64,000 nucleotides of DNA from Petasospora fabianii. Lineage: Eukaryota > Ascomycota > Saccharomycetes > Phaffomycetales > Wickerhamomycetaceae. The DNA is taken from NCBI GenBank assembly GCA_022641835.1, contig CP048715.1, forward strand, positions 2,170,001 to 2,234,000, written 5' to 3'. Positions 1-64,000 of the stretch are shown here, piece after piece. Position 1 is the stretch's first letter. The number at the start of each line of letters is the position of its first letter. Made by a program: the position numbers and the translations under genes. The notes beneath the pieces were generated by a model. The model saw only the letters and a list, made by a program, of their open reading frames with translations. It did not search any database and was not told where the DNA came from.

Positions 1-637
1 TTGAGACAGATCCAAGATACTCTGTTCTCGGTGTCCTTTGCGCTCAAGCCTCCCGGGTGCGACCGGGTGAGATGCGTTAAAAATTACTTAATTAGGCGCA
101 GACTCCGCTCCCACTTCTCCGGAACCCTCCGAAAACGCCCGGCCGCGCTGTTTCGGAGCCACCGCCTCTGAGTCATTAAGTTGCTCTAATGGGCCCTTCA
201 TGAGGATTATTATGGCAACAAAGAGCTCCAGATGACAAAAGTTCCTGAATTGTTTGTCGTCCAGCTTCTTTGGAGCCCTGTAGATTCACGCTCTTAGTAG
301 AAAAAAGTGTCAAACAAAATGCCTATCAAAGCGTTGTGGCCCCTTCCAAACGCGCATGCGAAGAAAAAAAAAAACACAACCAAACCGCGCGTCCGTCCGG
401 TACGAGCCGCATCACCATCTTGTGATGAGTTTGCAATTATATGTGGACGTTGTTCCCTCCCTCCGGCCAGCCAGTGCTCCGTCAGGTACAGCAATAGCTT
501 TATCTTCTTGACATCCCGGTATCTCACGAACTCGGCTCCTATCCGCCCATTCGTCCCGATAACCACCCCTCATCCCCATTGTTAGTGACACATCACATCA
601 CTAACTCTTAAAAGAGCACAAATTCCACCGCATCATC
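1..637. promoter_or_regulatory. Upstream region of the malic enzyme gene
   Basis: No gene is visible here. The stretch contains a palindromic TGAGTCAT (169-176), the core bound by Gcn4/AP-1-type bZIP factors. It also has a GC-rich block with several CCG/CGG triplets (about 118-158) of the kind bound by Zn2Cys6 regulators, and a poly-A run (363-374). The functional reading of these motifs is inference. The contig edge cuts the region, so part of an upstream gene's terminator may be included. Confidence 0.4.
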
Positions 638-2590
638 ATGCTCAGAATACCATCGAAGAGAGTCCAGTTGGCTACTAGACTCATGACTGTCAGACAGTAC
701 ACTTCCGCTTCACACACAAACAACATGGCTTCCACTACCCGCGCTGCCACCGTTGGTAAAGACCATCACCAATATGAGTGCTCAAGTACCAAGAAGACAC
801 CTGTTGGTGCTGAAGCTGCCGCACAGATGAACCATCCACAGGCCACCAGACTCTCCGTCGAAGGTCCAATTGAGTGTTCCCTCACAGGATTCCAGCTGCT
901 CAACTCCCCTCTTTTTAACAAGGGTTCTGCTTTCACACTCGAGGAGCGTGCTGCCTTTGGCCTTGAGGGTCTCTTGCCAGCACAGGTGAATACTCTTAAC
1001 GACCAGGTTGAGAGAGCCTACAGACAGCTCTGCTACCTCAAAACACCACTCGCTAAGAATGATTTCTGCTCCTCCATGAGAGTTCAGAATAAGGTTCTCT
1101 TCTACGAGCTCGTTAGACGCCACATTAGAGAGCTCGTCCCAATCATTTACACACCAACAGAAGGTGATGCCATTGCTGCCTACTCCCACAGATTCAGAAA
1201 ACCAGAAGGTTGTTTCCTTGATATCACAGACCCAGATTCCATTGAGAGAAGACTCTCCAACTTTGGTGAGGACAAGGATGTTGATTACATTGTTGTTTCC
1301 GATGGTGAGGGTATTCTCGGTATTGGTGACCAGGGTGTCGGTGGTATCCGTATTGCCATCTCCAAACTTGCCTTGATGACCTTGTGTGGTGGTATTCACC
1401 CAGGTCGTGTCATTCCAGTCTGCCTCGATGTTGGTACCAACAATAAGAAGCTTCTCAAGGACGATCTTTACATGGGTAACAGATTCGAGAGAGTCCGTGG
1501 TGAGCAGTATGACGCCTTTGTTGAGAAGTTCATGCAGGTATTAAAGAAGAGATTCCCATCTGCTACTCTCCACTTTGAGGACTTTGGTGTCACCACTGGT
1601 AGACCGTTGCTCCAGAGATACAGAAGTCAGTATGCCTGCTTCAACGATGATATCCAGGGTACTGGTGCCGTTGTTATGGCCTCTATGATTGCTGCCTTGA
1701 AACACACTAAAAGAGAGCTCCTCGACTCTGAGATTGTCATCTACGGTGCCGGCTCCGCTGGTCTCGGTATTGCAGACCAGATTGTTAACCACATGGTCAC
1801 CCACGGACTCACACCAGAGCAGGCCAGAGCCAAAATTCACACCATGGATGTTCGTGGTTTGATTCTCGACAACATGAAAGACACTTCTACACGCGATCAG
1901 CATCTCTACTCTGATCCAGCTTCCGAGTGGGAAGGTATTGACACCAAGTCTCTCTTTGAGGTTGTCAAGAAGGTCAAGCCAACCTGTTTGATTGGTTGCT
2001 CCACACAGGCTGGTGCCTTCACTAAGAGGGTTGTCCAGGAGATGTACAAGCACAACCCACGCCCAATCATCTTCCCTCTTTCTAACCCAACAAGACTTCA
2101 CGAAGCTGTTCCAGAAGATCTCATGGAGTGGACCAACTACGATGCTATGGTTGCCACTGGTTCTCCATTCAAGCCAGTCAACGGCTGGGTCATCTCCGAG
2201 AACAACAACTGTTTCACATTCCCTGGTATCGGTCTTGGTTCCGTCCTCTCCAGAGCTAAGGTTATCTCTGATAAGATGATCTCTGCTGCTGTGGATCAGC
2301 TCGCGGACCTCTCCCCACTCGACAAAGATCCAAAGGCTGGTTTGCTTCCACCTCTTGAGGTTATCAACGACACTTCTGCAAAGGTCGCCGCTGCTGTCAT
2401 TTTGCAGGCTCTTGAAGAAGGTAACGCTAGAATTGAGGATGAGGTTCAGCCAGGTAAGGATGAGTATGTTAAGGTTCCAAGAGACTTTGACGAATGTGTT
2501 GCTTGGGTTAAGAGTCAGATGTGGATGCCAGAGTACAGACCACTCATTAAGGTTGAGCACTCTCATGAGATCCACACACATCAGTACTAA
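638..2590 (+). CDS. MAE1: Mitochondrial malic enzyme (oxidative decarboxylating malate dehydrogenase)
   Basis: The enzyme converts malate to pyruvate and CO2 while reducing NAD(P)+, probably in the mitochondrial matrix. The 650-residue product has a basic, Ser/Thr-rich N-terminus (LRIPSKRVQLATRL..RQYTS) resembling a matrix presequence. The malic enzyme hallmarks follow: LLNSPLFNKGSAFT, then IIYTPTEGDA with the catalytic Tyr, GILGIGDQGVGGI, the metal-binding HFEDFG and FNDDIQGTGAV, and a Rossmann motif YGAGSAGLGIA. Its length is close to that of S. cerevisiae Mae1. A second in-frame ATG at 725 (residue 30, NNMASTTRA) follows the presequence and could give a form without the targeting signal; that is inference. 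The codon choice is strongly biased (TCC, GGT, CCA, AGA), which suggests high expression. It is convergent with POP1. Confidence 0.95.
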   Translation: MLRIPSKRVQLATRLMTVRQYTSASHTNNMASTTRAATVGKDHHQYECSSTKKTPVGAEAAAQMNHPQATRLSVEGPIECSLTGFQLLNSPLFNKGSAFTLEERAAFGLEGLLPAQVNTLNDQVERAYRQLCYLKTPLAKNDFCSSMRVQNKVLFYELVRRHIRELVPIIYTPTEGDAIAAYSHRFRKPEGCFLDITDPDSIERRLSNFGEDKDVDYIVVSDGEGILGIGDQGVGGIRIAISKLALMTLCGGIHPGRVIPVCLDVGTNNKKLLKDDLYMGNRFERVRGEQYDAFVEKFMQVLKKRFPSATLHFEDFGVTTGRPLLQRYRSQYACFNDDIQGTGAVVMASMIAALKHTKRELLDSEIVIYGAGSAGLGIADQIVNHMVTHGLTPEQARAKIHTMDVRGLILDNMKDTSTRDQHLYSDPASEWEGIDTKSLFEVVKKVKPTCLIGCSTQAGAFTKRVVQEMYKHNPRPIIFPLSNPTRLHEAVPEDLMEWTNYDAMVATGSPFKPVNGWVISENNNCFTFPGIGLGSVLSRAKVISDKMISAAVDQLADLSPLDKDPKAGLLPPLEVINDTSAKVAAAVILQALEEGNARIEDEVQPGKDEYVKVPRDFDECVAWVKSQMWMPEYRPLIKVEHSHEIHTHQY

Positions 2591-2793
2591 GTTGGGAACA
2601 AGAATCAAGTTATTAATTTAAGGGTATACAGAATAGATTCATCAAGGGCTTGATATTCAAAAAACTTTCCGTAGATCAGTCTTGTGCACACTAGCTAGAG
2701 TGATTGTTATCCACTAACTCCGATCTACGAGGTAAATGTACTTCGATATATAATTCATGCGATGCTTAATTAATGCTTATCCATATATCATCG

Positions 2794-5197
2794 TTAAATG
2801 TCAATGGACTTCCATGTAGCAACTCTGGCATGGTCTGTACCCACATTTCTAACCAAGACATACTTCTCTTTCTTCTGGGCCCAAACTGCATCAACACATC
2901 CCACACCAGTATTCTTACCACTAGACAGGTTGTAGGTCGCACTGGACAAGAATCCAATCAGATACTTGGAGTGTGGAACCTCAAGATTCTTATGGACACG
3001 CAGACCCTGGACATCCCTTTCATTGAGCGAAGCCATCCAGTCCGTTAATGCTTCGGGTGGAATAGCATAAATTCTGGCATTATCCTGTGCATTGCCTCTT
3101 TCCAATGTCTCAATTTTCACAGGCACAATAGGCAGTTCAGACATCACACTCGATGGGTAAGTCACATTCTGATCCTTACACAACTTAATAGGCAGGTCAG
3201 ACGACTTTGTCTTGCCTTGCTTGACATCTTCAATAAAGGAATAAACATCATGCAGCTCAACAATCTTTCTTTGAAAGTTCTCCCACTCCGATGTACGAGT
3301 GTTTGTCTCACTCTTAACTTGGGTCAATCCAATTCTCAGGGCTTGCAAGTATCTCCAATCACATCCAAACGGATCGCCAAGTTCACCCCGGGCACAATCT
3401 TCTTTATGCAAATGCAATTTTTCGTAATTAACTCTCTTCGAAACTGGTTTCTTCGACCATTTTTCTCTCTTAACATCAGCACTAAACTTATTCTCAACAT
3501 CACCAGCCGCAGTGAATGGGAAGTCCACAGGGAAGAACAGCTGGCCCTTCTCAAAGTTATATTGATGTGACTGCTTGAGTCCTCCAAGTCTCATGTGGGC
3601 AATGTGCAACAGACAATGCCATACCGGAAGCGTCCAGTACCATGGAAGTAACAATGTCCAGACATCGTTAAGCCTATATATGATCACAGGGAAACCGTTA
3701 CCCTTGGTGCGCTCTTCCGCTGGTTTATTCTTTTCACGGGCAACCTGCTTGAGAGACATTTGGCCTTCATATGAGGCTGTGCGACCCGACGATGTGAGAA
3801 GATTGGTGATGACAGTTGGGTTAATGTTGGCCTTGGTGGTCTTCATGTCGATAATGATGTCGAGGATAGAGGAATCCTTTTGAGAGGGTCTTGGCTTGCA
3901 TCTGTTGGCAAGTCTGGGGTCTTGAGCTTGGAATGTGAATACTGTCTTATCTGGAAGAGATGCCGCTGTACATAGCTTGCCGAAGAGCTGAGATTCAGCA
4001 GATTTTGGGTCCCATGGTTTGAGGATAGTGGCCAATGCATTGAGGGAGATCGGGCCGGTCAATTCAATGGATCCAATAGAATATCTGTTGTCAATTACCT
4101 CAACGTCTTCTGTTTTGATCTTTAAGAGGGCGTTAAAGACTTTCTCGTAGATAGCTGGGTGAGCTCTGATCACAACTCTGCTTCCCTCATCTGACCTGAA
4201 GCTGAGAATTGTGACTTCACCAAGCACAGCACCATCTTCGTCATAGCAAAGTTTTTGTGAGACGGCACTATGATTGATAACCTTTTTTGTGGCATCATCA
4301 TTGATTAATTTTCCCACGATGTGCTTCACACTCGACTCATTATCACTCTGCAAAACACAAGTTCCCACATACGACTTATCCCAGGCCATGGCCCCATCAA
4401 GATTGAATGACCTATGAGCAGCTCTGAAACACTTTTGTGTGGGTTTCAGTGGGATCTGCCATCCCCATCGTTTGATCATGTGTGCTCTCTTAGCGTGCCA
4501 CACATGTGAATTCAGCCAGACATACTGCCTCTGTCTCTTGATGTACTTCATCTTTCCCAATGGTTGTGGCGCCAATCCGTTTGCCATGGAATTATCATAT
4601 GATCCTATGGTATTGTTCATCGGAATGAAATGGCCCTCTTTAGCCTCCCTCAGCTGCTTTTTGAGCGTAGCGAGACGCTGACGGATCTTGAGCTTGCCCA
4701 TAGAAAGATTTTTGTCATTCGGCAGTTGTTTGTTCAGCTGTGCTCTTGCCGCAAGACGAAGGAGGGAAGAAGCCATCTTGGCACGGTACAGTTCACGACC
4801 TTTCATTGTGCGTTTCGTTTGAGTGACGCCGGTATCTGATGACATCTCACGAATGGCCCTTTTGCGGAGTCGTTTGGGGATACGCTTAACATTGTGTGAT
4901 GCCGTACGTCTTCGGAGTGTACGTGGAAGTGACTGGAATGTTCGAGTTGACGAGGCAAACTTTGAGTTGAGTTGAGCCTTCTCAAGCTCTGTAATTTCGA
5001 ATTTGCGTGATTTGAGGAAGGACGAGACGTCCAAGATGCCTTCTTTGTTCAAAGCTAGATATACTTGGTTAGTGTCGTAGAAGATGAGATGGTTGATGAA
5101 GAGACTCACCTGGATCGTTCGTCTCCGAACGAATCTGTCGAGACTGGCGACGCTTCAGCAGGCGATACTGTTTAGAGTCCATCTGCTTGTTTGACAT
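2794..5197 (-). CDS. POP1: RNase P/MRP protein subunit Pop1 (two exons)
   Basis: This is the largest protein subunit of RNase P and RNase MRP, which mature tRNA 5' ends and cut pre-rRNA in the nucleus and nucleolus. Exon 1 runs 5197-5110 and exon 2 5054-2794. Joining them gives 782 residues and reads MSNKQMDSKQYRLL..NDP-ALNKEGILD without a break. The Pop1 N-terminal basic region (LPRTLRRRTASHNVKRIPKR, then W-rich WHAKRAHMIKRWGWQIP) and the central POPLD-type segment (VWTLLLPWYWTLPVWHCLLH) are clear. S. cerevisiae Pop1 is somewhat longer (875 aa). I chose the start because the open frame of exon 2 lacks a conserved N-terminus and the spliced product supplies one. Confidence 0.93.
5055..5109 (-). 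other. Intron in POP1 (55 nt)
   Basis: The donor is GTGAGT (5109-5104 on the minus strand), the branch point is CTAAC within ACACTAACC, and the acceptor is TATATCTAG. Splicing joins a codon split after its first base and keeps the frame. Confidence 0.88.
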
Positions 5198-5419
5198 GGT
5201 TGAGATCGGACCTCTTATTTCTAGGAAATTCAACAGTTGTAAGAGAGAAGACATATGTTGATGTGTTGATGCCCTTAAAATTTCGCGATGCCATCCACGC
5301 GCGCCTATAATCTTACCCGATCTGGCGACTAGTGAAGAAGAGCATATATCTAAGAAATGTACGACGGCAGTGATTACGAATGTATGTAGCAAGCTATTAA
5401 TTAACGCTTCCATCGGCTC

Positions 5420-7234
5420 TCATATCTCAGCAGCAGCACGTGGCGCTTCTATAGGCCCTTTGTCAATGACCTCCGGGGTCGACAAAGTCTCTTCGTTAGG
5501 GGAAACCAGATCGGTGTCCTCACCCTCCTTAACATCCGATTTGACAACAATAAATGGATCATCAGGTATCTGTGAGCTCTGAATCTCGACCGTATTTGTG
5601 TCATCGAATTTCTCAGTTGGAGCAGTTGGTATGTTCTCATAGTCATCCTTGATGGATCCACCGCTATTAGAGAAGTAGTCAAATGAGGCGCTCGTATCTC
5701 TCGACATCAGTGTGTTCTTCACTTCAACGGGGTCTTCAGATGAGCATGGCTGCCCATCTGAATCTTCCGGAACAATTACCAGTGACTCGTTCTCGTCTCC
5801 AGCCTCTGAAGCATGTACAGCGGTGGTACCTTCAGACTTGATGGTTGCGGAAGCTGGGAAGCTCTGAGACTCCTCTGGGATATCGTCATACTCCAACCCA
5901 ACATCAATGAAGTCATCTCCGCCCTCGTCATTGACAATCACAAACGATGGTTGTCTGTTTTTTGTCAGAGAAACGGGATTGTGGTTTGGTGAAATATGCA
6001 CTATAGCGTTTTTATTTTCTGGGTCCTGGATCGAAGTCTTCCAGCTCTCCCAATCTTCACCGTTCTTGATAAGGAAGCCCACAAGCATAGAAGGGTCCAG
6101 CTCGGAAAAGTGAATACGGCGAATCTTGCAAGTATGGACGGATTTCGTGTCCAGCGCCGAGATTATCTCTGTGCTATCACTGACAGAGTTCTCCATATCG
6201 ACGTACTTGAGGGCCGTCTGTGGGATATGAGGATCCAAGTAGAAAAGATTATCACCCTGGTACCCAAAGAAGTAATGAGATGACGATGGTCTTCCTCCTG
6301 CAATGCCAACACTCTGATACGATGACAAAATGTCTTTCAAACTCTTCCAATAGACCTGATTCACTTGATCAATACCCAACCTGACACCGAGTAGAATAAG
6401 CGTGGGTTGAAAGTCCTCACCTGACCCTCGTGACACTTTAAAAACATCTTGTTCATACACATCACCACTATCTGATCCAATGTAAACTCGCAATCCAACA
6501 TCGTGCTGTTCACAGAGTGCCTGCATACTTCTTGCTATTGCGGATGGGCCAAACCATTCCCCAGCTTTCTTTCCCGAGAGGGCTCGCCCCTGATCAACAA
6601 TGTTGTGAATAGAGAATGGTCTAGATGGATCATCAGCAAAGTAGGAAACTATCTCGTCATGTGTCTTATTGTTAGTGGAGCCCTCATCGAATCTCCATGT
6701 TCTCCCAGCTTTCATGATGAGCAAGGCGTTTGCTAACATAGATTGACCGGTCCTGATCATACATCCCCAGCCACAGTCGCTTGTGAAGAAGTCAGCGTTA
6801 AGGTGGTAGTTGTGCCCTCGTATAAGGTTCTGCAATGATAAAGGTGAAGGTCCATCTTCATCTCTCTGTAATGGCGGGAACTTTGTTCTATAAGTGAACC
6901 ATAGCCTTGAATTGACATCATCAAGGAAGTCATCGGGCCAAGTCGCTGGCTCCTCTTTCGGTTGGTCTTTTGACACGGAGAAGGAAGAAAAGAAATTCCT
7001 GATATCAGACACAGATATCTCAGCCAGTGATGAGTCTGGTCCTCGTTCCTGCTCTGTCTCGGATGTTGGACCAGATGTTGTGATTCCCGTGGCCGGTACT
7101 GCCTCCTCAATTGGACTTCGTGTGTGCGATGTGTACGTGTTTCCCAACACCACTATTGGGTTCACAGTGTCGTTGTTCTCCTCCGCCCTACTCCAAAACA
7201 TATCCACAACTCTGTGAATCCCTTGTGAGGTCAT
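5420..7234 (-). CDS. ATG4: Autophagy cysteine protease Atg4
   Basis: Atg4 processes the C-terminus of Atg8 and later delipidates Atg8-PE. It is required for autophagosome formation and the Cvt pathway. The peptidase C54 domain spans roughly residues 110-375. It shows the catalytic Cys158 in TSDCGWGCMIRTGQ and the Asp334/His336 pair in FYLDPHIPQ. The N-terminal block (VVDMFWSRAEENND..IVVLGNTY) matches the usual family start, which supports this ATG. At 604 residues it is about 110 longer than S. cerevisiae Atg4. The excess is an acidic, Ser/Thr-rich C-terminal tail from about residue 400, containing short aromatic-x-x-hydrophobic motifs (for example FIDV and FIVV) that could be Atg8-interacting motifs (inference). 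It is transcribed divergently from SQS1. Confidence 0.95.
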   Translation of the reverse strand: MTSQGIHRVVDMFWSRAEENNDTVNPIVVLGNTYTSHTRSPIEEAVPATGITTSGPTSETEQERGPDSSLAEISVSDIRNFFSSFSVSKDQPKEEPATWPDDFLDDVNSRLWFTYRTKFPPLQRDEDGPSPLSLQNLIRGHNYHLNADFFTSDCGWGCMIRTGQSMLANALLIMKAGRTWRFDEGSTNNKTHDEIVSYFADDPSRPFSIHNIVDQGRALSGKKAGEWFGPSAIARSMQALCEQHDVGLRVYIGSDSGDVYEQDVFKVSRGSGEDFQPTLILLGVRLGIDQVNQVYWKSLKDILSSYQSVGIAGGRPSSSHYFFGYQGDNLFYLDPHIPQTALKYVDMENSVSDSTEIISALDTKSVHTCKIRRIHFSELDPSMLVGFLIKNGEDWESWKTSIQDPENKNAIVHISPNHNPVSLTKNRQPSFVIVNDEGGDDFIDVGLEYDDIPEESQSFPASATIKSEGTTAVHASEAGDENESLVIVPEDSDGQPCSSEDPVEVKNTLMSRDTSASFDYFSNSGGSIKDDYENIPTAPTEKFDDTNTVEIQSSQIPDDPFIVVKSDVKEGEDTDLVSPNEETLSTPEVIDKGPIEAPRAAAEI

Positions 7235-7744
7235 ATTGTGCTATATGTATAGTGTATTGGTGGACTTCACACGTACAGCTGGAAATCGGGAGGGTGGCGC
7301 GTATGTGGTGTTCTGTTGCTGTAACGAATGGAAGGTGTCCTGAGATTGTTTCCGCTCTGTTGTAAAACTCCCAGTGTTTTCAGAGTATTTCTCAGCGTAC
7401 CGCCCTGCAGGAACTGCGTTTAATGTCGAGTTCTCGCCAGATTCCACTCTCCTTGTAAACGATTTGCTTCTCCTGTTGTGCCATCTCCACAGCCTGTAAC
7501 ACACTGTCATTTCCACACGGGCAGCTCCGCGTTTAGATAAGGGCACGTGACTGAGCATGTGCCCAAAAGTGGTACGCACAACACATCATCTCGATTTCGC
7601 GCTTCTGGTACTCGTGCTTGATGAGAGACCAAGGGCTAACACACGAGGTTTGCGTTGTATTACGCTTCTTGACTCTCACAAGAACCAAGTGATACGTCTG
7701 ATCTACACACAGGTGTACCCACATACACACAAGAAGAAATCAAG
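7235..7744. promoter_or_regulatory. Shared ATG4/SQS1 promoter region with an E-box
   Basis: This is the intergenic region between divergent ATG4 and SQS1. A CACGTGAC E-box at 7544-7551 (Cbf1/Pho4-type core) lies in a 12-mer, CACGTGACTGAG, that recurs upstream of SSU72 at 17730-17741. No RNA gene was recognised. Confidence 0.45.
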
Positions 7745-9847
7745 ATGCCGAAACGCGGAGGTCGTGGCGGCAGAGGAGGAAGGGGTCGTGGACGCGGACG
7801 GGGCCGAGGAGGTTTCAGTGGCGGTAGAGGAAGAGGAGGATTTAACAAGAAGAGACGAGGCTGTAATGGTAACGGTGGCGTCGACACCCGAGGTCCTCCA
7901 GGAGTTCCAAACGATGATATACTGATGCTCGACCTGGACGGAAGTCCGTCAGTGTATCTTCCCCCAGCCACCTCCATGAAGGCTGCTGCTAAGAGAACCA
8001 GAAGGCAACGAATGCAAGATGAGGCATTCAACACTGAAGATAATTATGATGCTACTATGAAGCTTCCATTACGACAGAGATTTATTGACTTTGTGAAGGC
8101 GAGCGTGTATGACCCGACGAAGGACGTCATCAAGGGCCTAAGAGAACAGGAACAAAAACGACTTACATCAACTCAAAAGAGTGATGGTAGCCCTACCACC
8201 GAAACGGCCATCGATGTTGAGATCCAAGAGGATGTCCTTGAAGATTCAGCTTTTGTAGGCCAAGGAAAAGCTACTCTTGAAGGCGAGTCCGACACTCAAG
8301 ATAGTGTTGTCGATGAAGAGAGCCAAGACGAAGACGAAGAGGACAAAGAGGACGATGATGATGAAAAAACTTCGGGTAGCGCACCCCCAAAACCGGAACC
8401 ACCAAAGAAAGCTCCAAAGCTGAACCCGCTATCACAGGTACCTGATGATCGACTCTTTTTCGTGGATGAGACTCCAGAAGTACCAATCAATATCAGGACT
8501 GTCAAGGAGGAAGAGGATCATTCTGTTAATGCACCAATCATTGCAGCGGCGGGTCCAAACACCGAGTTCAACCCAACACTCTCCATCGGTCATGTACATC
8601 TTTCTGTGGCGCAGGATGAAGACGATGAAGATATACCACATGCGGATGTCACAGCAGAGACAAATAACATGGAGAAGCTGAACTTGGATGACCAAGATGG
8701 CCCAGAGTTTGGGTTTTTGGAGGAGGATTATGAGACATTTGACCATTCCCTAGTCGATGTCATCAACATCCGCTATGGCTCTGGTTCTAACCAGTATCAT
8801 ATGAAGAGTTTCAGGCTGACAGGTACCTACGATCATCAGTGGGTTGATGAAGAGCTGTTTTCGGAGTTTTTAATTGAGAATGGTATGCCGGAACACAGAC
8901 TTTCTGCTTACTTCAAGTATGTAAAGGGCCTTCTTGAGCCACCAGAGGAGGAGGAAAAGAATTATGACGACGTTCCATTTTCAGATTCAGAAGAGGAAGA
9001 TTTTGACCATGATCATGATGACTACTATGAGGGTGAGAATGATGGACTCGATGACTCTGATATGGAGGGCTTGGATGACCTCGTCGCCTACACCAAGAAG
9101 TACGATGGTGAACGTGACATGGAAGTTGCACCAACTCAGACGTTAAAGACACGTGGAAAGGGTAAGAAGAAACAGCTGGATCTCGAAGGCGTATCTGCTG
9201 ATCTTGCTGACAGAATGCATGAGCAATGGCGATTGAGAAGGGATGGTAAGAAGGCCAGAAAGGAACGAAAGGAACAGACAATTGCCAATGAACACGCCAA
9301 GTCTAAGGATCTCTTGTTGAAGTATCCATACACTCTTCATGTCAAGGATATCCGAAACGAATTTGAAGAGTTCCTCAATGATTCCAAGAGAAACGCACTT
9401 ACGTTCCCACCAATGGATCCTCATGGTATCAAGACTGTCCAGAAGTTTGCATACCTTTACAATATGAAAGCACGTAAGTTTGGGGCAGGTCTGAAGTCAC
9501 ATGCAGTTGCTGTGAAGAACAAGAGGACATTCCGCTCCCTTCCTGACTACCATTCGATTGCCATGCTCATGAAGCAGAGACCAGTCTTCAACAGAATTGA
9601 TCAAAAGAGGGCCAAGGCTGACATTGATCAGGAAAAATCTTCAAGAAGAGGTGTTCCAAGTAAGGCGCACGTCAAGGAGGGTGATATTGTAGGAGCTGAT
9701 GCACCGGAAATTTCAAGCAATAACGTTGGTCGGAAACTCTTGATGAAGATGGGCTGGAAGTCTGGACAAGGTCTTGGGTTGGATAACGCAGGTATCCCAG
9801 AGCCGGTCGTGGCAAAAATCAAGAAGACAAAACTTGGTATTCGTTGA
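7745..9847 (+). CDS. SQS1: G-patch protein Sqs1/Pfa1 (Prp43 activator)
   Basis: Sqs1 stimulates the DEAH helicase Prp43 in pre-rRNA processing and spliceosome disassembly. The 700-residue product starts with a glycine-arginine repeat (RGG-like, residues about 4-40). Long acidic stretches follow, including a conserved segment with VDEELFSEFLIENGMPEHRL and acidic EEEE/DDD tracts. Next is a region resembling the R3H neighbourhood (about 500-600). It ends in a canonical G-patch, with GRKLLMKMGWKSGQGLGL near residue 660-680 and the C-terminus KKTKLGIR. The architecture and length agree with fungal Sqs1. In S. cerevisiae it is YNL224C, beside ATG4 (YNL223W), as here. Confidence 0.9.
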   Translation: MPKRGGRGGRGGRGRGRGRGRGGFSGGRGRGGFNKKRRGCNGNGGVDTRGPPGVPNDDILMLDLDGSPSVYLPPATSMKAAAKRTRRQRMQDEAFNTEDNYDATMKLPLRQRFIDFVKASVYDPTKDVIKGLREQEQKRLTSTQKSDGSPTTETAIDVEIQEDVLEDSAFVGQGKATLEGESDTQDSVVDEESQDEDEEDKEDDDDEKTSGSAPPKPEPPKKAPKLNPLSQVPDDRLFFVDETPEVPINIRTVKEEEDHSVNAPIIAAAGPNTEFNPTLSIGHVHLSVAQDEDDEDIPHADVTAETNNMEKLNLDDQDGPEFGFLEEDYETFDHSLVDVINIRYGSGSNQYHMKSFRLTGTYDHQWVDEELFSEFLIENGMPEHRLSAYFKYVKGLLEPPEEEEKNYDDVPFSDSEEEDFDHDHDDYYEGENDGLDDSDMEGLDDLVAYTKKYDGERDMEVAPTQTLKTRGKGKKKQLDLEGVSADLADRMHEQWRLRRDGKKARKERKEQTIANEHAKSKDLLLKYPYTLHVKDIRNEFEEFLNDSKRNALTFPPMDPHGIKTVQKFAYLYNMKARKFGAGLKSHAVAVKNKRTFRSLPDYHSIAMLMKQRPVFNRIDQKRAKADIDQEKSSRRGVPSKAHVKEGDIVGADAPEISSNNVGRKLLMKMGWKSGQGLGLDNAGIPEPVVAKIKKTKLGIR

Positions 9848-9953
9848 GACTACAGCAGTAATGACATTTCTTAATGACTTAGATTATGCATGAATTAGAA
9901 TGTTTGATCTATATCAGATCAATTGGGGAACGACGTAGATGCATGAAGTGAGA

Positions 9954-11816
9954 TCATTTTTTCTTTTTGTTCTTCTTCGACTTCTTTGATGGCGCAAGAG
10001 CATGACCAGTGGCATTGACATGTTGGAATAACTTATTTCTGGATGGGAAAGTAGAACTGCAGACAGTGCAAATCTCAGCACCCGTAGATTTTTCTTTTGG
10101 CTCTGAAGTCTGAGCTGGCGAAGCAGTACCAGAAACAGAGCTGGTACCCTTGTTCTTCTTCTTCTTGTCCTTCTTATCCTTTTTTGAAGTTCCCCAGTCG
10201 TCATCAGATTCATCAATGGCAAAAGTCTTACCTTTTTCAAGTGCCTTGGCAAGCTTTGAAAGTTCATCTTCCTCCTCAACTGCAAATTGAGCTCTTGTAG
10301 CTGGTGGTGAACTAGCATATTTCTGTTTCTTCTTTTCCTTCTTCGACAGTTTCTTCGGAGCAGCCGCAACTTCATCAACCTCATTTGCAATGTCGTCATC
10401 GACTCCACTGTCAATGTTGTCATCAATCTCGATATCTGCATCAAGCTTATCATCAATGCCAATTCTGCTGTAACTCTCTGCATCATTATCAATTTCGCCT
10501 TCGTCATCAGTATCGTTGTCATCATTGTCATCATCATCATCATCATCATCATCGTTAGTCTCAAGATTCTTGAGTTGTTCTTCAATCTTCCGCAATTCAT
10601 GATCCAGATCATCACCCGTTGCCGTGCTCTCATCTACCTCCACGTCGAGGTCCTCGGTGTCTGCGATACCATCTTCTTCATTCGCTTCGTCAGCACTGAC
10701 AAAGTCACTTTCTTCTGACACTGGATCAATACCTAAGGTGATACCTTCCTGTCTCATCTCCCACTTTAGCTGCTTCAGCAACTTTTTGTGTTTGGCGCTG
10801 TTCTCGTGTGACTTAAACTGCTTTTCTGTCTTGAACGTTTTGTCACAGATAACACATTCATAAAGCTGTGGGTCTTCCGGCTCTTCATCGTCGGAGCTGT
10901 CAGACACGAAATGGCGCTCCATCTCCGCAAGATCCTCATTATCAAGAGCTTGCCAGCTCTGCTCCCTGTACTGACCCATCTGAGCAGCATGTGCGGCACG
11001 ATCTCTCTCTATCTGTTTTCTGAGATCTTCTTGTTGTTTTCTCTTTCGCTCTTGCTCAAACTTAGCAGCACCTTCCTTCACTCTCGGGTCTCTCTTCTTG
11101 ACAAATGAGACAAAACTTCTCACTGCTTCATTGAACTCACGGCGAGCAATATCTCTGGTCTTCTTGTTCTCCCTCTCCATAGCACGCCTTGTGCGACGGT
11201 CACCTGCTGTTGAATATCTGTACTCATCCTTCCATGAAAAAGTCTTGACAGTAGAGAAGTTAGCCCATACCTGATAGAACCTTCTAACTTCAGAGCCGTA
11301 GTCAGACTTGGAATTACCGAATTTCGGATACAAGACATTGACTTCATCATCTGGATCATCATCTTGGTACTGGGAGTAGCCATCGAGACCAAGTTGTCTT
11401 CCAGCCAGAATTTCTTCAGATGCAAGCTTGTTGAACACTCTCTTGATGATTTGATACATTCCAGCAGGAGAATCATCCTTCCTTGTGTACAACGAGGGAT
11501 CAAAGAACTTGTAGATCTCATCAACAGTGGTTCCTGCAACTTCGGGCTCAACATACTCCTCTTGATCATTGACTCCACCATCGGTGTCTTCTCTCAGAAT
11601 TTGAGACTTGTGTGCATCATACCATGCCCTTTCCTGTGGGTCGGAGAGCACCTCATATGCGAGTCTGATCTCGGCAAATCTCTGTGTAGCCTCTTCAACA
11701 TTGTCTGGGTTTTTGTCGGGATGATACAGAAGAGCCATCTTTCTATATGCCTTCTTGAGCTCCGACTCCGTTGTGGATGTCGAAACACCCATCAGTTCAT
11801 AGTAGTCCGTTTTCAT
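9954..11816 (-). CDS. JJJ1: J-protein co-chaperone Jjj1 (DnaJ plus two C2H2 zinc fingers)
   Basis: Jjj1 stimulates Hsp70 Ssa ATPase and works in cytosolic maturation of pre-60S ribosomes, recycling Arx1/Alb1 with Rei1. The J domain occupies residues 1-70, with the HPD motif at 32-34 (LLYHPDKNP). A conserved central domain follows. The first C2H2 finger ([17 protein letters not shown]) lies around residues 310-340 and a second ([18 protein letters not shown]) near the C-terminus, before a lysine-rich tail. The region between the fingers is very acidic and includes nine consecutive Asp residues encoded by a GAT/GAC run. Length (620 aa) is close to S. cerevisiae Jjj1 (590 aa). Confidence 0.94.
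10527..10554 (-). repeat. GAT/GAC microsatellite encoding poly-Asp in JJJ1
   Basis: An imperfect trinucleotide run (ATC on the plus strand) encodes nine consecutive Asp residues and is flanked by further Asp/Asn codons. It is likely length-polymorphic between strains (inference). Confidence 0.8.
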
Positions 11817-12056
11817 CTTGACTGTGCTAGTGACTGAATGACCTCTTACTCATGGAATACTATCGGCAGCGATGGGCCATTTGTAAGTGCACCTCATCGA
11901 CCCGATTTTTCTGGCCAGTCCGCGGGGCAGTAAAAGTTGAAAGTCCGGCCGCGGAGCGTTAAAACCCGGACATCTCAACTGTAACTATAGTCAGTTTATG
12001 TGGCTTTAATAAAGTCATCAACGTCATATTTCGTTCAGTGATATACAAAATGCATC

Positions 12057-13760
12057 TCATTTCACTGTCTTGTGCAATACAGTGTACAGCAATTCCAAGT
12101 TCTTGTACATCTGTGTGGTACATTGGGTGAGGTGCTCCTTGCCTCTCTGGTCAAGATCCATGTAGACGTCCAGGGCCATATCTTCATCATACAAGAGCTT
12201 ATGTGTCTTGTTGACAAACTCACGAAGAATACTTTCACGTTGGGACTGTAAGGCAATGTTTGGGATCATCTCCTTGACCTTGTCAAAAGGAACTCCCAAG
12301 TTGATTAAGACGTTCTTAATCATGTTCTGGGCTTGAACCAGTGAGAGTACATCGACCTCGGCGAGTTTGAGATCTTCGTACAATGGCACGCCGCATGTAG
12401 TCTTCGACATGAGCTCAGGATACTTCTCTGGAGTCACAGAGTCCTTGAGGTTTCCGCGCACTTTGTTCAACTCCGTATTCGAGATCTCTTGAAGCTTTTT
12501 GTAGTCACTTGAAACTGTGTCCAATTTCTTCTGGAGATCATCATTAGCAGCCTTCAGTCTACCACACTCTTGTTGGGAGTCAATGATCAATTGATCTTTC
12601 ACTTCTACCATCTCTTTGAGACTCATATTGGTGCCTTTAACAACGCTAGACTCGTCTCTCAACTCCTGGTTGGCGGTTTTGAGTTTTGTGAGCTCCCTTT
12701 CCAACGCGTCGGTATGAGCCTTCAGCTTATCAGTGGCCTCAACTTCGTCTTGCTTCTGCTTCGCAAGCTCCTTACTGACGTGGTCAAGCTTTTCGGACTT
12801 TTCAAGATTAATTTTCTGAGAGGCTTCCACCTCCAGGGTGAGTTTCTCATTATTCTGGACAACGTCGGCGTTCGTTGATTTCAAGTCAGCACTTTCCCTT
12901 GAAAGTATCACTATTTGCTCTTCTTTTTGTTTCAACTCCACTTCATGCTGCTTTGTCTGTTCCTCGAGCTTTTTTATGCGTGATTGTAATTGCTTGTTTT
13001 CGTCCTGTGCTGTGGTGAGCTGCAGATCACGCTTAGCAATGGCTTCCTTGGTAGAGATCTCGAAGTGATCGGACTTAGCACCTTTAGAGATGCTTTCCAT
13101 GACAAGGTAACCACCAGTTGTTTCAAGTAAGAAGTGTTTCAAGTCTCTCAACTCCTTTAATTCTTTTGCTTGTTGCTCTTGTTGTTGTAAAAGTTCTCGT
13201 TGCCTCTGTAGCTGAGCCTTTTCAGTAGAGCTTGGACGCGACTTTGATGGTGTATCCTCCAAATGCGAAGGCCTTGACGTATCATCACTATCATCACTAT
13301 CATCACTTGCGTCACTTGCATCATCAGTCTCTTCATCAAGCTCGGTGACTTCTGCAACATGAACACTCTGTGCCAACTTGGAGAGCTTAGACTTCAGTAA
13401 ATCCTTAGGTTGGGCTCGAGCGCCGTCAACTGGTGTTGATTGTGACAGTGGAACAGGGCTCTGATGTTTCTGTTGGTATGGAGTTTCTTGTACAGCAGCA
13501 GTAGCTCCCCCATCAGTAAACTGTGGGTTCAGTTGTGGCATCTTCTTCCGTTGCATTTGGATTTGTGTCTTGGTGTATGAGGTGTCATCCTCATTTTGGT
13601 TGGTTCCTCCATAGAGTTCATGATCTAGATAGTCAGCCATTTCGATAACACTCATGCCATTTAATTCTGGAATATCTGGAGCAATGACGGAATCCTCTGG
13701 CTCTGTTTGATCATAGAGAAACGATTCCTTTCCTGTGTTGGTGAATGCAACTGCCATCAT
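12057..13760 (-). CDS. CNM67: Coiled-coil protein, probable spindle pole body outer-plaque component (Cnm67/Ady3 ortholog)
   Basis: The 567-residue product has a poorly conserved N-terminus with a Ser/Asp-rich low-complexity stretch (about 145-180). A long heptad-rich coiled coil follows (about 185-440, Glu/Lys/Gln-rich). It ends in a compact, non-coiled C-terminal domain, with VLSLVQAQNMIKNVLINLGV and RESILREFVNKTHKLLYDED. Length and layout fit Cnm67 (581 aa in S. cerevisiae), whose C-terminal globular domain anchors the outer plaque to the central spindle pole body. Sequence alone would leave Slk19 or other coiled-coil proteins open. Position decides it: CNM67 (YNL225C) lies between SQS1 and JJJ1 in S. 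cerevisiae, and its paralog ADY3 (YDL239C) lies next to GUD1. Here the gene is beside JJJ1 and close to GUD1. Confidence 0.7.
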   Translation of the reverse strand: MMAVAFTNTGKESFLYDQTEPEDSVIAPDIPELNGMSVIEMADYLDHELYGGTNQNEDDTSYTKTQIQMQRKKMPQLNPQFTDGGATAAVQETPYQQKHQSPVPLSQSTPVDGARAQPKDLLKSKLSKLAQSVHVAEVTELDEETDDASDASDDSDDSDDTSRPSHLEDTPSKSRPSSTEKAQLQRQRELLQQQEQQAKELKELRDLKHFLLETTGGYLVMESISKGAKSDHFEISTKEAIAKRDLQLTTAQDENKQLQSRIKKLEEQTKQHEVELKQKEEQIVILSRESADLKSTNADVVQNNEKLTLEVEASQKINLEKSEKLDHVSKELAKQKQDEVEATDKLKAHTDALERELTKLKTANQELRDESSVVKGTNMSLKEMVEVKDQLIIDSQQECGRLKAANDDLQKKLDTVSSDYKKLQEISNTELNKVRGNLKDSVTPEKYPELMSKTTCGVPLYEDLKLAEVDVLSLVQAQNMIKNVLINLGVPFDKVKEMIPNIALQSQRESILREFVNKTHKLLYDEDMALDVYMDLDQRGKEHLTQCTTQMYKNLELLYTVLHKTVK

Positions 13761-14440
13761 GAGGTAGCGACTGGGAGCGAGATAGACAGGTTGAAGCGAA
13801 AGGTAACCGAAAGGATTCCAGTAGCAGAAGGTAGATGAAGAAGTTCAAGAAAGCAGATGCTGGCGTTTCGTGCGGTTGGAAGAGTCCTTTGTCTAGTTGT
13901 GGAGAAAGGAGAACTCAGAGACTTGATTAGAAAATGCTTCTGTAAATACCTGCGGAAAGTTCTGCGTGACTGTGGAAACTCTTGAAGTGCACTGCGAAAG
14001 GTTGTCGTGGTTCTTATCAACTTGTTTGTTTTGACGATGAGATTTGTGGCCCATATAGGCTGCCGCCTAAGCAACATTGTTTACATTTCGCACAGATGTC
14101 AACAAAGGGTTATCCGAGGGTTTTTGGACCGACTTCCGGTCGCAGCGCGATGTGTCCACTAAAGACCAAGGCTACAAATTTGCATGAGAAAAACCACATG
14201 ACTTCGTATACTCTCAAAGTACCTCGATTTTCTATAAACCTGACAGTTGTCACTCTAATAGAAGTGAGCAGTCGCATCGCAAGAAGCAGTGCCAAAACTA
14301 CCCCCTGCCCTAGTCTACATGTCGAAACACGGGTGTGCGTGTACCACACCCGACCACCACCTGCTCTCGAAAAAAGTATAAAAGGGCGCGCGCCCGCCCT
14401 GGGGACTTACCGTCCCCCTTTTACAATGTTTTTCTTCTTC
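13761..14440. promoter_or_regulatory. Upstream region shared by the CNM67-like gene and the U1 snRNA gene
   Basis: I find no convincing protein gene here. A TATA box (TATAAAA, 14377-14383) lies 64 bp upstream of the inferred U1 5' end and is followed by a GC-rich segment (about 14384-14405). Spacing of this kind is normal for RNA polymerase II snRNA promoters in yeasts. Confidence 0.55.
14377..14383 (+). promoter_or_regulatory. TATA box of the U1 snRNA gene
   Basis: TATAAAA sits 64 bp before the inferred U1 +1 at 14441. No other gene on this strand is positioned to use it. Confidence 0.65.
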
Positions 14441-14580
14441 ATACTTACCTTAAGATGCCACCAGAGATCAAGAAGTCTGTGTGGCCAGCGGGCCGTGTTT
14501 GCATTGCACAGCGCATCTCGGGCTGCTGCTGACGTTCTCTTCGGAGACGGGTGGGTCTTATAATTTTTGATGTTTCCTCT
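14441..14580 (+). ncRNA. snR19: U1 spliceosomal snRNA
   Basis: U1 recognises intron 5' splice sites by base pairing. The RNA begins ATACTTACCTTAAG (14441-14454), the invariant U1 5' end, whose ACTTAC complements the GTAAGT donors in this window. Stem-loop I is CCAC+CAGA (14458-14465) paired with TCTG..GTGG (14476-14484). Its loop is GATCAAGAAG (14466-14475), the U1-70K site. AUUGCAC, the U1A loop motif, is at 14503-14509. An outer stem II can form from CAGCGG (14486-14491) with CTGCTG near 14523-14531. Stem III is TCTC-UUCG-GAGA (14536-14547). The Sm site ATAATTTTTG is at 14560-14569, preceded by GTGGGTCTT, almost as in S. cerevisiae snR19. The 3' end is estimated: about 10 nt past the Sm site if it ends like snR19, longer if a terminal stem-loop is present. 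At about 140 nt it is far shorter than the 568-nt S. cerevisiae RNA. Confidence 0.93.
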
Positions 14581-15387
14581 TCTCCCTACACCGGTGCGTG
14601 TCTGTCATCCGCCTTCGCTGGAAGGTGTTTCGATGGTGGCCCAGTTGAGTGTAAGGGGGAACAGGTTTTCTTCGTGCTCACGTAGCATGAAACTTACGGG
14701 TGCTTCTTCGGATTGCTCGTCCTTTCCAGCGGGTTGGTGTCAGATGACACGTCTGGTTGGAGGATTGAATTAATCTTGTGGCTAGCATTTGAGGTTTGAG
14801 CTTCTCTGACGCACATTCCGTGTCGAGTATTTCTCCCCAACTAATGGTAGATCATCACAATACTCAGTTCTATGTAGTTTAGATAGGATAGTTGACAACG
14901 CTTTCACCTGTGGTTCATGGATGAACCAATATCGTCCGTCGGCTACGTGGTCCATGATGGGTGCTTATGCCAGCTCTGTGATTCGACAGCCGCCACGATG
15001 CGAAACACCACATAAAAGAGTCGCTGTCAATGACAACAACGCAATCATGCGACGTTTAGGTTATCCGCTGGAAACCTCCTAAGCTGCTTTCTGCTTTCCC
15101 GGCTTCCTCTATATCAATGCCTTCGTAAATAATGCCGTCTCTCAAAACTCCTCCAGCGCTTCCGTCACTTATTGGTGAATACTCTTTCCGCGTCGGCGAT
15201 GAGCGGCTCACGTCGTTGCCGACGGCACATCCGCCGGCATGTCCCATCGGTATCGCCGAACGTTGGCAATCTTTGATATCGCGTCGGGGCAGACCCCACA
15301 ACCGAACACATCTATAAAACACACATTCCTTTCTCCGTTTCCCAGAGAGGGATCAACAGTTGCAGGGACGGTTCCGACTTTTGGAAG
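14581..15387. other. Gene-free stretch between U1 and GUD1
   Basis: This holds any 3' extension of the U1 transcript and the GUD1 promoter. A TATA-like CTATAAAA is at 15310-15317, about 75 bp before the GUD1 ATG. GATA-type words (for example TAGATAGGATAG near 14880-14891) occur but are not clustered. No other gene was recognised. Confidence 0.45.
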
Positions 15388-16773
15388 ATGACTAAACATA
15401 CTACCGACACCATCGTTGCACTCTACGCGGGTGCCTTCATTCACACTCCCACTCTTGGACAGCTCGATGTCATCGAGCACGGTGTGGCCGGAGTCTCTGC
15501 CGATGGATCAATCTTGTTATTCGAGCGTGAATCCACCGTTGACGCTGTAATCAAAGAGTATTCCCTTAACAGAGCTGATCTTAAAATCACTGATATCACC
15601 CAGGGAAACAGGTTCTTCTTCCCAGGGTTCGTGGATACACACATCCATGCCCCACAATACCCAAACAATGGAATCTTTGGTAATTCCACCCTTCTAGATT
15701 GGCTCACAACATATACTTTCCCCCTCGAGGCCTCTCTCACGAACTTGAAGAGGGCTGATCTCGTATACAACAAGGTCATCGCCCGTACCTTGGGTAACGG
15801 TACCACCTGTGCCGCCTACTACGCCACCATCGATGCCGATGCTACGAATCTTCTAGCTGACCTCGCGTTGAAGTTGGGTCAGAGAGCTTTGATCGGTAAA
15901 GTTTGTATGAACGACAACTCTCCAGACTACTACATTGAGACTTTGGATGAATGCAAACACGGCACTCAGAAGGTATTGGACCATATCAAGAAGGTTGATC
16001 CTACAAATGAGCTCATCGCCCCTGTATTGACGCCACGTTTTGCCCCAAGTTGTACTTCCGAGTTGATGCATTGGCTTGGTGCATTAAAAAAAGAACATGG
16101 TCTTCATTCACAAACACATATCTCTGAGAATAAGAATGAGATTGAGTGGGTCGGTAAGTTGTTCCCGGATTCTGCTTCGTACGCTGATATCTACAACGAC
16201 CATAACTTGTTGGATGACAAGACAATATTGGCCCATGCTATCCACTTGTCTGATCATGAAAAGGACTTGATCAGAGAAAAGGGATCTGGCGTCTCTCACT
16301 GTCCAATATCCAATTCTGCAATCACTTCCGGAGAGTGCAGAGTGAGATGGCTGCTTGATAATGAGATCCCTGTTGGTCTTGGTACTGATGTTTCTGGTGG
16401 TTTCTCTCCATCTATTTTGAACACTGCTAGACAAGCTGTGCTTGTGTCAAGACATTTAGCCATGGAAACCGGCTCAGAACATGACAAGCTCTCTGTGGAG
16501 GATGTGCTTTTCTTGGGTACCCAAGGTGGTGCTAAACTTGTTGGATTGCAAGACAAGATTGGTTCATTTGGAGTTGGTAAGCATTGGGATGCCCAGCTCA
16601 TTGATCTTGACACGGAGGGATCACAAGTTGACGTCTTCGACTGGCAGGTTCCAGAGATCAACACTGAGACTTATGATCAGAAGTGGAAAAACATTGTTGC
16701 TAAGTGGTTGTTCAATGGAGATGATAGAAACTCTTCAAGAGTTTGGGTCAAGGGTAGATTGGTCAAAGAATAG
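15388..16773 (+). CDS. GUD1: Guanine deaminase
   Basis: The enzyme is a cytosolic zinc amidohydrolase that converts guanine to xanthine in purine salvage and catabolism. The 461-residue product has the metal-binding motif FVDTHIHAPQYPNNG near residue 80. The family segment LLDWLTTYTFPLE, the metal ligand HTHISENKNE, the H ligand in ILAHAIHLSDHE, and the Asp of GLGTDVSGGFSPS follow in order. S. cerevisiae Gud1 is 489 aa. GUD1 is YDL238C there, next to ADY3, the paralog of the coiled-coil gene found upstream here. Confidence 0.95.
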   Translation: MTKHTTDTIVALYAGAFIHTPTLGQLDVIEHGVAGVSADGSILLFERESTVDAVIKEYSLNRADLKITDITQGNRFFFPGFVDTHIHAPQYPNNGIFGNSTLLDWLTTYTFPLEASLTNLKRADLVYNKVIARTLGNGTTCAAYYATIDADATNLLADLALKLGQRALIGKVCMNDNSPDYYIETLDECKHGTQKVLDHIKKVDPTNELIAPVLTPRFAPSCTSELMHWLGALKKEHGLHSQTHISENKNEIEWVGKLFPDSASYADIYNDHNLLDDKTILAHAIHLSDHEKDLIREKGSGVSHCPISNSAITSGECRVRWLLDNEIPVGLGTDVSGGFSPSILNTARQAVLVSRHLAMETGSEHDKLSVEDVLFLGTQGGAKLVGLQDKIGSFGVGKHWDAQLIDLDTEGSQVDVFDWQVPEINTETYDQKWKNIVAKWLFNGDDRNSSRVWVKGRLVKE

Positions 16774-17001
16774 AGCCATCCTTTACAAATGTCCGCCGGA
16801 AGTATGATGCTTATGGAGTTCTGCATAATTAGTTCTTAATTGCTACATATGGATTCGGTATTACTTGCTTACTGCTAACTTTTTGGTATTAGTAATTCTT
16901 TATTAGACAACTGTAATACCGTTGGATGCATTCGTTAATATATTAGATTCTAGTTTTCTGCCTTAATAGCTCCTATAATTGACGTAGTCCTTCTGTTCAA
17001 C

Positions 17002-17613
17002 TCAATAATACGCTGGGGCATAAAGCAGTGGCAAATTTGGATGCTTCTCCTGCCATTCCACAAGGATGTCCATAATTTTGTCCTCAAAAGGTTCACTGTC
17101 CTGGTGGGTTTTACTCTTCTCACTGGACTCTGCAAGGGCACGAGCCAACTCCAAGATACCCTCACCACCAATCTGAGCATTTTCGTCATCATCCTTGATA
17201 TCCACATTGATAATATGGACAATCTTGTTCAAATTACCACCTCTATTCAACAGGTCTTCACACACAGAGTCAAAACACCTTTCTTCACAAGTAAATACGA
17301 AATCAAATACACTCTTCCCTTCATGCCACTTCTCCGGGTGATGCTTAATCTTTCTATTTCTATCGAGCATTCTCAGCACACCACTGAGCTCATATACTTT
17401 GTGGTTCTGTGAAAGTAAGTCCTGATAGATGTCTTCATACGGTGTTCCAAATGGATACACGTTTGGTTTGTCGATAGAGACACCGGGAAGACGAACGGCA
17501 GATCCTGTACCAAATGATGAAACGTTAAAACCGGCATCCTTGAGCCGCTTGTGGGATTCCATGGAACGATTGTTATTCGATGCACATACTGTGCAGAATT
17601 TGAGGTCGGACAT
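17002..17613 (-). CDS. SSU72: RNA polymerase II CTD phosphatase Ssu72
   Basis: Ssu72 dephosphorylates Ser5 (and Ser7) of the Rpb1 CTD and is a subunit of the cleavage and polyadenylation factor, acting in transcription termination and gene looping. The 203-residue protein starts with the signature KFCTVCASNNNRSMESH, with the nucleophile Cys10 and Arg16 of the CX5R loop. The downstream HIINVDIKDDDENAQIGG holds the general-acid Asp. Length matches the family (about 200 aa). It is convergent with GUD1. Confidence 0.96.
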   Translation of the reverse strand: MSDLKFCTVCASNNNRSMESHKRLKDAGFNVSSFGTGSAVRLPGVSIDKPNVYPFGTPYEDIYQDLLSQNHKVYELSGVLRMLDRNRKIKHHPEKWHEGKSVFDFVFTCEERCFDSVCEDLLNRGGNLNKIVHIINVDIKDDDENAQIGGEGILELARALAESSEKSKTHQDSEPFEDKIMDILVEWQEKHPNLPLLYAPAYY

Positions 17614-18626
17614 GGTGTATTATAAGATATAATATGAGAAATTAAGAGTGGCTAATGGAGTCGATGTTTGAGATCTCTCTGATCAAGCATTGAATTTTGG
17701 TGTGGAGTGGCCAGTTCCGGTAAGATTCTCACGTGACTGAGTCGGAAGTGTCCTATACCCTCCATTATTTGTACCTATTGAAAAGGCTAACTAACACGCT
17801 AACTAACAGTCATAATGCTTGTCTTTAATTAAAGCACATGAACTGGTCCACTTTCAGATCGAAAGTAAGAAAATGATCTATGGCGTGCTTGTGACGACAT
17901 CAAGCTACCTTTTATTAGGACATCATGAGGAAAGATGGGACTATTATGGGCTGGGGTCATCTCTTTGAAACTCTCTAATGTCCAGTGATGGAGTCTTGAC
18001 AGTTTAAACTTCTAACTCTATTGTGTCTAATCAGTCAATGCATTCAAAGAGCACCCCCTGACCTTGACTTCCTAATTAGGCATCCGCAGTGGAGTATCGC
18101 GGGTATAGAAGAAAATACGAAGTATTAAACCGACGCGAAACTGACTCTGTCCTTCTGTCAATCAATTGAAGAAAGAGGAAGCGTCATCTGCCGGACATCC
18201 CGCTGCCTCTCAGGGCCACCCAGAGCGCCTTCTTAGCTCTTATTTGCGCCCTAGAGCATTCCAGAATGCTAATACTTCTACACAACTCGACCCCTAGCGT
18301 AGTCCTCACCCATGTGCATTGAACAACACCAAAATCGCTTCTGTCCTTTCGGCCCCCGAGTCACATGCCAACCCCAGGAAATTGATTGATTGAGCGAACA
18401 AAGAGCGCAAATGGGATTCCGCCGCCCCCAGCTCTCATTCGCGATTATCGTAGTGGCCGGCCCACGGCCCACGGCCCACGTCGAGTCACAAAGTTTTCAT
18501 CTCCGACGAATCCTTCCCTCTCCTATCATAGACTGTTTTTGGTTCTGGTGGTAACGTTCTTCGTTCATCAACTACTTTAGTTGATTCATTCACTTCTCTT
18601 CCTTTCCATACAAAGTATAAACAACC
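17614..18626. promoter_or_regulatory. SSU72/ADE12 divergent intergenic region with TGACTC elements
   Basis: This 1-kb stretch has no recognisable protein gene. It carries three TGACTC cores, at 18142-18147 (plus), 18358-18363 (minus) and 18483-18488 (minus). These are the shared recognition sequence of Bas1 and Gcn4, which activate purine genes in S. cerevisiae, and are therefore plausible regulators of ADE12. It also has an E-box (17730-17735), three tandem GGCCCAC units (18459-18479) and an intron-like stretch (17720-17809, described under findings). Confidence 0.55.
18459..18479. repeat. Three tandem copies of GGCCCAC
   Basis: These are perfect 7-bp tandem units just upstream of the proximal TGACTC element of ADE12. 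Confidence 0.9.
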
Positions 18627-19916
18627 ATGACTGACGTCGTATTGGGTTCCCAGTGGGGTGACGAGGGTAAAGGTAAGCTCGTGGACCTCTTGTGTGATGA
18701 TATTGATGTCTGTGCCCGTTGTGCTGGTGGTAACAATGCTGGTCATACCATCGTGGTCAACGGTGTCAAGTACGACTTCCACATGCTTCCATCTGGTCTC
18801 GTGAATCCAAAGTGTCAGAACCTTATTGGTAACGGTGTTGTCATTCACGTCCCATCCTTCTTCCAGGAGTTGGAAAACTTGGAGTCCAAGGGTCTCGACT
18901 GCAGAGACAGACTCTTTATCTCCTCCCGTGCCCACCTCGTCTTTGACTTCCACCAGAGAACAGACAAACTCCGTGAGGCTGAGCTCTCTGGTAACAAGAA
19001 GTCCATTGGTACTACAGGTAAGGGTATCGGTCCAACCTACTCCACCAAGGCCTCCAGATCTGGGCTCAGAGTTCACCACCTCGTTAACGATAACGAAGGT
19101 GCCTGGGAAGAATTCGAGACTAAGTACAGACGTCTTGTTGCCACCAGACAGCAGCGTTACGGTGGCTTTGATTACGACATTGAGGATGAGATTGCCCGCT
19201 ACAGAAAATACAAGGAGCAACTCAAGCCATTTGTCGTTGACTCTGTTGAGTTCATCCACTCCGCTATTGCCCAGAAGAAGAAGATCCTTGTGGAAGGTGC
19301 TAATGCTCTCATGCTTGATATTGACTTTGGTACTTACCCATACGTGACATCTTCCGCTACTGGTATTGGTGGTGTTATTACTGGTCTTGGTGTCCCACCA
19401 CGTGCCATCAAGAACGTCTATGGTGTCGTCAAGGCCTATACCACCCGTGTCGGTGAAGGTCCATTCCCAACTGAGCAGCTCAATGCCGATGGTGAGAAGT
19501 TGCAGGACATTGGTGCCGAGTACGGTGTCACCACTGGTAGAAAGAGACGTTGCGGTTGGTTGGATCTCGTCGTGTTGAAGTACTCCAACATGATCAACGG
19601 TTACACCTCTTTGAACATCACCAAGCTCGATGTTCTTGACACATTTAAGGAGATCCCAGTCGGTATTGCATACAAGCTCAACGGTAAGACTCTGCCTTCT
19701 TTCCCAGAGGACTTGATCGATTTGGGTAAGGTTGAGGTTGTCTATGAGACCCTTCCAGGTTGGAACACCGACATCACAAAGATCACCAAGTACGAGGATC
19801 TTCCGGAGAACGCCAAGTCCTACTTGGCCTATATTGAGAAGTTCCTTGGTGTTCCTGTTGAGTGGGTCGGTACCGGTCCTGGTAGAGAGTCCATGTTGCA
19901 CAAGCCAATCAACTAA
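18627..19916 (+). CDS. ADE12: Adenylosuccinate synthetase
   Basis: The enzyme makes adenylosuccinate from IMP, aspartate and GTP, the first committed step from IMP to AMP. The 429-residue product begins with the GTP/IMP-binding signature [17 protein letters not shown]. It contains [27 protein letters not shown], the IMP loop around [20 protein letters not shown], and [15 protein letters not shown] for aspartate and IMP. Length is typical (433 aa in S. cerevisiae). Codon bias is strong, as in the malic enzyme and GDH genes. In S. cerevisiae ADE12 (YNL220W) is beside ALG9 (YNL219C), as here. Confidence 0.97.
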
Positions 19917-20293
19917 AGGGTTGTGTAAATCACTCACTGTTTTCGTTGATAATTGGTTTCATGTTTTGTTTAGTATAAGGTTTGTCATAAATTCTGGTTA
20001 GATTCTGGATTTTACTCGCATTGTAGTTGACTGCCTGCGAAATCATTGAACAAGTTCACGGTTCATATCATCAACACGTACAGCCATAAAATCACCTCAG
20101 CCCTTAGCTAGTGATAAGAGTAACTACATGATTGGTCACAGTCTTATTGTCGAAGTCCACATTGAATAGTGGGATAGGGACGAAGTTGATAGTGTGGGAA
20201 TCAAAATAGCTCTTGAAAAATCCGTGTTCTTGGCTCTTACATGAGCGTCTCATTATTCAGGTCTAGTGTCTTCTCCTCTGATGGAGTTTGAAC
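19917..20293. terminator. Convergent 3' regions of ADE12 and ALG9
   Basis: This is a 377-bp convergent intergenic stretch with T-rich and TA-rich words expected of yeast 3' ends. No gene or RNA structure was recognised. Confidence 0.4.
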
Positions 20294-22144
20294 TTACTCA
20301 GTTATAGGCCCACCCTTCTTCTTGAGCTCCAGGGAAGCAGCATCAACATACTTAGACTTCTCCTGATCTATAATACCAGTCTCAGGTGGGATCTGCTCCT
20401 CGTGAACCTCCAGTTCTGGTTCCTTGGTGTCATCTGGATCAAGACCAATCCTCTGATACAAGTTGTAATCATGGAAGACAACCTCACCCCTTGCAAATCC
20501 ACGAGCCCATTTTGGTAAATACAAATACTTACCAATACCTTGGCTCTTAGCATTATCTAAGAATTTGGCCGAATACAACAACTTCCAACCGGGTCTGACA
20601 ACGCCTTCATCGTCAATGAATTGAACCTCGCCACTCTCAACATCAACAGGTTCGTTGATGTCAATCATGTAATCACAACCTTCCAATGAAATGACCTTCT
20701 TTGGATCATACAAGTTTTCACTGTTCATACCCTCAGGTATGATCTTGATGTTCTTGATCAAAGATCCAGCATCCTCAGAGAAGTCGCCCGGTAACAATCC
20801 TCTGAATCCAGACTCAACGAATTGTAAACGGGCATGGACCGGTAAGAAAAGGGATGATGGGTATCTATACCATTCACGGCCAACGCAAACGTTTCCTTCA
20901 GCAGTAGATGGGATGTGGGCATATACTTCGAGTGGTGTGTTGTAGTTTGAGGATATGGAAATGGTTCTCGATAGAGATATGCTAGCTATGACAATAGCGG
21001 TGATTCCGACAGTGATGTAGTAAATGAGTCGGGCAAATGATGGTCTGCGAGTGATGACACGCACGATTGATCTGATTGCAGAAAGGATGAGTGAAACGGT
21101 TATGGAAGCGGATGTGATGATAAGAGTGTAAATTGGATAAAGGAAACGTTCCTCCTTATGTGGCTGGCTGAAGAAGACGCCGGTCCAGATGGCTATAGGC
21201 GCAATGACTCCGAAGGTGAGGGCTCCACTAAGACGCTTACTAGTCTTGATGAACGCAATGCCCGGGATAATGATACAGCCAAGGTATCCCAATACGGCAA
21301 CAACGTTGAAGTTGAGAAGAAGGTTGTGGATGTAGTATGAAACGTCCTCAACACCAAAGATGTTTGGTCCGGAAGCCTCGGATGCATTCACAACGTTGTA
21401 AAGCACAATATTAAGTGGGACGATGACTGTACGACCATAGAACCAGTAATCAACCTCAATGATTACAACAAGGTAGAATGCAACGATGGCAATAGACCAA
21501 TTGATGTAACGCGCTAGCTGCAAACCCACACCATAGGAGTCCCAAATGATGTAAAGCATTGATGGTACTGCAAGGGCAAGCGCAAATGGCCATCCCAAGA
21601 GGCCACCAATAGTGAACCAAGAGGTCACAAGGAGGGCATTACGTGTGGAGTGTGTGCTTGTAGCGTAACGTATAAAATTTGATGTGGCAAGTGTTGTACA
21701 TGTCATGGCAAGTGACGACGGGAGAAGAGCAATAGAAGCGTGTGACATACCTGTGGCTGTGACAGTGAAAATGATGAACCAGTTGGCAATCGCCTGTGAA
21801 CAGTGTGTCTTGAGTGTGTGGTACATGTGATGTTCAGCGTAGATATTAGTGGATGCGATGATGAGTCTGATTGCGTAGAACACAACGAACGGAGGGATAC
21901 CTGTGATCAGGTCTGTTAAGAAGGCCAATGGATACGTGAGTAGGGCATAAGGAGCAAGATATGCCCATGAACGAATAGCATATTCTGGCGAATACTCCCA
22001 TGTCTGCTTTCCGAAGCCACGTATGAGCACGTTTAAAGGCTCGTAGTAGTTGAACACCTCATCGCAGTCAGGGATGAGGGCGTAGAAGACATTGTAGAGA
22101 CGGGCAACCACGAGGGCACCAATCTGAAGCTTTTCAAGACCCAT
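20294..22144 (-). CDS. ALG9: Alpha-1,2-mannosyltransferase Alg9 (GT22 family)
   Basis: Alg9 adds the seventh and ninth mannoses to dolichol-linked oligosaccharide on the luminal face of the ER. The 616-residue polytopic membrane protein begins with GALVVARLYNVFYALIPDCD and EVFNYYEPLNVLIRG. The acidic DCDE in the first luminal loop is the GT22 catalytic signature. Many hydrophobic segments follow to about residue 400, including the family stretch HKEERFLYPIYTLI, and the C-terminal part is soluble. Length is comparable to S. cerevisiae Alg9 (555 aa). It is transcribed divergently from PPN2. Confidence 0.94.
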   Translation of the reverse strand: MGLEKLQIGALVVARLYNVFYALIPDCDEVFNYYEPLNVLIRGFGKQTWEYSPEYAIRSWAYLAPYALLTYPLAFLTDLITGIPPFVVFYAIRLIIASTNIYAEHHMYHTLKTHCSQAIANWFIIFTVTATGMSHASIALLPSSLAMTCTTLATSNFIRYATSTHSTRNALLVTSWFTIGGLLGWPFALALAVPSMLYIIWDSYGVGLQLARYINWSIAIVAFYLVVIIEVDYWFYGRTVIVPLNIVLYNVVNASEASGPNIFGVEDVSYYIHNLLLNFNVVAVLGYLGCIIIPGIAFIKTSKRLSGALTFGVIAPIAIWTGVFFSQPHKEERFLYPIYTLIITSASITVSLILSAIRSIVRVITRRPSFARLIYYITVGITAIVIASISLSRTISISSNYNTPLEVYAHIPSTAEGNVCVGREWYRYPSSLFLPVHARLQFVESGFRGLLPGDFSEDAGSLIKNIKIIPEGMNSENLYDPKKVISLEGCDYMIDINEPVDVESGEVQFIDDEGVVRPGWKLLYSAKFLDNAKSQGIGKYLYLPKWARGFARGEVVFHDYNLYQRIGLDPDDTKEPELEVHEEQIPPETGIIDQEKSKYVDAASLELKKKGGPITE

Positions 22145-22600
22145 TGGTGAGCGTCACGCGGTGATTAGTGAGAGAAGCTACCGGACTGGGTGCCATCAAT
22201 CAGAGAGATAGATTCTTTGTTTTGTTTTCGTGGTACACGCGATGCGCGTCTTCCAAACTGGGGAGGGTCTTCGTGTGCGGTCATTCTTTACTTTCTAGTG
22301 GTTCAATAGCCAACTTAAAAACATAGTACACCCATAAGGTAGCTCAATATCCAATATATTGAATAGGCATTCCATGATGCCTCCCTCTCTTCCCCTCCTT
22401 GACTCCCAAAGTATCTGTTTGGCCCTATTGGGCGTGGCCGGACCACCGCGTCTTGTCCCCATGTGGGGCGCTGGTGGCGAGCTTTGTAGTTTAACTCTGC
22501 AGAGCTCATCGGTTAGCGCGCAGGGCTAAAAGAATCCGGGATAGCTCCCAGGGTTGTTATCCTGAGCACTCATCCAGACCCGGTCAGAACCTCGTCCACG
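22145..22600. promoter_or_regulatory. ALG9/PPN2 divergent promoter region
   Basis: No gene is apparent in this 456-bp divergent region. A segment near 22500-22540 superficially resembles a tRNA D-arm but has no B box and was rejected. Confidence 0.4.
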
Positions 22601-23485
22601 ATGTCTATGGAGTACGACTACGACGAATACGAGGAGTTAGACCCACAACCCTTCCGCAGATGGCGGTGGGTACTGGTGCTCATCTCTATCCCCGTTGTCT
22701 TTCTCTTCATATATATCCCTCTGAGCTCACTCCCTCAGTACGTGACGTTTGCACCACTCGTCAAGTATTCTACACTCGAACACAATAAGGATGACACCCG
22801 TATGATCCTCATCGGGGACGTCCATGGCTGCTATGACGAGCTCGTTTCCCTACTCGACGCTGCCAACTACACCAGTACTGATCGTGTCGTACTTCTCGGT
22901 GACTTCATCTCCAAGGGCCCAGCCTCGCTAGATGTGCTCGATTTCGCCATAAACAAATCTTTTGATGCAGTACTTGGGAACCACGAAGTCACTATCCTCG
23001 CAAAGTATCAAAACTCCCGCCCAGTGCTGTTTGAAGATGGTGAGACATACGCCCTTGATCGTCCTGGAAACATTAAAACGGATCCAGAAACGAGACTCGC
23101 AAGACATCTCACGCCTGATCATATCGACTATCTCACTCAACTGCCTCTTGTGCTCAATCTTGGTAAAGTGCCAGGTGGCAAGGGATTCGCCGTTCACGTC
23201 GGTATGTCCTTGGAGAAGAGTGTGAAGAAGCAGAGTTTGAATGAGCAATTGTCAATGGATAGAGATTGGTACAAAGACTACAACTCTGAGATGAAATCAT
23301 TGCCAAAGTCTGATAGAAATGTGGTTTACTATGGTCACAATGCCAAATACGGCTTGAATTTAAACAAATATACCAAGGGTCTTGACTCAGCTTGTGTTAA
23401 AGGTGGTCAGTTGAGTGCCTTGGTATTGAGTAATGGTAAAGAGAAGTTGGTTCAGGTTGACTGTCCAGAGTACATCAGCTCTTGA
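22601..23485 (+). CDS. PPN2: Vacuolar zinc-dependent endopolyphosphatase Ppn2
   Basis: Ppn2 cleaves inorganic polyphosphate chains internally in the vacuole lumen. The 294-residue product has an acidic cytosolic N-terminus (EYDYDEYEEL) and one signal-anchor segment (about 24-46, WVLVLISIPVVFLFIYIPL). A calcineurin-like metallophosphatase domain follows, with the motifs LIGDVHGCYDE, LLGDFISKGP, LGNHE and, late, YYGHNAKYG. S. cerevisiae Ppn2 (YNL217W) is 326 aa with the same layout. Confidence 0.93.
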   Translation: MSMEYDYDEYEELDPQPFRRWRWVLVLISIPVVFLFIYIPLSSLPQYVTFAPLVKYSTLEHNKDDTRMILIGDVHGCYDELVSLLDAANYTSTDRVVLLGDFISKGPASLDVLDFAINKSFDAVLGNHEVTILAKYQNSRPVLFEDGETYALDRPGNIKTDPETRLARHLTPDHIDYLTQLPLVLNLGKVPGGKGFAVHVGMSLEKSVKKQSLNEQLSMDRDWYKDYNSEMKSLPKSDRNVVYYGHNAKYGLNLNKYTKGLDSACVKGGQLSALVLSNGKEKLVQVDCPEYISS

Positions 23486-23582
23486 AGTCCTTATTCTTAC
23501 ATAATTTAGATACGCTGATTCATTTCACGTTACGTTATATTCATAAAACATCGGGTTCATAAGCACTCTTTAATGTCATACA

Positions 23583-25643
23583 TCAACCATCGTGGCGCTC
23601 CGTCTCACGCTGGATAACCATATCCTTACTCAACAGCTGTCTCAGCTGATCACCAATAGCAGACTTTCCTTCCTCCTTGTCCATGATTTCAACCATTTTG
23701 CGGAATTTGAGGAACAAAAGCTCTGATCTCGTAAGTAAATCATTGAGATTGTACGTCATACTCAAATCGTTGAAATATTTGAGAACCTCGTCAAACTTGG
23801 TCAAATGTTCAGTGACAATCTTCTCATTCTTCTGCAGGATTGCCAAAGCGAAGAACAAGTGGAATTGGGATGAGTAAAAGTCGGTCCACAACACCTCCCA
23901 AAGTCTCAGAACATCGTTCCATGGCATTTCACGCTTAAACCAAACAAGTAACATTCTGAAAAAGAAGAAGAGGTCAGTGGAATCACACTTCTGCAAATGG
24001 ATGAACAAGTCAGGAAGCATGAACTGAACAAGTTCATTCAATGCATTCATCTGATCTTTCATTCCATGCTGGTCATGGAGGAAGTTACGCTCCATGCGAT
24101 CCATAAACTTGACAAATGCCCAAAATGCCATCGACTCATCCTGTAGCACGACATAAAGCGGCGAAAGAAGATCAGTCATCCCTTGTACGTATCCCAATTT
24201 GTCATTGTACTCGTTGAACGTCAACAAAATCTCTCTTAATGCTCTCAAATGCTTGTTCTTCACCACAGCAACGTTCTCAGAATCATCTTCATGCACATTG
24301 GAGGACATCAGCTTGTCATTACCACCATCGTCATGGTTCTTATATATCTCCATATTTCTATCAGTTCGCTGAATATCCTTTTCAATGCGGAATTTCTGGT
24401 CTTGGAAATATGAATCACTTGCCCCGTGCTCCAGCTTCGGACGCCAAAGCCCCTTCATTTCTTCATACTGCTTCTTCAAGACCATTCTTAAATCCTTACG
24501 CTCAGCGTATGATGAGTCCCAAGGATAAACTTCAAGTAGAAACAGCCAAGCCTCACCCCTGATTGTCTCATTCAACCCGCCATGGAAAATTCTCTCCTTT
24601 ACCTCATGTACGGTGAGGCAAAGACAACCAGCGTGATCGAAAAAAGAGTCCCATGTCTGTTTCGATACCTCCCTTCGCTCATGTGCATTCAGGATCTCAC
24701 CTGGCAACAACTTGTCAAAATTCATCCCAAGCTCCTTGGAAAGCACTTGACGAGATTGGTTATCCAAGATGATTTTCTGGCGACTCTTTTCAGCTTGTTC
24801 CTGGACACCTAGTGCCCATTTCGCCAAATAGACTCTGGCGGCATCAAAGTCTTCGTTAACCTTCTGCACTTCTGGATTTTTGAGATACTCCTGAAGAGGT
24901 GCTGGTGACTCTTGTACTATCTTGTTGATACTGGCACGAGCTCTGCTTCCAATCTTTACAAAGCTATCATACAAACCAACCCTCGCCTTATCGAGGAACC
25001 CATTAAAGGATATTCCTGGAGTCTTCTGGTCGTCTTGATTGAAGAATGATGATGAGAAGTTGTTCAAGTCCTCTAATGTTGGATTCACTAGTAACACTTT
25101 TGGCTCCAATGTTGCCTTCTCAAGATGGCAATGTTCCTTGAGCTTCTCGAAGAAGGTAACACCACCCCAATATAGTTCATTCTCTTCACCAAACGGATCG
25201 AAGTTCTTGTTCTTAGCAGCAGACTCACGCATTGTAGACTCCGATTCTTCATCATGGAAAAACAACACTGGAATCTTATCAGACAACACACGGGAATGGA
25301 TTACAACTGAGCCGGACCACCAACCCAGAGTTGGGGGCCGTCTCTCCAAACTGAACAACTGGCCAATGGATACTTGGAAACTGAAGCTCCCACCAGCTGG
25401 GAGCCTCTTGATAAAGCTGGTGTCGGTTGGGCCATTCAAATCAACCTGCTCAAGCATGGCAATGTCCTCTTCGTTGAGAACTGAGCGTGGTGCCCAGCCA
25501 ACTATGATGTCCTTGTCGGTGGCGCCCTGCTCTGCGCACATGTACAGGAATCCATCAAAGTTCTGGCCAGCATTCTTGTCTGGGTGCACGTAAACTTTGG
25601 CCTTGACGTACAGAAGTTTTACTTTGCCCAGTGGATAGCTCAT
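23583..25643 (-). CDS. GYP7: TBC-domain Rab GTPase-activating protein Gyp7
   Basis: Gyp7 stimulates GTP hydrolysis by Ypt7 and related Rabs in vacuolar trafficking. The product has a conserved N-terminal region (KLLYVKAKVYVHP..; GFLYMCAEQG). A TBC domain spans about residues 370-620, with IRGEAWLFLLEVYPWDSS, the arginine finger in RIEKDIQRTDR, the glutamine finger in LGYVQGMTDLLSP, and FFRMLLVWFKREM. I chose the ATG at 25643 (686 aa) because MSYPLGKVKLLYVKAKV matches the family start. An upstream in-frame ATG at 25670 adds nine residues. GYP7 (YDL234C) neighbours MFG1 (YDL233W) in S. cerevisiae, and both lie within 6 kb here. Confidence 0.94.
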   Translation of the reverse strand: MSYPLGKVKLLYVKAKVYVHPDKNAGQNFDGFLYMCAEQGATDKDIIVGWAPRSVLNEEDIAMLEQVDLNGPTDTSFIKRLPAGGSFSFQVSIGQLFSLERRPPTLGWWSGSVVIHSRVLSDKIPVLFFHDEESESTMRESAAKNKNFDPFGEENELYWGGVTFFEKLKEHCHLEKATLEPKVLLVNPTLEDLNNFSSSFFNQDDQKTPGISFNGFLDKARVGLYDSFVKIGSRARASINKIVQESPAPLQEYLKNPEVQKVNEDFDAARVYLAKWALGVQEQAEKSRQKIILDNQSRQVLSKELGMNFDKLLPGEILNAHERREVSKQTWDSFFDHAGCLCLTVHEVKERIFHGGLNETIRGEAWLFLLEVYPWDSSYAERKDLRMVLKKQYEEMKGLWRPKLEHGASDSYFQDQKFRIEKDIQRTDRNMEIYKNHDDGGNDKLMSSNVHEDDSENVAVVKNKHLRALREILLTFNEYNDKLGYVQGMTDLLSPLYVVLQDESMAFWAFVKFMDRMERNFLHDQHGMKDQMNALNELVQFMLPDLFIHLQKCDSTDLFFFFRMLLVWFKREMPWNDVLRLWEVLWTDFYSSQFHLFFALAILQKNEKIVTEHLTKFDEVLKYFNDLSMTYNLNDLLTRSELLFLKFRKMVEIMDKEEGKSAIGDQLRQLLSKDMVIQRETERHDG

Positions 25644-25948
25644 TATGGCGGATGTCCTGAGCCTGCGCAATGACCATACAAGGAGAGGTTATCTTTAGTG
25701 GAAGGGTCATTTATAGTTGCCCCAGATTTTTTTAAGCGAACAGGTGCGACCAGAGCTTCGCCCTCTCGTGCGTGACACCATTTGATGACCAGCTTATAGC
25801 GCACCTAAATTCTACTATCAGCTCTTTGGTGCCTAGATCTGTAATAAAATAGATATGTTACATATATTACAGCCATTACCGTTCATAAAAAAGTTCTCTC
25901 AATCACCGGCACCCACACACCCACACACACACATATACTACTGCATAC

Positions 25949-26932
25949 TCACTCGCTCAACCCGATAAGCTCCTTATCAATGTTCTCCACACTTATCTTG
26001 TTCTGTGCCTGTTGCTGTTGAGCAGAGGCAGCCACAGCAGCGAGAGCCTGAGCAGCTTTCTCTTCGTATGGCTCTGTAGAGAAGACATCTCCAGAAGGAT
26101 GGCCAGCCCCATTGTGTAAGTGTGATGTTGATGCACCGCTCACCATTTGTGAAAGTTGCTGTACCTGCGTGTTAAACTGTGCCACACTCGCAAGGTTATA
26201 GTCAAGTTGACGCTGGATAGGCATCTGAAGAGGAGGGAGTTGTGGTGGTATATCGTGTGTCAAGTGAGATGGTACATCTGCCCTTGATGATGTTGGTCTT
26301 GTATGCTTGACGGCACCGTATGGGATGTGTGACTTATGGTTATAAAGGATGTTAACGACACCGTCAACCAAAGTATATGTAAGCGACAAACGTGACTCAC
26401 ACATCTCGGTTTTGAGCTTGTTGTGCACACTACGCTCCTGGTTCGATCTGGACTTTCTCTGACGTCCCTTGTCCTGAGAGCAGATGAACATGAAGGTGAT
26501 CTTTTTCGACTTGCGACCACCCTTGTGATAATCACGGACTGCAAATTTGTATCCGGTAATATCAATAATCGGATGGATGAAAAGCTTAGTTAACATTCTG
26601 GCGTAGTGCTGGTAGACGTCTGGGATAATGTCCTCCTCATTCGAAGGTCGTGGGAAGTCCTCAACACTGGTGTAGCCGCGGTATCTCACCTCGTGCAAAT
26701 CCTCTTCAACGTTGTATTTGAGTCTATCGAGGAAGGCATTCCAGTCCGTGAACATGCCAGGGAGTGGGATATCCGTCTCAACCTTGACGACTTTCCTCTT
26801 CTTTCTGCAGTTGGCACACGTTGAGTATCGAGCAAGATGTTCAGGGCTCTCATAGGTGCGCTTGACACGACAACGGGAGCATTTCTTCACCTGCTCTGGC
26901 TCCTGGTCAACATTCGCTAATACTTGGTCCAT
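25949..26932 (-). CDS. Putative zinc-finger transcription factor of the WRKY-GCM1 type (Rbf1-like)
   Basis: The 327-residue product has two zinc-binding-like modules. The N-terminal one is CSRC..CANC (Cys18, Cys21, Cys39, Cys42) followed by a basic patch KKRKVVK. The second, residues about 125-207, has the spacing Cys151-x26-Cys178-x20-His199-x2-His202 in FICSQDK..EMCESRLSL..LYNHKSHIPYG. That pattern recalls the transposase-derived WRKY-GCM1 zinc finger found in Candida RBF1-like regulators. The C-terminal part is Gln/Ala-rich (QQQQ near 305), typical of activation regions. I recognise the fold type but not a precise ortholog. S. cerevisiae has no evident counterpart, and the slot between PPN2 and IES2 is occupied there by RAP1 (YNL216W). 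It is divergent from IES2. Confidence 0.6.
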   Translation of the reverse strand: MDQVLANVDQEPEQVKKCSRCRVKRTYESPEHLARYSTCANCRKKRKVVKVETDIPLPGMFTDWNAFLDRLKYNVEEDLHEVRYRGYTSVEDFPRPSNEEDIIPDVYQHYARMLTKLFIHPIIDITGYKFAVRDYHKGGRKSKKITFMFICSQDKGRQRKSRSNQERSVHNKLKTEMCESRLSLTYTLVDGVVNILYNHKSHIPYGAVKHTRPTSSRADVPSHLTHDIPPQLPPLQMPIQRQLDYNLASVAQFNTQVQQLSQMVSGASTSHLHNGAGHPSGDVFSTEPYEEKAAQALAAVAASAQQQQAQNKISVENIDKELIGLSE

Positions 26933-27256
26933 GATCTTAATCGTCTTCTTAGGGCGTTATCAGTTGTAACCCCACACTATCTGCCAACGGTGGAAGGGTA
27001 TGTGGATGTTGTTGTTGTCTTTTCTGCCATTTGTTATAGGGCAATCCTCGTGGCCAACGTTGTGTGATCTTTTTTCTATTCTGTCATTCATGGACGGGCA
27101 CACACCCAGACACCACTTACCTTTCCCAACGCGAAACGCCATCCCCCAGTCTCTGAAGAGGAGGTAGAAAGGGCTCTTGGACAGGGCCTTTAGATACAGT
27201 AGTGAGTGAGCCATTCCATCGACCATCAATCGCAAGCACCCATTTTTAGATCAGCA
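26933..27256. promoter_or_regulatory. Divergent promoter region of the Rbf1-like gene and IES2
   Basis: I see no gene here. No recognised element stands out in this 324-bp divergent promoter. Confidence 0.35.
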
Positions 27257-28297
27257 ATGTCAGATTCAGAACTCAGTGATGTTGGCCTCTCCTACGACGA
27301 GGAAGAAGAGGATTATGAACAGGACGACTTCCAGCCCGAGTCCTCAGACAACGACAACGCCTTCAACATTGATGATTTGAAAGACGACGACGAGGACGAC
27401 GATTTTGAGGAGGAAACGCCGCAGCCACGAAAGCTCAGCTTGAAACTCAACTTGAACAAGAAACCCGCTGCAAAAACGAAATCCAAACCAAAGAGGGTGA
27501 TAGCGGACGACGAGGATGACGAGTATGGAGAAGCGACACACGTGCCTGCTGCTAAGGCACCGGCACCAAAGAAATCGAAGAGGGTGAAAAGGGCAGCTGT
27601 ATTGAATGCCCAAGAGAAAAACAGAAAGGTGAAAGTAGAGCCATTGAGATCTTCCACGACTCGTCGTGCTGCGCAGAAAGTGAGCTACGCTGATAACTTT
27701 GATGAAAATGATCTTTTGGAGGATGATGAAGAGCTTGCACCAGAAGATGCACCAGGGGCTTCAGCTGAGCCATTCGACGAAGAGGGCGATCTTGACGACG
27801 ATGCTAATGATGACGACGATGTGATACCTACGCCTGATCTTGATGCTGAGGGCCTGAGTGAAGACGAAGAGGAGATGACATACACCACGGATGTGACAAA
27901 GATGACTGAACGTCAGAGAGCTCGTCTACTCGATGGTGTAAATACCGATGATAGCACTAACAACGGCAACAGCGGTAACTTCTTGTCTTTGAGTAACGAT
28001 ATTCAAAAACGTCGTGTATTGACTGAAGAAGAGAATGCACTTCGCCGTGCTGAGATTGCTAGAAAGAGAAAGAACTTGACAGAGAAGAAGCTTGAAGAGG
28101 AGAAACAGGATACCATTAACAAGCTTTTGAAAAGACGCGCTGGTAAGGCCTCCGCTGCTCAGTTGAAGCAAGATGAAGAGGACGAGGCCTCAATGAGAGA
28201 TAAGCCGCGCAGACCACAGATGTCTCACCCGGCGCTTTTCACCTGGGTTTCCAAAAAGGAAGGATTCCAACTCAGGGTCCCAGAGCCCCTCATTTGA
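27257..28297 (+). CDS. IES2: INO80 chromatin-remodelling complex subunit Ies2
   Basis: Ies2 is an INO80 subunit that binds the Ino80 ATPase region with Rvb1/2 and stimulates remodelling. The 346-residue product is highly acidic in its first third (EEEEDYEQDDFQPESSDNDN) and has basic patches (KKSKRVKRAAVLNAQEKNRK). The C-terminal PAPA-1-like domain has RRVLTEEENALRRAEIARKR and KQDTINKLLKRRAGK, and the protein ends FTWVSKKEGFQLRVPEPLI. S. cerevisiae Ies2 is 320 aa. An in-frame ATG at 27206 would add 17 unconserved residues, so I prefer 27257. Confidence 0.88.
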   Translation: MSDSELSDVGLSYDEEEEDYEQDDFQPESSDNDNAFNIDDLKDDDEDDDFEEETPQPRKLSLKLNLNKKPAAKTKSKPKRVIADDEDDEYGEATHVPAAKAPAPKKSKRVKRAAVLNAQEKNRKVKVEPLRSSTTRRAAQKVSYADNFDENDLLEDDEELAPEDAPGASAEPFDEEGDLDDDANDDDDVIPTPDLDAEGLSEDEEEMTYTTDVTKMTERQRARLLDGVNTDDSTNNGNSGNFLSLSNDIQKRRVLTEEENALRRAEIARKRKNLTEKKLEEEKQDTINKLLKRRAGKASAAQLKQDEEDEASMRDKPRRPQMSHPALFTWVSKKEGFQLRVPEPLI

Positions 28298-28782
28298 GTA
28301 ATTATTCTTAAACCAAACCAAGCTCTAATGAATGTTACGTGTAATTTAAGCATACACATCCTGACCTCAAAAGGTCTTTTCTTGTATCAGTGTATCCGAT
28401 ATCGAACGTTGTTCGCGAAATGACCCGTCAAGCCAGGCTCCCGATAATTTCGCTTCAACATTGAAAGCTCAGGACCTAATGGCCACGCCTCACACGGGTG
28501 TAAGCAATCGACGCTCCACAAAGTCAAACGTTTTATTGTTAGTCACTACTTATACACCAGTTTTTGGACAAACAGGTGTCTTTTTTTTTCTGGTCAAAAA
28601 ATCGAGCCCGCAGCTCGCGAACACGGACACATTCCCTGTCTCCTACCTGCCTCCCTTCTCGATCCTAAGAACCCCCTCGTCTCGGAGGCCCAGGGATTCC
28701 TCCTTTCGATATCTCTGTCGCTTTCTTCCTATCATCACGCCTCCTCTCCCCAGTTGAGTATACTCTCGGCGACGCCTCAAGC
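28298..28782. promoter_or_regulatory. IES2 3' end and MFG1 upstream region
   Basis: This 485-bp stretch includes a pyrimidine-rich leader (about 28620-28760) before MFG1. The words TTCGCGAAATGACCC near 28410 recall the start of U6 snRNA, but the ACAGAGA box does not follow, so no RNA gene is called. Confidence 0.4.
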
Positions 28783-28996
28783 GTGACAATGAATGGCATG
28801 AATATGAACAATATGAATATGCAGAACGCACAGGGTCCCAACATGAACGCCATGAACAACATAAATGGGATGACGCCTGTGACAAACATGAACACTATCA
28901 GCAACATGAGTAACATGAAGATGACGACTGGTGGTGTTGGTGCCGGATACCCGATGGCCACGATGGCTCAACAACACTTCAATGGTATGCCAGGGC

Positions 28997-29028
<32 letters not shown>

Positions 29029-30696
29029 CCGCAGGGCCAACAACAGTCACAACAGGGCGGACAACAACCACTACAGCAGTCTTTACAACAGCAGTACGTA
29101 ATGCAACAGGGAATTGCTCCACAGTTTGCCCCGCAGAGAGTACCTCAGGGAATGCCACAACCTCAACTGCATCAACATCAACCACAACTACCACGACCAC
29201 AACCAGGACATGGATCACAACAACCAATGGGTACACAACCCCCGACACAATTCGGAGACCCATCACTTCATCCACAGTCACAGAATATGATGCTCCCTGC
29301 ACAACCGGGTAAGATATCAGTGCCACCATCAGTTACAACATCCGCCCCACCAAATATTTCAACTCCGGTTGATCCATCATCTACACCAACATCAGCACCA
29401 CCATCTGGAGCACCAATTCCCCAACAACCACAAAATGTCAATACAGGCGTTATGAATCGTGGTGGTGTCCCAGCTGGCTTAGGCCGTCCTGCTATGCGAG
29501 CCACTGGTGGTGCAACCGGTGCCGCGGGGATGCAAATGGGGATGAATGGTAGTGCTAATGCCAATGCTGTTATAAATTATCGCCGTCATGTTACCAACAC
29601 TGAGACGCTAAAATTCCTTGATTTCTGTGAACTGGTTGGAGTGAGGTCCGAGAGTACCAAGAATATCTTATACTGGAAGAAGATCATCACTGAGTATTTT
29701 AGTGATTCCGGTGTCTTGAGATATGCGGTTAAGGCTGGTTCAGATTCGAGACAGTTTGAGTTCAGCGTGCCTATAATTCCTCGGTTTTTCTTCAGCATTA
29801 TCCAGAGTGGAGTTACCAGGATTGAGATTCAGCCAGGCATGTTGAGAACACAGGTGTTACCAAATGGTACGACATATTTGGAGAGTCCGAGATGTTGCCT
29901 AATTCACCATTATGCAGATGGAAGTTATGTGAATATCCATGGAAGTATGAAGGGTATCTTAAACCAGGCTCTGAGAATTGAATGGTTGGATTTCCAAACG
30001 CATGTGTTTATTCCAGGTGTTGAATGGCCCTCCTTGGAGAAGTTATTGTCTGATGAATCCAAGATGATTGATGTCTTGGGGATGTTGAATGAATCCAACG
30101 ACACATCAGCATCAAAATCGAATGGTGTCAAAATGGAGGATAAATCTGAGCAGAGGAAGCTTGAAGTGTTACAAAAATTCCGTTCAAATTTCCAGGTTTT
30201 CCACTCAATGTCCAATTTTGGTTTACAAGAGTCTGTTATGAGAGTGATGCAGGTATCGGATGTGATGGCGCATCTGAGGTCGCTGATGTCCTTCTCCAAC
30301 ACGTCAAACACGACGGGTCCATTACAGGCACTTGAGGATTTTGTAGCCAAATCTCAGAAGAAGGACGGTAACGGTGGTGTTACCCCAACATCGAAGAAGG
30401 CCACAGGTGTTGGTGCTAATACCAACTCCACAGCTAATGGAGGTTCAAATGCCGGACCTGGAGACGCTAATAACAACAACTCGTCGCAGGTTTCACAGAA
30501 GAAGTCTGGCAACACGTCGCAGAATAACTCTCCAATGCCCGACTCATCGCCACAGATACGTGGGAGTAAGCTAGACATTTCGCAGAGCACGCTATCAAAG
30601 AGACGAAGAAAGAGCACTGTGGGGGATCTATCGCCTAAGAGCCTTGCAGAGAGCCCTAATGTTGGCGGCAAAGCCACCAAAAAGACTAAGCGATGA
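28783..30696 (+). CDS. MFG1: Morphogenesis regulator Mfg1 (LIM-binding domain, LDB/PtaB family)
   Basis: Mfg1 forms a complex with Flo8 and Mss11 that controls filamentation, adhesion and biofilm genes. The 637-residue product starts with a Met/Asn-rich segment (MNMNNMNMQN) and a Gln/Pro-rich region with eleven consecutive Gln. A conserved LIM-binding domain spans about residues 265-430, with RRHVTNTETLKFLDFCELVG, FSVPIIPRFFFSIIQSGV and SLEKLLSDE. The C-terminal tail is low complexity with a basic KRRRKS signal and ends TKKTKR. The low-complexity flanks are typical of prion-like yeast regulators. It lies near GYP7, its neighbour in S. cerevisiae (YDL233W/YDL234C). Confidence 0.85.
28996..29028 (+). 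repeat. Perfect (CAA)11 microsatellite in MFG1
   Basis: Eleven uninterrupted CAA codons encode poly-Gln in the N-terminal low-complexity region of Mfg1. Expansions or contractions would stay in frame. Confidence 0.95.
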
Positions 30697-31225
30697 TCCA
30701 ACTGTATAAGCACGCACCAAATGTTAAACAAGCTCGGATTAACCAGCAACGAGCTGTAGACACAAACCCACGGACCTAAATGGAGAATAAACGCTCCCGT
30801 AAGGCCCGTGAGGCCCGCAAATGGCCCGCACTAAAATCGGTGTCTAGCCCCCAGTTGGTTTGCAAAACAATGCATGACGTCATGGCTGGGTCTAGGCCGA
30901 TGTGGGCGAATATTTGGGAGGTTTGAGAGCGCGCGCCGACTGGGCTAATAATTCACGGGAGAACGCTCGCTCTGGGAGCCACGCTATAACAACCAACGCC
31001 TTCGAAAAGGTAAAACCCCACGCTGCCCGTTTGTAACCTCCGTCGAGTCATACGCTCACTTCCATCTGTTTGTCCCCTCAGCTACCCAATCTTCTGGGCC
31101 CATCTCTCTGTTTTTTTGTCCTCTCTTCCAAGTCAGTACCACTCATCATCTTAACGTCCAACTGACCTAGTTTACTACCATATACACCCACACACATACG
31201 CGTAACGAACCTCACGCCACATCGA
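30697..31225. promoter_or_regulatory. MFG1 3' end and YPD1 upstream region
   Basis: I find no gene here. The stretch contains repeated GGCCCG words (30801-30830), a CT-rich leader and an ACGCGT word (31198-31203) close to the YPD1 start. No RNA structure was recognised. Confidence 0.35.
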
Positions 31226-31654
31226 ATGCCACCAGAACATATCACAACTATGCCAGAGCCGCTCTCCGATCTTATCAACTGGAGCATCTTCAATGAGCTC
31301 CTGACCATGGATGAGGATGAACCAGACTTTTCCAAGTCCTTGATCCTCACTTTCATCGAACAGGCGACCCAAACGTTCCAGGACATTGATTCCAATCTCA
31401 AAGCTGACAATGTCAACTTGGACATCATCTCCCAGCACGGTCACTTCCTCAAGGGCTCTGCCGCGTCCCTCGGCCTCATCAAAGTTCAAGAACAATGCGA
31501 GCGCATTCAAAACTATGGACTTCAGAAGGATTTTGACAACGGTGTGCAGGGTCGCTCATGGGAAGACGCCCTTAGAGAAGCCCTCGAAAAGGCACGCGAC
31601 GAGTTCAACGCTGCCAGAAAGGTTCTCAGTGCGTTCTATAACGATGACTTGTGA
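31226..31654 (+). CDS. YPD1: Histidine-containing phosphotransfer protein Ypd1
   Basis: Ypd1 relays phosphate from the membrane histidine kinase Sln1 to the response regulators Ssk1 and Skn7 in osmosensing. The 142-residue product is one HPt four-helix bundle. The phosphorylated residue is His73 in HGHFLKGSAASLGL, identical in pattern to the S. cerevisiae site (GHFLKGS). S. cerevisiae Ypd1 is 167 aa. Met9 (31250) is an alternative start, since the first eight residues are not conserved. In S. cerevisiae YPD1 (YDL235C) is between GYP7 and PHO13, both of which are close here. Confidence 0.95.
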   Translation: MPPEHITTMPEPLSDLINWSIFNELLTMDEDEPDFSKSLILTFIEQATQTFQDIDSNLKADNVNLDIISQHGHFLKGSAASLGLIKVQEQCERIQNYGLQKDFDNGVQGRSWEDALREALEKARDEFNAARKVLSAFYNDDL

Positions 31655-32029
31655 ATTCAATCTTCGTGCCTCACATTTTGCACACATTTCTTTTCGTCAC
31701 CGTAAAACGTGTTGATGACCCGTCATGTCCCCCTTTTACTTTAAAGTTACTTGCCCCCACAATCATTCCCCCTTCCTCAGATGCTCTACGATACAAATAT
31801 TTGGCTCTTGACCTTTATTGTCTATTCATAAACGCTCACAGATATAAACATTTTCTTGTTGTTTTTCATTCACACTTCAATTGCAGATACCATGTTCTCT
31901 TACCCGTGTGTCCTTTTACGATTAAGTGACCCTCTTGAATTTTCTACCATTCCTGCTGTTCTCCTGCCCTTTGGTTTAATAAATAATCCACGTTGTCATT
32001 AGCATTCCGTATAGACATATAAATGCACT
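31655..32029. terminator. Convergent 3' regions of YPD1 and MGS1
   Basis: This 375-bp convergent stretch is T-rich and C/T-rich, with no gene visible. Confidence 0.4.
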
Positions 32030-33790
32030 TCAAAGATCTGGATCTTTCACATTTCCAAAATCTGCACCCTCCATCAAAAACTTGACACCGTGCAGCGGTT
32101 CTGGCATATACTCTTGCACAACTTTACCATCAACGAAATCAGGTGGATACTTGTACGATTTTGCATATCCCAACTCTTTCATCAATTGTGTTGGTGCATT
32201 TCTCAAATGCATTGGAATCTGACACTGTCCACTCTTCTCCTGTAACACACTCTTTACCCTTTTCCATCCTTTATAGATCTGTACACTCTTTGGAGCCCTA
32301 GCCAGTTTCACGGCACAGTGCACCAATGCCAGATCCGCCTCTGGAAGACCAACTTTCATCACAGCCTCATATGCAGCAATGGCAAACGGTAAACACGAAT
32401 CATCAGCGACACCAACATCCTCTGATGCGATCCTAATCATGCGTCGAGCTATGTATAAAGGATCTTCGCCACCTTGAAGCATCAGACCAAGATACCACAT
32501 GGCGGCATCCGGATCATTGCCTCTGACTGACTTGTGGAATGCAGAAATGGTATCGTAATGAGCCTCCCCTAGACGATCATAAAGTGAGTGTGTCTTTTGA
32601 AGAACAGGCTTGATTTGATCAGCAGTGATTGGACCCTTTGGATTCATAAAGTGAGCATCCATGAGTTCGAGAAGAGTGATGGCGATTCGGGAATCACCTT
32701 GAGCAAGTTGAGCACAATAATCAATACCATCTTTAGATATTGTCAGTAATGGTTTGTTGTTGACGAGTTTACGCATCTTATTGATATGTAGCAGACCCTT
32801 GAGGATGATTGTGTAAAGTTCCTTGACGTCAAGTTGGTTGAGTGTGAACACCTTACAACGGGATAAGAGAGCACTGTTAAGTTTGAAAGAGGGATTCTCT
32901 GTAGTTGCACCAATGAGCACAACATCTCCCTTCTCAACAAATGGAAGGAAATAATCCTGTTGTGCCTTGTTATAACGATGAATCTCATCACAGAAAACAA
33001 TAGTACGTCTCTTGGTCAAGAATTGTTCCTTATGAGAACTTTCAAACACTTTTCTCAAATCGGAAACACCACTGTGTGCAGCATTCAGCTCCACAAATCT
33101 GTGTTGAGTTCTCGATGCAATAATTCTGGCGATGGTTGTCTTTCCAACACCAGGTGGCCCCCACAAGATCATTGATGGGACCTGATCGGTCTCAATGAAT
33201 CCACGAATGATACCCTCAGGTCCCAAAAGATGCTTTTGACCAATATAATCATCAAGTGTCTTTGGTCGGAGTCTCTCTGAAAGTGGCATGTGCACTTGTG
33301 TTCGAAGTATGCGGGCCTCTTCTGCCTTATCCATCTGTTTTTGCTTCTCTGGGGTGATCTCTGGCTTCCGTACCGGGGCGGGTTCAACTTTTGGTACGCC
33401 AGCATCTAAGTCAGAATTCTCAGGTTTTGGTCTCTTTACCTCCATCTTCTTCTCTTTATCTGACTCGTCTTCATCAAGGTTTATTACCTCTGTTTCTTCC
33501 TCGCTTGGTCTCTTCTTCTTCTGTTGGAATGCCGCAAGGACGCTAGGCTGTTTCCCAGCACCAGATGGCGTCTTCTTCTTCTCACAATCATCAAGATGAT
33601 CGTTAATCTGACTCAGAGAGATCGTACGACCACAAATCGGACAGCTGACCATTTCCTTTTGCGTTGTTGATGGCTCGATGGCTCTTGTTTCTAGCGGTGG
33701 CGTGGAATTGATAGTTTGCATCATCACAAAGGAACATGCTTTTCGTGTCTCGCGTCTAAGCGCGTCGCGTATTGCCGAAGCCCCAGACAA
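32030..33790 (-). CDS. MGS1: AAA+ ATPase Mgs1 (WRNIP1/RarA family) with UBZ finger
   Basis: Mgs1 maintains genome stability at stalled forks and binds ubiquitinated PCNA. The 586-residue product has an N-terminal UBZ zinc finger (CPICGRTISLSQINDHLDDC). A Lys/Glu-rich linker and the RarA-type AAA+ core follow: RPKTLDDYIGQKHLLGPEG, Walker A WGPPGVGKTT, Walker B IVFCDEIHRYNKAQQ, sensor IGATTENPSF. The conserved C-terminal RarA domain ends in GVKFLMEGADFGNVKDPDL. The length matches S. cerevisiae Mgs1 (587 aa). The exact start is uncertain, because in-frame Met23/Met24 (33724/33721) would remove a basic N-terminal stretch. Confidence 0.95.
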   Translation of the reverse strand: MSGASAIRDALRRETRKACSFVMMQTINSTPPLETRAIEPSTTQKEMVSCPICGRTISLSQINDHLDDCEKKKTPSGAGKQPSVLAAFQQKKKRPSEEETEVINLDEDESDKEKKMEVKRPKPENSDLDAGVPKVEPAPVRKPEITPEKQKQMDKAEEARILRTQVHMPLSERLRPKTLDDYIGQKHLLGPEGIIRGFIETDQVPSMILWGPPGVGKTTIARIIASRTQHRFVELNAAHSGVSDLRKVFESSHKEQFLTKRRTIVFCDEIHRYNKAQQDYFLPFVEKGDVVLIGATTENPSFKLNSALLSRCKVFTLNQLDVKELYTIILKGLLHINKMRKLVNNKPLLTISKDGIDYCAQLAQGDSRIAITLLELMDAHFMNPKGPITADQIKPVLQKTHSLYDRLGEAHYDTISAFHKSVRGNDPDAAMWYLGLMLQGGEDPLYIARRMIRIASEDVGVADDSCLPFAIAAYEAVMKVGLPEADLALVHCAVKLARAPKSVQIYKGWKRVKSVLQEKSGQCQIPMHLRNAPTQLMKELGYAKSYKYPPDFVDGKVVQEYMPEPLHGVKFLMEGADFGNVKDPDL

Positions 33791-33898
33791 TAGATAAATT
33801 CTCCTGATTGGGATGTGTGATCCGCGTAGTTTAATCTACAGCTGCTTTAATCGTTTTCTAATCAATCTAAACTTGTATCGTCGGATCTAACAAAAGCT

Positions 33899-34792
33899 TT
33901 ACTTGTACAACTCAAAGATGGTACCAAGGGATTCAGCAATGTAGTTCGGCACACCAGAGGCAACAGCAGCCTCTTCAGTCTCAATACCAGTAAGCACTAA
34001 GAGTGTACTCAAACCACCGTCACTACCAAACTTCATATCTGTATTGAGTCTATCACCAACCATGATACACTTGCTTCTGTCCAAGCCCTTGTCCTCAACG
34101 ATAGCATCCAACATGTTCTGTGATGGCTTACCACAGGCAATTGGCTGTCTTCCAGACGAAAAGGCAACGCACTCAATCACAGATCCGGCCCCTGGGAGGA
34201 TAAGTCCCTTCTGTGGGAAAGTCGAGTCGATGTTTGTAGCGATGAACTCAACATCCTTCTGTTGGAGGTATTGCAATGTAATAGCAAGACGGTGATAGTT
34301 GACACCAGTGTCAAGACCGGCAATGACGGCACCGACAGATGGATCAATTGGGAGGAATGGTGTTGTTGTAGCACTAAACTTCTCATCGAGACGAGGGTCA
34401 GTTCCTCCAATAGCCTCATAACCGAGCTCCTTCAACTCCTCGAGAATACCAGCCTCTCCAAGAACCCAAACCTTCTTGTCCTTTGGCAATTTGACAAAGT
34501 TCTGAAGGTATGTAGCGGCAGCATATGCGGAACCAAAGATTTCATCTTTAGTGGCTTCGAAGCCAAACTTTTCAAACTTGGAAGTGTATTTAGCACGGGA
34601 TTTGGTAGAGTTGTTAGTGACAAAGATGATTCGCTTGCCGAGCTTCTTGAGCATATGAAGTGTGTCAACGGCACCTGGAATAGCGTGGTCTCCAAGCCAG
34701 ATGACACCATCACAGTCAAAGATGAATGTGTCGTGGGCATCCAAAATGCTCTGCACTTGTTCCTTCTGAGTAATTTTTGTTGGAGCAGTCAT
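33899..34792 (-). CDS. PHO13: HAD-family phosphatase Pho13 (p-nitrophenylphosphatase/phosphoglycolate type)
   Basis: Pho13 is a cytosolic HAD phosphatase. In yeasts it removes toxic side products of glycolysis and the pentose phosphate pathway, such as 2-phospholactate and 4-phosphoerythronate. The product (297 aa from this ATG) has HAD motif [17 protein letters not shown], motif [12 protein letters not shown], a C2-type cap, and motifs III/IV near [10 protein letters not shown] and [13 protein letters not shown]. The chosen start [12 protein letters not shown] gives the usual family length. An in-frame ATG at 34840 would add a hydrophobic, unconserved stretch. It is divergent from the complex I gene. 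Confidence 0.94.
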
Positions 34793-35242
34793 GATAATTG
34801 GTGATCTGTACAATATGTGTAAAACGGAAGAGTAACACAACCGATAAGCGATGTCGACAGGGGATTCTCACGCGGCGAGTATAAAGATAGCAGAGTTGTA
34901 AGAGAAAGCCTGGTAAGAACTGAGAGGGCAGAACTTGTCCTTATATAGCCAGACAACAGAGAGATGATTGTGTCACAAACTGACTCAAGTGAGAGGTTGG
35001 AAGTGCACTTCGGAGGACACTAGTGCGCGCGCGTGTCAACCAGCAGCTGACGCACGCCAATCGTTTCTCTCAACACCCGAACATCACCAAAAACACAGAC
35101 ACATTCGCGAATAGACGTCTCCACATATCTCCACTTGAGAAAGTGGGGAGAGCGTCTTTTCCTCTAACAACGACACCGACAACCCATCACAACGCTCACA
35201 CAGACACTAGGACCGCCAACTATGAGATCCACTGCTGCTCGA
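34793..35242. promoter_or_regulatory. Divergent promoter region of PHO13 and the complex I gene
   Basis: No gene was recognised in this divergent promoter. It includes a TATA-like word (TATATAG, 34941-34947). Confidence 0.35.
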
Positions 35243-35611
35243 ATGGCCCAGGAAATGCCTCCTCTGGAGGGCTATTCCCCAGTGCAATGGAAGCGCAACC
35301 TTCCAGCACGTGGTTTTGCTCCAAAGACGTACTTTGTCCTGTTTAGCGCACTCTTGGGGTATGGTTGGTATCGTGCTATTGCTGGAAATCGTGAACGTCG
35401 TGAGCTCGCCCGTGAAAGGCATTGGGCTCGTATCCATTTGATGCCACTACTCATTGCCGAAGAGGACAGAACTGCGGTGAGAAGAGTCTATTCGGAGTTA
35501 GAGAGGGAGAAGGAGGTTATGAAAGATGTTGAAGGCTGGGAAGCTGGCAAGAGTGTGTATAACGACGGAAAGTTTAGAACTCCAACATTTGCCTGGTCTG
35601 ACTCGAAATGA
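35243..35611 (+). CDS. Accessory subunit of respiratory complex I, B16.6/NDUFA13 (GRIM-19) family
   Basis: This small membrane subunit of the mitochondrial NADH:ubiquinone oxidoreductase has one transmembrane helix. The 122-residue product begins MAQEMPPLEGYSPVQWKRN and continues LPARGFAPKTYF, the hallmark start of the NDUFA13 family. The helix FVLFSALLGYGWYRAIAG follows, then the conserved basic RERRELARERHWARIHLMPL and a charged C-terminal helix. An in-frame ATG at 35222 would add seven residues (MRSTAAR); family comparison favours 35243. The gene implies a proton-pumping complex I, absent from Saccharomycetaceae, and is the best single clue to the lineage. Confidence 0.92.
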   Translation: MAQEMPPLEGYSPVQWKRNLPARGFAPKTYFVLFSALLGYGWYRAIAGNRERRELARERHWARIHLMPLLIAEEDRTAVRRVYSELEREKEVMKDVEGWEAGKSVYNDGKFRTPTFAWSDSK

Positions 35612-36731
35612 GGTTACGACTGACGTTCATCTGTTGCTAATGCTGGTGCCATACATTATTAGTGGGTACTGGGGCCTATTTATTGGGAGACATGATCTCC
35701 TATTCTTATTTATTGGAGTTGGTACTTACTGACTTGATCTTATTTATTCACGTCTATACACTGTCATCATTTGCCACTTTGTAGCTCCCATACATTATCT
35801 CTTTTTTGATCCAATTCGTCACCATTACAAAGGCTTAGATGTGCGCTTTACTGAATGCAACAAGTTCTAGAACAGTCACTAGCGACCCTAAACCTGAACT
35901 ATATATTAGCAGATCCGAAAACAGAACATAAGCGAGCCAAAGTGCAGAGAGTGCAAAGCCTTTGAAACTGACTCGCAACCGTGGAGGATTTCTTTCACAA
36001 TCAGGCTGCGAAGAAAGCTTACGCTGAGCACAATAGTGGTCACGCGGAAGCTGTCAAGTTTCTGCTGACCTCTCGATTCGACGAGGCGCTCGCCAAGCAG
36101 GCGGAACGTGACTACAATCATGCTTTTTAATTGTATTGTCTTTAATGATGTATGCTGTGTTTCCTTTTCTTGTCTGGATCCAGGGGAGAAACGAATAGCC
36201 TGTGTTGAGCCTCAGTGTGGTGCATCCCACCAGTCTATAATTGTAGGACATATCGAAAACTCTCTTGTTCCTTGAGCTATCTGCTCAAAGTCCCTTTTTA
36301 ATCGATATACGAATCAAGTGATACCAAGTCCTAGCTACTCCTCTCTTCTATCATTCGTCGCATCAGAAGCGCAGCGCTAAAATCACAGGCATCAATCAAC
36401 TCCTCATGACTTGAACGCACATTAGACGCCAGACGCCCGTTTCTGTTCACCACCAGCGGCTATTCGACTACCTACAAGCATGCTTCTAACCTAAATCTTC
36501 TGTCGAATTCTTTGCGCCGCTCTCTCCAGGAGAGACGACGAGTTTGCTGTATCTGATGGGGGAAAAGAAAAAATTAAGCGTAAGTGTTTGAATAGATGTG
36601 AAAGGAAGAAGTGAAGGACGAGGGCGAGCGAACGAGATAGATCAGCTTGTAGAGTTCATCATGATTTGAAATTTTTTCATGGCCTAATCATTGATGTAGT
36701 AGAGAGGAAACAAGATCTGTAAGTATATCCA
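35612..36731. other. 1.1-kb gene-poor stretch with a coding-like fragment
   Basis: No complete gene was recognised between the complex I subunit and the globin gene. A short coding-like frame (35972-36130) is listed separately. The rest is AT-rich with scattered T runs and a purine-rich segment near 36555-36640. No tRNA B box or snRNA landmark was seen. Confidence 0.45.
35972..36130 (+). pseudogene. Coding-like fragment without a start codon
   Basis: A frame open from just after a TGA (35969-35971) to TAA (36128-36130) reads protein-like: DFFHNQAAKKAYAEHNSG, then HAEAVKFLLTSRFDEALAKQ and AERDYNHAF. It is Ala/Glu/Lys-rich and amphipathic, with GC-rich codons unlike the surrounding AT-rich DNA, yet has no ATG. 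It could be a terminal exon, with an acceptor near GTGGAG at 35981-35986 and a CTGAC word upstream. It could instead be the remnant of a decayed host gene. The preceding DNA in another frame (SQSAESAKPLKLTRNRGG) also looks coding-like, which would fit a frameshifted relic. I do not recognise the family. Confidence 0.3.
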
Positions 36732-37775
36732 TCACATGATCACACAATCCTTTTCTTCAGCAGAGCCCCTTGCGGAGCTGCCTGCCATCTGTGATGCCTT
36801 CGAAGATATTCTCTTTCCGAGCCTTTGCTCTTTGGACTCCTTTTTCATATTGGCTAAAGAGGATGGAATCATTGAGGATCTTGATGTCGCGGAAGGAGGT
36901 GGTGGCTTTACCGCTGTTGTGGATGATGGTGGGAGTGGTACAGCGGAAGTGACAAGGGTCTGTGTTGATGCAGTTGAAACGGAGCGTTGATCAAACAGTG
37001 AGTTTTGTGTAGATGTACGTTCGAGGGTTTGAAGGTCAGTGTTGATCTTATCCACTCTTAGCACCGGATCGATGCCGAATTGGAGGATGGAGTTGGCAAG
37101 ATATGTGTAAAGACGGGCCCAACAACGCTCAAGCTCCAATGAAAAATTGATTCCGAAACGGTCGTGGAAGGTCTTGAGGAGGGCAACACCCATGAGTTCG
37201 AAATGTGGTGGGTCGATACCAAGGATACGAGAATGACGTTTTCCGAGGTTACTGAGGTAGTCGTCTAGTGTCGAAAGGTTCTCAAGGTTGATGATGGCGG
37301 TGGCTAGCACTCCAGAGAAAGAAACCGCTTGGTGCTTGATAGAGGGGAACATCTTCTCAAGCTCTGGTTCCATAGCTAGAAGATTGGAGTAAAACTGGAT
37401 GCAGAAAAGTGAGGAGGCAATGGAGGCATGGTTGGTGGCTCCATCTTTAGAGAGGTCGTCCGATATCATCTCCTTCCATGTGGTGCGCACGAGCTCTATC
37501 TCCGTAGGAGTGAAGTTGAGAACGAGTTTGACATCTGCCGAGTGAGTGTACTGGACATCTGAGGAGAGCGAGTGTTCTGTGGTGGCAGTGTGGTGTGTTT
37601 GGATAGTTTGCTGAGTGGACACTCTCGTAAGGGAGGGGGCGTGAGGCTGGTAGAGTGTGCCGGTGGACATCACCGACTCGTGGTGGGAATTGGAGTTCGA
37701 ATTGGAATGTGAGTGCTGTGGTGGATGAGGAGGCATTATGAGAGAACTTTCTTGGGTTGTAAGGATTATGGACAA
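36732..37775 (-). CDS. Globin-domain protein with C-terminal CaaX box (YNL234W-like)
   Basis: This is a predicted heme-binding globin sensor. The 347-residue product has a disordered His/Ser/Asn-rich N-terminus (1-80) and a globin domain at about 86-240 (FTPTEIELVRTTWKEMI..). His148 in FPSIKHQA is at the distal E7-like position and His181 in LGKRHSRILGI at the proximal F8 position. A Ser/Thr/Pro-rich and basic linker follows, and the protein ends DCVIM. That terminus is a CaaX box, and Met as the last residue favours farnesylation, so membrane attachment is predicted (inference). In S. cerevisiae YNL234W, a heme-binding globin-like protein, sits near SIN4 (YNL236W). Here the two are about 7 kb apart, with GDH and KAR5 between. 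Met14 (37736) is an alternative start. Confidence 0.85.
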   Translation of the reverse strand: MSIILTTQESSLIMPPHPPQHSHSNSNSNSHHESVMSTGTLYQPHAPSLTRVSTQQTIQTHHTATTEHSLSSDVQYTHSADVKLVLNFTPTEIELVRTTWKEMISDDLSKDGATNHASIASSLFCIQFYSNLLAMEPELEKMFPSIKHQAVSFSGVLATAIINLENLSTLDDYLSNLGKRHSRILGIDPPHFELMGVALLKTFHDRFGINFSLELERCWARLYTYLANSILQFGIDPVLRVDKINTDLQTLERTSTQNSLFDQRSVSTASTQTLVTSAVPLPPSSTTAVKPPPPSATSRSSMIPSSLANMKKESKEQRLGKRISSKASQMAGSSARGSAEEKDCVIM

Positions 37776-39130
37776 ATGTTAGAAAGAAGGGAGCATGGCG
37801 GAAGTAGGACTGTGGAAAAAGGGCTATATTTTGAGGAACGGGGGGAGGGAAAACGAACTATTCTGGAGGAAGATGCAGGCGCGCGCCTTGGTACGCACGC
37901 TGATCCCGGTCATCTGCCTATAGGCGATCTATTGATGAGAGACGCTCATCAGCACCATGTGAAGTCAGTCAGCGGGGTACACCATGCTGCTGATTCGCTA
38001 TTTCCTTGTGTATCTTTTTAGGGAGCACCACCACTCAAAAGACAGGGCACAAGGTCATCCACCACCTACTCAACATACAGCATCCCTTGCCCATCTCACC
38101 GTTCTCGCATACCTCATCCCTCATCACCCTGCCCGCTGCGGCAAGCATTTGCAGCTTGTTGTCAGGCCAACTTCACGAAAACGACGCGAAAACTGACGCG
38201 CACGGAATCTCGCGGTTTGCCGTTTCGGGAAGTAAATTAAATTAGGCGCGTCGATCGCCCAAGGGACCGGCCTGGCCAGTAAGTGCAAATCATGTCCCTG
38301 TGCGCCACTAACATCCTGGTCGTTGGGCCCAGTGTCAGGAAAATTGCAATTACCGAGAGGCAAAGTGTGGCAACAGAATGTTGTGTGTATGTGTGCTTAT
38401 ACTGCCTGGCCCTCTCTTCAAAAGCTGTGCTTTAACACACACGTCTCTCTCTAGGCAAAGTGGGCCCATACGCTAGCATTCCGTATAACAGCACTCCCCC
38501 ACATGATACAGCGAGCTACACACCGACATTTCCAGTACAGCGGGCTAATTACCGTTCCCGGAAGCAGGCACATCTGTGTGCTGTGTTTCTCTCTCTTTTT
38601 TGCGACGGGACCGATTTGAAAGTATTCTAATCGTACGACAAGTATCTAGCTCGCCACATCAGGCTACCCCTCCATCGGTATTCATTTCTTTGACTTATAG
38701 GAAACTGTATAGCATTCGTTATAGTGTACCTTTGGAGGTCGTTGTCTGTAAGATCAATGCGTTTCAATTAACGAATGGCCTGCCGTCTTCCGTATGCACA
38801 TAACACTCCTGTTACTACGCATGCATGCCTCATGGTTAGCCATGTTCTTGAGTAAGGCTACGTTAAACCCTCGCCAATCACCACGTAAGCGAGACCGATC
38901 TGCAACACTCAATCAATGGATGGATGCATGAGACGAAATACATCAACTGAAGTTGTTTTACCATCTCCGCTTATATAACAAGGGGATATGTCGCCTTGAC
39001 CCGGCGCAGGCTAATTGGGCAATAATCTACAACGGCACACGCCAGAATTTCAAAAAGGTCGTAACAAACAAGATATTTTTTTTTTCTTTCCCTAAAAACT
39101 ATATGCAACAAGGGCTTTCTCTAGGTCAAT
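37776..39130. promoter_or_regulatory. 1.36-kb gene-free stretch upstream of the globin gene, ending in the GDH1 3' region
   Basis: I see no protein gene. There is a cluster of CRCGAAAA words (CACGAAAA 38174-38181; CGCGAAAA 38185-38192, followed by GACGCGCACG), resembling SBF/MBF cell-cycle elements. A perfect hairpin GATGAG-AGACG-CTCATC occurs near 37935-37951. I found no tRNA, snRNA or snoRNA landmarks. The functional reading is inference. Confidence 0.4.
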
Positions 39131-40513
39131 TTAGAAAACATCACCGTGGTCGAACATGGCATCGGCAACCTTAACGAAACCGGCCAAGTTAGCACCCATA
39201 ACAAGGGATGGCAAAGCCTCCTTGTTAGACTCCTTGGAGTAAGTAGTAGCGTACTTGATGGACTGCTTGAAGAGCTCAATCATTCTAGTGTGCAACTCCT
39301 CGTCAACCTTCTCAGAGGTCCACTGCATTCTCTGGGAGTTCTGAGCCATCTCCAAAGCAGAAACGAGAACACCACCAGCGTTGGAGGCCTTACCTGGACC
39401 GTACCAGACGGCTGGGGTAGAAGCAGAAGCGGTGGCGACACGCTCACCCTCAAAGACATCAATGGCGTCCTGAGTAGAACCCATGTTGGAACCCTCAGCA
39501 ACGTACTTACAGCCAGCGGCAACAAGGGCCTTAGCCTCCTCACCGGAAACCTCGTTCTGGGTGGCACATGGAAGGGCAACGTCAACCTGACCAACCTGGG
39601 TCCATGGTCTAGCACCGTCAACGTACTTCACAGAGTCCTTGGAGAAGGAGGAAGCCTCGCCAATGATCTCAGAGAGAGACTTGAACTTAAGCTTAGCAGC
39701 CTGGATGTCGTAGATCTGCTCCTTGGTGATACCAGACTCAGAGATGATGGAACCCTTAGAGTCGGAAAGGGAGACAACGGTACCGCCGAGCTCAATAACC
39801 TTGAGGGCAGCGTACTGGGCAACGTTACCGGAACCAGAGATGGCAACTCTCTTACCCTTGAAGTTCTCCTTGTTCTGAGTAGCGTACTTGATCATCTCCT
39901 CAGTGTAGTAAACCAAACCGTAACCGGTAGCCTCTGGTCTGATCAAAGAACCACCCCATGTGAGACCCTTACCAGTAAGAACACCCTCCCAAGAGTTTCT
40001 GATAGCCTTGTAAGCACCAAAGAGGTAACCAATCTCACGACCACCAACGTTGATGTCACCAGCTGGGACATCAGTGTCCTGACCAATGTGTCTAGAAAGC
40101 TCTCTCATGAAGGCAACACAGAACTTTCTGATCTCGTTGTTGGATCTACCCTTTGGGTTGAAGTCGGAACCACCCTTACCACCACCAATGGCAAGACCGG
40201 TGAGGGCGTTCTTGAAGATCTGCTCGAAACCCAAGAACTTCAAGATGGAGAGGTTGACAGTTGGGTGGAAACGGAGACCACCCTTGTATGGACCGAGAGC
40301 AGAGTTGAACTGAACTCTGTAACCTCTGTTAACCTCGAGCTCACCCTTGTCGTTCTCCCAAACAACTCTGAACTGGATGATTCTCTCTGGGATCTGGATA
40401 ACTGGAAGAACCTTCTCGTACTTTGGCTCCTTCTCGAAGAGAGAGGAGGCCTTGAGGGTAGAGTAGACCTCGTTAAGGGCCTGTTCGAATTCTGGCTCGG
40501 ATGGCTGGACCAT
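39131..40513 (-). CDS. GDH1: NADP+-specific glutamate dehydrogenase
   Basis: The enzyme assimilates ammonium by reductive amination of 2-oxoglutarate with NADPH. The 460-residue product fits the hexameric fungal NADP-GDH class (454 aa in S. cerevisiae Gdh1). It shows [20 protein letters not shown], the catalytic-lysine region [42 protein letters not shown], and the nucleotide-binding [21 protein letters not shown] chose the ATG at 40513 ([13 protein letters not shown]). An upstream in-frame ATG at 40672 only adds non-conserved residues. Codon use is extremely biased (GGT, GTC, AAC, AAG, CTC), indicating high expression. Its S. cerevisiae counterpart is on another chromosome, so this neighbourhood is lineage-specific. 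Confidence 0.96.
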
Positions 40514-42153
40514 TGTGACTGTTTTGAATAAGTGTGGGTGAAGACTTAATAAGTTGAGTGTATATGACACCCGGGTGTCGATGGCGATGGATGCACCTTT
40601 TATATATGTCTCGGGGTCAATGGACGAAGAACAGGCTGCAGTGGTAGCTCGCACCGGTCTTAGCAGACCCATCGCGGACGCTGATTGGCCAAAGATTAGC
40701 GGCTACTTCAAAAGAAACGCATTACGCCGGTGTGCGCGTACCGCTTCCATTTCTTTCTCTCGACGTAGCACACCGGGGAGAGGGAAACAAACAAGCGGGA
40801 AAGGTCCGTCAAAACTCGTAGAGAGATGTAGAGGATGCATGAGAGATTGTCCCCTTGAAAGCATTCTCCAAAAGATTGGAAGCAAAGATGGGCGCTGCTG
40901 TGAGACCGTGAAAATCGGGATCAATGTCGGTACTCCAACCTCCGCCATGTTTCTAAGAAAGTGAAAAATTACAGGTACCGCGGCGGGCTCCATCGCCGGC
41001 CATTTTGGCGAGGCCGTCATCAACTTTGCGGGGACATTCTATCATCCACGACTGGGCTTTCTGATTAGTCAACCCTCGAAAGCGGCATCGTTTTATCCGC
41101 TCTCCTCACGATCTTGGTCCGATTTTTTTGGTATACAGAGGGCCATTACAGGGAGCCATCGAACTAAACACACTGCCCCAGACGTACATGGAAGTGATGC
41201 GTCCGTGTGCACAGGACTCTCCCCGCGGTATTCCGAGAAACGACTACCCGATATCGGATCACAATCAAATCACATGAGTCAACTGAAGTGACTACATCGT
41301 TATCTACGATTTTTGGCGTTCCTGAGACGTGGCCGAGGCCCGATAGCGAGAGAAGCTGATGACGACTGCAGTCGCCCAACTCCGCGGAACTGGAGGTCAA
41401 ACAGTACTGTGCGCATGGAAGCGGAAAAAATGGGTGTCATTCAACAAAGCGCATGACTCTCCGAAGCAGCCAGTCACAGCGATCTGATACTACAAAAGGA
41501 TCCTTCATGGTACTGTACGTCATAGGTCCTGGCTTCCACGTAGAGGATCTGCCGTCTGGGGTGCTGCCTTCTGTACTGCCTGTTTACCTGGATCAGGATT
41601 GTATTTTTTTCCATCTGCCTCATGCTTCGACCTGCCAAAAACCGAACTCAGATGGGCCCCTACAGCTTTCCCAAAATGTCGATGTCGATGATCAGGGGGG
41701 AGGGATATCCTAATCGGTAGCCACCATCCTTATCAGTGGCGTTCTCCGATGCGGTTGGATGGTTACTCCGGTGTGCTCGTACCACGAATAACAACTAGAC
41801 CTCCAAAGGGCCCTGCCTATAATGGCCGGTATTCTCCGCAGTGGATACTACGCCGGTGAGGGGCAACCTTTCTTTTTTGTATAGATGGCACCGTCAATAG
41901 CGTCTTGACACAATCGGAGGAAAAAAGGAAAACAAAAAAGAAAAGAATGTGTCAAACTTAAATGCGTCCGAGCCGTTCGTGCCTCTTTGCGGCGGAAGCA
42001 CGCTGCCATCGGAGTTGCGGTACGGCATTACCTCAAATAGCTATCGCCGTAGTGCTCGTACCATGCCATCGAGGTCCATCTCCGGACCCCTCCTAGCGTT
42101 CAACTACCAGTTAATGAGGCTGGTTGTTCGTATAAATCGTACCTTCAAGCATA
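40514..42153. promoter_or_regulatory. 1.64-kb GDH1 upstream region with a three-copy 18-mer
   Basis: No gene was recognised. On the GDH1 strand there is a TATA box (complement of TTTATATATA, 40598-40607) and a CCAAT box (ATTGG on plus, 40684-40688), the Hap2/3/4/5 target known to act on GDH1 in S. cerevisiae. An 18-bp motif of the form CKCCGKWGTGCKCGTACC occurs three times, at 40725-40742, 41766-41783 and 42045-42062. The distal half also reads into the KAR5 terminator. The length is unusual for this otherwise compact window. Confidence 0.55.
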
Positions 42154-43545
42154 CTACTGTATAAATTCTGTTCTATTCGTTATCCCCTCCATCACCCGCT
42201 TCTCCAGTTCCTGGTCCACAACCTTACCAACCAACAGGAACACAGTTCCAAGACAACTACCCACGACAACACTAACAACAAAGATGCCGACATACTTGAA
42301 TACGTTCACTCTATAGCTAACCATAACACATGTGGCAAATGTCACAACTGTCAAAGTACCAGTGACTAGCACTGCCTCGAGCTTGACGCGCCAGTCCGAT
42401 GCAACAAAGAGCATACCGCGGACGAGGACATTATCCAGTAGGACATCATTCATTGTTGTTATGACATCTGTAGCATCTTTCACACCGGACTTCAAAGAGT
42501 CAACGATGCCGTTCATACTTGAAAGTGACTCGTTGAGGCTGTCAGCAGACTGTGATGAAGCTTCAACGTTCAAGTGAAGATCTTTTGAAATCTCATAGGT
42601 TGAAGAAAGCTGACGGTTCAGTGTGAGCAGTGCGGCCCTTGTAGCCTCAACAGATGTACTCATAAGCAGGTCTCTTTGCTCCAAATCAGACAAAAATCTG
42701 TTACGTAGTGTCTCAAGCTCTGAAGTGAATCTAGTATCAATCGACTGGAAAAACGAAAGTATGTTGGATTCCAAGCTATCTGTCTGTTCCTTTGCCAAGG
42801 TCGTTACAGCAACGCTCATACTTGAAAGCCTTTCCATCTGCTTGGTGATGTACTCCCACATCATATCAATCTTATCCATATTTTGTTCCCCACTCGCCTT
42901 CATCTGGTTCATTAACGAACTCATCTTATCAAAGCTTGCCTTACTCTCCATCTTAAACTTCTCGGAGGCATCAACATACTCCTGTAACACTTCAAACACA
43001 TGCTCATAATGTTCTGTAACATCAAGAAACACCTTCCAAATTTCCTCCTTTTCATATGGTAGTGATTCTTGTAGACAAATCTCACCAATGGAGCGATAGT
43101 ACCCACTATATGTAGTCCACCACTGGCTCCTCTTCTCCATAGTCATCACACACAAGGCATAGTCAACACTGTCGCCGCCAAAGAAGTATCCCCCCTTACA
43201 TCCGTGACATTCTTCAGGATATTCAATTCCAGCAACTTCAAATTCACAAACGCTTAGCTTCGCAGCGGTAGCGGCCCTCAGTTGTGGATCGATGTCATTG
43301 ACTGAAGACTTGAGACACTGGCCCAAAATTGGGTCGAGGGCAGTGCGGACACATGACGTATCGTATTGTGGTTGTTCCTTGTAAAAGCTAATCTCACGTT
43401 GTTGGGCAGTGAGGTTACGGTACCGGAAGAGGATGTCGTTGATGGTGTACGAGTCGGATGAAGAAGGGTGAATGGAGAATAGAGCTGCAGCGGTAAGTGG
43501 AAGGAGATGTGCAAGTTGGTTGAGCATGGTAGTTGTGTACAGCAT
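42154..43545 (-). CDS. KAR5: Nuclear fusion (karyogamy) protein Kar5
   Basis: Kar5 acts in the nuclear envelope near the spindle pole body for nuclear membrane fusion after mating (Tht1/Brambleberry/GEX1 family). The 463-residue product has a hydrophobic N-terminal signal (LAHLLPLTAAALFSI). A Cys-rich domain carries the family pattern SCVRTALDPILGQCLKS..KLSVCEFEVAGIEYPEECHGC. A long coiled-coil region (about 180-370) follows, then two to three hydrophobic segments near the C-terminus (LEAVLVTGTLTVVTFATCVM; VGIFVVSVVVGSCLGTVFLL). S. cerevisiae Kar5 is 504 aa. A TGAAAC core (minus strand, 43636-43641) about 90 bp upstream resembles a degenerate pheromone response element. Confidence 0.85.
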   Translation of the reverse strand: MLYTTTMLNQLAHLLPLTAAALFSIHPSSSDSYTINDILFRYRNLTAQQREISFYKEQPQYDTSCVRTALDPILGQCLKSSVNDIDPQLRAATAAKLSVCEFEVAGIEYPEECHGCKGGYFFGGDSVDYALCVMTMEKRSQWWTTYSGYYRSIGEICLQESLPYEKEEIWKVFLDVTEHYEHVFEVLQEYVDASEKFKMESKASFDKMSSLMNQMKASGEQNMDKIDMMWEYITKQMERLSSMSVAVTTLAKEQTDSLESNILSFFQSIDTRFTSELETLRNRFLSDLEQRDLLMSTSVEATRAALLTLNRQLSSTYEISKDLHLNVEASSQSADSLNESLSSMNGIVDSLKSGVKDATDVITTMNDVLLDNVLVRGMLFVASDWRVKLEAVLVTGTLTVVTFATCVMVSYRVNVFKYVGIFVVSVVVGSCLGTVFLLVGKVVDQELEKRVMEGITNRTEFIQ

Positions 43546-44185
43546 TTTTAACTGGTGTGTATATTAAGTGCTTGGAAAGGACAGATGTGAGGAAGTATCC
43601 TTTTCTTAGCTTTGTCGAAGATGATGCGGTCGGTGGTTTCACATATGTAGCACCACATCAAATGACACATCACATCAAGCGATGCGCCTTACATAGACGA
43701 AATGAATGATTTTGAGCACAGCTATAATATGGGTATTTGCAAGTTAGGGCCAATATGTAGATTGTCATAGACTGACGCAATCTCGATCAATGTAGGCAGA
43801 CTATCTTGTGGAGAGACCACTGCACTCAGGGCCTCGCACGAGACTCATGCAAGTAGCAACTAGGTAGTAACATTTCTTGGTTAGGACTCAAAGGCCTACT
43901 AGCAGCGCAAAGCTCTACACATTCTTACGTCCCGAAACTACTAGTTCCAATGACACATCTCGAAAAAAGTACTAAAACCAATCTCTTAGCGTTGTTGAAA
44001 GTGTTATAATGTGTCTAGAGAAGATTAGTGTGCCCCACCACATCCAAACACCACTAGACGCCGCGATCAATCGAGAGCTTCACAGTGCGCCGATCAACAG
44101 AGGCAGAACAGGTCTTCATCACTACACAGACGACTCAGCGCCTAGCCACCCTTCTACATTAATCACGGGATTTACCCCTTGCACA
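43546..44185. promoter_or_regulatory. KAR5/SIN4 divergent promoter region
   Basis: This stretch holds the KAR5 and SIN4 promoters. The only motif of note is the TGAAAC core at 43636-43641 on the KAR5 strand. The SIN4 frame stays open upstream to an ATG at 44009, so part of this stretch could be coding if the longer start is used. Confidence 0.4.
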
Positions 44186-46753
44186 ATGCCTCACCCGCTT
44201 CGAGACCGCTCGGCGCACCAAATCTCATGGTCTCGTAATGGCTTCATCGCATATGCCGACCTCACTGACACCACCAACCTCAGCATCACCAAGCTAGAGT
44301 CGATCAAGGGTTCCCAATGGCGCCTTGCCCCAAAGAACACATACACTGTTAAGCCTCCATCCCAGACACATCTCCGTCCAATCCAGTCAGTGCACTGGTC
44401 GCCTGCAGGTGCTGAACTTGCGATCATCGATGAAGTTGGATGCGTTACCATCATCGGAGCTGGTGTTGTGAGAGTTGGCACGCAACACCAAATCTCGAGC
44501 TACGAAGACGTCGATGTCTTGTATCAGGATGACGTCGGGAAATGTGATGGCGCGTCAATTCTCAAAGGCGTTGCTTTCAAATGGCTCAACGTTGACAAGC
44601 CAATCATCGCTGCCTCCCCCGCCATGGCAAGTGGTGAAAAGTACACATACGCTGTGCATCAGTACAAGAGTTATGGATGTTTGCATCCGGTTCCAGGAAA
44701 GACGGGATGTATTCTTGTGAGGAAAAATGGTGTGCTAGATCTCTACTATCAAAATGTCGGGAACATGCTAGAATTTCAAAAAACAAGTGTGACGTTGGAG
44801 AAGGAGACATGGTTCGATCAGGCCAGTGTTGGATATTTGCGAGATGGAAGCATCATTGTCGCTACATATTGTCCGATGGACCATGCACTCAGAGTGTACA
44901 AGCTGACAATTGACTGGGGTACGAATCCTCAAACGAAACTGCAGCCAGTCTTCAAAGTGGAGAGACTCATTTGTGAGAAGTTGAACAGAGTTGGAAAGAA
45001 CGGTCTGATGTTGGAGCTTGACAGAGTGGAAATTGTATCTCCCAACTTTGCTCTGGAGTCAGATTTGGACATCTTGATGAGCTTCACTGGGCCCGGTGTC
45101 TTGGGCAAAACACTCTTGCAGAAGTATCAGATCTCAACAGAGTACAAGAACTTGAGATTTAAAAGTGACATGGGATCAGTTGAGGGTTATCCAAATCTTG
45201 TTCTCATAGGTGAAGATACGCTTCAGGATGAGATTTTGGACATTGGATTCAAAAACTTCGACTTCATTGTTGTCGTTATCACCACCAAGGGAAAAGTTCA
45301 ATTGAGGAGCCGGAAAATGTTGGCTCTCCACCGACCATCGGCATCATCTATCACATCCATGCTTGATGCAGGATACAAATTCGAATCACCAGAATCTGAC
45401 CCAGTAGCCATGTCGGTTTCTCCATCACTTGCTGGATATGTCAGATACTCCAAGGGAGAGCTCACTTTCCACGGAATCAAAAAGATAAACCCAGAATGGC
45501 AACAGAAGGAGATTCTCACAGTTGCAGCAGGTATCGCATCTGTTGTTGCCTCCACAGGATATACAAACACCGATGCTAATGAACTTATCGCTGTGATCCA
45601 ATCCGAACTTTCCACGATTCCAGAGTCGATGCGTATGCAGTTCATCACTACTGTGCTTCGTGAATCTCACCTTGCCATCAACTTCACATTGGATTATTCC
45701 AAGGATCAGATTGACAAGCTTCTCGTGTCACCACCACTCCAGAGACTCCTGGGGCTGCAATACTCCATTGGTAAGTTTGCCCCAACGAATGAACAGAGTT
45801 GCATTGCCCAAAGTCTGCTCAACTTGAGATTGGTGTCGTTCAGCATCATGTTGTCACTCAGAACGTTGTACCACCTTCAGCAACGGATTGCTAAAAAGGG
45901 AAACATCGACAGCGTCGGTGATGCTGTGTTTAGAGCTGAGAGTTTACTGAGTGCCATTGGTCCTATCAACTGGCTCATGGAGCTCTTCATCTTTAGTATC
46001 CAGGAACTCTTGGATGTCACAGTAGATCCATCACATAAGACCATTGTGGTGAGTTTGTTCTTGGCCAAGATCCCAAGATCGCTGATGACATACTCCATTT
46101 CCGGTATCAAGAGAATCGACATGTTCATATCGAAGATGGAGGAAAACTACAGGGTTAATCGTCAGAATCCGTTGAATGCGGAGTTATTAGCCAAAAGTAT
46201 TGAGAGATTCAGAATGCTAATGAAAACAGTTAACTTGGACCAATTGGAAAAGTTCTTTGGTATGATCGATCAATCCTTACCAGACAACAAGGCCATGGGA
46301 CCAGCAACGGAACAGTCTCTCATATTTGAGAACAAGATACCACAGGTGTATTCTTCCCATGCCAATGCTATGGTTCAAAAGTTTTTGTCTCTCTTTGAAA
46401 ATCAGCCAATGTCTGATATCTACTTCCAGGATACAACATGGCTCAATTTGAAGGTGAAACCAAATAAGATTCCAACAAAGGTTGTAATTCCAACAAACTC
46501 AACAGTACCTCCTGTTGTCAGCCTAAGTAAGGACATTGTTGATGATATCACCAAGACAGTCATCACCAACAAGGAAAAATTGAAGAAGTGTTTGAGATGT
46601 GATAGTATTAGAGGTAACTCTGAGAACGATGGGTTCAACTTGTTGGGTAGAAGCTTGACTATGGGTGTAACACATTGGCCTGTGGCATTCCACAAAACTT
46701 GCCTCTGTGGTAGTTGTTGGGTCTACCTCCGTCCTAATGAGTGTGGCATCTAA
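44186..46753 (+). CDS. SIN4: Mediator tail subunit Sin4/Med16
   Basis: Med16 is a component of the Mediator tail module that contacts activators and also represses basal transcription. The product (855 aa from this ATG) has an N-terminal beta-propeller-like region (HQISWSRNGFIAYAD, LRPIQSVHWSPAGAELAIID). A helical middle follows, and then the family's C-terminal zinc-binding-like motif: CLRCDSIRG..THWPVAFHKTCLCGSCW. S. cerevisiae Sin4 is 974 aa. The frame is open from 44009, which would add 59 residues lacking conservation, so I prefer MPHPLRDRSAHQISW. In S. cerevisiae SIN4 (YNL236W) and YTP1 (YNL237W) are adjacent, as here. Confidence 0.9.
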   Translation: MPHPLRDRSAHQISWSRNGFIAYADLTDTTNLSITKLESIKGSQWRLAPKNTYTVKPPSQTHLRPIQSVHWSPAGAELAIIDEVGCVTIIGAGVVRVGTQHQISSYEDVDVLYQDDVGKCDGASILKGVAFKWLNVDKPIIAASPAMASGEKYTYAVHQYKSYGCLHPVPGKTGCILVRKNGVLDLYYQNVGNMLEFQKTSVTLEKETWFDQASVGYLRDGSIIVATYCPMDHALRVYKLTIDWGTNPQTKLQPVFKVERLICEKLNRVGKNGLMLELDRVEIVSPNFALESDLDILMSFTGPGVLGKTLLQKYQISTEYKNLRFKSDMGSVEGYPNLVLIGEDTLQDEILDIGFKNFDFIVVVITTKGKVQLRSRKMLALHRPSASSITSMLDAGYKFESPESDPVAMSVSPSLAGYVRYSKGELTFHGIKKINPEWQQKEILTVAAGIASVVASTGYTNTDANELIAVIQSELSTIPESMRMQFITTVLRESHLAINFTLDYSKDQIDKLLVSPPLQRLLGLQYSIGKFAPTNEQSCIAQSLLNLRLVSFSIMLSLRTLYHLQQRIAKKGNIDSVGDAVFRAESLLSAIGPINWLMELFIFSIQELLDVTVDPSHKTIVVSLFLAKIPRSLMTYSISGIKRIDMFISKMEENYRVNRQNPLNAELLAKSIERFRMLMKTVNLDQLEKFFGMIDQSLPDNKAMGPATEQSLIFENKIPQVYSSHANAMVQKFLSLFENQPMSDIYFQDTTWLNLKVKPNKIPTKVVIPTNSTVPPVVSLSKDIVDDITKTVITNKEKLKKCLRCDSIRGNSENDGFNLLGRSLTMGVTHWPVAFHKTCLCGSCWVYLRPNECGI

Positions 46754-46842
46754 GAAGTAAGGTAAATGATATGAATGTTTACGCATTATTTATAGTCGTC
46801 ATTAAGTAGATTTGCGTGTCGTGGGCGGTCTGGCGGCCCTTT

Positions 46843-48177
46843 TCATACCTCACGATCCAGGTCAAAGTCGGCCTCTGATGGAGTCTCAGCGCTTGAGATG
46901 TTTCTCCCAACAGCGCTGTAATCTGAGAGATCAATATTACCAACACCAGTAAGCTTCATATAGAGCTCTAAAAGAAGTAGATACCAGAGGTAAATGAGGA
47001 ATGCACCGCCTGTCACGACCATGATGTATGAACTATGGTCGGCTTTAAGTCTCAACACAAGGTTGAGTTGCTCCTCGTTGGCACCCATGAACAACACACC
47101 TGACTCGATAAGACAGAATGGCGGAAGGTATTGGAATGAATGGATCTGATTTCTTGAAAATCTTTCGTCTCTGAGCAAAAAGGAAATCTCCACGATTCTC
47201 AAAGCACCGCCGGTCATTAAGACAAGACCAAACATGTAGTGCACCTTTGTACTGATTTGAAGTTTCTGGACATGCTCAGACATAGACCAGCCGGTGAATA
47301 TAAGTAACAAGGATGGGACAAATGTTCTTCTGCCACCCCTAGCCAAGTATACGCCAAGCAAACCACCACACCACCAAATGATACCCATAGCTGTGTGTTG
47401 ATAATCACCATGTCCCCAGCCTTCACGGCCCCAGCGGTGTTCAGTGAAAGTGTTAACGATACCCCAGAGTAGCATCACAAGGGAATCATAGAAGTCCTGG
47501 GATTGTCCTCCTGTTCTTTCTCTGAGGAATGGCAACACGAGCACAGTGGCATACATGCAACCATAAAAGACAAAAGCTGAACCCATGATACCATGAGCAA
47601 GACACTGCCCCGTGTGGGCATCACGACAGAATCCAAACATGGCAACTGGTGCCAAACAGACCTTGACCCAGCCTGTCAGTGTACACACGACACTCAACAC
47701 TCTATGGATTATACGCACGCTTCTTTCGCTCATCTGTGCAGCTGGCCCCATTTGCTTCTCATTGTTAAAGAACTTTGATCCCGAGTGAACGAGACCGAAG
47801 AAAAGGTTGACACCGGACAGGAGCAGTAGGAACCATGCTGTTCCCCTACTGGTTCTGTTCTCGACACCGTCTCCGTCAGGGAACCGGAGGAAGAGGGCCT
47901 CAATGGCGTTGTACGCTGTAGTGATGATTTGGATAACAACGGCTGCGTGGAGACGCTCAGCGAAGACAAGCACAGCGGAGACTGATGGAGCAAGAAGCAC
48001 CAGGAGTAGTGTTAGAATCCAATGGAAAGACTTGGAGGCACCTTGGGTGATCTGTGGGCGTGGGTAGAGCTCTTCGTCATCGCCCTCCATCACCATGCCG
48101 TCCATAGCGGAGACGAGCAATGGTAGTATGGACAGCAGGAAGAGGTATGTGGTCCGTGATTTGGGGAGAGAGCCCAT
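46843..48177 (-). CDS. YTP1: Ytp1-like multispanning membrane protein
   Basis: This is a conserved fungal membrane protein of unknown biochemical function (Ytp1, YNL237W). The 444-residue product has an N-terminal signal-like helix (TYLFLLSILPLLVSAM), an acidic luminal stretch (MVMEGDDEELYPRPQ) and about ten further hydrophobic segments. These include WILTLLLVLLAPSVSAVLVF, GIIWWCGGLLGVYLARGG and GGAFLIYLWYLLLLELYMKL. Length is close to S. cerevisiae Ytp1 (459 aa). A His-rich or heme-binding role has been suggested for relatives, but I see nothing decisive. Confidence 0.9.
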   Translation of the reverse strand: MGSLPKSRTTYLFLLSILPLLVSAMDGMVMEGDDEELYPRPQITQGASKSFHWILTLLLVLLAPSVSAVLVFAERLHAAVVIQIITTAYNAIEALFLRFPDGDGVENRTSRGTAWFLLLLSGVNLFFGLVHSGSKFFNNEKQMGPAAQMSERSVRIIHRVLSVVCTLTGWVKVCLAPVAMFGFCRDAHTGQCLAHGIMGSAFVFYGCMYATVLVLPFLRERTGGQSQDFYDSLVMLLWGIVNTFTEHRWGREGWGHGDYQHTAMGIIWWCGGLLGVYLARGGRRTFVPSLLLIFTGWSMSEHVQKLQISTKVHYMFGLVLMTGGALRIVEISFLLRDERFSRNQIHSFQYLPPFCLIESGVLFMGANEEQLNLVLRLKADHSSYIMVVTGGAFLIYLWYLLLLELYMKLTGVGNIDLSDYSAVGRNISSAETPSEADFDLDREV

Positions 48178-48683
48178 CTTGTCGATTAAGTGGATAGTAA
48201 AGGACTGGAGGGGGATTCTTGGAGAAGTATTAGCCAGTGATTAAGTGGTTTGAGGGTGTTATAGCCGAATGGGTGAGGTAAAGTATCACCTGGTCGGTTT
48301 TTAGCCTGGAGTGCTGCCGGGGGTAACTCGGATTTGGCGGCTGAGAAGGTCGGGGATCGTGGTTGGAAGGGGGGCGAAGAATCATGCGATGTGGTGGATG
48401 TTTAGCTTCAGAGACACACCAACACTAAGTATAGACCTGTAAACAACTAGTTTTCAGAGCTTAACCAGCACACCATTCTCATTCCAACATACCACCCACC
48501 ACCTGTTATCATAACCCCGCCACCTCAAAGTCACCCAAAAGTTCGCGCGCTGAACTTAACTACTCAATATCAGCCACCACTTAGCTTATCACCGGTATAA
48601 CTCAGCTTAGGAAAGAGGCTGTTTGTCTGTTTGCTTCTTGAATTAGACACATATTTATTACAATTGTCCAACAACGGCTCACA
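48178..48683. promoter_or_regulatory. YTP1/LAP3 divergent promoter region
   Basis: No gene is visible in this 506-bp divergent promoter. No strong motif was recognised. Confidence 0.35.
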
Positions 48684-50033
48684 ATGGTTGCTTTCAAGAC
48701 TGAGAACCTCACTAGCTGGGACACCGAGCTATCCCAGGACCCAACCTATTCCCTCGCCTCCTCTGTGTTGCAGCAGCGCAGCACCGATGAACTTCTGATC
48801 AACTCCACCGTCAAGATCCCAAACGTGTTCTCTAACGTAATTGACCCAGAAGGTTCCCCAATCACCAACCAGAAGGCCAGTGGTAGATGCTGGTTGTTTG
48901 CCACCACTAACATGCTTCGTCGCACTGGTGCCGAGAAACTCAACCTCAAGGAGTTCCAGCTCTCTCAGACATATCTCTTCTTCTACGACAAACTCGAAAA
49001 GTGCAACTACTTCCTCGACAAAATTGCCGAGACCCATGAGGAGGATGTTGATTCCAGACTCGTTCAGGCCCTGCTTTTCGACCCAACCAGCGACGGTGGC
49101 CAGTTCACCATGGTTCAGAACTTGTTGGAGAAGTACGCCGTGGTGCCAATTGACGTTTACCCGGACACCTTCACATCCACCAACTCAAGAAAGCTCAATG
49201 AGCTCCTCAAATCTAAGCTTAGAGAGTATGCTGAGATTCTGAGAGAGAAGAAGTCCAGCGGTGAGGATGTTGACTCCACCAAGTCCAGCATGATGAAAGA
49301 GATCTACAAGTACATGACCATCTTCCTTGGCCAGCCTCCAAAACCTGAGGAGAAGTTCACATGGGAGTACTACGACAAGGACAAGAAATATAACAAGATC
49401 ACGATGACTCCACATGAGTTCTATGCCAAGTACATTGACTATGATTACACTAACAGTGTTTCCATCGTCAACGATCCACGTAATCCATACGAGAGAGTCC
49501 TTAAGGTCAAAGACCTCAACAACATGTCAGGTGGTCGTGAAGTGAAGTATCTCAACTTGCCAAACGAAGTACTCACTGATCTTATCGTCAAGAGAATCAA
49601 GGCCAACAAGCCAGTTTTCTTTGGTTCACATACCCCAAAGTACATGCATAAGAAGAAGGGCATTATGGATGTAAACTTGTTCCACTATGATAGTTTTGGA
49701 TTCAAGCAGAATCAGAAGAAGGCCAGTCGTGTCAAGTATGGTGAATCATTAATGACGCACGCTATGCTCATCACTGGTGTCAATATCGATGACAAGACCG
49801 GTAAACCAAACCGCTACCGTGTCGAAAACTCATGGGGTAAGGACTCCGGTATCGATGGCTACTATATCATGACTCAGAACTACTTTGAAGAGTGGTGTTA
49901 TCAGATTGTCGTTGAGCTAGATGAGATTAAGGAGTATGCACACTTATTGGACCAGGAGCCTATTGAATTGCCTCTCTGGGATCCAATGGGTGCATTGGCT
50001 TGTTCCTCTAACTGCGAATGCTCCAAACTATGA
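48684..50033 (+). CDS. LAP3: Bleomycin hydrolase (cysteine aminopeptidase) with a C-terminal SKL
   Basis: This papain-like C1B cysteine aminopeptidase (Blh1/Lap3/Gal6) hydrolyses bleomycin and homocysteine thiolactone. The family forms a hexameric barrel whose C-terminal arm enters the active site. The 449-residue product has the catalytic Cys69 in NQKASGRCWLFATTN, His in LMTHAMLITGVN and Asn in YRVENSWGKDSG. The conserved LVQALLFDPTSDGGQF lies between them. It ends CSSNCECSKL. The final SKL is a canonical type 1 peroxisomal targeting signal, not part of the usual Lap3 C-terminus, so peroxisomal location is possible (inference). LAP3 and KEX2 are neighbours in S. cerevisiae too (YNL239W/YNL238W), though here LAP3 comes first. 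Confidence 0.95.
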   Translation: MVAFKTENLTSWDTELSQDPTYSLASSVLQQRSTDELLINSTVKIPNVFSNVIDPEGSPITNQKASGRCWLFATTNMLRRTGAEKLNLKEFQLSQTYLFFYDKLEKCNYFLDKIAETHEEDVDSRLVQALLFDPTSDGGQFTMVQNLLEKYAVVPIDVYPDTFTSTNSRKLNELLKSKLREYAEILREKKSSGEDVDSTKSSMMKEIYKYMTIFLGQPPKPEEKFTWEYYDKDKKYNKITMTPHEFYAKYIDYDYTNSVSIVNDPRNPYERVLKVKDLNNMSGGREVKYLNLPNEVLTDLIVKRIKANKPVFFGSHTPKYMHKKKGIMDVNLFHYDSFGFKQNQKKASRVKYGESLMTHAMLITGVNIDDKTGKPNRYRVENSWGKDSGIDGYYIMTQNYFEEWCYQIVVELDEIKEYAHLLDQEPIELPLWDPMGALACSSNCECSKL

Positions 50034-50507
50034 TCTAAGCGCTATCCATAAATTCACGTACAGTTTGATCCAAGACTTTTGTCAAAATCGATGTAGTACT
50101 GCATGCGGCCCATCTTGACAGCAGATGTGTGGGGATGTAAATATAGACATCAACTCCTCATGAGACCACAAGCACATGCGCGCCCCACAACCTCAAGATG
50201 TCCAAATGTATCAACTACCAACACACATATCCCTGAGTCTTCCATCGGCCAAAATCTCCCAATCTGGGAGACAATTAAAAGAAGATGAAACATGTAATTG
50301 AGGCTCCGCCTGTGGCCGTGGCCCCGCCAAAAGAAAAAAAAAAATCCTCGAAGCGCGACAATCTCAAAAGAAAAACAGACGTACCGAGCTCTTCTTGGCC
50401 CTCTTCGACAGGTGTCTATTCTTACTTTTCCGCCATACTCACCCCCTCGCAACACATTCCTCACCTCTTCTCACACGCCCAGAAAGTCCATCACTACACA
50501 TACCGTC
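50034..50507. promoter_or_regulatory. LAP3 3' end and KEX2 upstream region
   Basis: No gene was recognised here. The KEX2 frame remains open upstream to an ATG at 50298, but that stretch is Lys/Arg-rich and would bury the signal peptide. I treat it as leader. Confidence 0.45.
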
Positions 50508-52880
50508 ATGCGCTTCCCGCTCACGACGCTGTACTCACTGGTCCTGGCGCTAGGCTCCATCTGCTCCGCCACCACCGTGCCTCCAAAAGACCACATCTCA
50601 CGAGACTACTTTGCCATTTCGTTCGATTCGCCCGCAGTCCTAGATGATATTTCATCGTTATTTCCTGACTGGAGATATGAGCACCCGGCTCGTGGAAATC
50701 CGGGCTATCACATCTTCTCTCAAGACAAGCAACTTGGAGGCATTGAAGATCTCCATGAGGATGATCAATTTATGATCCATGATGACAACCACACTTCCAG
50801 ACTCGCTAAACGTGGTCTTCTCGGTTCCGGTGTACGCACGATACATAAAATATACCCCAAGAGACTTCATAAGCGTGCACCAATCCCGGGGAACCCACCT
50901 ATCGACTCGTCACAGGAGAAAATGCTCGAGGCTCGTGAACAGTTCCATATCAACGATCCGCTCTTTAGTGCACAGTGGCACTTAATCAATGGACCATACC
51001 CGGGCCACGATGTCAATGTCACCGGTGTCTGGGCTCAAAACATTACCGGTCATGGAATTGTGGCTGCTGTGATTGATGATGGGCTCGATTATGAAAGTGC
51101 TGATTTGAAAGACAACTTCTTCGCTAAAGGTTCATGGGATTTTAATGCCAACCAACAACTTCCCAAGCCGACCCTGGCGGATGACTACCATGGAACTCGT
51201 TGTGCTGGTGAAATTGCCGCTGTGAAAAATGACGTTTGTGGTGTTGGTGTCGCATTTGATGCTAAGGTGGCCGGTATCAGAATCCTCTCTGGTGAGATCA
51301 CAACGGAAGATGAGGCCGCTGCTATGGTTTACGGTCTTGAGACAAACGACATATACTCTTGTTCTTGGGGCCCTTCGGATGATGGAAAAACAATGCAAGC
51401 ACCAGACATGTTGGTGAAGAATGCCATTCGCAGAGGTATCACTGAAGGAAGAGATGGAAAGGGTGCCGTGTATGTCTTTGCCTCGGGTAATGGTGGTATG
51501 AAAGGTGACAATTGTAACTACGATGGTTACACCAACAGCATCTATTCCATCACAGTTGGTGCCATTGACCACAAGGGTATCCATCCACCATATGCCGAGG
51601 CTTGTTCCGCTGTGCTCGTTGTTACTTATTCCTCCGGATCTGGTGAACACATCCACTCCACCGATATCCATGGTAAATGTTCTGATAACCACGGTGGTAC
51701 ATCTGCCGCTGCCCCATTGGCTGCTGGAATCTACACACTTGTTCTTGAGGCCAACCCAGAGCTTACATGGAGAGATGTCCAATATATTACAATAAAATCC
51801 TCGGTCACTGTGAACGAGAACGATGGTCAATACCAGGATACACCAGTTGGCAAATACTCTCACAAGTATGGTTTCGGTAAGTTGGATGCTGGTGCTCTTG
51901 TTGAGCTTGCCAAAAACTGGAAGAACGTTAACGAGCAAATCAATGCCACCACTGAAGTCTATGAACCCAACACTGGTGTTGCTAAGGAGTATACCCATGA
52001 GTTTGACGTTGACATTCTAAATGACTTCAAGAATCTCGAACATGTTATCTTGACTTTGAACATGGATACCTCCATCCGTGGCCAGGTTTCAATTGATTTG
52101 GAATCTCCAAGTGGTATTGTGTCCAACTTGGGTGTTGTCAGACAACGTGATATGTCCAATGAAGGTTTCAGTAACTGGAACTTCATGTCTGTGGCCCATT
52201 GGGGTGATGAATCTGCTGCTGGTAAGTGGAAGCTCAAGGTCAAGAATCATGATGGTACCAACAAGGTCAATTTCAAGAACTTTAAGATGACATTCTTTGG
52301 TCAAAAGAGAGATTCAGATGATAGTGATAAAGGTGCTGATGTCGTCGAATCTTCCTCCGTTGCAACCTCCTCATCTACTACCCTTCCAAACGCCAGTACC
52401 GTTGCATCATCTTTTACTTCCTCCACCACCGTTGCCTCCTCTGCCTCATCTACCACCGCTGAACCAACTACACACTACGAAGGTGATGGACATGACCATT
52501 CTAATGATGAACACAGGGGAAAGTATCTCCAAGCAACAACACATTACGCTGAGTACTTCTTTGCTCTCATCATTGTGGGATTCATTGCTTTGATCATTTA
52601 CAACCGTTTCGCATCCCGTTCTGCACGCAGACGTGAACAGTACGAGTTCGACATCATCCGTCCAGAAGATACCGACTCTGAGTCTGAGTTGGAATTGGAG
52701 AACCAGTTGAACAACATGGAGGATACGAGATTAGCCACGGGGTTCCCTAGTGAGAGATTGAGAAGAAGTGATAGCTTTGAGATTGATACAGATGACGATG
52801 ATGATGAAACGAACACTGGTAACAGTGGTAAAGGAGATGGAAACAAAAGGAAGGATGACGACCCTGCTCATCAGGTTTGA
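50508..52880 (+). CDS. KEX2: Kexin, Golgi proprotein convertase
   Basis: Kex2 is a calcium-dependent serine protease of the late Golgi that cuts pro-alpha-factor and other precursors after Lys-Arg. The 790-residue product from this ATG has a signal peptide (residues 1-20, FPLTTLYSLVLALGSICSA). The propeptide ends at Lys122-Arg123 (RLHKR/APIPGNPP), like the autocleavage site of the yeast enzyme. The subtilisin domain carries Asp190 (VIDDGLDY), His228 (DDYHGTRCAG), oxyanion Asn328 (ASGNGG) and Ser399 (HGGTSAAAP). A P domain and a Ser/Thr-rich stalk (about 615-655) follow. The protein then has one transmembrane helix (YFFALIIVGFIALIIYNRF) and an acidic cytosolic tail with an early Tyr motif (REQYEFD) suited to retrieval. 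The choice of start rests on the signal peptide. Confidence 0.96.
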   Translation: MRFPLTTLYSLVLALGSICSATTVPPKDHISRDYFAISFDSPAVLDDISSLFPDWRYEHPARGNPGYHIFSQDKQLGGIEDLHEDDQFMIHDDNHTSRLAKRGLLGSGVRTIHKIYPKRLHKRAPIPGNPPIDSSQEKMLEAREQFHINDPLFSAQWHLINGPYPGHDVNVTGVWAQNITGHGIVAAVIDDGLDYESADLKDNFFAKGSWDFNANQQLPKPTLADDYHGTRCAGEIAAVKNDVCGVGVAFDAKVAGIRILSGEITTEDEAAAMVYGLETNDIYSCSWGPSDDGKTMQAPDMLVKNAIRRGITEGRDGKGAVYVFASGNGGMKGDNCNYDGYTNSIYSITVGAIDHKGIHPPYAEACSAVLVVTYSSGSGEHIHSTDIHGKCSDNHGGTSAAAPLAAGIYTLVLEANPELTWRDVQYITIKSSVTVNENDGQYQDTPVGKYSHKYGFGKLDAGALVELAKNWKNVNEQINATTEVYEPNTGVAKEYTHEFDVDILNDFKNLEHVILTLNMDTSIRGQVSIDLESPSGIVSNLGVVRQRDMSNEGFSNWNFMSVAHWGDESAAGKWKLKVKNHDGTNKVNFKNFKMTFFGQKRDSDDSDKGADVVESSSVATSSSTTLPNASTVASSFTSSTTVASSASSTTAEPTTHYEGDGHDHSNDEHRGKYLQATTHYAEYFFALIIVGFIALIIYNRFASRSARRREQYEFDIIRPEDTDSESELELENQLNNMEDTRLATGFPSERLRRSDSFEIDTDDDDDETNTGNSGKGDGNKRKDDDPAHQV

Positions 52881-53229
52881 AAATTGCATGAAGTTCACTT
52901 GTTCGAGACACTTAACGTAGGCCAATGTTGTGAAGTAGACAGGTAATAGGGTCTATGTGTTGGTCTATGGTCTGGCGTAATTGGCGAAACACATCAATGA
53001 AGCTCTTTTCTCATCTCCATCGCCTTTTTGAGCTTCAGGAGCTTCTAGTGCTCTTCTGGCGATCAATAATACAGAAAAGACGTGACCAATGCAGGTTAAA
53101 AGATCAATTCTACTTAAAAAAGAAGTTTGTTATCGTAAGCCGTAAGCCACTAATGTACAATTAACTGAAAACCTATAACTAAACCAAAACCCATAATTAA
53201 ATTCGTAAACCGGAGACAAAACTCAAAAC
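52881..53229. terminator. Convergent 3' regions of KEX2 and H2B
   Basis: No gene is visible in this 349-bp convergent stretch. It is AT-rich, with a short GTAAGCC direct repeat near 53135-53148. Confidence 0.4.
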
Positions 53230-53631
53230 TTAAGCAGAGGTGGAGGAAGAGTACTTGGTGACAGCACGGGTACCCTCAGAGACGGCGTGCTTAGCCAACT
53301 CACCTGGCAAGATCAATCTAACAGCAGTCTGGATCTCTCTAGCAGAGATGGTCGACTTCTTGTTGTAAGCAGCCAACTTGGAGGCCTCGGAGGCAATTCT
53401 CTCAAAGATATCGTTGACAAAGGAGTTCATGATAGACATGGCCTTCTGGGAGATACCAGTATCTGGATGTGTCTGCTTCAAAACCTTGTAGATGTAAGAA
53501 GCGTAAGTCTCCTTTCTGGTCTTGGTTCTCTTCTTAGCACCTTCGGTGGAGGAGGAAGTCTTCTTAGCAGCTGGCTTCTTCTCGGCTGGAGCCTTAGAGG
53601 CAGGTTTCTTCTCGGCAGCTTTTGGGGCCAT
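53230..53631 (-). CDS. HTB1: Histone H2B
   Basis: This core histone packages DNA with H2A. The 133-residue product has a Lys/Ala/Pro-rich N-terminal tail ([20 protein letters not shown]). The conserved fold follows: [80 protein letters not shown]. It ends [10 protein letters not shown], including the Lys ubiquitinated by Rad6/Bre1 (in AVTKYSS). It is divergently paired with H2A, sharing a 641-bp promoter. Confidence 0.98.
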
Positions 53632-54272
53632 TGTGTATGATTTCTTAATGTGTGTGGGTGGATTCTAAGAGATATGATTGATAACTGGGAATACTTGGGG
53701 AGCGAACGCGTCTGTTTATATAGAAGCTCGCCCCTCTGCCGCTGTGTGATGGAAGGGCGGGGGGCAAAGGTCCCACCATACTGAACTCTACGCGCAACAA
53801 TTGTGGGTTGGGAGTTTCCCCGCGCAGGATTTGGAACGCGAGGTGGCAACATCGCTTCCTGCGTAAATTTCAGACCCGTGGGACTTGCCCGATTCGGACT
53901 CTCGCTTGCTGGGCATATTGAAGGCGCGATTCCCGATCTCAATACCATAGCTATGAAACATACCCAAGAGTGACGCGAACCCAGCGTTCCACAATCTACG
54001 CTCCCAACAGGCGTAAACCTCAGGATGACACACCACCAGTGGCGCGCAGCAACGTAAACAAAACAGGGGCAGAATACGTCAGTGGCGCTCATTGGCCCGA
54101 AACCTCCCAACGCCACGCGTATCCTCCCAGCGCAGCATCCCCACACGCGTCGTATATAAGGACACCGGTCCGCCATCACTATCTACACACATTTCGGTTT
54201 GCAGATCCACATCGCACAACTCTTCGTTGCTCGTACACTTATTCACACACAAACAAACACATATCATTCACA
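53632..54272. promoter_or_regulatory. Divergent H2B/H2A histone promoter with three MCB elements
   Basis: Each side has its own TATA box: TATATAA at 54153-54159 for H2A, and TTTATATA (53715-53722, read on minus) for H2B. Perfect ACGCGT (MluI cell-cycle box) copies lie at 53706-53711, 54115-54120 and 54145-54150. A CCAAT box (ATTGG, 54091-54095) is also present. MCB elements bind MBF (Mbp1/Swi6) and drive G1/S genes, so S-phase control is likely (inference). Confidence 0.7.
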
Positions 54273-54665
54273 ATGTCTGGCAAAGGTGGTAAAGCTGGTT
54301 CTACTGAGAAGGCTTCTCAGACCAGATCTGCTAAGGCAGGTCTCACTTTCCCAGTTGGTAGAGTTCACAGATTATTGAGAAAGGGTAACTACGCTCAGAG
54401 AATTGGTTCTGGTGCTCCAGTTTACTTGACTGCTGTTCTTGAGTATTTGGCTGCTGAAATTCTTGAGTTGGCTGGTAACGCCGCTAGAGACAACAAGAAG
54501 ACCAGAATCATCCCAAGACACTTGCAATTGGCCATCAGAAACGATGAGGAGTTGAACAAGCTTCTCGGTCACGTCACAATTGCTCAGGGTGGTGTTCTTC
54601 CAAACATTCACCAGAACTTGTTGCCAAAGAAGTCCTCTAAGGCTAAGGCTTCCCAGGAGTTGTAA
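54273..54665 (+). CDS. HTA1: Histone H2A
   Basis: This core histone is 130 residues. Its sequence is canonical: [80 protein letters not shown], and a tail ending KASQEL. The C-terminal SQEL is the Mec1/Tel1 phosphorylation motif that makes yeast H2A act as H2A.X in DNA damage signalling. I chose the ATG at 54273 by homology. A longer open frame upstream is promoter DNA. Confidence 0.98.
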
Positions 54666-55784
54666 GTTTTCTCATAATTTATTCACTGGTTTTCATGACG
54701 TCTTTGCTTAATGACTTGGTTTTCGGTTCGGTTATGTTTCAAATTTGTATATTAGTGGTTTGAATTATAAATCATTGGGTTTTAAATTTTTGAATTGTAG
54801 TATACTTCTATGGAAGCTGGTTCGCTTGGTATTATATTAGCACATCACGCTTTTTGCTCGCTACGCCGGCATGATTCTAATTGTCATGCCTGAAGTACTA
54901 TTCCGTAACATGCAACTAGCTCTGTATTACTCCCGATATTAGGTACGAGGTCGGTATTGCTTTAGTACTACACCGGTACCACATTTTTTACAATCTTGGT
55001 ACGTCACTGGGTACCTAAGTGTAGTACCACCCACACTGACAAACCAAGAATACCAAGTTTTATGGCTATTGAACTTCAAATTCCATGTGCTGAACGTTTC
55101 AGCAGCAAATAGAAGGACTACCCGTTTGATCTGATCAAATCACAATTTCAATATGCAGTGGATCGGCCATGTTGACAGAGCGATTCTGATTAACGTCTAT
55201 TACCTCTTAACGCTGCGGCTGGTGCAGTTACACCCGCACACCTCGCGCCCGAACACCAACACTAAATATGTCTTCAACATAGCTTTTAAATACCTTTGCT
55301 TGGCATTCATCCTTCAAAAAACTTCTGCAGACGTATTCGAGCTTACTGACTATACTGTGTTATTTTTATAGTACCCATTTCCTTAACTTTAGTATTAGGA
55401 ATATCTTTTGATATAAAAGTAGACTCAGCTTTTCTTCTCTTGAAAAGAGATTCCACTCAAAAGATCTGAGTTTGTCTTTTTTCAGTTATGTTTTAGAGCT
55501 CATGGGCACATTTAGGAGTTTTGGAAAGCCAATAGGCTCTTTTACCCTACTTTAAAAGCAAAGTAATAATCCAGTGCTGCTAGATGAGGTCCAAGATCCC
55601 TATTGACTTTTGCGCGCGATGTCCGGGTGTTTAATGTCACCTTAACAACAAATGGAGTTTTTTACAAACATTATAATTGAAGCTTCTACGTCTCAAGGCT
55701 ATAAGCTTGGATATCAAATGTGCATAATCCAATCTATACAGATCCTGAAGTACACCGTCATTAGTATTCGGACAACACGGTTCG
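54666..55784. other. 1.1-kb AT-rich gene-free stretch with GGTAC cluster and hairpins
   Basis: This is the region between H2A and the 3' end of SWD3. It is notably more AT-rich than the rest of the window. Two oddities are detailed under findings. One is a cluster of GGTAC/GTACC words in about 90 bp (54942-55028). The other is a nested stem at 55423-55471, just after a TATAAAA (55412-55418). I did not recognise any tRNA, snoRNA or snRNA signature, and found no convincing protein frame. Confidence 0.45.
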
Positions 55785-56765
55785 TCAATAACTTGCCAAG
55801 TCAAACACCTTCAGAGTTCCATCGAGTGACACAGCAGTGAGTGTCTTATCGTGAAGATCAATCTCGATAACTGGCGAGCCTTTTGATATCTCGATCATAG
55901 ATGTTACTTTTTTGGTCTGAAGCGACCAGAAGACGATTGAACCAGATTCGGACCCTGATGCACTGTTATTGTTTGTTAGTAAGATGTTTCGTTGACGCAA
56001 ATGAAGAGGGACTTACATCATCGGTTCATCGGTAGCGGTAACAAACCGACTTGAACAGGAAAATTTCTCCAACAGAGCGCCTTGGAACGTTTTCACCACT
56101 TTGTTATTCATATAATCCCACAATCTTATCGTGTTATCCAATGTTGATGCGAGAAGGTACTTTCCGTTCGGACTGAACCTGATATATGAAACAGGGAACG
56201 AGCTTCCACCTTTATCATAGATCAATGTTTTCAAACACTGTCCTGATTCGGTATCGAACAGCCTGATCATACCATCATAACTCGCACTGGCAATCATTGA
56301 CGCGTCCCAACAGAGATCTATCGAAGCAATTGGGTCTGAATGGGCACTTAGTGTCTTGAGGCACTTTCGTTGTTTGGGGTCCCATATTCTGATTGCCTCG
56401 TCCGAGGAACCAGTGACGAGGAGGTTGCCCTTGTAGTTGAAACCGACACATGTGACATGATATGTGTGGCCCTCTAGCACGCGAACGCATTCACCATACT
56501 CGACGTCCCACACCATCAAGGTTGTGTCGTCCGAGACAGAAGCAAGGAAATGGGAATCAGGCGACCAGGAGAGATCGTTGATTCCCTTAGAATGACCTTG
56601 AAGAGTGCGGATGAATTGCCCATCGGCGAGGGAGAAGATCTTGATAGTTGTGTCAGCAGAAGCAGTGGCCAGGAGTTGGCCATTGGGTGATATCTTGGCC
56701 GAGGTCGTTGCCCCTGTATGAGTGGTATTCTGGGAGTACCGGAGATCAAAAAGGTTGACAGCCAT
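55785..56765 (-). CDS. SWD3: WD40 protein Swd3, COMPASS H3K4 methyltransferase subunit (two exons)
   Basis: Swd3 (WDR5 homolog) is a structural subunit of the Set1/COMPASS complex. Exon 1 is 56765-56017 and exon 2 is 55962-55785, giving 308 residues (315 in S. cerevisiae). Seven WD repeats are evident, for example GHSKGINDLSWSPDSHFLAS, DDTTLMVWDVEYGECVRVLE, GHTYHVTCVGFNYKGNLLVT, SSDEAIRIWD and SASYDGMIRLFD. The last repeat (IASGSESGSIVFWSL) is restored across the splice. It is divergent from UMP1 with a short 171-bp spacer. In S. cerevisiae SWD3 is YBR175W, near UMP1 (YBR173C). Confidence 0.92.
55963..56016 (-). other. Intron in SWD3 (54 nt)
   Basis: The donor is GTAAGT, the branch point TTACTAAC and the acceptor AATAACAG. 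Removing it joins EPM-IASGSES in frame and completes the last WD40 repeat. Confidence 0.9.
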
Positions 56766-56861
56766 GATTGCTGTGTGTGTGAAAGTATCTAGCTGGAGGT
56801 CATGACAACGTGGTTGATGGCTCGCGCTTTGGCATTTCGCGATGTCTAGAAAACAGACGGG

Positions 56862-56870
56862 TTTGCCACC
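56862..56870 (-). promoter_or_regulatory. PACE element (Rpn4 site) in the UMP1 promoter
   Basis: TTTGCCACC on plus is the complement of GGTGGCAAA, the perfect proteasome-associated control element bound by Rpn4. It lies 67 bp before the UMP1 ATG. UMP1 belongs to the Rpn4 regulon in S. cerevisiae. Confidence 0.8.
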
Positions 56871-56936
56871 AACACCACCAGCACCAGCACCAGGAAGACA
56901 GCGCCACTGCCACCTAAAGATACACAACTACATACA

Positions 56937-57443
56937 ATGGTGAGTCAATGAACATGATATTCACTACAATTACTGTTGTGGAAAACTAACACCACTTTTC
57001 AGTCGCTTAGAATCGCCCCGCAGAACACACAGCCATCAGAGGTTGACTCCACCAAGTTTGGCCAAAGTGCCCCCTCCGCCCCAGCACTCCAGGATATCCT
57101 CAGAACAGGTGAGGGTCCACTCTCTATTGCCTCAAAAGTCAACGGTCGTCACCCACTTGAAGCACGTCTTGCCAATTGGGACGAGACGCAAAAGCAGCTT
57201 AAGATGGAGCAGTACCGTCGTTTGTTTGGCGCTGCTGAACCGATCAAGAGGGAGATGGAGCTTAAGATCGTGGAGAGCACAGACTTTGTTCCTTCAGCAC
57301 TAGGGGGCAGCTCTAACTTGCACAGAGACATCTTGCTCAACAAGGACACGTCAGTCGACTGGGACGACATCTACACGGGCTTTGAGCAGCATGGAAGTTC
57401 TATGGACATGCACACGGAGATGGAGAGAAAGGTTGGTATTTAA
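56937..57443 (+). CDS. UMP1: Proteasome maturation factor Ump1 (two exons)
   Basis: Ump1 is an assembly chaperone of the 20S proteasome, degraded when half-proteasomes join. Exon 1 is only the initiator ATG (56937-56939) and exon 2 is 57003-57443. The spliced 147-residue product begins MSLRIAPQNTQPSEVDS and carries the family core NGRHPLEARLANWDETQKQL, KMEQYRRLFGAAEPIKREME and LKIVESTDFVP. S. cerevisiae Ump1 is 148 aa. Without splicing the frame opens at 56976 within the intron and gives an unconserved start (MWKTNTTFQ). Confidence 0.95.
56940..57002 (+). other. Intron directly after the UMP1 start codon (63 nt)
   Basis: The donor is GTGAGT, the branch point AAACTAAC and the acceptor CACTTTTCAG. 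The first exon contributes only ATG to the protein. Confidence 0.9.
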
Positions 57444-57773
57444 TGCGAATGCACTTGAGATGACATACTTTTGGATCTGGGATCAGGAACATATCACAGT
57501 ATGATGTAGAAACTACATACAGCGCACTATAGCTAGGTAAACCTAAATGATCAGGGTAATAGAAAATGAATTCCAGCCTGCAAGTCCACCAGGGCTCGTA
57601 ACCGGTCTGCCATCCCATGACGTGCCATTAGTGTCGAGTGACAAAAAAATTTGTTCAGTGCGCGCGAGCGGTCAGGGACGCCATCGAATGGGTCTTAGTA
57701 CCACGCAAATCTGCCCCTGCACACCTGCCCTACCGTCTTTAAAAGTCATATCCACATTCCAAGACCTTTAGAA
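57444..57773. other. UMP1 3' end and SYH1 upstream region
   Basis: I see no gene in this 330-bp stretch. No strong regulatory motif was recognised. Confidence 0.35.
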
Positions 57774-58543
57774 ATGCAGCTTAACGAACAAACCTCCCTC
57801 TCACAGGCGAACTCCCTGTCATTTGGCCCAGAATGGTGAGTCCTTCGCTTCTTTTTTCCCCGCGGAGTTAGCCCAGCTCTTCCCAACGCATTGAAGACCG
57901 CGTCGCACGACCGTAACGGCACCATTACCACCAATAGCGTTGAGGGTAAAAAAATCATAGGCTATTCCGATCCCAGTCGAGTTCAATGTGACAAGTACTA
58001 ACACTACACAGGATGCGTCCTAGACAGACTAGATCTTCAGCCGATGCCTTTGGCACCGGCACCGGCAGCGGTCAGGGTAATGGTAATGGCAACGCCAACG
58101 GCACAGCACCAACTACTGCTTCCGGATCAGCATGGACAAACTCCAATCTTCTTTCCAATGATGTCAACTCACTCGTCAACCCTTCGAGACAATCCATCAA
58201 GACTAGCTACACCACCGAGGAAATGCTTCAAGTGTATCATGCTCTCCAAGAGAAGCTCCAAGCCGATGGATTTGAAGAGAAATATCGTTCTCTCCAGCCA
58301 ATCAGAGATCTCGTGGATCAGGTCGAACGTGATCGTATCTACCAACAAAATAACTGGTCCAATTCAAACTCAAATGGTAAAAGACAGAATGGTCATCATA
58401 ACAACAGATCCTCACGCCATGTTGCTTCATCCACGTCCGATGTTGATGTGATTACCGAGAAGTTGAACGAGATCAATCAGTGGGCCACTAAGGAGCAAAA
58501 TGGTCTGGATTTCACTAGTATACTCAACAACGTTGCCTCTAAG

Positions 58544-58589
<46 letters not shown>

Positions 58590-60520
58590 TAAAACAGACC
58601 CAACACCAGAGTCCATTTATCAATAACTCCGCCAGTATTCATATGCAGCGTGAGTATTCCTCTTTGTCTAACCTTAACTCCCCACTCGCATCCCCACATC
58701 CACTCAACACATCCTTCGCCCAACCACAACAGACTTTGATCCCACCGACACAGATCAATTGGTATTACATCGACTCTAACGGTACTGAACAAGGTCCATT
58801 CGACGGTCCAACTATGCAATCCTGGTACTCTAGTGGCTACATCGGTGAGACTCTTCAACTCAGACGTGAAGGTGAGGTCCCATATACCTTATTCTCCGAA
58901 CTTATCACTCGTCTCGGAACCCTTCAACCATTCATGACCCCATTACCACCAACCACCTCAGCTACATCCGCTACACCAACTACAGCCTCGGGATCCCAAT
59001 TCTCTGCATTTGAATCACAGATCCCAGGCTTGTTTGATCAACATAATCTTCATCAGCAAGGCTTCCTGGCCCACCCACAGGCACAGCTCGGCCAATACCA
59101 AGCTACAACTCAAAATGCCTGGAACATGGGCAACTCTGGCCGTTCGTCACCATGGGCCCAGCCAGCTCAGACCTCCTTGCAGATGGATGGTACCCCAGTC
59201 GGTAATGACTTCTTCACTTCATCAAACTTGTTTGCTGCTCAGTCAAACGCTGCTACTTCTGCAGGTAACTCCGCCCCACAACCAATTGAAGATGATTTGT
59301 TTAACCAGATTCAGTCTCAGGTTTTGGGTGGAGACTTGAAGGAGGATGAAGTTGTCGCTGCTCCAGTCACTGCTGAGGAGAAGAAGGCATCCAAACCAGT
59401 GGTCCCGGTTGAACAGTCTAAAACTTCTGCCCCAGCAGCTAGCAAGGCTGCACCAGCAGCAGCTAGTAAGAAGGCTACTACTTCTACACCAGCTCCTGCT
59501 GCCAAGACAGCTCAGCCAGCGGCCGCTTCAAAGGCTGCTGCTAGCAAGACTGAGAAGAAGACCAAGCCAGTCAAGATTACCACCACCTCGGAGTCCACCA
59601 AGGCTGCCCAGGCCGAGGCCAAGTCTACTCCAGCTGCACCATGGGCCGCTCATGCCTCCACATACACCACCCCACAGTTGACTTTGGACCAGATCCAGAA
59701 GATTGAGGCTGAGGAGAGGGCACTTCAGGAGAAGATCCGTTCGGAGAAGGCTGCCGTTCTTCTCGCTGCCACTGAGAAGAACTTGAAAGAACAGGAGATC
59801 GCCGCTGCCGCTGCTAAGCGTCCAGCTCTTCCAGCGACTTCTTCTTGGGCCACCGTCACGCCTGTTGAGAAGCCAACCAAGACTCTTGCCGATATCCAGC
59901 GTGAAGAGGCCGAGGCTGCTGCTCGTGCTGCCAAACAGGCGTCTGCATCCTACGCTGCCCACTCCAAGAACTCATTTGCTTCCATCGCCAACACCACATC
60001 TAACGCTGTCTCCTCTCAGGGTGGTGCCTGGACGACTGTGACATCTAAGAAGCCGCAGCAAAAGCCACAGAGCTCCACACCAACTATTCACACCACATCA
60101 AAGGCACACAACCCAGACGTTTTGCGTTCTGTCTCGGCTGCTCCATCATCTTCGACCTTCTCTACTACCAACACTTCCTCTCTCAACCGTGTTTCTCCAC
60201 GCCAGGAATTCCTCTCATGGTGCCGTTCTACCCTTAAGCTCAACAAAGGTGTCAAGACGGATGACATTCTCGAGATCCTCCTCATGTTCCCAGCCGGTGC
60301 CGAGTCCCAGGAGATCATCGCCGACACAGTGTACTCCAACTCCTCCACTATGGATGGTAGACGCTTTGCTGTTGAGTTCATGAAGAGAAAGAAGGTTGTC
60401 GAGGACCAGGTTCACGACGGTCTCTCTTGGAATGAGGCATTGTTGATCAGTGCCAATGATGATGACGACGGCTGGGATTTCCAGGTTGTCAAGAAGAAGG
60501 GTAAGAAGAGAACTGCCTGA
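57774..60520 (+). CDS. SYH1: GYF-domain translation regulator Syh1/Smy2 (GIGYF family, two exons)
   Basis: Syh1/Smy2 bind proline-rich partners and act in translation-coupled mRNA decay and quality control, like human GIGYF2. Exon 1 is 57774-57835 and exon 2 is 58012-60520, giving 856 residues. The join yields ..SQANSLSFGPEW-MRPRQTR, which matches the conserved N-terminal LNFGPEWLR motif of GIGYF proteins and thus supports the exon. The GYF domain is at about 265-320 (INWYYIDSNGTEQGPFDGPT, MQSWYSSGYIGETLQLRREG). A poly-Gln run precedes it. A long Ala/Lys/Glu-rich helical region (about 455-680) and a conserved C-terminal domain (FLSWCRSTLKLNKGVKTDDI) follow. In S. cerevisiae, SMY2 (YBR172C) is beside UMP1, and its paralog SYH1 (YPL105C) is beside MSD1. 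Both neighbours flank this single gene. Confidence 0.92.
57836..58011 (+). other. Intron in SYH1 (176 nt)
   Basis: The donor is GTGAGT (57836-57841), the branch point AGTACTAACAC and the acceptor ACTACACAG (ending 58011). It splits a Trp codon (TG/G). It is the longest of the five introns in the window. Confidence 0.9.
58547..58588 (+). repeat. CAG microsatellite encoding poly-Gln in SYH1
   Basis: One CAA codon followed by 13 uninterrupted CAG codons encodes 14 Gln, followed by more Gln-rich sequence, upstream of the GYF domain. Confidence 0.92.
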
Positions 60521-60766
60521 TTTTGATGAAGCGTTGAAATAAAAAAAGTATTTATGGCATCTGTTAACCAGTGATCAACGTAGACAGATGTAGACATGAA
60601 GTATGAGCCAAGAGTAATTTTTGATTTGATTTGTATTGTAATGAGATGAGGTCATGATAGAGTGGGCCAGATCGCGAATCGTACGGTACCCTTTTCCGAG
60701 AACAGTCCATTCCTTCAACTCTGCCCCACATAGACAGCAACAAGGCAAAGCGGACAGGTCCTCAAG

Positions 60767-62781
60767 ATGCTTAGATCATTGTCTCCCCTGCATTCTCTCC
60801 GGATGAGACGCGCAAGAAATATTCGTTGTCTCTCGACAACGTCTGTGCGGTGCGCAGTACTTCCCCCAAAAGAAACCACCGTCCAGAAGTGTAAGTATAT
60901 TTCTTCTTCAACCTCTGCACACGCACTATACTAATCCTCACAGTTGCATTTCCAAAACATACACACACAATCCAGGACATCAACAAGTCTCTAGATTCCT
61001 TCTGGGGTCAAGAAGTTACACTCTCTGGCTGGATTGACAAGAAGCCAAAGAAGCTGGGTAAAGGCATCGCCTTCGCTACACTCCGAGATTTTAATGGTCA
61101 TTTTACTCAAGTTCTTGCCCGTGATGATCTTGCCGATTCTCTTCGCTCAGCTCAGGTTGAGGACTGTGTTGCCATCAAAGGACGCATCATGGAACGTCAT
61201 GCTCTCAAGGGCGATGAAACCACCAAGAGATGGGACCTTGTGGTCAGCGAGTACACTATTCTAAATCAATCTTCCGAAATTAACGCTCAGCTCGAATCAC
61301 TGAGATCCACACCAAACCAGTTTCCACCACAATACCGCTTTCTCCAACTCCGTCTTCAATTCTTTCAAAACGCACTGAAGAAGCGTGCACTCGCTGCTCA
61401 GGTTGTACGGGACTCTCTCATCTCCAAATCCTTCACCGAGATCGAAACACCACTTCTTTTCAAGTCTACACCGGAAGGAGCTCGTGAATTCTTGGTACCA
61501 ACTCGTCGTGCTGATAGGTTCTACGCCCTGCCGCAGAGTCCTCAGCAATATAAGCAGTTGCTTATGGCTAGTGGCATCAAGAACTATTTCCAATTAGCGA
61601 AATGTTTCAGAGATGAAGATCTGAGAGCTGATAGACAGCCAGAGTTCACTCAAGTGGACTTGGAGATGTCTTTTGCTGATATGAAGGATGTTCAAGATGT
61701 GGTTGAGGGCACTGTAAAGAGAGTATGGGAAGAGGTGAACGGTGAGAAGATTATGACTGTTGAAGGTGACGAAGGCGTTAGAGATGGTTACTTGGTCCAT
61801 TTGACATACGAGGAGGCTTTGAGTAAATATGGTATTGATAAGCCGGATTTGAGATCCACTGTTGTCATTGAAAACTTGAGTGGCTTGGCAACTGCTAAGG
61901 AAGATATGGCTTTCCCAGAATTTGAAGTTTGTGTTCTCCGCGGAGCCATGTTTAAGGATGGAAAGAAGAAGAAGCTCCCAGGGAAGTTGTTCGACGATGC
62001 CGAGTATCGTAACAGAAAGCCCATCATCATCCCAATCAAGACACAGGAAGATGTTGACAACTATTTGGAAAAATTTTCACCAATTGCCGATATTCATGAA
62101 CCAGCTGCTATTCGGTCCAAACTCAACATCCAAATTGGAGACGTTATTGCTGGGTCCACGAGGGCCACTCTCTCATATGAGAACCCAACTCCACTCGGAC
62201 GCTTCCGTCAACTTGCCATCTCCGAGTTCCCCAATCAATGGCAACGTAATGCTTCCTTTGTAGGTGCTTGGGTGGAGGACTTCCCCCTTTTCTCTCCCCA
62301 GGAACTGGAAACAGAGTCCAAGACAGCTTACCCACAGTATGATCTGAACACCCTGCAATCGACCCATCACCCATTCACAATGGCCAAACCAGAGCACTAT
62401 GATCTCCTGGCCACCGACCCTCTCTCAGTCAAGGGAGAACATTACGACCTTGTTGTGAACGGCGTGGAGCTTGGCGGTGGATCCCGCAGAGTTCACGACT
62501 CAGAACTTCAGAGATACATCTTCACCGAGATCTTACGAGTTCCTGATCCAGATAGACTGTTTGGTCATTTACTCCATGCGTTGTCGATGGGATGCCCTCC
62601 TCACGCCGGTCTTGCCCTTGGGTTTGATAGAATGTGTGCCATGTTGATTGGCAGCTCAAGTATCAGAGACGTGGTTGCTTTCCCGAAGACACAGAATGGT
62701 ACGGATATGGTGGTAGAGAGTCCAAGTGAGGTGAGTGATGAGGTGTTAAAGGCATATCATGTTAAAAAGCTTGTAGACTGA
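60767..62781 (+). CDS. MSD1: Mitochondrial aspartyl-tRNA synthetase (two exons)
   Basis: The enzyme charges mitochondrial tRNA-Asp. Exon 1 (60767-60890) encodes a basic, Ser-rich presequence (LRSLSPLHSLRMRRARNIRC). Exon 2 (60944-62781) encodes the bacterial-type AspRS. The spliced product has 653 residues (658 in S. cerevisiae). The OB-fold anticodon domain follows the presequence (GQEVTLSGWIDKKPKKLGKG, FATLRDFNGHFTQVL). Class II motifs include the invariant FYALPQSPQQYKQLLMASG, KCFRDEDLRADRQPEFTQVD and, as motif 3, GLALGFDRMCAMLIGSSSIR. The Leu of FYALPQSPQ is encoded by CTG. In S. cerevisiae MSD1 is YPL104W, next to SYH1. Confidence 0.95.
60891..60943 (+). other. Intron in MSD1 (53 nt)
   Basis: The donor is GTAAGT, the branch point ATACTAATCC (CTAAT rather than CTAAC) and the acceptor CCTCACAG. 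It removes a stop-containing stretch and joins VQK-FAFPKHTHTIQ in frame. Confidence 0.9.
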
Positions 62782-62943
62782 TGATGCTGAGAGCATGACA
62801 GGTTGCACTCATTGTACATAGAAAGACTACTTAGAGGTCGAATACTACGATCTTGGTAACAAGGTAGATCATTATGCAATCATGTAGAAAGTGAGGTCAT
62901 TATAGGGTTGGTCTGAAGATAATACTTTTTTGGAGCAAACAAA

Positions 62944-63576
62944 TCACTTGGCTGAAGTCTTAGAGGCAGTAGGAGCCGTGTTAAGCGTTGGTTTGAGTGT
63001 GAGTATTGGGTTCTTGAGCATTCCCTTGTCATCAATCTCAACATTCCAAGCATCCAATAACTTCAATTTTCTGTCATCAATAGCAGCGTATCTTCTTCTG
63101 AGGGCCTCGTTGAAGCAAACCTCCTGCAGGAGTGGAACAAACTTCTGGACCCAGCCAGACTTGTATTTTTCCGTCTCGGCGACAATGGTCTTGATTTCTT
63201 CCTCCTCTAATTGCTGAGCGTTCTGGAATCTCTCCCAGAGATCATCACCGATGGATCCCTTCTGGTAGAGCATGGTCATGAATGGAGTAACCTCTTTAAG
63301 CTTGATGGTTCTTCTAATGGATTCAGCACCACGTCTGATAAGGGCGGCCTTCAGCACGTATGGGTTCACGCCTTCATGTTGTGTGAGCTCGTGATATGTT
63401 TCACTTGCGACATTACGGCCAAAGAATGGGACCTGATTCTGCTTAGCGGCGATCTTCTTACCTCTGTACCATCTGGCGAAGGAAACAAGGGCGGCGATGA
63501 GCACTGCGAGGTACAGGAAAGGCGTCCACACGTAGACTTTCTTGACAATGTTTTCTGTGGCCGCATCTTCGTCCAT
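62944..63576 (-). CDS. SEC66: Sec66/Sec71, non-essential subunit of the Sec63 translocation complex
   Basis: This ER membrane protein works with Sec62, Sec63 and Sec72 in post-translational import. The 210-residue product has an acidic luminal N-terminus (MDEDAATENIVKK). One membrane helix follows (about 17-38, PFLYLAVLIAALVSFARWY). The conserved cytosolic domain shows the family segments LKAALIRRGAESIRRTIKLK, GSIGDDLWERFQNAQ, and YKSGWVQKFVPLLQEVCFNE. I prefer the ATG at 63576. An upstream in-frame ATG at 63624 adds unconserved residues. S. cerevisiae Sec66 (206 aa) is YBR171W, next to SMY2, as expected from the neighbourhood. Confidence 0.93.
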   Translation of the reverse strand: MDEDAATENIVKKVYVWTPFLYLAVLIAALVSFARWYRGKKIAAKQNQVPFFGRNVASETYHELTQHEGVNPYVLKAALIRRGAESIRRTIKLKEVTPFMTMLYQKGSIGDDLWERFQNAQQLEEEEIKTIVAETEKYKSGWVQKFVPLLQEVCFNEALRRRYAAIDDRKLKLLDAWNVEIDDKGMLKNPILTLKPTLNTAPTASKTSAK

Positions 63577-64000
63577 TGTGATGTGTCTTCGGTGTTTTGT
63601 ATGTGGGGGAACGGGGGACAACACTCACCGTAAGAGAGTGATTGGAGGTGGAGATCGTAGCTTGTGCCACGAGGTCCTTCAGTCTTTTGGGCGCGACGAC
63701 CCGACGTAAGGAAGTTCGCGGAAACTCGCGAAAAGAGTTCGCATACGTAAGCAAGAAGGGGTGGCTGAGTCAGCAGTCTAGATCTGGCTGCCGAAAAAGA
63801 AAAAAAAAAAGATTTTCGCGTCGCGTCTGGGAATCGCGTGCAGGCTCGAGGGATTAACTAAGCCTCACGGGAGGAGCGCAAGTATTTGCAAAGGTTCAGC
63901 AGGTCTACTACATATCATACAACTCCAAAGGAGTATCCCAGCTTACCATAGCATCACCTTCCGTGGATTTCACACTAAAATCCAGCTTTCGCTTACTCAA
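63577..64000. promoter_or_regulatory. SEC66 upstream region to the window end
   Basis: No gene is recognisable in the last 424 bp. There is an A-rich run (63794-63812) and several GC-rich CGCGAAA/TTCGCG words near 63712-63740 and 63815-63838. Any gene further right is outside the window. Confidence 0.35.

What the first reader, a model, noticed from the sequence alone, without database searches (positions are those of the whole stretch)
14441..14580. Compact U1 snRNA gene of about 140 nt
The sequence from 14441 carries all U1 landmarks in order: 5' ATACTTACCT, a U1-70K loop on a stem with CCAC/GTGG and CAGA/TCTG arms, an AUUGCAC motif, a UUCG-capped stem III, and an Sm site preceded by GTGGGTCTT. 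S. cerevisiae U1 is 568 nt with large yeast-specific insertions and extra associated proteins. This one is near the ancestral and human size (164 nt), so it reports on how the yeast U1 expanded. Whether a 3' stem-loop IV exists after the Sm site is unclear from the sequence.
Basis: partly seen in the sequence, partly recalled or inferred. Interest (0 to 1): 0.85.

Follow-up and report, generated by a model that had tools for sequence, protein, structure and literature searches.

The report
Compact yeast U1 splicing RNA gene
This is an ordinary, probably working gene for the U1 splicing RNA in a yeast close to Cyberlindnera fabianii; it has a small animal-like form and an animal-like U1A protein to match, although the genome also encodes several of the extra U1 proteins known from baker's yeast.

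Summary
Window 14441-14576 (+) matches Rfam U1_yeast over its whole model (92.6 bits, cut-off 80, E 1.2e-17) and is the only genome match found with either U1 model (capped candidate lists). The genome is Cyberlindnera fabianii or a very close relative (one protein 100% identical). No stem-loop IV showed up; the yeast model also ends just past the Sm site.

A TATA motif, TATAAAAGG(0-8)GCGCGC, occurs twice in the genome: before U1 and before U2. The stem II loop is the animal-type U1A site AUUGCAC, and a U1A-like protein of this genome has an animal-type RRM1 without the S. cerevisiae insertion.

Four of the seven extra proteins of S. cerevisiae U1 (Prp39, Prp42, Nam8, Luc7) are encoded, although stem 2-2 and the large stem III are absent. 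So those genes can exist without the RNA insertions. Snu56 is undecided, Prp40 and Snu71 were not searched. Compact hemiascomycete U1s as a class are probably known (key paper not held). New member of a known kind.

The parts
14377..14391 (+). TATA box and GC block, TATAAAAGGGCGCGC, promoter motif shared with the U2 gene
   Evidence: pattern TATAAAAGGN{0,8}GCGCGC: 2 matches in 12.3 Mb, here and 74 bp before U2; 0.19 expected from base composition; motif chosen after seeing both promoters
14441..14576 (+). U1 snRNA gene
   Evidence: RF00488 92.6 bits, E 1.2e-17, whole model; only genome match reported
14441..14450 (+). 5' end AUACUUACCU that pairs with 5' splice sites (pairing inferred)
   Evidence: sequence; GTATGT and GTAAGT 5' splice sites in this genome's U1A-like and U1C genes
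14452..14455 (+). helix H, 5' arm AAGA
   Evidence: near the Rfam structure line; pair probability 0.95-0.97 for the three pairs checked
14457..14485 (+). stem-loop I, U1-70K site, loop GAUCAAGAAG 14466-14475
   Evidence: low pair probability in plain folding; U1-70K gene present
14486..14528 (+). stem-loop II, human-sized, terminal 10-nt loop AUUGCACAGC 14503-14512 (U1A site)
   Evidence: MFE and centroid; 0.59-0.96 for the four pairs checked
14533..14549 (+). short stem-loop III with UUCG loop 14540-14543
   Evidence: 0.44-0.69 for the three pairs checked
14556..14559 (+). helix H, 3' arm UCUU
14563..14569 (+). Sm site AUUUUUG
   Evidence: sequence, Rfam alignment
14602..14639 (+). possible 3' processing hairpin (tetraloop GCUG), inference only
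   Evidence: stretches holding it fold with z -1.9 and -1.2 against mononucleotide shuffles: weak

Best explanation
It is the U1 snRNA gene, the only copy that two Rfam models report, of a yeast that is Cyberlindnera fabianii or very close to it. The RNA (about 136 nt) is made from a TATA promoter that shares a motif with U2, presumably by Pol II; it binds Sm proteins at AUUUUUG, U1-70K at stem I and a U1A-type protein at a human-type stem II loop, and its 5' end pairs with 5' splice sites (GUAAGU/GUAUGU). It has the compact, human-like form; the large stem III and stem 2-2 of S. cerevisiae are absent, and a human-type U1A-like RRM1 in the same genome suggests that the compact state is retained rather than secondarily trimmed. 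Shown: RNA identity, promoter motif, protein genes. Inferred: expression by Pol II, capping, protein binding, that the state is ancestral.
For: Rfam match over the full model, no other match reported in the genome. Promoter motif only at U1 (-64) and U2 (-74); U4 and U5 have TATA boxes at -69 and -86 from their Rfam match starts, without the GC block. Encoded: U1-70K, a U1A-like protein, U1C, Prp39, Prp42, Luc7, Nam8. U1A-like RRM1: no alpha1-beta2 insertion in 10 of 10 close rows that span it; KMRGQAF as in human, whereas S. cerevisiae U1A reads KMTNQAF. U2 is also compact (221 nt). C. fabianii keeps the exon junction genes Mago and Y14, absent from S. cerevisiae (PMC6351623, passages).
Against: No expression data. 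Folding energy alone gives no support. RF00003 score is below its cut-off. The U1A-like protein matches human U2B'' nearly as well as human U1A (E 3.2e-23 and 1.3e-24), and sources name three of its 22 homologues U2B''; it could serve both RNAs. Ancestral versus secondarily reduced rests on one genome; no relative's U1 could be fetched (0 matches in viral contigs).
Confidence: 0.93

Rival explanations
1. Secondary trimming: the ancestor had an S. cerevisiae-like large U1 and this lineage lost stem 2-2 and most of stem III, while a human-like U1A loop re-arose.
For: Prp42, which in S. cerevisiae touches SL2-2 and SL3-4 (PMC5648754, passages), and its partner Prp39 are encoded here.
Against: It would need the U1A protein to lose the insertion and the RNA to regain AUUGCAC together; the animal-type RRM1 is shared by the close relatives found.
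Confidence: 0.08
2. A silent U1 pseudogene or paralogue, the real U1 lying in an assembly gap or missed by the capped searches.
For: The assembly has 16 contigs and may be incomplete; only 11 of 1188 and 41 of 218 first-look candidates were scored; no expression data.
Against: All functional elements intact, promoter motif shared with U2 only, no other match with two U1 models.
Confidence: 0.03
3. Chance resemblance, no RNA gene.
For: Thermodynamic z-score of only -0.63.
Against: E 1.2e-17 with all landmarks in order.
Confidence: 0.001

Closest known systems
Yeast U1 spliceosomal RNA (Rfam RF00488, 567 positions), type S. cerevisiae U1
   Same: 5' end, stem I loop GAUCAAGAAG, helix H, Sm site and RNA ending shortly after it; over the curated cut-off
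   Different: Lacks SL2-2 and the enlarged stem III (about 15 times human size in S. cerevisiae); U1A site is AUUGCAC in a terminal loop, not CACAUAC in an internal loop (S. cerevisiae facts from PMC5648754, passages)
Metazoan U1 snRNA (Rfam RF00003), human 164 nt (length recalled)
   Same: Size of stems I-III, 10-nt stem II loop starting AUUGCAC closed by C-G (human loop recalled)
   Different: No stem-loop IV found; score 55.1 below the 69.5 cut-off
Other hemiascomycete U1 snRNAs (Mitrovich and Guthrie 2007, RNA 13:2066; seen only as a citation) and the U1 candidates from 227 of 230 Saccharomycotina genomes in PMC10581693 (passages)
   Same: Same gene, ACUUACC invariant there
S. pombe U1 (about 149 nt) with Prp39-like extra proteins (recalled, no call)
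   Same: Compact U1 together with extra U1 proteins
   Different: Different subphylum; not compared

Membership tests
U1 snRNA (RF00488) | Covariance score over the curated cut-off | tested here: met
   92.6 vs 80 bits
U1 snRNA (RF00488) | 5' ACUUACC | tested here: met
   14443-14449
U1 snRNA (RF00488) | Stem I with U1-70K loop | tested here: met
   GAUCAAGAAG 14466-14475 on a 9-bp stem, aligned by the model with no non-standard pair marked in stem I; plain folding does not favour it
U1 snRNA (RF00488) | Sm site after helix H | tested here: met
   AUUUUUG 14563-14569
U1 snRNA (RF00488) | Abundant, trimethylguanosine-capped, in the spliceosome | not testable with these tools
   no expression data
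S. cerevisiae-type large U1 | SL2-2 and enlarged stem III | tested here: not met
   136-nt match; model stretches of 104 and 355 positions stand against 25 and 5 nt
S. cerevisiae-type large U1 | U1A protein with alpha1-beta2 insertion | tested here: not met
   (the protein's name as U1A rather than U2B'' is likely, not proven)
Metazoan-type U1 (RF00003) | Score over the curated cut-off | tested here: not met
   55.1 vs 69.5 bits
Metazoan-type U1 (RF00003) | Terminal stem II loop with AUUGCAC | tested here: met
   AUUGCACAGC, MFE and centroid
Metazoan-type U1 (RF00003) | 3' stem-loop IV | tested here: not met
   14569-14610 folds at -2.6 (shuffles mean -4.9), 14569-14600 at -1.6 (-4.2), 14577-14610 at -2.2 (-3.0)

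The most novel reading that the evidence does not exclude
This yeast keeps the ancestral U1 RNA with its human-type U1A partner while already holding a Prp42/Prp39/Nam8/Luc7 arm, so the extra proteins came first, and the switch of the U1A site plus the gain of SL2-2 and the large stem III happened later, as linked steps, on the line to Saccharomycetaceae. Its U1 particle would be a natural equivalent of the engineered S. cerevisiae RNAs without SL2-2 or most of stem III, with Prp42 still docked through U1C, even though its U1C is only 121 aa. (Odds set at 0.42, from 0.45 in my draft, because the U1A-like protein cannot be told from U2B'' by score alone.)
Probability: 0.42. Interest if true: 0.5.

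Novelty: new member of a known kind. Interest (0 to 1): 0.36.

Why it matters
S. cerevisiae U1 is the model for yeast splicing but is odd in size and protein make-up. A yeast from the order Phaffomycetales, close to Saccharomycetaceae, with a human-sized RNA, a human-type U1A site and genes for Prp42, Prp39, Nam8 and Luc7 lets one separate what the RNA insertions do from what the extra proteins do. PMC5648754 (passages) argues that Prp42 contacts with SL2-2 and SL3-4 are unlikely to be required but may strengthen the attachment; this species is a natural test of that.

Tried and rejected
Thermodynamic folding as proof: it fails and is not used. Reading a stem-loop IV into the 3' flank: not supported. 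A second U1 at 20525, where ATACTTACC recurs on the + strand: no covariance match there, rejected. Snu56 by Pfam PF19097: no match, but no control genome rang either, so absence is not claimed; Prp40 and Snu71 were not searched. Relatives' U1 genes: one exact-pattern scan of viral contigs gave 0. Intron count in the window by motif: 1 candidate against a mean of 6.0 in shuffles, uninformative. Rnt1-type processing hairpin after U1: z only -1.9 and -1.2, left as a lead. The zf-U1 search also rang in 1 of 14 control genomes (E. coli), so the U1C call rests on the assembled sequence, judged by eye.

Papers: PMC5648754, PMC10581693, PMC6351623, PMC2911113, PMC5033589 and PMC5499181 were seen as passages only; Mitrovich and Guthrie 2007 is not held. 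No description of the C. fabianii U1 showed in the listings of searches, which cover only the open library and show listings, not full texts.

Full report
What is there. The window lies at C1:2170001-2234000 of a 12.3 Mb genome in 16 contigs. The adenylosuccinate synthetase gene at 18627-19916 is 100% identical over 429 aa to a Cyberlindnera fabianii entry, next 90% to C. jadinii (best 120 of 1871 hits listed), so the species is C. fabianii (now Petasospora fabianii in NCBI, order Phaffomycetales) or very close. A Med16 gene of the window had, among its 12 hits, only one with a named species, Wickerhamomyces ciferrii at 48%, in line with this order.

The U1 gene. Rfam U1_yeast matches 14441-14576 over its whole length, 92.6 bits against a cut-off of 80. 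It is the only match reported in the genome for U1_yeast (11 of 1188 first-look candidates scored) and for the metazoan U1 model (55.1 bits, below cut-off; 41 of 218 scored). In the Rfam alignment two stretches of 104 and 355 model positions stand against 25 and 5 nt: these are in stems II and III, where S. cerevisiae has its additions. Stem I differs from the consensus in letters but has no non-standard pair marked; one such pair is marked in stem II and one in stem III. RNA folding energy gives no independent support.

Gene context. Upstream are TATAAAA at -64 and a pyrimidine-rich stretch (16 of the last 20 bases). U2 (221 nt), U4 and U5 are each reported as single matches, with TATA boxes at -74, -69 and -86 from their match starts; the 20 bases before the U5 match are not pyrimidine-rich (9 of 20), so its true start may differ. 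The longer motif TATAAAAGG(0-8)GCGCGC is found twice in the genome, before U1 and before U2, with no match to the reversed control; about 0.19 would be expected from base composition. It is not at U4 or U5. The motif was chosen after seeing the two promoters, so the weight lies in its absence elsewhere and its like position in both.

Partner proteins. U1-70K (85.8 bits). U1A-like protein: two RRMs, best PDB match human U1-A (E 1.3e-24), human U2B'' close behind (E 3.2e-23); the first RRM of S. cerevisiae U1A aligns at only 5-8 bits, the second at about 53 bits. Sources name 3 of its 22 homologues U2B''. I read it as U1A because it has two RRMs, its second RRM matches that of S. cerevisiae U1A, and a separate 96-aa protein best matches a U2B'' chain; a protein serving both RNAs is not excluded. 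With its first exon it is 214 aa; over 87 aligned RRM1 positions 27 are identical to human without a gap, and 13 of 19 recalled RNA-contact positions agree, including K50 to Q54 and F56. I aligned 20 rows: the protein, 18 of its 22 homologues (P0013, P0031, P0032 and P0033 left out) and the U2B''. The 10 close rows that span helix 1 to strand 2 all lack an insertion. S. cerevisiae U1A has a 30-residue insertion there and binds CACAUAC (PMC5648754, passage). So RNA site and protein agree in each species: human-type here, changed there.

Extra proteins. PMC5648754 (passage) lists seven extra proteins in purified yeast U1: Luc7, Nam8, Prp39, Prp40, Prp42, Snu56, Snu71. Four are encoded here: Prp39 (E 2.6e-72), Prp42 (E 2.5e-43, best match S. 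cerevisiae PRP42), Nam8 (E 7.4e-97), Luc7 (235 bits). Snu56 was not found but the search had no working control; Prp40 and Snu71 were not searched. U1C, joined from three exons, is 121 aa; the S. cerevisiae protein reaches at least residue 231 (deletion 49-231 in PMC5648754). Hence the extra protein genes and the RNA insertions are not one package. That the proteins sit on U1 here is not shown. In S. cerevisiae Prp42 contacts U1C most extensively, with SL2-2 and SL3-4 as further contacts; deletion of SL2-2 allows growth at 30 C but not at 37 C (PMC5648754, passages).

How it works, in likelihood. Shown: gene, promoter motif, protein genes. Inferred: the RNA is transcribed by Pol II, trimmed at the 3' end, bound by Sm, U1-70K and U1A and used to select 5' splice sites. 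The U1A-like gene's intron begins GTATGT and the two U1C introns GTAAGT and GTATGT, all fitting ACUUACC. PMC10581693 (passages) reports a preference for +4 A in Phaffomycetaceae, where PMC6351623 (passage) files C. fabianii, and an unchanged ACUUACC in all species in which U1 was found.

Novelty. U1 candidates were found in 227 of 230 Saccharomycotina genomes before (PMC10581693, passage), and snRNA changes in hemiascomycetes were treated by Mitrovich and Guthrie 2007, which I could not read. PMC6351623 (passages) already notes that C. fabianii keeps exon junction complex genes that other yeasts lost, so an old-fashioned splicing apparatus in this species is not a surprise. The useful increment is the joint picture of RNA, U1A-type protein and extra proteins in one genome.

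Noticed in passing
L002, U2 gene at G000:C1:1317399-1317619 (-): The U2 stem IV loop reads GCC(AUUGCACUGCAA)GGC (by eye, sequence), nearly the same as the U1 stem II loop AUUGCACAGC, although separate U1A-like and U2B'' genes exist; how the two proteins tell the RNAs apart is open.
   Followed up: partly
window 14384-14395 and 14401-14417: Two perfect inverted repeats lie between the TATA box and the U1 start: GGGCGCGCGCCC and GGGGAC-TTACC-GTCCCC; the second holds an extra ACTTACC 38 bp before the one in U1.
   Followed up: partly
L002 and L053, downstream of U2 and U5: Strong hairpins follow the U2 and U5 genes (z -7.8 and -4.3 against mononucleotide shuffles), as expected for RNase III processing; those after U1 (-1.9) and U4 (-1.3) are weak.
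   Followed up: partly
G000, RRM search: 93 RRM matches at E 0.001 or better in a 12.3 Mb yeast genome, a number not compared with other yeasts.
   Followed up: no
window 12057-13760 (-): The nearest long open frame upstream of U1 encodes a 567-aa protein with a Pfam 'Septation initiation' match.
   Followed up: no
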